In this document: piece after piece, positions 1 to 23,114 of the stretch
How positions within the stretch are numbered: position 1 is the stretch's first letter
Layout of the letters: the number at the start of each line of letters is the position of its first letter
Virus record (IMG/VR): IMGVR_UViG_3300038416_000078
Location: 1-23,114 of that record
Strand: one strand, 5' to 3'
Length of the DNA: 23,114 bases
Source of the DNA: a virus
Position numbers and translations under genes: made by a program
Notes under the pieces: model-generated
The model's input: only the letters and a program-made list of their open reading frames with translations
The model's database searches: none
Told to the model about the DNA's origin: nothing

Positions 1-257
1 GCCCCAACTCTCAGGGCATCGTGGAGTTCTACACCCTCTGGCCGGGAACCTACACCTGGGAGTCCATCCAGCAGGTCTCGAATACCCTGATCCTCGTCGA
101 GTCCGGAACGTTCAGCATCGTCAATTGCCCGACGCCTCCGCCCACCGGCACCACCGCTCCGATCGCACCGCAGTCACCCTCGACGCCCTTCGGGATCGTC
201 GCGGGGATCTTCGTCGGCGGCCTCCTCGTGGTGGTCCTTCTCGGAAAACGCCGATGA
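1..257 (+). CDS. C-terminal part of a membrane-anchored protein (5' end outside window)
   Basis: The reading frame is open from base 3 and enters from upstream, so this is a 3' fragment of about 84 codons. The visible part has a short polar, aromatic region (ending GTFSIVNCP), then a Pro/Thr/Ser-rich linker, then one hydrophobic segment from FGIVAGIF to VVVLLG, and ends in KRR. That arrangement fits a type I-like or tail-anchored single-pass protein with a cytoplasmic basic end and an exposed N-terminal part. The GTG at 21 is more likely an internal valine than a start, because coding sequence continues before it. The stop overlaps the next start (ATGA). I do not recognise the family; a phage surface or lysis-accessory membrane protein is possible, but nothing here proves it. 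Confidence 0.6.
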   Translation, partial: PNSQGIVEFYTLWPGTYTWESIQQVSNTLILVESGTFSIVNCPTPPPTGTTAPIAPQSPSTPFGIVAGIFVGGLLVVVLLGKRR

Positions 258-412
258 CCCCGCAGCGCCGTCATTCGGACGTCAACACCCAGCGCATCGA
301 CTCCGTCCAGGCCCGCGCCCTGCTCGCGGACTTCCGTTCCCGCCAGCCGTGGCGTCCGCAGCCGAACGCCCTGGAGATCGCCGCCGAGGCGCGGCGGGAG
401 GCTAAGAGATGA
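254..412 (+). CDS. small basic protein of unknown function (52 aa)
   Basis: This short ORF starts at an ATG that overlaps the preceding stop by 4 nt and ends in a TGA that overlaps the next ATG in the same way. The product is rich in Arg and Ala, ends in a likely helix (EIAAEARREAKR) and has no membrane segment or cysteines. Longer in-frame upstream extensions would run across the membrane protein gene and are not needed. Its position inside a chain of ATGA-coupled genes is the main support. Function is unknown; Arg-rich phage peptides of this kind often bind nucleic acid, but that is only a guess. Confidence 0.6.
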   Translation: MTPQRRHSDVNTQRIDSVQARALLADFRSRQPWRPQPNALEIAAEARREAKR

Positions 413-702
413 AGTGTCAAGCCCGACTCCGTCGTCGTCTCGCGTCTAACACGCCCTGGCCCGAAGAACTCAGCGAGCCGTGCGGTCAGGTCGTCGGCGT
501 ATCCCGATGGTGGGATGTCTTGAACATCGAGCGTGCCGCCTGCTCCCTTCCCGGACACCGCGAGGACGTAGAGGCGCAGAGCCGCGCCGCAGAGATAGCC
601 GAGCGCGTGCGGCACGAGGTCGAGCGCGACGCCCGACCGATCTGCAACGACTTCCGAGAGCTGCAGCAGATCCGGCCGGAGATGCGAGGAGTCTACCGAT
701 GA
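409..702 (+). CDS. hypothetical protein (97 aa)
   Basis: The start ATG overlaps the previous stop (ATGA at 409-412), and the stop overlaps the next start at 699. The N-terminus is basic (KCQARLRRRL). A middle part carries two cysteines (EPCGQVV and AACSLPGHRED), and the C-terminal half is a charged, probably helical segment (EIAERVRHEVERDA). The C, C and GH spacing resembles the small C-x(n)-C-x(4)-GH phage zinc-binding motif also seen at the TerL C-terminus in this window, so metal binding is possible. I do not recognise a named family. Confidence 0.65.
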   Translation: MKCQARLRRRLASNTPWPEELSEPCGQVVGVSRWWDVLNIERAACSLPGHREDVEAQSRAAEIAERVRHEVERDARPICNDFRELQQIRPEMRGVYR

Positions 703-974
703 GCGTGACGATTGAGCGACTGGACGAGATGGGCTGCCTTTTGGATGACCGAGACAAGTATTTGGCGGAGTTGTTCGACTACGCCCGCGAGCGAGCGGCG
801 CGGGAACGCTGCCTCAAACTGATGCCCAAACTCGCGCGTCTGTGTCTGCATGGGTCCTTTGGAGAGTCGGCGTACAAAGCCGTAGCCGACGAGTCGATCG
901 GCTTTGCCGAAGCCTCTGGCGCCACCCCCACCGACGCTTACCTTGCTCTCGCCGCTGCGCTGGAGAAGCGATGA
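699..974 (+). CDS. hypothetical helical protein (91 aa)
   Basis: This ORF begins at ATG 699, overlapping the previous stop, and ends at 974, overlapping the start at 971. The sequence is mostly charged helix: a heptad-like stretch around ERLDEMGCLLDDRDKYLAEL is followed by FDYARERAARERC. Codon positions look coding, with GC-rich third bases. There is no signal peptide or membrane segment. It lies in a block of small early-type genes whose order and overlaps suggest one polycistronic message. Function is unknown. Confidence 0.65.
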   Translation: MSVTIERLDEMGCLLDDRDKYLAELFDYARERAARERCLKLMPKLARLCLHGSFGESAYKAVADESIGFAEASGATPTDAYLALAAALEKR

Positions 975-1180
975 AACGCTGCGAGGAAGCCGGACACCGC
1001 TTCGGCGGCTTCGTCCGTTCCGGGACTGGCTGGGCCCGGCGCTGTCGTCGACGGTCCTGCCCGGTCGTCGCCGTCGTCACCTGGGAGATGGCGACCAAAG
1101 CCGCCCAGGCCGGCCAGATCGGGATACGCCTGACGAAGCGGACCAAGCGACCCATCCTGGTCCCGAGTCCACGTCGATGA
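971..1180 (+). CDS. small, strongly basic protein (69 aa)
   Basis: The protein starts at ATG 971 (ATGA overlap) and is very rich in Arg and Lys, with an N-terminal CEEAGHRFGGFVRSG segment and a C-terminal KRTKRPILVPSPRR tail. The C-x(4)-H and later C-R-R-R-S-C residues could coordinate a metal, but the spacing is not a classical zinc finger. The stop overlaps the next start at 1177. The strong positive charge is compatible with DNA or RNA binding. No family is recognised. Confidence 0.55.
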   Translation: MKRCEEAGHRFGGFVRSGTGWARRCRRRSCPVVAVVTWEMATKAAQAGQIGIRLTKRTKRPILVPSPRR

Positions 1181-1635
1181 ACTGCGCCCGCTGCCATCAT
1201 CCAGAGACAGCCCATCGGACTCGCTGTACGTGGGCCATCTCGTTCAACAACCGGCTCGGACGGGACCGCATCTGCTCCTGCCGCGTCTTCGTGGTCCCCG
1301 AGCCATGGGAGAGCGAGGGAACGGTCTTCCAGCTCTGCCTCCGATGCGGCCGGCACGAGGTAGCGGGCGCCTACTGCACGTTCTGCCGGACGGCCGAGTA
1401 CGACGTCGCCGACCATCGCCACCCGCAGGGCTCCGGCAACGCCTGCCCGCTCGGGCCCTACCTGGACCCGCTCGACGGCGACGCGAAGCACATCCGCGGC
1501 TTCGTAGCCAAGCCCAAGCCCAACCTGGTCGCGGGGGTGACGATCCGCCATCATCCGCGAAGCCCCGGAACCGACCCAGAAGTCCCGCCGTGGATAGCCC
1601 ACCGGCAGGCTGTGGTGGCCCTAGAGCAACGATAG
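1177..1635 (+). CDS. Cys-rich zinc-ribbon-type protein (152 aa)
   Basis: Several C-x2-C or C-x-C pairs are spread along the first half: CARCHH at the N-terminus, TRC at about residue 17, CSC near 30, LCLRCGRH near 60 and CTFC near 72, with nearby histidines. This fits two stacked zinc knuckles or ribbons. The second half has no cysteines beyond one (NACPLG) and includes a KPKPNLV linker and HH pairs. The start ATG overlaps the previous stop. This is the last gene of the first chain; a 47-nt gap follows. Such proteins are common in phages of high-GC hosts and usually unassigned. Binding to nucleic acid or to a host protein is plausible, not shown. Confidence 0.65.
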   Translation: MNCARCHHPETAHRTRCTWAISFNNRLGRDRICSCRVFVVPEPWESEGTVFQLCLRCGRHEVAGAYCTFCRTAEYDVADHRHPQGSGNACPLGPYLDPLDGDAKHIRGFVAKPKPNLVAGVTIRHHPRSPGTDPEVPPWIAHRQAVVALEQR

Positions 1636-1682
1636 GGGCTGGACAGGCCCTTCTATACTCCACGACCGAACGAAGGTGACAG
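1636..1682 (+). promoter_or_regulatory. intergenic leader with -10-like hexamer and CGAAGGTGAC ribosome site
   Basis: The gap between two gene chains holds TATACT at 1654-1659, a good -10 match in GC-rich DNA, but no convincing -35 at 16-18 nt. CGAAGGTGAC ends 2 nt before ATG 1683 and supplies an AGGTGA Shine-Dalgarno sequence. The same CGAA(A)GGTGAC block precedes starts at 9523, 9795, 10975 and 14019. A weak CCCTA/TAGGG inverted repeat spans the end of the preceding gene. Confidence 0.4.
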
Positions 1683-1874
1683 ATGGCAACTTCCAACGCT
1701 CAAGCCGCAGAGACTATCCTCCGGCGGCTCCCGCCAGCTCTCAACAACACGGACGAGCAGGCTCTTGCAATCGCCGAGGCTCAGGCCCGAGCGACCCTAG
1801 CGGTCGCGGAGGCTATTGAGGATCTCAGGCTCTCTCTTGAGACGGCCGCGATCCTCTGGGAGCAGAGCCGATGA
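1683..1874 (+). CDS. small helical protein (63 aa)
   Basis: This is the first gene of the second chain, with a clear ribosome site (AAGGTGAC) just upstream of ATG 1683. The product is Ala/Glu/Leu-rich and almost entirely predicted helix, with a possible coiled-coil from ALAIAEAQARATLAVAEAIE to RLSLETAAIL. It has no cysteines and no membrane segment. The stop overlaps the start of the nuclease gene at 1871, so translation of the two is probably coupled. It could be a small partner of the nuclease, but no family is recognised. Confidence 0.65.
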   Translation: MATSNAQAAETILRRLPPALNNTDEQALAIAEAQARATLAVAEAIEDLRLSLETAAILWEQSR

Positions 1875-2812
1875 CCGCACGGATCAAAGGCCCGGCGCTC
1901 GCCCGCCTCGACGAGGAAGGCCACCGTTTCTATACCTGGGAGGGGCAGAGGTACTGGAGCGTAACGACCCTGATCGACGCCGGCCTCCCGAAGTTCATCG
2001 CCGCCTGGTACGCGAGTCAGGTCGCCGAGCTCGTCCACGCCGACCTGACCGCTCACGGAAGACGGACCGCCCGGACGCTCCTGCGCGAATGGTCCCGGCT
2101 CGGCCTCGAGGAGCTGCTGGCGGTCAAGGCCGACGGCGGGCTCACCTCGATCAAGCCCGAGAAGCTGACCGCCGACGAGCTGGCGCTCCGCTACCTCAAG
2201 GGCCAGCCCGCCCGCACCCGAGACGCCGCCGCAGCGAAGGGCTCGGCCGTCCACGCCGAAGCCGAGGACTACGTCCTAGCCAACCTGCACCAGATGGAAC
2301 GACTCTACATCGAGGGCACCGTTCCACAGCTCGACTACGATCCGGCCATCTCGCCCTACATGGCGAGCTTCTGGCGCTTCCTGCTGGCCTTCCGACCGCA
2401 CTACCTCCTGACGGAGGCGAGCGTATTCAGCCATCACGGCTACGCTGGCACCCTTGACGCGGGCATGGAGCTCCGGATCGACGGGCGGCTTGTCACGGCG
2501 CTCGTCGACTATAAGTCGGGCAAGGCCGTCTATCCCGACGCCGCCCTCCAGCTCTCCGCCTACCAGCGAGCCGACTTCATCGGCCTCCCCGACGGCACCT
2601 CGGAGACCCTGCCCATCTTCGACGCCGCCTACGTCCTGCATCTCACGCCGACGGGCTACGAACTCCTGCCGGCCGATACCGGAGACGAGGTCTATCGCCT
2701 CTTCCTCCACGTCTGCGAGATCGGCCGCTGGCGACTGCCGACGCCCGAACACCCCCGGGGCCTTGCCGCCGAAGTCATCGGCGAGCCCATCGTTCCAAGG
2801 AGGGAACCATGA
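1871..2812 (+). CDS. PD-(D/E)XK nuclease, Cas4/RecB-exonuclease-like (313 aa)
   Basis: The protein carries the ordered motifs of the RecB/Cas4-type PD-(D/E)XK fold: G-S-A-V-H-A-E at about 124-130, a conserved Glu in TEASVF near 182, GTLDAG with Asp near 196, VDYKSGK with Asp213 and Lys215 (the D...(D/E)XK core), and QLSAYQ at 227-232. Members of this family are metal-dependent DNA exonucleases or endonucleases used by phages in recombination, end processing or DNA degradation. The length of about 310 aa is typical of stand-alone phage versions. There are no four-cysteine iron-sulfur ligands as in true Cas4. The start ATG overlaps the upstream stop. Its position near an HNH enzyme and an RDF-like protein supports a role in recombination or DNA metabolism. 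The fold call is strong; the exact role is inferred. Confidence 0.85.
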   Translation: MTARIKGPALARLDEEGHRFYTWEGQRYWSVTTLIDAGLPKFIAAWYASQVAELVHADLTAHGRRTARTLLREWSRLGLEELLAVKADGGLTSIKPEKLTADELALRYLKGQPARTRDAAAAKGSAVHAEAEDYVLANLHQMERLYIEGTVPQLDYDPAISPYMASFWRFLLAFRPHYLLTEASVFSHHGYAGTLDAGMELRIDGRLVTALVDYKSGKAVYPDAALQLSAYQRADFIGLPDGTSETLPIFDAAYVLHLTPTGYELLPADTGDEVYRLFLHVCEIGRWRLPTPEHPRGLAAEVIGEPIVPRREP

Positions 2813-2850
2813 CCGAACTTCGCGCCGCCCTAGAGGAGACAAAGCCATGA
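2809..2850 (+). CDS. 13-codon mini-ORF between nuclease gene and next gene
   Basis: ATG 2809 overlaps the nuclease stop, and the ORF ends in a TGA at 2848-2850 that overlaps ATG 2847 of the next gene. It is preceded by AAGGAGGG (2797-2804), one of the strongest Shine-Dalgarno sequences in the window, at good spacing. The peptide MTELRAALEETKP has no recognisable motif. It may serve only to pass ribosomes across the 35 nt to the next gene, or be a leftover of a deleted gene. Confidence 0.4.
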   Translation: MTELRAALEETKP

Positions 2851-3227
2851 GTAAGCAACCCACAGAACGTCGGAATGTAAATGACATTCCCACATCGACT
2901 GAGCCAAGCACCGAAGCCGGACAAGACTTGCTGATGATGGTGGGTTTCCTGGAGGATCACGGCGAGATGTCCAAGGCCTTCGCTGATGAGGCCGAAAAGG
3001 GCATCCTCGCCATCGAGGCCGAGGCTGCTGCGCCCGACGTGGAGTCTCTGATGACTTCTCTGGGTTCGGCCGTCGACCGCGCTAAGTCTGCCGAAGCCCA
3101 AGTAGCGGCGCTGGTAGAGGCGCTGGAACGGATGTTGCGACATGTGGAGATGCCGCTCGACCCGAACTGCCACTGCGTCCTGATGACCCGCGAACTCCTC
3201 TCCGACCTCTCCGGGAGGAAGTCATGA
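2847..3227 (+). CDS. hypothetical helical protein (126 aa)
   Basis: The chosen ATG at 2847 overlaps the stop of the 13-codon ORF. The protein has a polar, disordered N-terminus (Asn, Thr, Ser, Glu), then long charged helices (FADEAEKGILAIEAEAAA, and DRAKSAEAQVAALVEALERM), and a C-terminal NCHCVLMTRELLSDL segment. The helical core suggests a coiled-coil or small adaptor. No catalytic or DNA-binding motif is evident. The stop overlaps the HNH gene start at 3224. Third codon positions are less GC-rich in the first 25 codons than later, which may mark a join of different origin. Confidence 0.65.
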   Translation: MSKQPTERRNVNDIPTSTEPSTEAGQDLLMMVGFLEDHGEMSKAFADEAEKGILAIEAEAAAPDVESLMTSLGSAVDRAKSAEAQVAALVEALERMLRHVEMPLDPNCHCVLMTRELLSDLSGRKS

Positions 3228-3910
3228 ACCCCGGAATACCGCTTCTGGGGGGCGGCATCGCTCTCGTTGACGACGAGGACTACGACCGTGTCATGGCAGC
3301 GGCCGAGCCCACCTGGCGGCATCATCAAATGCGGCATGTCATGTACGCCTCGACGGGGCACCGCCAGAGAACGATGCACCGAGTCGTACTGCGGCTAGAC
3401 ATGGGCGGCCCGGCGGTGGATCACATCAATGGCGACGGGTTGGACAACCGCAAGGCAAATCTGCGACTCGCCACCAACCCACAGAATCAGATGAACGCTC
3501 GGAAGCACGGAGCAAACGCTACGTCCTCATATAAGGGCGTTCGCCTGCACGAAGGCAAGTGGCAGGCTCGCATCAAGATCAACGGCGCTCAGAGCAACCT
3601 CGGGCACTTTGATACGCCCGAGGTAGCCGCCGACGCCTATGACCTCGCGGCCCTCAAAGCCTTTGGGCGGTACGCCCGTCTGAACCGAGACGAGCGGATC
3701 GCCGAAGCCCACGACGCCGACGTAGCGCGTCGGGCGGTAGAGGACGCGCTGAGCGTCGAGCGGATCGTCAAAGCGTTGTGGGACAACTCCGAATATGCCG
3801 CTGACATGCCTTGGGTTGCCAACGCGGCGATGCAACGCCTCTACAGCGATTGGGCCGCCGCTCTCCGCGCCGCCCTCCTCGAAGGAACGAAGAACGAGGT
3901 GAAGTCATGA
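3224..3910 (+). CDS. HNH homing endonuclease with AP2 DNA-binding domain (228 aa)
   Basis: An HNH core is visible as a conserved His near residue 52 (TMHRVVL), then VDHINGDGLDNRKANLR (about 65-81) and ATNPQNQMNARK, the standard H-N-H signature of phage free-standing homing endonucleases. It is followed by an AP2/ERF-type DNA-binding segment at about 102-154 (SSYKGVRLHEGKWQARI, LGHFDTPEVAADAYDLAA, FGRYARLN). A further helical 70-aa tail (RAVEDALSVERIVKALWD) is not part of the usual minimal HNH-AP2 enzyme and may be a fused host-protein tail. Such enzymes cut one or both DNA strands at a defined site and spread their own gene. The gene is overlapped by 4 nt on both sides, so it is fitted into the operon rather than placed as an isolated insertion. 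Confidence 0.88.
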   Translation: MNPGIPLLGGGIALVDDEDYDRVMAAAEPTWRHHQMRHVMYASTGHRQRTMHRVVLRLDMGGPAVDHINGDGLDNRKANLRLATNPQNQMNARKHGANATSSYKGVRLHEGKWQARIKINGAQSNLGHFDTPEVAADAYDLAALKAFGRYARLNRDERIAEAHDADVARRAVEDALSVERIVKALWDNSEYAADMPWVANAAMQRLYSDWAAALRAALLEGTKNEVKS

Positions 3911-4899
3911 CCCGCAGGATCGCAACCTTACAGTCACAGCTTCGAGAGATCGGGCGGGTGAGGATGGGCGTGCAGGTCACGGCCAACGGCAAGACCCGCC
4001 CCTCCAAGCTCAAGACGTTCCGCCTGACGTCTCGATCTAAGAAGGCTCTCGACCGAGCGGCCGAGGTCTACGGCGGCAAGGTCACCCGCTGGGAAGAGTC
4101 GACCGATCCCGTCGAGCAATACCAGGTCACGATCGAGGCCCCCTTCCTCGACGTCCTGGTCCCGCCTAACGGCTATACCTCCTCGTTCGAACTCTGGTCC
4201 GGAGGAGGTTGTCTGCGACGCTGCGACGGCGAGACGGAGGAACTCTCCGGACGGCCGTGCGAGGAGGTCTCCACTACCCGACCCGACGGTACGGTCCTCG
4301 GACCCTGCCCGGAAGGTGCCCGCGAACGCATGGCGGCTGCCGCCAAGGGAGAAGCCTGCAAGCCGACCTCCCGCCTACGGGTTCTGCTCCCTTACCTCGA
4401 AGAGATCGGCGCCTGGCGGCTGGAGTCCCACGGCTACTACGCCGCGATCGAACTCTCCGGCATGGCCGACTTCCTCGACAAGGCCGCGCGGATGGGCTAC
4501 GCCTACCCGGCCCGACTCCGGCTCGAAGAGCGCCGCACGACTCGGCCGAACGAGCCCCGGCGCGACTACATCGTCCCCGTCCTAGAGATCGCCGATCGGA
4601 CTCCGGCGCAGATGCTCGAACATCCCGAGAAGCCCGAGGTCAAGGCTATCGGACCCGGCACCGTCGAGATGCCGCGGGCGGAGGATCCCCTCTCGGCGGA
4701 CGTCTTCGAGGAGGCGAACGGCGGTCGAGCGATCGAGCCGCTGCCCTTCGGCGAGGGCGAGCTCACCCTTATGGAGTTCCAGCATCTCGCCAAGGACAAG
4801 GGCGTCGCCATCGCCACGGCCTACGACGGCAGACGGCTCCCGGACTTCACGAACGTCGAGCGGTACAAGCTCGCCGAGAAGATCGGACTCCTCGGATGA
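3907..4899 (+). CDS. RDF-like (phiC31 gp3-type) metal-binding protein (330 aa)
   Basis: The start at ATG 3907 overlaps the HNH stop; an upstream in-frame ATG would lie inside that gene. Residues about 70-107 read QYQVTIEAPFLDVLVPP then SFELWSGGGCLRRCDG, a pattern I associate with the phage recombination-directionality-factor-like family (phiC31 gp3 relatives, often annotated as metal-binding or hydrolase proteins). Five cysteines follow at about 102, 106, 118, 134 and 151 (GRPCEE, GPCPEG, GEACKP), likely a structural zinc site. The C-terminal part has LRVLLPYLEEIGAW, an ESHGYYAAIELSGMADFL region and a small C-terminal helical module. In serine-integrase phages such proteins switch integrase to excision. 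No integrase is visible here, so a replication or repair role is equally possible. Confidence 0.7.
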   Translation: MTRRIATLQSQLREIGRVRMGVQVTANGKTRPSKLKTFRLTSRSKKALDRAAEVYGGKVTRWEESTDPVEQYQVTIEAPFLDVLVPPNGYTSSFELWSGGGCLRRCDGETEELSGRPCEEVSTTRPDGTVLGPCPEGARERMAAAAKGEACKPTSRLRVLLPYLEEIGAWRLESHGYYAAIELSGMADFLDKAARMGYAYPARLRLEERRTTRPNEPRRDYIVPVLEIADRTPAQMLEHPEKPEVKAIGPGTVEMPRAEDPLSADVFEEANGGRAIEPLPFGEGELTLMEFQHLAKDKGVAIATAYDGRRLPDFTNVERYKLAEKIGLLG

Positions 4900-5249
4900 G
4901 CGAGCTACGAAAGGGCGAGAAGATCCCGCTGTTCTCACCGGACGATGCTCTGGCGGAAGCGGTCAAGGGCGTCCTGCTAGCCCGCGCTGCATCGATGGAG
5001 TACGGCGTCATCGAGGGGCTGAAGTCTCTCGGCTGGACGCCCCCAGGTGCCGACTCTCTCGACGCCGCATGGGCCGAGGCGGAGGAATTGGCCGGAGAAG
5101 ATCAGTTCGACCTAAGACGAAGGGTGGGTCATTACAGCTTCTTCTTGGTCACTCCAGAGGGGCAGTTCTGTGACTCCCTCCACTATCCCACCCCTGTCGC
5201 CGCTCTCCGAGCCCTCATCGCGAAGCTGCGCGAAGGGAGCAAGCGATGA
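4896..5249 (+). CDS. hypothetical protein (117 aa)
   Basis: ATG 4896 overlaps the RDF-like stop. The sequence has an N-terminal helix (DDALAEAVKGVLLARAA), a central acidic patch (AWAEAEELAGEDQFDLRRR) and a mixed-strand C-terminal part (HYSFFLVTPEGQFCDSL) ending in a helix (ALRALIAKLREGSKR). There is no membrane segment. The C-terminal pattern, a short sheet carrying a substrate-like loop followed by a helix, resembles small phage proteins of unassigned function. The stop overlaps the next start at 5246. Confidence 0.65.
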   Translation: MSELRKGEKIPLFSPDDALAEAVKGVLLARAASMEYGVIEGLKSLGWTPPGADSLDAAWAEAEELAGEDQFDLRRRVGHYSFFLVTPEGQFCDSLHYPTPVAALRALIAKLREGSKR

Positions 5250-5506
5250 CTCGCCTGCTCTTCACCAACGACCTTCCGTACCGAGACGCCACCGAAGACC
5301 CCCGTAAATCGCTTGGGGATACGCTCGCCTTCTCTGTCGATGATTGGGGATCGTCAAGGGCGATGGCGTGGGTTTGGGGCATCGTCTGCGGTTGGGACCA
5401 GGAAGCTATGGCCGAACTCGCCGCCAAGTTCCGATGGGATGCCGATACCACGGCGAGACTCAATCGACTGCACGAGGCGTTTGAGGGACTGCGAGGTGAG
5501 GGATGA
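5246..5506 (+). CDS. hypothetical protein (86 aa)
   Basis: This ORF lies between two ATGA overlaps. It is rich in Trp and Asp (VDDWGSSRAMAWVWGIVCGW), followed by a helical segment with repeated Ala/Arg (MAELAAKFRWDADTTARLNRLHEAFEGL). The C-terminal part could be a small helix-turn-helix-like unit, but I see no confident signature. Codon positions support coding in this frame only. Confidence 0.62.
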   Translation: MTRLLFTNDLPYRDATEDPRKSLGDTLAFSVDDWGSSRAMAWVWGIVCGWDQEAMAELAAKFRWDADTTARLNRLHEAFEGLRGEG

Positions 5507-5793
5507 GCGAAGTCACTCCCGAGCTCCACGCCTACATCCTTGACCGTGACGGCTTCTGCTTCGGCTACCGGATGTACGGCTCGAACCACATCTGCCGGGA
5601 TCAATGGGGCAACCCCCACGCCGCGCACGAGAAGCTGACTCTCGACCATGTCAAGGACGACCTGCAGATGGGGCTACGGGCTCCCTCAGACGCCCGACAC
5701 CTCGTGGCGATGTGCGCTCGCATGAACGGTAAGCCGCCGAACAAAGCCGAGAGAGCGGCCGAGCGGCAGTATCTAGCGGAGGTAGAGAAGTGA
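5503..5793 (+). CDS. HNH-like nuclease-family protein (96 aa)
   Basis: The segment ILDRDGFCFGYRMYG is followed by CRDQWG, then LTLDHVKDD and ARHLVAMCARMNGKPPN. This is the order of an HNH-type fold, with the LDHV motif in place of the first H and the HLVAMC strand-helix holding the second H and a Cys. Similar small proteins in phages of high-GC hosts usually sit near replication or terminase genes. Cysteines at the two positions could bind structural zinc. The catalytic N/H set is incomplete compared with a textbook HNH enzyme, so activity is uncertain. The gene overlaps its neighbours by 4 nt on both sides. Confidence 0.6.
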   Translation: MSEVTPELHAYILDRDGFCFGYRMYGSNHICRDQWGNPHAAHEKLTLDHVKDDLQMGLRAPSDARHLVAMCARMNGKPPNKAERAAERQYLAEVEK

Positions 5794-5997
5794 CCCTCGT
5801 GATGGCTCGCGTCAAGGACGGAGAGCTCGTCCCCGTCACCCCCCGAGAAAGCGGAGGAGCTGCAGGTCGGCTGGGAGTGGCTACGGGCCACGGAGGCGCT
5901 CGGAGACGCCGCCGCTAAGCTCGAGACCGCCGGCCGCGACGACCTGGCCGCCGAGGTCCGCAACATCCGCGCTCGCTTCATGTGCGAGACGCGGTAG
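5790..5997 (+). CDS. small protein split by a +1 frame change at a C6 run
   Basis: A start at GTG 5790 (GTGA overlap) or ATG 5802 gives MARVKDGELVPVTP in one frame. From about 5845 the coding signal moves to the +1 frame: EKAEELQVGWEWLRAT, then ALGDAAAKLETAGRDDLAAE and VRNIRARFMCETR, ending in TAG at 5995-5997. The second frame has no ATG, GTG or TTG start after its previous stop at 5800-5802, so it needs the first part. The switch falls exactly on CCCCCC (5839-5844). Staying in the first frame gives a Gly/Arg-rich nonsense tail. The joined product would be about 64 aa and helical. Options are a sequencing or assembly indel, a real broken gene, or a programmed +1 shift at CCC-C. Function is unknown. 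Confidence 0.6.
5839..5844 (+). other. C6 run at the point of +1 frame change
   Basis: Six cytosines (5839-5844) sit at the junction of two reading frames that together make one sensible small protein. In the incoming frame the codons are ACC CCC CGA; skipping one C gives ACC CCC GAG AAA. CCC-C is a known type of +1-prone sequence, and a C homopolymer is also a common place for indel errors, so both readings stay open. Confidence 0.5.
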
Positions 5998-6085
5998 ACT
6001 ACTCCCCGTAGCGCGGGCGAGAGGTGGTCGGGCCGCAACCTCTCCCGCCCTCGCCCAAGCTACAACTTGAGAGGTTGCGCTCGTG
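5995..6085 (+). promoter_or_regulatory. leader with two mutually exclusive hairpins controlling the ribosome site of the replication block
   Basis: The 85-nt gap starts with TAGACT (5995-6000), a -10-like hexamer that includes the preceding stop codon, though no -35 is clear. The Shine-Dalgarno sequence GAGAGG (6069-6074) lies 8 nt before GTG 6083. The segment 6034-6044 pairs perfectly over 11 bp with 6069-6079 and so buries that site in a hairpin with a 24-nt loop. The central part of the same segment (ACCTCTC, 6038-6044) also pairs over 7 bp with GAGAGGT at 6019-6025, extended by GGGC/GCCC (6015-6018 with 6047-6050). Only one hairpin can form at a time, which gives an anti-SD and anti-anti-SD layout as in translational riboswitches or protein-controlled leaders. 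No poly-T terminator is present. Confidence 0.6.
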
Positions 6086-6442
6086 GATATACCCACCGCA
6101 GAACAGGCCGAGGACGCCGCCGCCCGTGCGCTGGCGCGTTTGATCCAAGAGGGCTTCCGTCGCCACCGTCATCTGCTGCCCGTCTGCCGCGAGCTGCTCC
6201 GCGGACCCCTGACGGAGGATGGTACCCGAGCGCTCGGCGGGTACGTGATGCGACTACCTTCCGACCCCGTCCTGGTCGAGATCGCCCGTATTGGAGCCCG
6301 ACTCGTCGAACTCTCCTACACCGTCCCCAACGTCCAACGGGCGGCCCGGGAGGCGGCGCTACTCGTGGAACCTATATCCGCCCACCTTTCGGCTGATCGT
6401 GGCTCTCCGAGTGCCCTAGCGAGCCCGCGGGATAAGCCATGA
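6083..6442 (+). CDS. hypothetical protein heading the replication block (119 aa)
   Basis: Translation probably starts at GTG 6083, 8 nt after GAGAGG; there is no ATG in frame nearby. The product is helical: TAEQAEDAAARALARLIQEG, then RHRHLLPVCRELLRG, then VLVEIARIGARLVELSY and a disordered, Ser/Pro-rich tail. There is no enzyme motif. The stop overlaps the methyltransferase start at 6439. The ribosome site lies in the switchable leader described upstream, so this gene and the coupled ones after it are likely controlled together. It could be a small regulator or replication accessory protein, but that is inferred from position only. Confidence 0.62.
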   Translation: MDIPTAEQAEDAAARALARLIQEGFRRHRHLLPVCRELLRGPLTEDGTRALGGYVMRLPSDPVLVEIARIGARLVELSYTVPNVQRAAREAALLVEPISAHLSADRGSPSALASPRDKP

Positions 6443-6978
6443 CGAATACTGCCGTCGCCCGGAGTCGCAATCAGGCCCGCTACTACGGATCCGGCCGGGA
6501 CTGGGAGACGCCGCCCTCCGTATTTGAGCCGCTGGACGCCGAGTTCCACTTCACCCTCGACCCCTGCTGCCGACCCGAGACGGCTAAGTGCGCTCGCTAC
6601 TTCACCGAGCAAGACGACGGGCTGGCGCAGTCGTGGGCCGGCGAGCGGGTGTTTATGAACCCGCCGTATGGTCGGGAGATCGCAGCGTGGACGCGCAAGG
6701 CGCGACAGGAGGCCGAACGCGGTGTGCTGGTTGTGGGGCTGCTGCCCGCGTCGACGGACCTCGGCTGGTGGCACGAGGACGTGTTGGCCGCTGGCGCTGA
6801 AGTCCGGTTCATCCGAGGCCGGGTCCGGTTCTTGGCACGAGCTGGGGGCCAGCGTATCGGCCGGATCGAGCGGAACGGCTTGTTCCCCGAGTACGAGGTC
6901 AAGGTGTCGGCTGACGGCACGGCATGGGCCAACGCGATGTTCCCCAACGTCATCGTCATCTGGCGACCGAAGCCATGA
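6439..6978 (+). CDS. phage DNA N6-adenine methyltransferase, Dam type (179 aa)
   Basis: The protein matches the short phage N6-adenine methyltransferase family (often annotated Dam): DWETPP near residues 21-26, FTLDPCC near 38-44, and the catalytic NPPYG at about 74-78 (FMNPPYGREIAAW). The later VVGLLPASTDLGWWHE and RFIRGRVRFL segments are also typical. The enzyme would transfer a methyl group from S-adenosylmethionine to adenine N6 in DNA, protecting phage DNA from host restriction or marking it for replication. The length of about 180 aa is normal for the family. It sits just before the RepA-like ATPase with a 4-nt overlap, so modification and replication are probably expressed together. 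The target sequence cannot be told from the protein. Confidence 0.9.
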   Translation: MTNTAVARSRNQARYYGSGRDWETPPSVFEPLDAEFHFTLDPCCRPETAKCARYFTEQDDGLAQSWAGERVFMNPPYGREIAAWTRKARQEAERGVLVVGLLPASTDLGWWHEDVLAAGAEVRFIRGRVRFLARAGGQRIGRIERNGLFPEYEVKVSADGTAWANAMFPNVIVIWRPKP

Positions 6979-8291
6979 CAGACGACCTCGGCGAGTTCGG
7001 CAAGGCGGGCTTTCGCGCTTACTCTCTCTCGGGCCCAGGCTGGACTATCGTGCTGAGCCGAGTCAACGTCGCCGACCTCGATCCCCGCGGCCTCTTCACG
7101 GTCTTCGCTCCCGGCCAGCCCGGCGCATTCGAGGACCTTGGAGGTCGGGTGCTATCCCGACAGACCGGGCTCTTCGGCGGGACGAACCTCGCGGGCCTCT
7201 CCAAGGATCTCGCAGCTCGCCTGCACGGCGACCCATCGGTCTGGGCACGACGGCTCGACTACCTCGCCTCGCGAGTCGTTCAGGACGGTACGCCTCCCGA
7301 CTCGGAGGACTTCGTCGACGTTCCGACCAAGCCCGACGTCCCGGCCTTCGTCTTCGACCGGCGGGTTCGGAAGGGGCGGACGATCTCGCTCTTCGGTCCC
7401 GGCTCGGCGGGTAAGACGACGATCGCCGACGCTCTGTTGGTTTCGCTCGCGACGGGCAGGGAGATCATCCCGGGCTGGATGCCAGTCCGGGCCTTCGAGG
7501 TTGTGACGCTCGACTGGGACGAAGGCTCCGAGGAAACGCGCGTCCGGCTCCACGCGATCTGTAACGCCTACGATCTGCGGCTCCGCGGCTACCACTACCA
7601 GCACCTCACCCGGCCCCTGGCCGACTGCGCCGACGCCGCGGGACGCTGGGTACTCGACAAGGGCGTAGAGGTGCTGTGCATCAGCCCGGTCAACCGAGCT
7701 CTCCGGCCTACCTCCGGCGATCCGGGCGGGCCTGTCCACGAGATGTACGAGGTCCTCGCGGAGTTCGGGACAACCAACCTGCTGATCGACCACGTCATCG
7801 GCGATGCGATCGGCACGCAACGGATAGCCCGTCGCGCCTACGGTTCGGTTGCCAAGGTCGACGACTCCCGCGGCTCTTACTCGATCTACGAGCAGTCGAG
7901 CGAGCCTGGCCGGCGCGTCGTGGTGATCCGGAACCCGAAGGCACCGTCGCTCTCCCCGGCTCGAGCCCCTCAAGCCGTCCGGATTGAGTTCATCCCGCCC
8001 TGGCCGGACGAGGCTGAGGCTTACGACGAGATCCGCTTCGGGGAGGATGTCATCGTGGATCTGGCTCCTGAGGCCAAGCCGAAGCGCGAGACCCAGACCG
8101 CCAAGCTCGTCCGGATACTCTCCGAGCAAGGGCCGATGTCAGCGACGGACCTGGCTGCGATCGGTGGCTTCGATGCCAAGCGCATCCGTAAGATCGCCTA
8201 CAACTCCAAGGAGGCGGAGAGCGTGACCATTCGCTACGGCCCAGACGGTCTCTACTCCATCGTGGAGGATGACGATGCGCTCGGACTCTAA
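6975..8291 (+). CDS. RepA-like AAA ATPase with C-terminal winged-helix-like segment (438 aa)
   Basis: ATG 6975 overlaps the methyltransferase stop and is preferred over the upstream in-frame GTG inside that gene. After an N-terminal domain of about 120 aa, a RecA-type ATPase core begins: Walker A GPGSAGKTT (about 141-149), VVTLDWDEG (about 177-184), and a Walker B-like strand VEVLCISPVNRA (about 231-242) in which the usual acidic residue is missing. Then come LLIDHVIGD and ARRAYGSVAKVDDSRGSYSI, as in RepA/AAA_25 hexameric replication ATPases. The last 60 residues (TAKLVRILSEQGPMSATDLA, then FDAKRIRKIAY) look like a winged helix. This fits a replicative helicase or initiator that loads at an origin. 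The repeat cluster just downstream supports that role. No primase or polymerase is in view. Confidence 0.8.
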   Translation: MTDDLGEFGKAGFRAYSLSGPGWTIVLSRVNVADLDPRGLFTVFAPGQPGAFEDLGGRVLSRQTGLFGGTNLAGLSKDLAARLHGDPSVWARRLDYLASRVVQDGTPPDSEDFVDVPTKPDVPAFVFDRRVRKGRTISLFGPGSAGKTTIADALLVSLATGREIIPGWMPVRAFEVVTLDWDEGSEETRVRLHAICNAYDLRLRGYHYQHLTRPLADCADAAGRWVLDKGVEVLCISPVNRALRPTSGDPGGPVHEMYEVLAEFGTTNLLIDHVIGDAIGTQRIARRAYGSVAKVDDSRGSYSIYEQSSEPGRRVVVIRNPKAPSLSPARAPQAVRIEFIPPWPDEAEAYDEIRFGEDVIVDLAPEAKPKRETQTAKLVRILSEQGPMSATDLAAIGGFDAKRIRKIAYNSKEAESVTIRYGPDGLYSIVEDDDALGL

Positions 8292-8607
8292 TCCTGCGAC
8301 GGTGTCCTGGGTGTCCCCGTCCCTGGGACCCTATAGGGGTCCAGGGGACATCCCAAAGGGACACCTCTGTCCTAGTGTCCTGTCCCCCTGTCCCAAACCG
8401 AAAGGGACACCTCGGACAGACCGACATGGCCTAGACGTGGTGGATCGTTATCAGCGACGGAAGTACCACATCCAACAGCGGGAGCGGGCCTTCGCGGAAT
8501 TGCAGCGAGTGGTCATGTCGCGAGCCTTTCTCAGTAGGTTCCTTCCCCTCGCGGCTGTCGTGTATGCCGTGGTGCTCCTGCTGACGATCTACGGTGTCCT
8601 CCGATGA
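8269..8607 (+). CDS. C-terminal tail-anchored membrane protein overlying the repeat cluster (112 aa)
   Basis: This ORF starts inside the ATPase gene (ATG 8269, or ATG 8275) and ends with an ATGA overlap to the next gene. Its first 45 residues are Pro/Ser/Gly-rich and are encoded by the TGTCC/GGACA repeat cluster, so this part may be dictated by DNA function rather than protein function. The middle is charged and helical (DRYQRRKYHIQQRERAFAEL). A single hydrophobic segment follows near the end (FLPLAAVVYAVVLLLTIYGV). It would be a small inner-membrane protein with a cytoplasmic N-terminus. A later start, such as one after the repeat region, cannot be excluded. Function is unknown. Confidence 0.5.
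   Translation: MTMRSDSNPATVSWVSPSLGPYRGPGDIPKGHLCPSVLSPCPKPKGTPRTDRHGLDVVDRYQRRKYHIQQRERAFAELQRVVMSRAFLSRFLPLAAVVYAVVLLLTIYGVLR
8301..8419 (+). repeat. dense TGTCC/GGACA repeat cluster, candidate replication origin
   Basis: About 120 bp directly after the RepA-like ATPase gene hold at least six TGTCC copies (near 8303, 8312, 8368, 8376, 8381 and 8389) and at least four GGACA copies (near 8346, 8359, 8405 and 8414). AAAGGGACACCTC occurs twice (8355-8367 and 8401-8413) as a 13-bp direct repeat. GGTGTCC (8301, 8310) is its partial inverse. GGACCC/GGGTCC (8326-8331 and 8337-8342) forms a hairpin around TATAG. Nothing comparable appears elsewhere in the window. Position next to the initiator-like gene and mixed-orientation short repeats fit iterons of an origin or an operator array. 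Confidence 0.6.
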
Positions 8608-8942
8608 ACGTCGGTGCTACGATGCCCCCGGCCGGCCATGACGGTCCGGGCGCCGGAGCGCCCTCCGAACCCGGGGCGGGCGTCACCTCCCGCGAGTCTG
8701 TTCAGCTCACGTCTGGGCGGGCCGGCCATCTCGTCTCCCCAGCCGACGCCAACCGCGCCGCCGCTCGAGCCCGTATTCAGCACGTCCCCGTCGAGACCCA
8801 CTTCTCCCGGAAGGGCAAGACGCTCTCGACGCTGCTCTGCAAGTGCGGCCACTTCATCGAGGTCGAGGACGAGAGTCTGCTCCTGGGTCACCGCAAGCTA
8901 GAGCAGGCATTCTCGGCGCATCGGAGGCAGCCTATGCCTTAG
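8604..8942 (+). CDS. hypothetical protein with C-terminal Cys/His motif (112 aa)
   Basis: ATG 8604 overlaps the previous stop. The N-terminal 60 residues are Gly/Pro/Ala-rich and look disordered. The C-terminal half has LLCKCGHFIEVEDES and then HRKLEQAFSAHRRQ, with C-x-C and three histidines that could bind one zinc ion. An ATG further downstream (near 8619) is an alternative start. It is the last gene of the replication block; a 35-nt gap follows. I know no assigned function. Confidence 0.55.
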   Translation: MNVGATMPPAGHDGPGAGAPSEPGAGVTSRESVQLTSGRAGHLVSPADANRAAARARIQHVPVETHFSRKGKTLSTLLCKCGHFIEVEDESLLLGHRKLEQAFSAHRRQPMP

Positions 8943-8977
8943 CTGTCCCTTCCCCGTCTCTCCCAAAGGAGGAGTCC

Positions 8978-9460
8978 ATGCCACCCGAACCTACCATCAT
9001 CAGCGTCATGGCCACCCTCGGCCCGGTCAACGGCTCGCCTCGTTCGACGGCCGCCGGCACGAAGGGTACGGTCAAGTTCGAGGTCTCCAGCGTCGATGGT
9101 CGCACCATCTGGGATGCGATGGACGGCGCGAGCTTCGAGCTCATCTTCGGCGGCGTCCATCTCGGGGACGGCTTCACGGTGTCGAACTTGATGAAGCGTC
9201 CGGACGAGGACGGTCAGGGCCGCGCCTTCGTTCGGTTCGTCGGCACCGAGTCGACGACTCCAGCCCTCGGCCAGCTCTTCACTCAGAAGATGATCGGCCA
9301 GAGCGCCCAGCTCGACCTCATCCAGAACCAGACGAGAATGGATGCTCTCCTCACGACACGGGCCACCGACCCCGAGCCGTGCCCGTATCCCTCCTGCGCG
9401 CTGCAGGCCGACCATTCGGGCGGGCACGTCCTCGTCGACGACCTGCTGCCCGTCAACTAA
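8978..9460 (+). CDS. hypothetical beta-rich protein with C-terminal Cys/His motif (160 aa)
   Basis: ATG 8978 follows a near-perfect ribosome site AAAGGAGGAG (8965-8974), which fixes the start although the frame is open further upstream. Residues about 25-100 contain alternating strands (VKFEVSSV, ASFELIFGG, AFVRFVGTE). A helical part follows (LGQLFTQKMIG, SAQLDLIQNQTRMD), and the end has CPYPSCALQADHSGGHVLVD. That C-x4-C-x5-H-x3-H element is the small zinc-binding type seen in many phage proteins of high-GC hosts and again at the TerL C-terminus here. The strong ribosome site suggests high expression. It is set off from both neighbours by gaps of 35 and 62 nt. Function is unknown. Confidence 0.65.
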   Translation: MPPEPTIISVMATLGPVNGSPRSTAAGTKGTVKFEVSSVDGRTIWDAMDGASFELIFGGVHLGDGFTVSNLMKRPDEDGQGRAFVRFVGTESTTPALGQLFTQKMIGQSAQLDLIQNQTRMDALLTTRATDPEPCPYPSCALQADHSGGHVLVDDLLPVN

Positions 9461-9466
9461 CCCCTC

Positions 9467-9500
9467 GTGGCCCGGCGGTATCCTCCTCCCACCGGGCCAC
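9467..9500 (+). terminator. 9-bp perfect hairpin after gene 8978-9460
   Basis: GTGGCCCGG (9467-9475) pairs exactly with CCGGGCCAC (9492-9500) around a 16-nt loop that contains TATCCT and CCTCCTCC. It lies 6 nt after a stop codon, as expected of a terminator, but no T run follows, so an intrinsic terminator is not proven. The loop also has a -10-like hexamer (9479-9484) upstream of the CGAAAGGTGAC ribosome site for the gene at 9523. Confidence 0.4.
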
Positions 9501-9522
9501 CCAATTCTCGAAAGGTGACACC

Positions 9523-9798
9523 ATGACAAAACGGTGGATTACGGTTCAACTCAAACTCATCGATGGGATCTACTCTGGCGACGCTCCGCCTCCCATCATA
9601 GCTAGCGCCAGCTTCGCCAACCGCGACCTTGTGGCCCCGGCCGACGTCGATCTCGGTGTCCTTGGGGGTGAAATCTCCCGTCTCTTGGTGGAGATGGTTG
9701 GAACCGTCGCCCGGATCACCGAAGCTCCCAAACAGATAGTCGCCAAGTCGCCCGAAGCGGCCGCGGCGAAGAACGTTTCTCCGAAGGTGACGAGATGA
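9523..9798 (+). CDS. hypothetical protein (91 aa)
   Basis: ATG 9523 has CGAAAGGTGAC immediately upstream, so the start is well supported; the longer frame upstream crosses the hairpin and the previous gene. The N-terminal half is strand-like (RWITVQLKLIDG, PIIASASFANRDLVAP), with a helix (LGGEISRLLVEMVGTVARI) and an Ala/Lys-rich tail. No motif is recognised. Codon use is less GC-rich at third positions in the first 30 codons than in its neighbours, which could mark recent acquisition. The stop overlaps the next start at 9795. Confidence 0.6.
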   Translation: MTKRWITVQLKLIDGIYSGDAPPPIIASASFANRDLVAPADVDLGVLGGEISRLLVEMVGTVARITEAPKQIVAKSPEAAAAKNVSPKVTR

Positions 9799-10163
9799 CA
9801 ATCGAACCGCAGCCGGCTCCACCCGAGCCGACCAAGATCACGACCGAACTCCTCGACTACATCGAGGGCCTCTACGCCGGCACCGTCCAGCCGGCGGGTC
9901 CGGTCCTCATCCCCGTCCGCGAGCTCGTGGAGGCCGCACGACTCGGCACGGCCTGGATGGAGGCGATGGCTCTAGTGCCGGAGGGCGGTCGACTGGACCT
10001 TGGGCAGAATACGGCCGGAAAGGTCGGCGTTAGAGCGTCCGGCTGGCCCGGGTTCGTAGACGGGCAGTTGATGATCGTCGCCCTCATAGAGCGTGATGAC
10101 CCTGTCGAGGCTCTCCAAGAGCTGATCGAGAAGTTGCGAACAGAGAAGCTGCGGACGCCATGA
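9795..10163 (+). CDS. hypothetical protein (122 aa)
   Basis: This gene starts at ATG 9795, with CGAAGGTGAC 3 nt before it and a 4-nt overlap with the previous stop. The N-terminal 15 residues are Pro/Glu-rich; the rest alternates helices and loops (LLDYIEGLYAG, IPVRELVEAARLGTAWMEAM, ALQELIEKLRTEKLR). It has no cysteines or membrane segments. The stop overlaps the start of the 29-aa membrane peptide at 10160. Function is unknown. Confidence 0.62.
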   Translation: MTIEPQPAPPEPTKITTELLDYIEGLYAGTVQPAGPVLIPVRELVEAARLGTAWMEAMALVPEGGRLDLGQNTAGKVGVRASGWPGFVDGQLMIVALIERDDPVEALQELIEKLRTEKLRTP

Positions 10164-10249
10164 AGCTCCTCGTCGAAGCCTTCGGCTACTTCCTCTTCGG
10201 CTTGGCGGTCGTCATCGGCGTCTACCTCGCCGCGACGTGGCAGCCATGA
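10160..10249 (+). CDS. 29-aa single-pass membrane peptide
   Basis: A very short ORF sits exactly between two ATGA overlaps (10160-10163 and 10246-10249). After MKLLVEA it is hydrophobic almost to the end (FGYFLFGLAVVIGVYLAA) and finishes TWQP. It is therefore a single transmembrane helix with almost no soluble part. A similar 29-codon membrane peptide with the same junction style lies at 18295-18384. Possible roles include a membrane-active regulator or a holin-like accessory peptide; none is proven. Confidence 0.55.
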   Translation: MKLLVEAFGYFLFGLAVVIGVYLAATWQP

Positions 10250-10785
10250 GACTTCTCGCGATCGACCCCGGCCCCGAACAGTCGGCCTGGCTCGTCTGGC
10301 TCGAGGACGCCGTCGAGGACATGGGCATCGAGCCGAACGACTCGCTACTCGCCAAGGTCCGCCGCGGCTGCTTCGCCAACTGCCAGGCCGTCGCCATCGA
10401 GAAAGTAGCAAGCTTCGGGATGCCGGTCGGAGCCGAGGTGTTCGAGACGGTCTTCGCCTCCGGTCGCTTCGCCGAAGCCTGCCGCGGCATCCCGCTCTAT
10501 CGGCCCTCTCGGATGTCTATCAAGATGCACCTCTGCCACTCGGCAAGGGCCAACGACGCCACGATCCGCCAGGCGCTCATAGACCGCTTCGGTGGCAAGG
10601 AACACGCAATCGGGCGAAAGGCCGCTCCTGGGCCACTGTACGGAGTCCACGCGGACCTGTGGAGTGCCCTCGCGGTCGCGGTGACGATCGCCGCCGTCCG
10701 AAATCACGAAGTCTACATAGCCGAACTCGAAGAGGCTATCCGACTCCTAGAGGAGCGCTCTCGAAGAGACTCAGTGATGGAGTAG
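10246..10785 (+). CDS. RuvC-like Holliday junction resolvase family protein (179 aa)
   Basis: ATG 10246 overlaps the previous stop. The RNase H-like fold of RuvC is indicated by LLAIDPGPEQSAW with Asp7 at the first strand, VAIEKVASFG with Glu52 at the end of a strand, and VHADLWSALAVAVTI with His135 and Asp137 near the C-terminal helix. These are the acidic metal-binding positions of RuvC-type resolvases, which cut four-way DNA junctions so that branched, replicating phage DNA can be packaged. The length fits phage RuvC proteins. The C-terminal AELEEAIRLLEERSRR is a helix that may add dimer contacts. The stop TAG forms part of a -10-like TAGAAT. Confidence 0.8.
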   Translation: MRLLAIDPGPEQSAWLVWLEDAVEDMGIEPNDSLLAKVRRGCFANCQAVAIEKVASFGMPVGAEVFETVFASGRFAEACRGIPLYRPSRMSIKMHLCHSARANDATIRQALIDRFGGKEHAIGRKAAPGPLYGVHADLWSALAVAVTIAAVRNHEVYIAELEEAIRLLEERSRRDSVME

Positions 10786-10873
10786 AATGGACAAGTCCGT
10801 AAGGGCACCTGGCCTAGGGCGGGCGGCAGACTCCAAGCTGCCGCCCCCAGGCCGGCTTGGAGAGGTGAACATG
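10783..10873 (+). promoter_or_regulatory. leader with H-type pseudoknot masking the ribosome site of the ParB block
   Basis: Stem 1 is perfect over 9 bp: GGGCGGCAG (10821-10829) with CTGCCGCCC (10838-10846). The loop 10830-10837 contains CTCCAAG (10831-10837), which pairs over 7 bp with CTTGGAG (10856-10862). The second strand overlaps the Shine-Dalgarno region GGAGAGG (10859-10865) that lies 5 nt before ATG 10871. Loop sizes of 1, 0 and 9 nt suit a compact H-type pseudoknot. TAGAAT (10783-10788), a -10-like hexamer, would start transcription just before it. GGCCT/AGGCC (10811-10815 with 10849-10853) could compete. The region is not a recognisable tRNA or known riboswitch class. Confidence 0.6.
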
Positions 10874-10978
10874 GAACGTCCTTCCTCAACCGCCGCTCCG
10901 TTGCGGCTCTCTGACCTAACCCCTGCACAGCGCGAGCTCGTGCTCGCCCTACTTCGGCAACGAAAGGTGACAAGGTGA
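10871..10978 (+). CDS. 35-aa ORF directly downstream of the pseudoknot
   Basis: ATG 10871 has GGAGAGGTGA upstream; the frame is also open from ATG 10787, but that start has no ribosome site and would translate the pseudoknot. The peptide begins MERPSSTAAPLRLSDL and ends in a basic helix (PAQRELVLALLRQRKVTR). Its stop overlaps GTG 10975 of the ParB-like gene. It may act mainly as a coupling or leader peptide: controlling its ribosome site would control the coupled ParB-like gene. A small DNA-binding helix is the alternative reading. Confidence 0.5.
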   Translation: MERPSSTAAPLRLSDLTPAQRELVLALLRQRKVTR

Positions 10979-11856
10979 CAATCCCAATGGCAGACCTCGT
11001 GATCGACGAGGCTATCCAGATCAGAGACAAGCTCGACCCCGAGTTGGTTGAGCACTACGTCGAGTGCTTCGACGATCTTCCACCCATCGACGTGTTCCAG
11101 ATGGCTGTGGGCTACCTCGTGGCTGACGGGTTCCACCGCTACGCCGCCGCCAAGAAGCTTGGTAAGACCGAGATGGAGGCCACGTTGCACGAGGGCGGTT
11201 GGGACGAGGCGGAGGCGTTCGCCATCACCGCGAACACTAAGCACGGTAAGCCGCTAACCCGAGTCGAGCGGAATCGCGCTATCAAACGCCTGCTCGACCT
11301 CGGCTGGAACGATTCGAAGATCGCCCGCGAGATTGGCGTCTCTAGTCATACAGTTGGAAATATTTCAAGTGCCCGCGCCCTCCGGAAAGAGGTTCCCTAC
11401 ACGCCCGACGAGCTTTCAGACACGCATCTCTACAGGATCGCTATGGTGGAAGAGCCGGGTGATCGGCTCGCTCTGGCAGATCGTGCGGCCAAGGATCACT
11501 GGACAGAACCCGAGACCCGGGCTGCCGCTAAGACGCTCCGCAATCCGGACGTCGCTCCGGAGGTCAAGACGGCCATTCTCGACGGGTCCCTACCGCCGAT
11601 TACCAGCGCGGGTGGGCAGGTCGTCATCCTCGAAGATACGGTTCAGCGTATGACCGAAGAGGCTCTTCGGAAGGACGCGACACTCGCGGTCGTCGCGTTC
11701 AACAGCGCGGCTGCCCAACTTCGCAGCTTCACCGCAGACGAGATCGCGGCTGTACTCGACCCTAGGACCTGGGCCGTCACCGTGGCCGAGTTCAGCTTGA
11801 CGTTGGTGACCCTGGACGCGCTGATCGCCCTCCTAGCGATAAAGGTGGCGTCGTGA
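10975..11856 (+). CDS. ParB/Spo0J-type DNA-binding protein (293 aa)
   Basis: The start is GTG 10975 (GTGA overlap), with AAGGTGACAAG upstream; ATG 10987 is a possible alternative. The N-terminal part is a ParB-N domain: VIDEAIQIRDKLDPELVEHY, PIDVFQMAVGYLV, and the signature ADGFHRYAAAKKLG at about 50-63. TANTKHGKPLTRVERNRAI follows, then a helix-turn-helix WNDSKIAREIGVSSHTVGNI at about 111-130. The remainder is helical. ParB-N folds bind or hydrolyse CTP in chromosome ParB and act as nucleases in some phage proteins; with the HTH this one would bind a specific DNA site. No ParA ATPase is next to it, so a transcription or replication role is likelier than partition. No obvious parS-like repeat is seen nearby. 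Confidence 0.8.
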   Translation: MTIPMADLVIDEAIQIRDKLDPELVEHYVECFDDLPPIDVFQMAVGYLVADGFHRYAAAKKLGKTEMEATLHEGGWDEAEAFAITANTKHGKPLTRVERNRAIKRLLDLGWNDSKIAREIGVSSHTVGNISSARALRKEVPYTPDELSDTHLYRIAMVEEPGDRLALADRAAKDHWTEPETRAAAKTLRNPDVAPEVKTAILDGSLPPITSAGGQVVILEDTVQRMTEEALRKDATLAVVAFNSAAAQLRSFTADEIAAVLDPRTWAVTVAEFSLTLVTLDALIALLAIKVAS

Positions 11857-12344
11857 TGACGCCCACGCCGCTGTTCGTCCTCCGCGAGATCGTCGCGGAG
11901 CGAAAAGAGGCCGCCCTCCGCGGTGAACTTGTCACCGCGGAGGATGTAGCCCGACGCTGGGAGAGCCATCACAAGGTTCGGCCGCTGCTGCCAGAGGACG
12001 CGACTCTCCGGGGTTGGCTCCATGAGTACGTCAAACAGCGAGCCCGTGACTTCATGGGGGACGTGCGGGACCCGAAAGGCAGCCGCATTATTCTGAGCCC
12101 GATTGCGCTCCGGCCTAGCAAGGCAGATCGGGGCTATATCGGGCGCGAGGCCATGCCTGTGGGCGATCACATTAACCTCGGCAATCACCAAGTCGCTGTC
12201 GGGACGCGCAAGCGCACCGAGGGCATCAATCGTCTCGCCGCGAGTGACCAGGCAATCCAGCTCGGCAGGAGCATGGCCGAGCCACTAGGCGAGCTAGCCG
12301 CAGGGGTATCGGCCGAAGAGGACGTGGAGACGGCTAGCCGATAG
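11853..12344 (+). CDS. hypothetical protein (about 163 aa)
   Basis: Either GTG 11853 (GTGA overlap) or ATG 11856 starts this gene. The N-terminal 70 residues are helical and charged (FVLREIVAERKEAALRGELV, TAEDVARRWESHHKVRP, LRGWLHEYVKQRARDF) and resemble a small helix-turn-helix adaptor. The middle is basic, and the C-terminal part is Gly/Ala-rich (MAEPLGELAAGVSAEED). The stop TAG is followed at once by a leader with hairpins. It is coupled to the ParB-like gene and could modulate it, but no family is recognised. Confidence 0.6.
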   Translation: MMTPTPLFVLREIVAERKEAALRGELVTAEDVARRWESHHKVRPLLPEDATLRGWLHEYVKQRARDFMGDVRDPKGSRIILSPIALRPSKADRGYIGREAMPVGDHINLGNHQVAVGTRKRTEGINRLAASDQAIQLGRSMAEPLGELAAGVSAEEDVETASR

Positions 12345-12429
12345 GGTGTACTCTGTCGTCGCGAGGGAGCAAAAGTCCTGCTCCCCGATCTCTTGGCCGG
12401 CCTTATGGTGCCGGGAGTAGGAGATTGCC
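12345..12429 (+). promoter_or_regulatory. structured leader of the tail-protein pair
   Basis: This 85-nt gap contains TGTACT (12347-12352, -10-like, no good -35). A 7-bp hairpin GGGAGCA/TGCTCCC (12365-12371 with 12379-12385, 7-nt loop) follows, then a 5-bp hairpin CCGGC/GCCGG (12397-12401 with 12410-12414). The ribosome site AGGAG (12419-12423) lies 6 nt before GTG 12430. CTCCC of the first hairpin could also pair with GGGAG (12413-12417) just before the ribosome site, so some translation control is possible. Confidence 0.4.
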
Positions 12430-13188
12430 GTGGCGATCACCCTCACCTCTGCCATCGGGTACAACGATGGCGTCCTCCCTGTCTCTGGCGACTTGCCGTT
12501 GCCTTGGCGTGCTCCCTGCCTCGTCGTCATCGACAGCGAGTTCATGCAGGTCCTCTCCGCTGGTCCGACCGGCTGGGAAGTCGTCCGGGCCCAGCAGGGC
12601 TCGCTCCCCGCTACCCATGCCTCCGGCGCAGTAGTCGGACCCTACGCGGTCGTCCCCATCTCGCCGGTCTACGGCCCGACGGGAACCATCGCCGAGACCA
12701 TTCCGAGAAACGTCTGCACCGAGACCAACAACACCATCTTCACGACCGGCCAGGTAGCGATGCAGCTCATCTGGCTCCGGGCCGGGATGACGGTCTCCAA
12801 CATCTCGATCTGCACCGCGACGACTCTCGCGACGACCCCGACCCACAACGCGATCGGGCTCTGCTCCCTCAACGGAACCGTGCTCGCCTCTTCGGCGGAC
12901 CTCCTGACACTCGCGATGGCCGCCAACACCCTCTACAAGTGGCCGATGGCCGTCCCGTATCTCGTCCCGACGACGGGCTACTACTACATCGCCTGGGGCC
13001 TCGTCTCCGGCGGCCAGCCAACCGTCAAGGGTCAGACGGCCAAGACGGACGGCACGCTCGCTGGCACCACGCCTCCAGTCTTCGGCGTCTCCTCCGTCGC
13101 CTACGTCTCGGGTCTCCTCACCGGTCCCTATACGCCGATGGCCGCTGGCGCTCAGACGGTCGGCGGCTTCTGGGCGGCGGTGAGCTAG
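12430..13188 (+). CDS. virion surface/tail-associated protein, first of a paralogous pair (252 aa)
   Basis: GTG 12430 follows AGGAG at 6 nt. The first 70 residues form a repeat-type module common in phage tail and fibre proteins: VSGDLP, VVIDSEFMQVLSAGP, WEVVRAQQGSLPATHASGA (an attachment/interface segment with the typical HASGA end). The rest is strand-rich and Thr/Ala/Gly-rich, with GYYYIAWGLVSGGQPTVKG near the end, a pattern seen in small trimeric jelly-roll-like virion proteins. It would be a decoration, tail-tip or receptor-contact protein. The next gene encodes a clear paralog with the same architecture. The placement before the terminase, away from the other structural genes, is unusual. 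A long alternative ORF in another frame here is a shadow. Confidence 0.65.
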   Translation: MAITLTSAIGYNDGVLPVSGDLPLPWRAPCLVVIDSEFMQVLSAGPTGWEVVRAQQGSLPATHASGAVVGPYAVVPISPVYGPTGTIAETIPRNVCTETNNTIFTTGQVAMQLIWLRAGMTVSNISICTATTLATTPTHNAIGLCSLNGTVLASSADLLTLAMAANTLYKWPMAVPYLVPTTGYYYIAWGLVSGGQPTVKGQTAKTDGTLAGTTPPVFGVSSVAYVSGLLTGPYTPMAAGAQTVGGFWAAVS

Positions 13189-13935
13189 ATGGCCGTCACC
13201 CTGACTGCCGCGATCGGCCCGAACGACGCCTGGATCCCCGTCTCGGGCAACGTCCCCGCCCCCTATGTCGTCCCCTTCCTGCAGCTGATCGACTCCGAGG
13301 TCGTTTCGGTCATCCAAGGCGGGGCGACGTACTGGCAGATCCTCCGCTCTCAGCTTGGCACCTACCCCGCCGGCCATGCCTCGGGCGCGATCCTCCAGCC
13401 TTTCTCCCAGACACCTACCTTCCCGACCGGCTCTCCCTACATCGCGGAGACGCTGCCTCGGGAGCAGATCCCGGAGACGGCTACCGTCATCGGCACGACA
13501 GGCCAGATCGCCCTCCAGGCCGTCTGGCTCTCCGCCGGCCAGCTCGTCTCCAACATCACCGTCTGCACCTCCGCCACGGCGGCAGGCACGCCGCTCCACT
13601 TCGCGATCGGGTTGGTCGACCAGTACGGCAACCTCTGCTGCTCGTCCGTCGACCAGCTCGCTACCGCGATGGCGGCTCAGACGGCCTTCACCTTCGCCAT
13701 GTCGACGCCGTACCGGGTCGCAATCAGCGGTCTGTACTACGTCGCCATCGGCTCGGTTGCCACGACCGTCCCGACCATCAAGGGCGTCGCTCGTGTCAAC
13801 GGTGTACTCGCCGGCACGGCTCCGCCCCTCTGCGGAGTCAGCGGCACAACCTACGCCACCGGAGCTCTTCCGTCCGTCTGCACCATCATGGCCGCTGCGG
13901 CTGTGACGACGTCCTGGTGGGCGGGCCTGTCCTAG
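13189..13935 (+). CDS. virion surface/tail-associated protein, second of a paralogous pair (248 aa)
   Basis: ATG 13189 follows the previous stop with no gap; GGTGAG just upstream is the likely ribosome site. The product aligns by eye with its neighbour along its full length: AVTLTAAIGPNDAWIPVSG against AITLTSAIGYNDGVLPVSG, LIDSEVV against VIDSEFM, PAGHASGA against PATHASGA, TTGQIALQAVWLSAGQLVSN against TTGQVAMQLIWLRAGMTVSN, and YYVAIGS against YYIAWGL. Loops differ most, as expected for surface-exposed receptor-binding or decoration proteins. Tandem duplication followed by divergence is the simplest origin. A strong terminator follows 17 nt after the stop. Confidence 0.65.
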   Translation: MAVTLTAAIGPNDAWIPVSGNVPAPYVVPFLQLIDSEVVSVIQGGATYWQILRSQLGTYPAGHASGAILQPFSQTPTFPTGSPYIAETLPREQIPETATVIGTTGQIALQAVWLSAGQLVSNITVCTSATAAGTPLHFAIGLVDQYGNLCCSSVDQLATAMAAQTAFTFAMSTPYRVAISGLYYVAIGSVATTVPTIKGVARVNGVLAGTAPPLCGVSGTTYATGALPSVCTIMAAAAVTTSWWAGLS

Positions 13936-13952
13936 ACAACTGAATAGCAGAG

Positions 13953-13986
13953 CGGCCGGGTCTGGCTCTTCACGACCCGGCCGTTT
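13953..13986 (+). terminator. intrinsic terminator after the tail-protein pair
   Basis: CGGCCGGGTC (13953-13962) pairs with GACCCGGCCG (13974-13983) as a perfect 10-bp, GC-rich stem with an 11-nt loop, followed by TTTCTGT. This is the best intrinsic terminator in the window and ends the 12430-13935 transcript. Confidence 0.75.
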
Positions 13987-14018
13987 CTGTGTAGACTCTC
14001 AGGGAACGAAGGTGACCC
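13969..14018 (+). promoter_or_regulatory. candidate promoter and ribosome site for the DUF5131 gene
   Basis: TTCACG (13969-13974) and TAGACT (13992-13997) are separated by 17 nt, a reasonable sigma-70-like arrangement, here overlapping the terminator stem. CGAAGGTGAC ends 2 nt before ATG 14019. Together with the terminator this makes the next gene a separate transcription unit. Confidence 0.45.
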
Positions 14019-14861
14019 ATGAGCGACAAGACCGCCATCGCCTGGACTGACGCCACCTGGAACCCCGTGACCGGCTGCTCCAAGGTCTCGCCCGGCTGCG
14101 CCCACTGCTACGCCGAGGCCCTCTCCAAGCGGTTCGGCCGCTCCTTCGAGGTGGCGCTCCATCCCGAGCGGCTGGACGAGCCTCTCCATTGGCGGAGGCC
14201 GCGCCGGGTGTTCGTCTGCTCGATGGCCGACCTGTTCCACGATCGGGTAGATGATCAGTTCATCGCCGATGTCCTCTGGACGGCGGCCGTTCGGGCACCG
14301 CGCCATGTCTACCAGATCTTGACCAAGCGCCCCGAGCGGATGGCCGAGTGGTTCGCCGCATACGGTCCCGATCCTCGGCTGTCGCTTCTTGTGGCTGCAT
14401 CGAACGTCTGGCTCGGCGTCTCCATCGAGAACGACCGCTGGATCGGCCGCGCTGACATTCTGCGCGACACTCCGGCCGCTGTCCGCTTCATCAGCGCCGA
14501 GCCGCTGCTGGGGCCGCTGGTGCATCGATGCCCGGATTGCGACGGCGACGGTTACTACCCATCACACTCGGGCGACGCCAGTTGCTATGCGGGCTACTGC
14601 AACAACTGCCCTGTCCAGACCCGATGTGAAAGATGCCACGAGTCCGGTTGGACCGGCCTCGACCTGACCGGCATCGACTGGCTCATCATCGGGGGAGAGT
14701 CGGGCCCCCATGCCCGGCCGATGAAGCCCGAGTGGGTCCGCGACCTCATCGCTGCAGCGCGGGCAAGCGGGACGGCCGTGTTCGTCAAACAGATGGGCGG
14801 TCTGCGCCCTGGCGGTCCGCTCCCTGACGAGTTCAACATCCGCGAGTACCCGGCTTCCTAG
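14019..14861 (+). CDS. phage Gp37/Gp68 family protein (DUF5131) with zinc-ribbon insertion (280 aa)
   Basis: The N-terminus IAWTDATWNPVTGCSKVSPG with CAHCYAEALSKRFG is the hallmark of the phage Gp37/Gp68 (DUF5131) family; Cys20, Cys27 and Cys30 recall a radical-SAM-like cluster-binding CxxxxxxCxxC, though enzymatic activity in the family is not established. Further family segments are VFVCSMADLFHD, YQILTKRPERM, VWLGVSIENDRW, ISAEPLLGPL, IDWLIIGGESGPHARPM and AVFVKQMGG. Between residues about 168 and 212 is a Cys-rich insertion (CPDCDGDGYYP, CYAGYCNNC, CERCHESGW) with four C-x2-C-like pairs, probably a zinc ribbon, which separates two halves of the core. ATG 14019 has a strong ribosome site and the gene has its own promoter and upstream terminator. 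Its role may be modification of a nucleic acid or host protein. Confidence 0.85.
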   Translation: MSDKTAIAWTDATWNPVTGCSKVSPGCAHCYAEALSKRFGRSFEVALHPERLDEPLHWRRPRRVFVCSMADLFHDRVDDQFIADVLWTAAVRAPRHVYQILTKRPERMAEWFAAYGPDPRLSLLVAASNVWLGVSIENDRWIGRADILRDTPAAVRFISAEPLLGPLVHRCPDCDGDGYYPSHSGDASCYAGYCNNCPVQTRCERCHESGWTGLDLTGIDWLIIGGESGPHARPMKPEWVRDLIAAARASGTAVFVKQMGGLRPGGPLPDEFNIREYPAS

Positions 14862-14912
14862 TAGGTGTACCCTACGGGCGTCTGCATCCCCGCGAACTAG
14901 AGGCAACTCTTG
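14862..14912 (+). promoter_or_regulatory. short leader of the packaging block with GNRA hairpin on the ribosome site
   Basis: The 48-nt gap holds TGTACC (14866-14871) inside GTAGG/CCTAC, and AGAG-GCAA-CTCT (14899-14910), a 4-bp stem with a GNRA-type tetraloop. The stem covers the ribosome site AGAGG and the first base of the TTG start of TerS. An in-frame TAG at 14898-14900 rules out an earlier start. Confidence 0.35.
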
Positions 14913-15347
14913 ACGGCGAAGCGCATCCCGGCCCCCAAACCCCGGCCGACCGGCCGCCCCACCTTGCGAAGTCCCGAAGTAGAGAAGGCCATCCTCGCCT
15001 CTCTGTTGAACGGCAACACCCGCGAGGACTCGTCTCTGGCTGCGGGCGTCTCCCCCTCCGCTCTCCGTCTCTGGTGCCACGAGGATGTTGCGCTTGCTGC
15101 GGCGGTCGAAAAGGCTGAGGCCGAAGCCCGTCAGAAGATGGTGGGCGTGGTCGTGAAAGCGGCGACCGATGGGACCTGGACGGCTGCCATGACGTTCCTA
15201 GAGCGTCGCGACCCCGAGCATTGGGCTCGACGTGAGCGCATCGACGTCCTCATGGACATCCGCAAGGCGATCGAGCAGTTGAGCGACGATCCGGCCGAGG
15301 TCGAAGCAGCGGTGGCGGAAGCTCAACGATTGGTCGGGCGCCGATGA
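14910..15347 (+). CDS. terminase small subunit (145 aa)
   Basis: Translation must start at TTG 14910, because an in-frame TAG lies 9 nt upstream and AGAGG is correctly spaced. The N-terminus is a basic Pro-rich arm (IPAPKPRPTGRPTLRSPEV), then a helix-turn-helix region (KAILASLLNGNTREDSSLAA and GVSPSALRLWCHEDVALAAA), the DNA-recognition part of small terminases. Central and C-terminal helices (EARQKMVGVVVKAATDG, ERRDPEHWARRERIDVLMDI) would form the ring-forming core, with FLERRDPEHW typical of this group. Its job is to recognise the packaging site and regulate the large subunit. The 4-nt overlap with TerL supports the call. The non-ATG start inside a hairpin suggests low, controlled expression. 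Confidence 0.85.
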   Translation: MTAKRIPAPKPRPTGRPTLRSPEVEKAILASLLNGNTREDSSLAAGVSPSALRLWCHEDVALAAAVEKAEAEARQKMVGVVVKAATDGTWTAAMTFLERRDPEHWARRERIDVLMDIRKAIEQLSDDPAEVEAAVAEAQRLVGRR

Positions 15348-16813
15348 TCTACGCCGACACCGTCGCCGCCGCTTCGCTGGCCAGCGTCCGCTCACGGAAG
15401 CGCATGATGTCGGCTCTCCGTGACTGGACGACTGAGGTAGCGCGACCCGAGCAGCTACCACCCGAAGGTGACTGGCGCTGGTGGCTCCTGATGGCGGGTC
15501 GGCGGTTCGGCAAGACCAGAGCCGGCGCCGAGACGTTGAGTACGTGGATCCGCGAAGGGCACTCCCGCCGGATCGGTCTCGTGGGTCCTACGGCCAAGGC
15601 GGTCCGGGACGTGATGATCGAAGGTGAGTCGGGTCTGCTCGCCGTCGCACGGGCTGGTGAACGTCCACTCTACGAACCATCGAAGAGCCGCCTCACCTGG
15701 CCCAACGGTGCCACCGCTACGACCTACTCCGCCGAAGCCCCCGAAGACATGCGCGGTCCTGGCTTCGACACGGCATGGGCAGACGAGATTGGCGCCTGGC
15801 GCGACCCGGAGATCTGGGACCTGCTGCAGCCGGCGCTCTCGTTCGGCTGGGCCAGAGGCATCGTCACCACGACTCCTCGCCAGGTCCGCATCGTCCGCGA
15901 GCTCGTGAAGAACCCCGCCTGTGTCGTGACGCGTGGCAAGACGACGGACAACGCCGCCAACCTCTCGGCCGCCGCGCTAGACGAACTGCTGCGCCAGTGG
16001 AGCGGCACCTACGTCGGACGCCAGGAGCTCGACGGCGAACTGATCGACGACGTCGAAGGCGCACTCTGGAAGCGAGCATGGCTGCACTACGACAAGGTGC
16101 CCGACCTCGTCCGCGTCGTCATTGGCATCGACCCCGCCGTTACTTCCTCGGACACGAGCGATGAGACGGGCATCGTCGCGGCCGGCAAGTCGGTCGACCG
16201 TCGAGGCTGGGTGCTCGCGGATAGATCGGGCCGCTACACCCCGGATGGCTGGGCGCGAGTGGCAGTCGATCTTGCGGCGGAAGTCGCGGCCGACGTAATC
16301 ATCGTCGAGACCAACAACGGCGGCGACATGTGCAAGCTCGTACTTGAGAACGAGCTTGAGCGCAGACGCCAGTTGGGCGAGCCGGTGTCGGTCGCAGTGC
16401 GGAAGATCACCGCCTCACGTGGCAAGCGCACGAGAGCCGAGCCGATCGCTCAGCTATACGAGCAGGGGCGCGTCTCTCACATGGAGCCCCTCACGGTCTT
16501 GGAGGACTCGCTCTGTACGTGGGATCCTGAGGCCGACACGAAGTCACCCGACCGGCTCGACGCGATGGTCTGGGCCCTCACTGAGCTCATGCTCGGGGAG
16601 CCCGGCATCCTCGGCCTCTATCGTTCGCTCATGGCACCCATCCCCGCAGCCGGTAGCGCGCCCGTCGTACAATCCGTACCGCAAGCACCGCAGGAGCCGA
16701 CCGTGCGTCTCGACCCTCGCGCTCAGTGTCCCGTCCAGGTACGAGTAGACAACGCCTCGGTTCGCTGCGCTCTCTGGCACGGTCATCCCGGAGATCACGA
16801 GGCGGCGGCATGA
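15344..16813 (+). CDS. terminase large subunit, ATPase and nuclease (489 aa)
   Basis: An ATPase domain shows Walker A as GRRFGKTRAG at about 52-61, RIGLVGPTAKAVRDVM next to it, and a Walker B-like FDTAWADEIGAW at about 141-152 with the catalytic Glu. IVTTTPRQ is the coupling motif. The C-terminal RNase H-like nuclease has VVIGIDPAVTSSD at about 260 with its Asp, VETNNGGDMC near 325, and PDRLDAMVWALTELM near 402-415 with the last Asp. The enzyme pumps DNA into the prohead and cuts it. After the normal end there is a Pro-rich linker and a 30-aa Cys/His element (AQCPVQVRVDNASVRCALWH, ending in GHPGDHEAAA) not found in the usual TerL; an internal GTG in frame at 16703 could start it separately. 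The start ATG overlaps the TerS stop. Confidence 0.93.
   Translation: MIYADTVAAASLASVRSRKRMMSALRDWTTEVARPEQLPPEGDWRWWLLMAGRRFGKTRAGAETLSTWIREGHSRRIGLVGPTAKAVRDVMIEGESGLLAVARAGERPLYEPSKSRLTWPNGATATTYSAEAPEDMRGPGFDTAWADEIGAWRDPEIWDLLQPALSFGWARGIVTTTPRQVRIVRELVKNPACVVTRGKTTDNAANLSAAALDELLRQWSGTYVGRQELDGELIDDVEGALWKRAWLHYDKVPDLVRVVIGIDPAVTSSDTSDETGIVAAGKSVDRRGWVLADRSGRYTPDGWARVAVDLAAEVAADVIIVETNNGGDMCKLVLENELERRRQLGEPVSVAVRKITASRGKRTRAEPIAQLYEQGRVSHMEPLTVLEDSLCTWDPEADTKSPDRLDAMVWALTELMLGEPGILGLYRSLMAPIPAAGSAPVVQSVPQAPQEPTVRLDPRAQCPVQVRVDNASVRCALWHGHPGDHEAAA
16703..16813 (+). CDS. possible internal, in-frame 36-aa Cys/His peptide at the TerL 3' end
   Basis: GTG 16703 is in frame with TerL and has AGGAG (16692-16696) 6 nt upstream, as good a site as many true starts here. 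The product, MRLDPRAQ then CPVQVR...CALWHGHPGDHE, is a compact C-x(n)-C-x(n)-H-x(n)-H element of the kind found as free-standing small phage proteins. It may be made on its own as well as fused to TerL. A TACAAT hexamer lies at 16668-16673. This is inference from signals only. Confidence 0.35.
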   Translation: MRLDPRAQCPVQVRVDNASVRCALWHGHPGDHEAAA

Positions 16814-17013
16814 TCCTCTGGCTCGTTCTGTTCATCGTCCTGGCGGCCAACGTCGGCGTCCTGGTCTGGGCGTTCTGGATCGACCGAGCCGAGTCCATCC
16901 GCGAGCGCCAGATGGCCGGCCCTACCGCTGTCATCGGCGGCTTCGGAGACGAGACGTACCCCGACCGCGAGATCGAAGTCCCGCCGGACGAGTTCCCGGG
17001 AGTGCGGCTGTGA
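16810..17013 (+). CDS. small single-pass membrane protein (67 aa)
   Basis: ATG 16810 overlaps the TerL stop. The first 25 residues are one hydrophobic segment (ILWLVLFIVLAANVGVLVWA) followed by FWIDRAESIRER; the rest is an acidic, Pro-containing soluble tail (DETYPDREIEVPPDEFPG). It would sit in the inner membrane with the tail probably in the cytoplasm, given the Arg residues right after the segment. The stop overlaps GTG 17010. A membrane protein between terminase and portal is unusual; lysis control or membrane-linked assembly are guesses. Confidence 0.62.
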   Translation: MILWLVLFIVLAANVGVLVWAFWIDRAESIRERQMAGPTAVIGGFGDETYPDREIEVPPDEFPGVRL

Positions 17014-17474
17014 GCGGCGTGACGAGCAACCGCTGCCATCTCTGCGGTGTCGACGCCCACATCGCTGACAAGCTCGGTGGCTGGTGTGTCCAGCACTGGG
17101 CCGAGGCCAACGCGGCCCGCAAAGCCGAGGAGCAGAGGCTCACGGCTGAGGCGGGTGGTCCCTGGCCGCAGACCTGCCCGTCGCGGATGCAGGAGTTGGG
17201 TCCCTGGTCGCGTGAGGAGAACCTCGATACGTGGGACGTTCGCGAGCAGATGCACGGCGGACTTGTCGCCCGCCACTGCTCGTTCTGCGGCTCTCTCCAC
17301 CCTGACGACCTGATCCGGCTGGTCAAGGACGAGGGCTATCGGATCGCTGGGACCGACAAGGGCTACAAGGCCTACGTAGATGCGCCCGGCGAGCGGCAGG
17401 TCTCGAAGTTCTACTTCTGGCACCTGAGCGACGAACAGCGAGCTGAGTTGCGTCTCGCGTTGGTGCCGGCATGA
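17010..17474 (+). CDS. phage Cys-rich protein with GSLHPDD motif (154 aa)
   Basis: GTG 17010 overlaps the previous stop. The N-terminal CHLCGVDAHIADKLG and WCVQHW give one likely zinc site, and HCSFCGSLHPDDLIRLVKDE near residues 89-106 gives a second. The last part, RIAGTDKGYKAYVDAPG and KFYFWHLSDEQRAEL, completes a pattern I recognise from many unassigned phage proteins of high-GC hosts, where CGSLHPDD is followed by a TDKxYK strand and a KFYF strand. The family has no proven function that I know. It is coupled by 4-nt overlaps to its neighbours on both sides. Confidence 0.68.
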   Translation: MSGVTSNRCHLCGVDAHIADKLGGWCVQHWAEANAARKAEEQRLTAEAGGPWPQTCPSRMQELGPWSREENLDTWDVREQMHGGLVARHCSFCGSLHPDDLIRLVKDEGYRIAGTDKGYKAYVDAPGERQVSKFYFWHLSDEQRAELRLALVPA

Positions 17475-17740
17475 GCGCCGCCGATTGCCGCTCCGTGACT
17501 CACCTGAGCGGCTACATCACCCTTGAGCCAATCCGCGAATTTGAGTGGCATCCGGGCGATGTCTACCACGTTCAAGGCGGTCCCTGGATGACGGCGGCCG
17601 GTTATTGGCCGGAGTCACTTGCCTATTTCTGCAACGGCTGTAAGTGCTACCACGCGGGGCCGCGCTGCCTCGATGCAATTGGGTTGCCGCCGTTCATCAC
17701 CGCTCTCTGGGCCCGGCCGCCTGAAGGTCGCTGGCCATGA
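17471..17740 (+). CDS. hypothetical protein with Cys motif (89 aa)
   Basis: ATG 17471 overlaps the previous stop. The sequence is aromatic and acidic at first (IREFEWHPGDVYHV, WMTAAGYWPESLAYF), then has CNGCKCYHAGPRC, a C-x2-C-x-C-x-H-x4-C cluster suited to a zinc or metal site. The C-terminus is Trp/Pro-rich. It belongs to the small-gene belt between TerL and portal. No family is recognised. Confidence 0.58.
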   Translation: MSAADCRSVTHLSGYITLEPIREFEWHPGDVYHVQGGPWMTAAGYWPESLAYFCNGCKCYHAGPRCLDAIGLPPFITALWARPPEGRWP

Positions 17741-17886
17741 GCGCCTTCCGAGACTGCGACCGCTGCAAGAACAAGGGCGGCCCCGGCTATCCCTGCAAGG
17801 TCTGTGGCCTCGTGAGCACCGACCCGCTCGATATTCGCTATGCCGCCAGCCACAAGACCCAGCCGGACCCGAGGGCAGAGCGATGA
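17737..17886 (+). CDS. 49-aa zinc-knuckle peptide
   Basis: This short gene lies between two ATGA overlaps (17737 and 17883). The product has CDRCKNKGGPGYPCKVCG, two C-x2-C pairs 10 residues apart, a compact zinc-ribbon or rubredoxin-like knuckle, then a polar tail (DPLDIRYAASHKTQ and PDPRAER). Such small ribbons in phages may bind nucleic acid or host RNA polymerase. Length and context are the only other evidence. Confidence 0.58.
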   Translation: MSAFRDCDRCKNKGGPGYPCKVCGLVSTDPLDIRYAASHKTQPDPRAER

Positions 17887-18101
17887 CCGCCGCCGACAAC
17901 CCTCTCGCCCGCCTCGCCGATCGCGTCTGGCTGGCTGCGAGCGACAAGGGCCTGCCGTCCGCCGATCCCGAGTTCAACTTCAAGGCCGGGTTCGTCGCCG
18001 CGCTGCAACTGCCGCCGGACGAGCCGCGCATCGCGGAAGCGGTCGAGCTGGCGCGCAGCTTGCTGACGGCGCCGGGCGTGACGGTGAGGAAGCTGACATG
18101 A
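17883..18101 (+). CDS. hypothetical helical protein (72 aa)
   Basis: ATG 17883 overlaps the previous stop; the longer upstream frame is a shadow of other genes. The product is Ala/Leu-rich with two helices (NPLARLADRVWLAASDKG, and RIAEAVELARSLLTAPG) joined by a DPEFNFKAGFVAAL turn. It lacks cysteines, unlike most of its neighbours. The stop overlaps ATG 18098. Function is unknown. Confidence 0.58.
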   Translation: MTAADNPLARLADRVWLAASDKGLPSADPEFNFKAGFVAALQLPPDEPRIAEAVELARSLLTAPGVTVRKLT

Positions 18102-18298
18102 GCAGTAGGGACGTGAGCCGAGTTCGCCTCAGGAAAGCCTTTGAGGCTGTGCGGCAGGAGTCTCACACGCACGCCGAGGAACTGAGCATCAATACGACCG
18201 GGTTCGTTCAATGCCCTATCCCCGGCTGCGGCTGGAAGGTTCTGCCCGCCACCCTTTGCCCAGAACACAATGTGACGGTCGGGGGCTTGATCCAATGA
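18098..18298 (+). CDS. 66-aa protein with CPIPGC zinc-type motif
   Basis: This gene starts at ATG 18098 (ATGA overlap). The N-terminal half is basic and helical (RVRLRKAFEAVRQES). The C-terminal half has CPIPGCGWKV followed 6 residues later by CPEH, a C-x4-C-x(n)-C-x2-H site that fits one zinc ion. The stop overlaps ATG 18295. It is another member of the run of small Cys-containing proteins before the portal. Function is unknown. Confidence 0.58.
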   Translation: MSSRDVSRVRLRKAFEAVRQESHTHAEELSINTTGFVQCPIPGCGWKVLPATLCPEHNVTVGGLIQ

Positions 18299-18384
18299 GA
18301 GGCTGCTACGTCGGCTGCGGCTGCATGGCGTTGTTCGCAGCGGCGCTGCTGGCTGCGGCTTGGCTAATCGAGCGGCTGTCATGA
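18295..18384 (+). CDS. 29-aa membrane peptide with Cys-rich N-terminus
   Basis: A 30-codon ORF sits between two ATGA overlaps (18295 and 18381). It begins MRGCYVGCGC and continues with a hydrophobic helix (MALFAAALLAAAWLI) ending ERLS. The three cysteines before the membrane segment could form a lipobox-like or disulfide site, though a classical lipobox order is absent. It mirrors the 29-codon membrane peptide at 10160-10249. Confidence 0.5.
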   Translation: MRGCYVGCGCMALFAAALLAAAWLIERLS

Positions 18385-18518
18385 ACCGGACTCCCGACGG
18401 CGCGCGACTCCACCTGCACCGTGCCTGGGTCGTCTTCCTAAAGCACGTCTCCCGATCGCTCCCCGCCGTCCTTCGTCCTGAGCGTCAGACGAACCACCGA
18501 CCGAAGGCGTACCAATGA
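18381..18518 (+). CDS. 45-aa basic peptide before portal
   Basis: ATG 18381 overlaps the previous stop, and the TGA overlaps portal ATG 18515. The product is rich in Arg, His and Pro (RLHLHRAWVVFLKHVSRSL and RPERQTNHRPK). Composition alone would be doubtful, but both junctions are exact 4-nt overlaps as in the rest of the operon. It may simply link translation to the portal gene. Confidence 0.45.
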   Translation: MNRTPDGARLHLHRAWVVFLKHVSRSLPAVLRPERQTNHRPKAYQ

Positions 18519-20956
18519 CCGAGACCAAGCCCGAGCTCTGGATCCCGCTCTCCGCCGCCCGCGAGATGACGAAGGCCGTCGATCCGCTCGCCGCGATGTC
18601 CCGCGAAACGTCCGACCTCTCGGGTCTCGCCCGGACCCTCGGCGGACCTAACGCCATAACCTCGCTCGGCCCTGGCGTCCCTATCGGACCGGCTCATCCC
18701 GAGGAACTCTACCCGCGTCTGTGGGACTACACCCCGGGCTACAACATCGGCATCCGGCCGCGCTCTTACGAAGCGTTCGACTACTCGACGCTCTTCGCCC
18801 TCGCGAACAACTGGGACGTCGCCGGGCTGTGCATCGAGAAGAGGATCGACGACTTCGTCAAGCACCCGTGGGTCATCCAGCCCCGAGCCGTCGAAGGCCA
18901 GAGCCGCAAGGACACGCTCGCCCGTAGGCTCAAGTACGGCGACGCCATCGCCAAGGCTACGGGCTTCTTCATGACGCCCGACCAGGTCAACCCCTGGTCG
19001 TCCTGGATCGGAAAGTACATGGACGACCTCTGGAAGGGCGACTGCGCGAGCGTCTACCTCCACCCGAACCGGGGCGGCGACCTCTACGCCGCGGAGGTCA
19101 TCGACGGGCAGACGATCCGCCCCATCATCGACCTCTGGGGGCGTCGGCCTCTAGTACCGCCGGACGTCGAGCGCCACCAGCACGACTGGTACCAGACCTC
19201 CAAGCCGGCCGCGATGACGCTGAACGCCTACGCCTCGGTCACGATCTGCTCCGTCTGCGGCGCGAGCCCCGCCTTCTGCTCCGTCATCAAGGGCATGAAC
19301 TGGGTCTGGCTCGGAAGCGACGAGCTGATATGGCAGCCGCGCTGGCTCCACGGTCAGGGCCCCTACGGTCACCCGCCGGCCGAGTGGATTATCATCTCGA
19401 TCAACCGCGCGCTCCGAAGGCAGTCGATCGACCTCTCCCTCTACACCGAGGGCACGATACCGGCGGCCTTCGTCAAGTTCCCCGAGAGCTGGACGACGCA
19501 GCAGGGTCTCGACTTCCTCTCTGCCGTCAACGCCATGTTCGCTGGCAACGACGTCGCCCGTTCGCGCCTCATGCCGATCCCGGGCGGCCCCAACTCGGGC
19601 GTCGAGCGGGTCAACGCCGAGCCCTCCGACGTGTACGAGGAGTTCCTGCTCCATATCGGCTGCGCCGCCTACGGCCAGAGCCCGATCGAGATGGGCTTCG
19701 TCCGCGGCCCCTCCGGAGGACTGGGCGGCGGCAAGACTGCCGCAGGCACCCAGGCGGTCGCCTCCCAGGAGCGCGACGTCAGCCTCGCCAACCATCTCAA
19801 GTGGGCGGTGCTCGACCGCATCCTCGCGACCTACTGGGACCCCGAACTTGAGTTCGTCTTCACTGACCTCAAGCCCTCCGAGGACATGGCGGCACAGGCA
19901 GACATGGACAAGTTCGCCGTCTCCGTCGGTGCCATCAGTCCCGACTGGATCGCCGAGAACCGCTACGACACCGACGGTCCCGGACTGCCCAACACGATCA
20001 TGACGGCGCAGGGCCAGCCGATGCTCGTCTCCGACTTCCTCAAGGGTCCTTCTCCGACTCCACCGCCGGGTGCCCCTCCGGTGTCAGCCCCGGCCGGCGC
20101 CCGGCCAGTCCGCTCGACCGACGAGGTGAGTTCTCCTCCTCCTCCCCCTGCCCCGTCGGCCGAGCCCGGTGTCCTAACGGGCGACTCGCCCGGAGCTCCT
20201 GCAGCCAAGGCGCTCGGCGGTAAGGGCGTCGAATACACGGGCGATCTCGCGAAGCACGTCCACGAGTACCTGCTCCGGTCCTATCCGCCAAAGGACGTCG
20301 AGTGGGTTCTCGATGCCGACTGGGAGTACGATCCATCGCTCCCGCTCGGGAAGATCAACATGGCCCGCCGACCCGGTGGGCGCGATCCGCAGAAGGTCGG
20401 CCAGCTGGAGGACACGCTCAGCAACGGCGCCAGCATGGATCCCGTCATCATCGTCGACCTTGGCGATCCGGCCGGCTACACGCTCGCGGACGGATGGCAC
20501 CGTACCCTCGGGGCCGAGAAGGCGGGCGAGGACAAGGTCCCGGCCTTCATCGGGACTCACCTCCCGGATGGTGCCGCCGACGTCATCACCGGAGCGATGC
20601 AGGCCGACTCGATGGGCGCCACCGCAGATCTCGCCAAGGCCGACCTCACGAAGTGGGAGCGCAAGTCCTCCAAGGCTCTCCGGATGGGCAAGAACGCCTC
20701 GGTCGCCTTCGTGTCCGAACACATCCCGATGGGCATCGCGCAGCGCATCCGAGAGGACCTCACGAACGTCACGACGCCCGCCGGGATCAAGCTCGTCTTC
20801 GCCAAAGCGGATCCGCTGGGTGAACCCGACCGCCCTTTAGCGCCGACCAGATCGACGCCCGCGACAAGCTCGCCCAGGTCTGGGCCACCTGGTTCCGCCA
20901 GCAGGGCAAGGCCGTCGCCGGCTCCGTCCGGGGCGTGGCGGGAGCGGTACCCGTGA
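18515..20956 (+). CDS. portal protein with C-terminal ParB-like domain (zero-frame product)
   Basis: Residues about 1-510 have portal features: YDYTPGYNIGIRPRSY-type N-terminal region, EKRIDDFVKHPWVI, a long helical and strand core, ADQVNPWSSWI, YAAEVIDGQTIRPIID, PVTYG-like loops and SPIEMGFV; the RPIIDLWG segment and NRALRRQSIDLSLYTEG fit the SPP1/HK97-type fold. A Pro/Ala/Ser-rich linker at about 512-562 leads to a ParB-like segment at about 572-690, with IIVDLGDPAGYTLADGWHRT and GAEKAGEDKVPAFIG. The reading frame then reaches the slippery heptamer at codon 774-775 and continues as a nonsense, Pro/Ser/Arg-rich tail to 20956. The zero-frame product is about 813 aa, but the true coding signal ends near 20839. 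The portal forms the ring where DNA enters the head. Confidence 0.85.
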   Translation: MTETKPELWIPLSAAREMTKAVDPLAAMSRETSDLSGLARTLGGPNAITSLGPGVPIGPAHPEELYPRLWDYTPGYNIGIRPRSYEAFDYSTLFALANNWDVAGLCIEKRIDDFVKHPWVIQPRAVEGQSRKDTLARRLKYGDAIAKATGFFMTPDQVNPWSSWIGKYMDDLWKGDCASVYLHPNRGGDLYAAEVIDGQTIRPIIDLWGRRPLVPPDVERHQHDWYQTSKPAAMTLNAYASVTICSVCGASPAFCSVIKGMNWVWLGSDELIWQPRWLHGQGPYGHPPAEWIIISINRALRRQSIDLSLYTEGTIPAAFVKFPESWTTQQGLDFLSAVNAMFAGNDVARSRLMPIPGGPNSGVERVNAEPSDVYEEFLLHIGCAAYGQSPIEMGFVRGPSGGLGGGKTAAGTQAVASQERDVSLANHLKWAVLDRILATYWDPELEFVFTDLKPSEDMAAQADMDKFAVSVGAISPDWIAENRYDTDGPGLPNTIMTAQGQPMLVSDFLKGPSPTPPPGAPPVSAPAGARPVRSTDEVSSPPPPPAPSAEPGVLTGDSPGAPAAKALGGKGVEYTGDLAKHVHEYLLRSYPPKDVEWVLDADWEYDPSLPLGKINMARRPGGRDPQKVGQLEDTLSNGASMDPVIIVDLGDPAGYTLADGWHRTLGAEKAGEDKVPAFIGTHLPDGAADVITGAMQADSMGATADLAKADLTKWERKSSKALRMGKNASVAFVSEHIPMGIAQRIREDLTNVTTPAGIKLVFAKADPLGEPDRPLAPTRSTPATSSPRSGPPGSASRARPSPAPSGAWRERYP

Positions 20957-21606
20957 TAGGCGACTGGGGCGACATCGGTACCATGACCGCGCCCACGGCC
21001 AGGCTGCTCGCGCAGATCAGCGCCTACGGCTTCATCGCCGTCACGAAGGCCGACCCCATCGAAGACTTCGCCGTCGCTCTCGACCGCGCCTCCGAGTGGG
21101 CGTTGCCCTACGGCGGCCAGCTCATCACGAACATCGACGCCACGACCCGCGACACGATCAACGCTCTCGTCTCGGACACGATGGCGAACCCGGACGCTTC
21201 CCTCGACGATCTGCAGGCCGCCATCTCCGCCAACTTCTCGGACTTCTCGGACTACCGCGCCGAGATGATCGCGCGAACGGAGACGAGCATCGCCGCCGCC
21301 AACGGAGACATCGCAGGCTTCCGAGATACCGGAGTCAACTACGTCGAGATTAGCGACGGGACCGACTTCGACCAAGAGTGTTCCGACGCCGACGGCCAGG
21401 TCTGGAGCATCGACTACTACGAGGACAACGTCAGCGAGCATCCGAACTGCGGTCGCTCCGCCTCGGCCATCTCCGACGAGGAAGCCCTCTCCCGAGGCGT
21501 CGACCAGGGCGACGAGCCCGACCAGACTCCCGACCAGCCAGCCGAGACGGCTGGGCCACGTTCCAACCGCCGAGGAGCTACGTCCTCACGACCTCGGCCC
21601 GGATAG
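20824..21606 (+). CDS. MuF-like head protein domain, read in -1 frame after portal
   Basis: The open -1 frame begins after TGA 20821-20823 and shows good coding sequence from FSADQIDARDKLAQVWATWF onwards, before any ATG, GTG or TTG; the first usable start (GTG 20935) lies inside it. So it needs the portal frame as its N-terminus. The MuF signature is ISANFSDFSDYRAEMIARTE with TSIAAANGDIAGFRDTGV, then FDQECSDADGQVWSIDYYED and SEHPNC. MuF proteins are minor head proteins that attach to the portal and may carry toxin or nuclease partners. A joined product would be about 1030 aa (775 plus 255). The C-terminal 60 residues are acidic and Pro-rich; the last part may also change frame (see findings). 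Confidence 0.75.
   Translation, partial: TRPPFSADQIDARDKLAQVWATWFRQQGKAVAGSVRGVAGAVPVIGDWGDIGTMTAPTARLLAQISAYGFIAVTKADPIEDFAVALDRASEWALPYGGQLITNIDATTRDTINALVSDTMANPDASLDDLQAAISANFSDFSDYRAEMIARTETSIAAANGDIAGFRDTGVNYVEISDGTDFDQECSDADGQVWSIDYYEDNVSEHPNCGRSASAISDEEALSRGVDQGDEPDQTPDQPAETAGPRSNRRGATSSRPRPG
20833..20839 (+). other. candidate -1 ribosomal frameshift site C_CCT_TTA
   Basis: In the portal frame the codons are CGC CCT TTA. The heptamer CCCTTTA fits X_XXY_YYZ exactly, so tandem slippage would re-pair CCC and TTT and continue as AGC GCC GAC CAG in the MuF frame. Downstream are short GC-rich hairpins: GCCCA/TGGGC (10872+ region: 20872-20876 with 20881-20885) and CCAGGT/ACCTGG (20874-20879 with 20887-20892); these lie about 33 nt away, farther than usual stimulators. 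A 1-nt sequence error is the alternative. Confidence 0.55.
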
Positions 21607-21624
21607 CTACAGCGAGGCAGATGG

Positions 21625-21837
21625 ATGAGCGAGATCGAAGTGGCTGTCTCCATCCGGGCGCGCCCACTCTGGCGCTGGTATCTCGGAAGGTATCTGCGGC
21701 TGCCTTTTGGCCGAGTTGCTCTGTGGTTAGTCAACGGCACGCGATTGGAGTATCGCGTCGGTCGTGGCAACTGGGAGCCTCTCGGCCAGATCACCGCCAC
21801 GCGCACGGGCGTCACTTACGAGGAGACCCGATGCTGA
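21625..21837 (+). CDS. small strand-rich protein (70 aa)
   Basis: The start is ATG 21625, preceded by GAGG (21614-21617). The product has an N-terminal SIRARPLWRWYLGRYLRLP segment, basic and aromatic, then short strands (RVALWLVNGTRLEYRVG, WEPLGQITATRTGVTY). It is probably a small beta-type protein. The stop at 21837 overlaps the next start at 21831 by 7 nt. Placement inside the head block suggests a minor assembly or moron gene, not proven. Confidence 0.58.
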   Translation: MSEIEVAVSIRARPLWRWYLGRYLRLPFGRVALWLVNGTRLEYRVGRGNWEPLGQITATRTGVTYEETRC

Positions 21838-22022
21838 CCCCGCTATGCCTCATGCCGCGCTGCTACCGCCCCGCTGTCCTAGATGGCTCTAACATCTGGT
21901 GTCGCCGTCATTGGGCGAAACATCATGATCGCGCCCATGTCTTCGGGCCTCGGGCCGTCCGGTTCATGACCAACGCTGACTACCACGGTTGGCATTTTGA
22001 TCCCGCATGGTGGACCCGATGA
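21831..22022 (+). CDS. 63-aa protein with C-x4-C/C-x3-H zinc-type motif
   Basis: ATG 21831 overlaps the previous stop by 7 nt; a long frame upstream of it is a shadow. The sequence reads CLMPRCYRPAV, then WCRRHWAKHHDRAHVF, giving four likely zinc ligands (C, C, C, H), and ends FDPAWWTR. It is one more small metal-binding candidate, now within the head genes. The stop overlaps ATG 22019 of the protease. Function is unknown. Confidence 0.58.
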   Translation: MLTPLCLMPRCYRPAVLDGSNIWCRRHWAKHHDRAHVFGPRAVRFMTNADYHGWHFDPAWWTR

Positions 22023-23114
22023 GTACCCATCGCGAACGCAACCTCGCCAAGATGACGGAGACGGTCCGCGCCTCCACCTCGGGCGGAGAGTTCTGGGCCC
22101 CGATCTCCGGCATCGTCGATCTGCCCGACGGCTCGATCCTCGTCAAGACCACGACGACCTCCGAGGCACCGGACGCCGAGCACGAGATCGCCGACTTCGA
22201 GCCGATGCGCGACGCCATCCGCGACTTCATGGCGAAGAGCGCCGAGCTCCGCGAGATGCACAAGGGCGGAGAGAAGGGCGACGTCCCCGAGGTTACCTTC
22301 GACGACGACCTCCGCAAGATCGACGCCACCGTGCACGTAGTCGATCCCGTCGCCGTCCAGAAGGTCAAGGACGGCCACTACACCGGCGTCTCCTGGGGCG
22401 GCAAGAAGTGGGTCGGGCCGTGGATCCAGACGGCGATGGGCAAGGTCCGCCATATCGTCAAGGCGGTAGTCGAAGAGCTGTCGCTCGCGGACCGGCCGGC
22501 CAACCCCGACGCCCTGCTCGCGAAGACGGAGCGCGACGTCCTGGTCCTCGCCAAGCGGGCCCAGAGCGCCGACGAGGCCGCAGCCACTCTTCTCGCCGAA
22601 GGCCCACCGGACGTCTTCATCGGCGACGGACCCGGGACTCAGCTGACGCCGCTCTTCCCCGGCGAGATCATCCTCAACGCGCCACGCCCCGCTCTTCGAC
22701 CTACTAAGGAGCCCCCCATGCCCGCCAAACTACGAAAGGCGATCGTCAACCTCCCCGATGGGATGAGCATGCAGGGCCTCAGTGACGCCCTCTACACGGC
22801 TCTGCATACGAAGGGGTTCGGAGGCGACGACTGCTGGGTCCGAGATGTCTTCCCGACCTTCTTCGTCTACTCCAACGACGGAGCCAGCTTCCGACTCGAT
22901 TACACCATCGACCCAGCGGGGCTTGTGGCGTTGAGCGGAACTCCCGTCGCCGTTCAGGAAAACCGTACCTACGAACCACTCGCAAAGCGAAAGGATCCGA
23001 CAATGGCAGAAGCCGCCAAGGTCGCCCCCGAGGCGGCCGATACCACCCCCGACAAGAAGGCTCTCCGCAAGGCCGCCAAGCTTGCCAAGGCGCAGATCCG
23101 CACGGCGAAGCTCA
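22019..23114 (+). CDS. prohead serine protease, XkdF type, with scaffold-like C-terminal part (3' end outside window)
   Basis: ATG 22019 overlaps the previous stop. The frame stays open to the window end (365 codons seen). The first 165 residues are an XkdF-type phage protease: EFWAPISGIVDLPDGSIL, MRDAIRDFMAKSAELREMH with His81, VQKVKDGHYTGVSWGG with Ser125, and VVEELSLADRPANP at about 151-163. These segments match the His, Ser and closing strand of the prohead protease fold, which cleaves the scaffold and itself during head maturation. From about residue 234 a second part begins at an internal ATG with its own ribosome site; it has CWVRDVFPTFFVYSNDG, then YTIDPAGLVALSG, and a Lys/Ala-rich helix, fitting a scaffold. 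The longer shadow frame at 21997-22707 is not coding. Confidence 0.8.
   Translation, partial: MSTHRERNLAKMTETVRASTSGGEFWAPISGIVDLPDGSILVKTTTTSEAPDAEHEIADFEPMRDAIRDFMAKSAELREMHKGGEKGDVPEVTFDDDLRKIDATVHVVDPVAVQKVKDGHYTGVSWGGKKWVGPWIQTAMGKVRHIVKAVVEELSLADRPANPDALLAKTERDVLVLAKRAQSADEAAATLLAEGPPDVFIGDGPGTQLTPLFPGEIILNAPRPALRPTKEPPMPAKLRKAIVNLPDGMSMQGLSDALYTALHTKGFGGDDCWVRDVFPTFFVYSNDGASFRLDYTIDPAGLVALSGTPVAVQENRTYEPLAKRKDPTMAEAAKVAPEAADTTPDKKALRKAAKLAKAQIRTAKL
22718..23114 (+). CDS. nested in-frame scaffold candidate (3' end outside window)
   Basis: ATG 22718 is in frame with the protease and is preceded by AAGGAG (22706-22711) at 6 nt, one of the best ribosome sites in this region. It would release MPAKLRKAIVNLPDGMSMQG and the following part without the protease domain. 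Nested scaffold genes of this kind are known (lambda C and Nu3). The Ala/Lys-rich helical end (KKALRKAAKLAKAQIR) is scaffold-like. The end of the gene is not in view, so length and C-terminal capsid-binding part cannot be judged. Confidence 0.5.
   Translation, partial: MPAKLRKAIVNLPDGMSMQGLSDALYTALHTKGFGGDDCWVRDVFPTFFVYSNDGASFRLDYTIDPAGLVALSGTPVAVQENRTYEPLAKRKDPTMAEAAKVAPEAADTTPDKKALRKAAKLAKAQIRTAKL

Follow-up and report, generated by a model that had tools for sequence, protein, structure and literature searches.

The window analysed here is the entire 23,114-base record of an uncultivated virus (IMGVR_UViG_3300038416_000078), possibly a genome fragment, with a G+C content of 65.7%. A structured leader lies between a gene for a RuvC-like Holliday junction resolvase and a small operon, which consists of a 35-codon ORF, a ParB-like gene whose product contains a helix-turn-helix domain, and a gene for a protein of 163 amino acids. 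The features of the region were:

10237-10785, plus strand: RuvC-like Holliday junction resolvase, upstream of the leader (phrog_1770, E=9.6e-17)
10783-10788, plus strand: putative -10-like box TAGAAT, overlapping the RuvC-like stop codon; TAGAAT also stands at the matching place in the L214 leader, one of the homologous leaders described below
10806-10810, plus strand: CACCT, possible partner of AGGTG (10863-10867), which would add further nested masking of the Shine-Dalgarno tract (predicted from the minimum-energy fold of 10805-10880)
10811-10815, plus strand: 5' arm of the lower helix (P1ext), GGCCT, competing with stem 2
10821-10829, plus strand: 5' arm of stem 1 (P1), GGGCGGCAG, read directly
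10831-10837, plus strand: 5' arm of stem 2, CTCCAAG, in the apical loop and complementary to the Shine-Dalgarno region
10838-10846, plus strand: 3' arm of stem 1 (P1), CTGCCGCCC, read directly
10849-10853, plus strand: 3' arm of the lower helix (P1ext), AGGCC, inside loop 3 of the pseudoknot
10856-10862, plus strand: 3' arm of stem 2, CTTGGAG, the 5' half of the Shine-Dalgarno tract
10859-10868, plus strand: Shine-Dalgarno tract GGAGAGGTGA before ATG 10871, read directly
10871-10978, plus strand: 35-codon ORF behind the pseudoknot, with neither a family match nor coding bias
10963-10970, plus strand: second Shine-Dalgarno site, the ParB-like gene's own, AAAGGTGA, read directly
10975-11856, plus strand: ParB-like protein (phrog_1033, E=4.7e-25)

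Stem 1 consists of nine Watson-Crick pairs (10821-10829 with 10838-10846) and stem 2 of seven, formed by CTCCAAG (10831-10837) and CTTGGAG (10856-10862). Loop 1 is the single nucleotide A10830, loop 2 has no nucleotides and loop 3 is CCAGGCCGG (10847-10855, 9 nt). H-type geometry suits one nucleotide crossing a stem 2 of 7 bp and nine nucleotides crossing a stem 1 of 9 bp. The lengths of both stems and of all three loops given in the initial annotation proved exact on direct reading. Its statement that the pseudoknot covers the Shine-Dalgarno site holds in part, since stem 2 overlaps the tract by GGAG (10859-10862) alone, whereas AGGTGA (10863-10868) lies just outside. The tract at 10859-10868 matches the 3' end of the 16S rRNA.

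No other pseudoknot of such quality was present in the window, and it was the best at any of the window's start sites. Pseudoknots of equal size occurred 71 times in 10,071 dinucleotide shuffles (one strand), i.e. 0.007 per window. In a second control, distal leader parts were randomly paired with start-site parts from approximately 5,400 real start sites; here, 0.0009 equally good cases are expected among the 149 start sites of the window. The annotated compact H-type pseudoknot involving the Shine-Dalgarno region is therefore better than chance. A chance arrangement in GC-rich sequence, possibly within a coding region starting at ATG 10787, would be helped by the base composition of the window and by the picking of striking features by eye; additionally, the frame of the 35-codon ORF stays open upstream to ATG 10787, which is preceded by GGAG. 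We consider this reading improbable, given the start-site expectation, the independent recurrence in relatives described below, and the absence of coding bias in the 28 codons from 10787 to 10870 (log-odds -0.1 versus 0.2 to 0.44 for most genes). As these codons lack coding bias and ATG 10787 sits inside the -10-like TAGAAT (10783-10788), ATG 10871 is the likelier start. A scan for sigma-70 sites gave none, and within 9700-12700 no GC-rich hairpin with a T run behind it, as in an intrinsic terminator, was found. As annotated, the 35-codon ORF and the ParB-like gene share the letters GTGA (10975-10978), which hold the TGA stop of the former and the GTG start of the latter. Since the ParB-like gene has its own Shine-Dalgarno site AAAGGTGA, it need not depend wholly on coupling.

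A second set of complementary arms, left out of the initial annotation, allows a nested hairpin. GGCCU (10811-10815) pairs with AGGCC (10849-10853) and, with GG/CC in between, this lower helix lengthens stem 1 to approximately 16 bp. The resulting hairpin is the predicted minimum-energy fold. The lower helix uses most of loop 3 and leaves 2 nt before CTTGGAG, and thus competes with stem 2. Judged by helix length, 2 nt are too short to reach the apical loop, so that the lower helix and stem 2 should be mutually exclusive. Nearest-neighbour energies were approximately -34.5 kcal/mol for the nested hairpin and, with rough pseudoknot penalties (the textbook values 7 and 9.6), approximately -22 to -25 kcal/mol for the pseudoknot. 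The nested hairpin is hence predicted to be more stable by approximately 10 kcal/mol, and the pseudoknot may seldom form without help. This difference favours a reading in which the long bulged hairpin (10811-10853) alone exists, as an mRNA-stabilising, processing or pausing element or a spacer that guards against read-through, and in which no pseudoknot forms because the match between loop and Shine-Dalgarno region is fortuitous; GC-rich loops often resemble the anti-Shine-Dalgarno sequence. We regard it as unlikely, since a loop that fits the start site at 7/7 positions within 9 nt would be improbable even given the hairpin, and since this kind of complementarity shows covariation among the homologous leaders in related phages.

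Scans of viral_contigs, genome_contigs and 396 Acidobacteriota genomes gave no homolog of the window leader itself, so that its own stems offer no covariation. An exact motif scan yielded 0 matches, as did blastn of the leaders against phage records, and a scan of viral_contigs and genome_contigs with the ParB-like protein found no close relative. Rfam gave no match, either at the gathering score or at a permissive E-value, in line with the earlier remark that no known consensus was recognisable, and none of the papers searched reported such a leader. A degenerate scan (CAGACTCC...CTG...GGAG) gave 36 matches, with both stems in L007 only. The identity of CAGACTCC in the window and L007 was not taken as a shared motif, as the same scan showed it not to be general. 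Locus L191 carried stem 1 but just CTCC/GGAG, resembled an intergenic hairpin and was left out of the count; the matches in L193 and L175 were weak, and the match of L313 to GGACTGATCCCC was without a comparable leader context. A strict scan additionally found pseudoknots in L019, L020 and L161, which were not at convincing leaders and in the case of L019 lay inside a gene.

The nearest relative found, L002, encodes a RuvC-like protein that is 72% identical, and has neither the leader nor the ParB-like gene. Comparison of window 10690-12343 with L002:1720-2000 showed the ParB-like cassette in the former and a small cysteine-rich gene in the latter; the two sequences rejoin at window 12343. As they differ between the RuvC-like gene and this point, the stretch that holds the leader and the ParB-like gene is exchangeable. 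A second structured leader (window 12343-12429, L002:1998-2086, 87% identical) precedes a tail-like gene at 12430. Its AGGAG site lies inside a hairpin, and one pair of a GCCGG-type hairpin changes from C-G to T-A between the window and L002. The window genes 12430-13188 and 13189-13935 look like tandem paralogs (VTLT.AIG... start), and the same pair is present in L002.

The three-helix plan, composed of a lower helix, a 5' bulge, stem 1 and a loop complementary to the start site, was found in eight leaders besides the window, mostly at the heads of replication operons of related phages. Among 76 RuvC-like relatives, L007 showed this geometry in a start-site pseudoknot (stem 1 of 7 bp, stem 2 of 8 bp, loops 1/0/9) in the order GGGCCAG, A, CTCCTGAC, CTGGCCC, 9 nt, GTCAGGAG. 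In L201, which contains a homolog of the downstream L007 gene, a start-site pseudoknot was formed by TGGCGGT/ACCGCCA and CCCTCAG/CTGAGGG. The loci with helicase relatives of L201 served as a separate test set; here, L212 and L216 scored 17 and 12, with expectations of 0.0 and 0.08 from swapped controls. Start-site pseudoknots are rare, and in 1.0 Mb of the relatives' contigs only the known cases of L212 and L007 scored at least 12. The operons behind the sister elements contain a Vsr-like gene, a DnaD-like gene and a primase/helicase. Since two of the helicase relatives are located in Acidobacteriota MAGs, some phages with sister leaders may be acidobacterial, i.e. may infect Acidobacteriota.

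The lower helix, which played no part in choosing the nine leaders, was present in 9/9 of them (4-7 bp, with a 5'-side bulge of 3-6 nt). Its summed length was 45 bp, whereas shuffles gave 24.3 (P = 5e-5) and swapped flanks gave 27.6 (P = 2e-4). Being independent of the search, it ties the window leader to the other eight.

The replication-operon leaders are located at L212:428-548, L215:1725-1845, L214:4546-4667, L213:4575-4700, L036:2972-3081 and L216:2241-2362. Their layout comprises a -10-like box, a GGAYUGAUCC hairpin with a varying stem, and a pseudoknot with the Shine-Dalgarno region; this leader is newly described here and is absent from Rfam. In three of them (L212:527-548, L214:4641-4667 and L213:4679-4700) the start-site arm occurs in two tandem copies, e.g. 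GGGCAGA AGGGCAGA, and one apical loop is complementary, in full or in part, to either copy. Downstream of TATAAT in L216:6288-6369 lies a further short leader, which has a long lower helix and precedes an ORF of 108 codons; the letters of its stem 2 are the same as in the window (CTCCAA/TTGGAG).

Blast revealed homology between the leaders of L212, L215 and L214. In a plain sequence alignment of the three, the pseudoknotted structure was 97.8% paired, versus 42-50% for slid structures. Nine pairs had changed on both sides, six in stem 1 and three in stem 2; the pseudoknot helix is fully paired with compensatory changes across these three versions. The L213 leader was found by a covariance model containing no stem 2 pairs; immediately ahead of its start codon stands GGGATGAA, to which the loop TTCATCCC is complementary without a mismatch. 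With L213 added as a fourth row, stem 2 remained 100% paired, and 4/7 pairs showed compensatory changes. On this comparative sequence evidence, the pseudoknot is a real, evolved structure in the group of L212, L213, L214 and L215. An A/T-only candidate from L225-L227 was rejected. In their homologous leader stem 1 is present and the loop matches in part, without forming a clean stem 2; the matches of L225 and L227 to the covariance model likewise lack one.

The covarying leaders carry the upstream hairpin with the conserved GGAYUGAUCC and precede Vsr-like, DnaD-like or primase-helicase operons, whereas the window leader is without this hairpin and has the ParB-like gene downstream. The covariance model of the replication-operon leader (R1) did not match the window; its 0 matches in 396 Acidobacteriota genomes came from a run without positive control and are hence uninformative. 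The window shares with the leaders of L212, L213, L214, L215, L216 and L036 the lower helix, the 5' bulge of 3-6 nt and stem 1, as well as an apical loop of approximately 8 nt pairing with the Shine-Dalgarno region. Judged by this architecture, we would rather regard the window leader as a sibling of the replication-operon leaders than as a proven member, because it has no close homolog and no GGAYUGAUCC hairpin and because the element is missing from most relatives' contigs.

The initial annotation had suggested that the ParB-like protein could bind its own leader. In such a case the element would be an operator through which the protein represses its own translation. Autogenous pseudoknot operators are known in phages, namely that of T4 gene 32 (PMC535899), and the helix-turn-helix domain of the ParB-like protein could be taken in favour of this reading. 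However, no start site in 86 loci with ParB-like relatives (L078-L163) carried such an element at or above the listed scores, and it was found in 0/5 Acidobacteriota ParB loci. The same two stems, looked for upstream of ParB-like genes in relatives, were thus not found, although this is a weak test for this exact protein, as the relatives were at most 39% identical to it. Furthermore, the genes behind the sister pseudoknots are unrelated (Vsr-like, DnaD-like or small, none of them ParB), the ribosome site that belongs to the ParB-like gene itself is left unmasked, and no RNA binding by a ParB of this type was documented in the literature searched. Because its relatives lack the element and the sister pseudoknots stand before non-ParB genes, the suggestion is unsupported, and we consider autoregulation by the ParB-like protein very unlikely.

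A few riboswitches, the mRNAs of ribosomal proteins and T4 gene 32 provide known examples of a pseudoknot at a ribosome site. The window leader, whose pseudoknot is thus of a known kind, is likely to exert a two-state translational control. In the operator of T4 gene 32, the initiation of translation of a DNA-metabolism gene is controlled by an H-type pseudoknot in the phage mRNA leader (PMC535899), and the likeness to the window lies in such a leader pseudoknot. In T4, a pseudoknot of approximately 28 nt at the 5' end serves as nucleation site for gp32, and the ribosome site follows downstream in an unstructured U/A-rich stretch. In contrast, stem 2 of the window itself uses the Shine-Dalgarno region, and no UUAAA/UAAA repeats were found 3' of the pseudoknot (10863-10900).

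The SAM-II, SAM/SAH and preQ1 riboswitches also use compact H-type pseudoknots with the second helix at the ribosome site (PMC7367207, PMC9410914), and two mutually exclusive states are typical of riboswitches. A small-molecule riboswitch of this compact kind, sensing a metabolite, nevertheless has a low probability in our view. Unlike these classes, the window has no Rfam match and no conserved ligand-pocket letters, and it shows a C/G-rich loop 3 with a competing lower helix. Aptamers conserve the letters of their binding pocket, whereas the nine leaders share the architecture and hardly any loop or junction sequence. The downstream genes are replication and ParB-like genes, which also speaks against a metabolite sensor.

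We favour, with somewhat better than even confidence, a bistable translational switch in which the nested hairpin and the pseudoknot are the two states of the leader of a small phage operon. We infer that both states form. During RNA synthesis the 5'-bulged hairpin (10811-10815 with 10849-10853, plus stem 1) would form first. It would leave CTTGGAG and the Shine-Dalgarno tract free, so that the 35-codon ORF is translated, and a ribosome terminating on this ORF would help to start the ParB-like gene. If the lower helix opens, CTCCAAG could pair with CTTGGAG to give the H-type pseudoknot, which would cover or crowd the ribosome site and lower translation. Which state prevails could depend on a factor that binds, on the passage of a ribosome or on the kinetics of folding. 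The missing coding bias of the 35-codon ORF and the ParB-like gene's own ribosome site weigh against the switch. Since pseudoknots of the same build head replication operons in several related phages, the start-site pseudoknot is probably a real on/off control of translation.

More tentatively, the window leader and the replication-operon leaders could represent a single, rapidly evolving class of bistable leader RNAs in phages. Its members would have hardly any sequence in common, and the competition of a 5'-bulged lower helix with a loop-to-Shine-Dalgarno pseudoknot would set the time at which early or middle operons are translated.

The same plan is found at operon heads in poorly studied environmental phages, where the helices are rewritten from phage to phage while their complementarity is kept. 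As the architecture and not the letters is preserved, sequence-based searches and Rfam miss such leaders. If the element of the window works alike, it would add a second type of operon, with a ParB-like gene, and a compact two-state leader.
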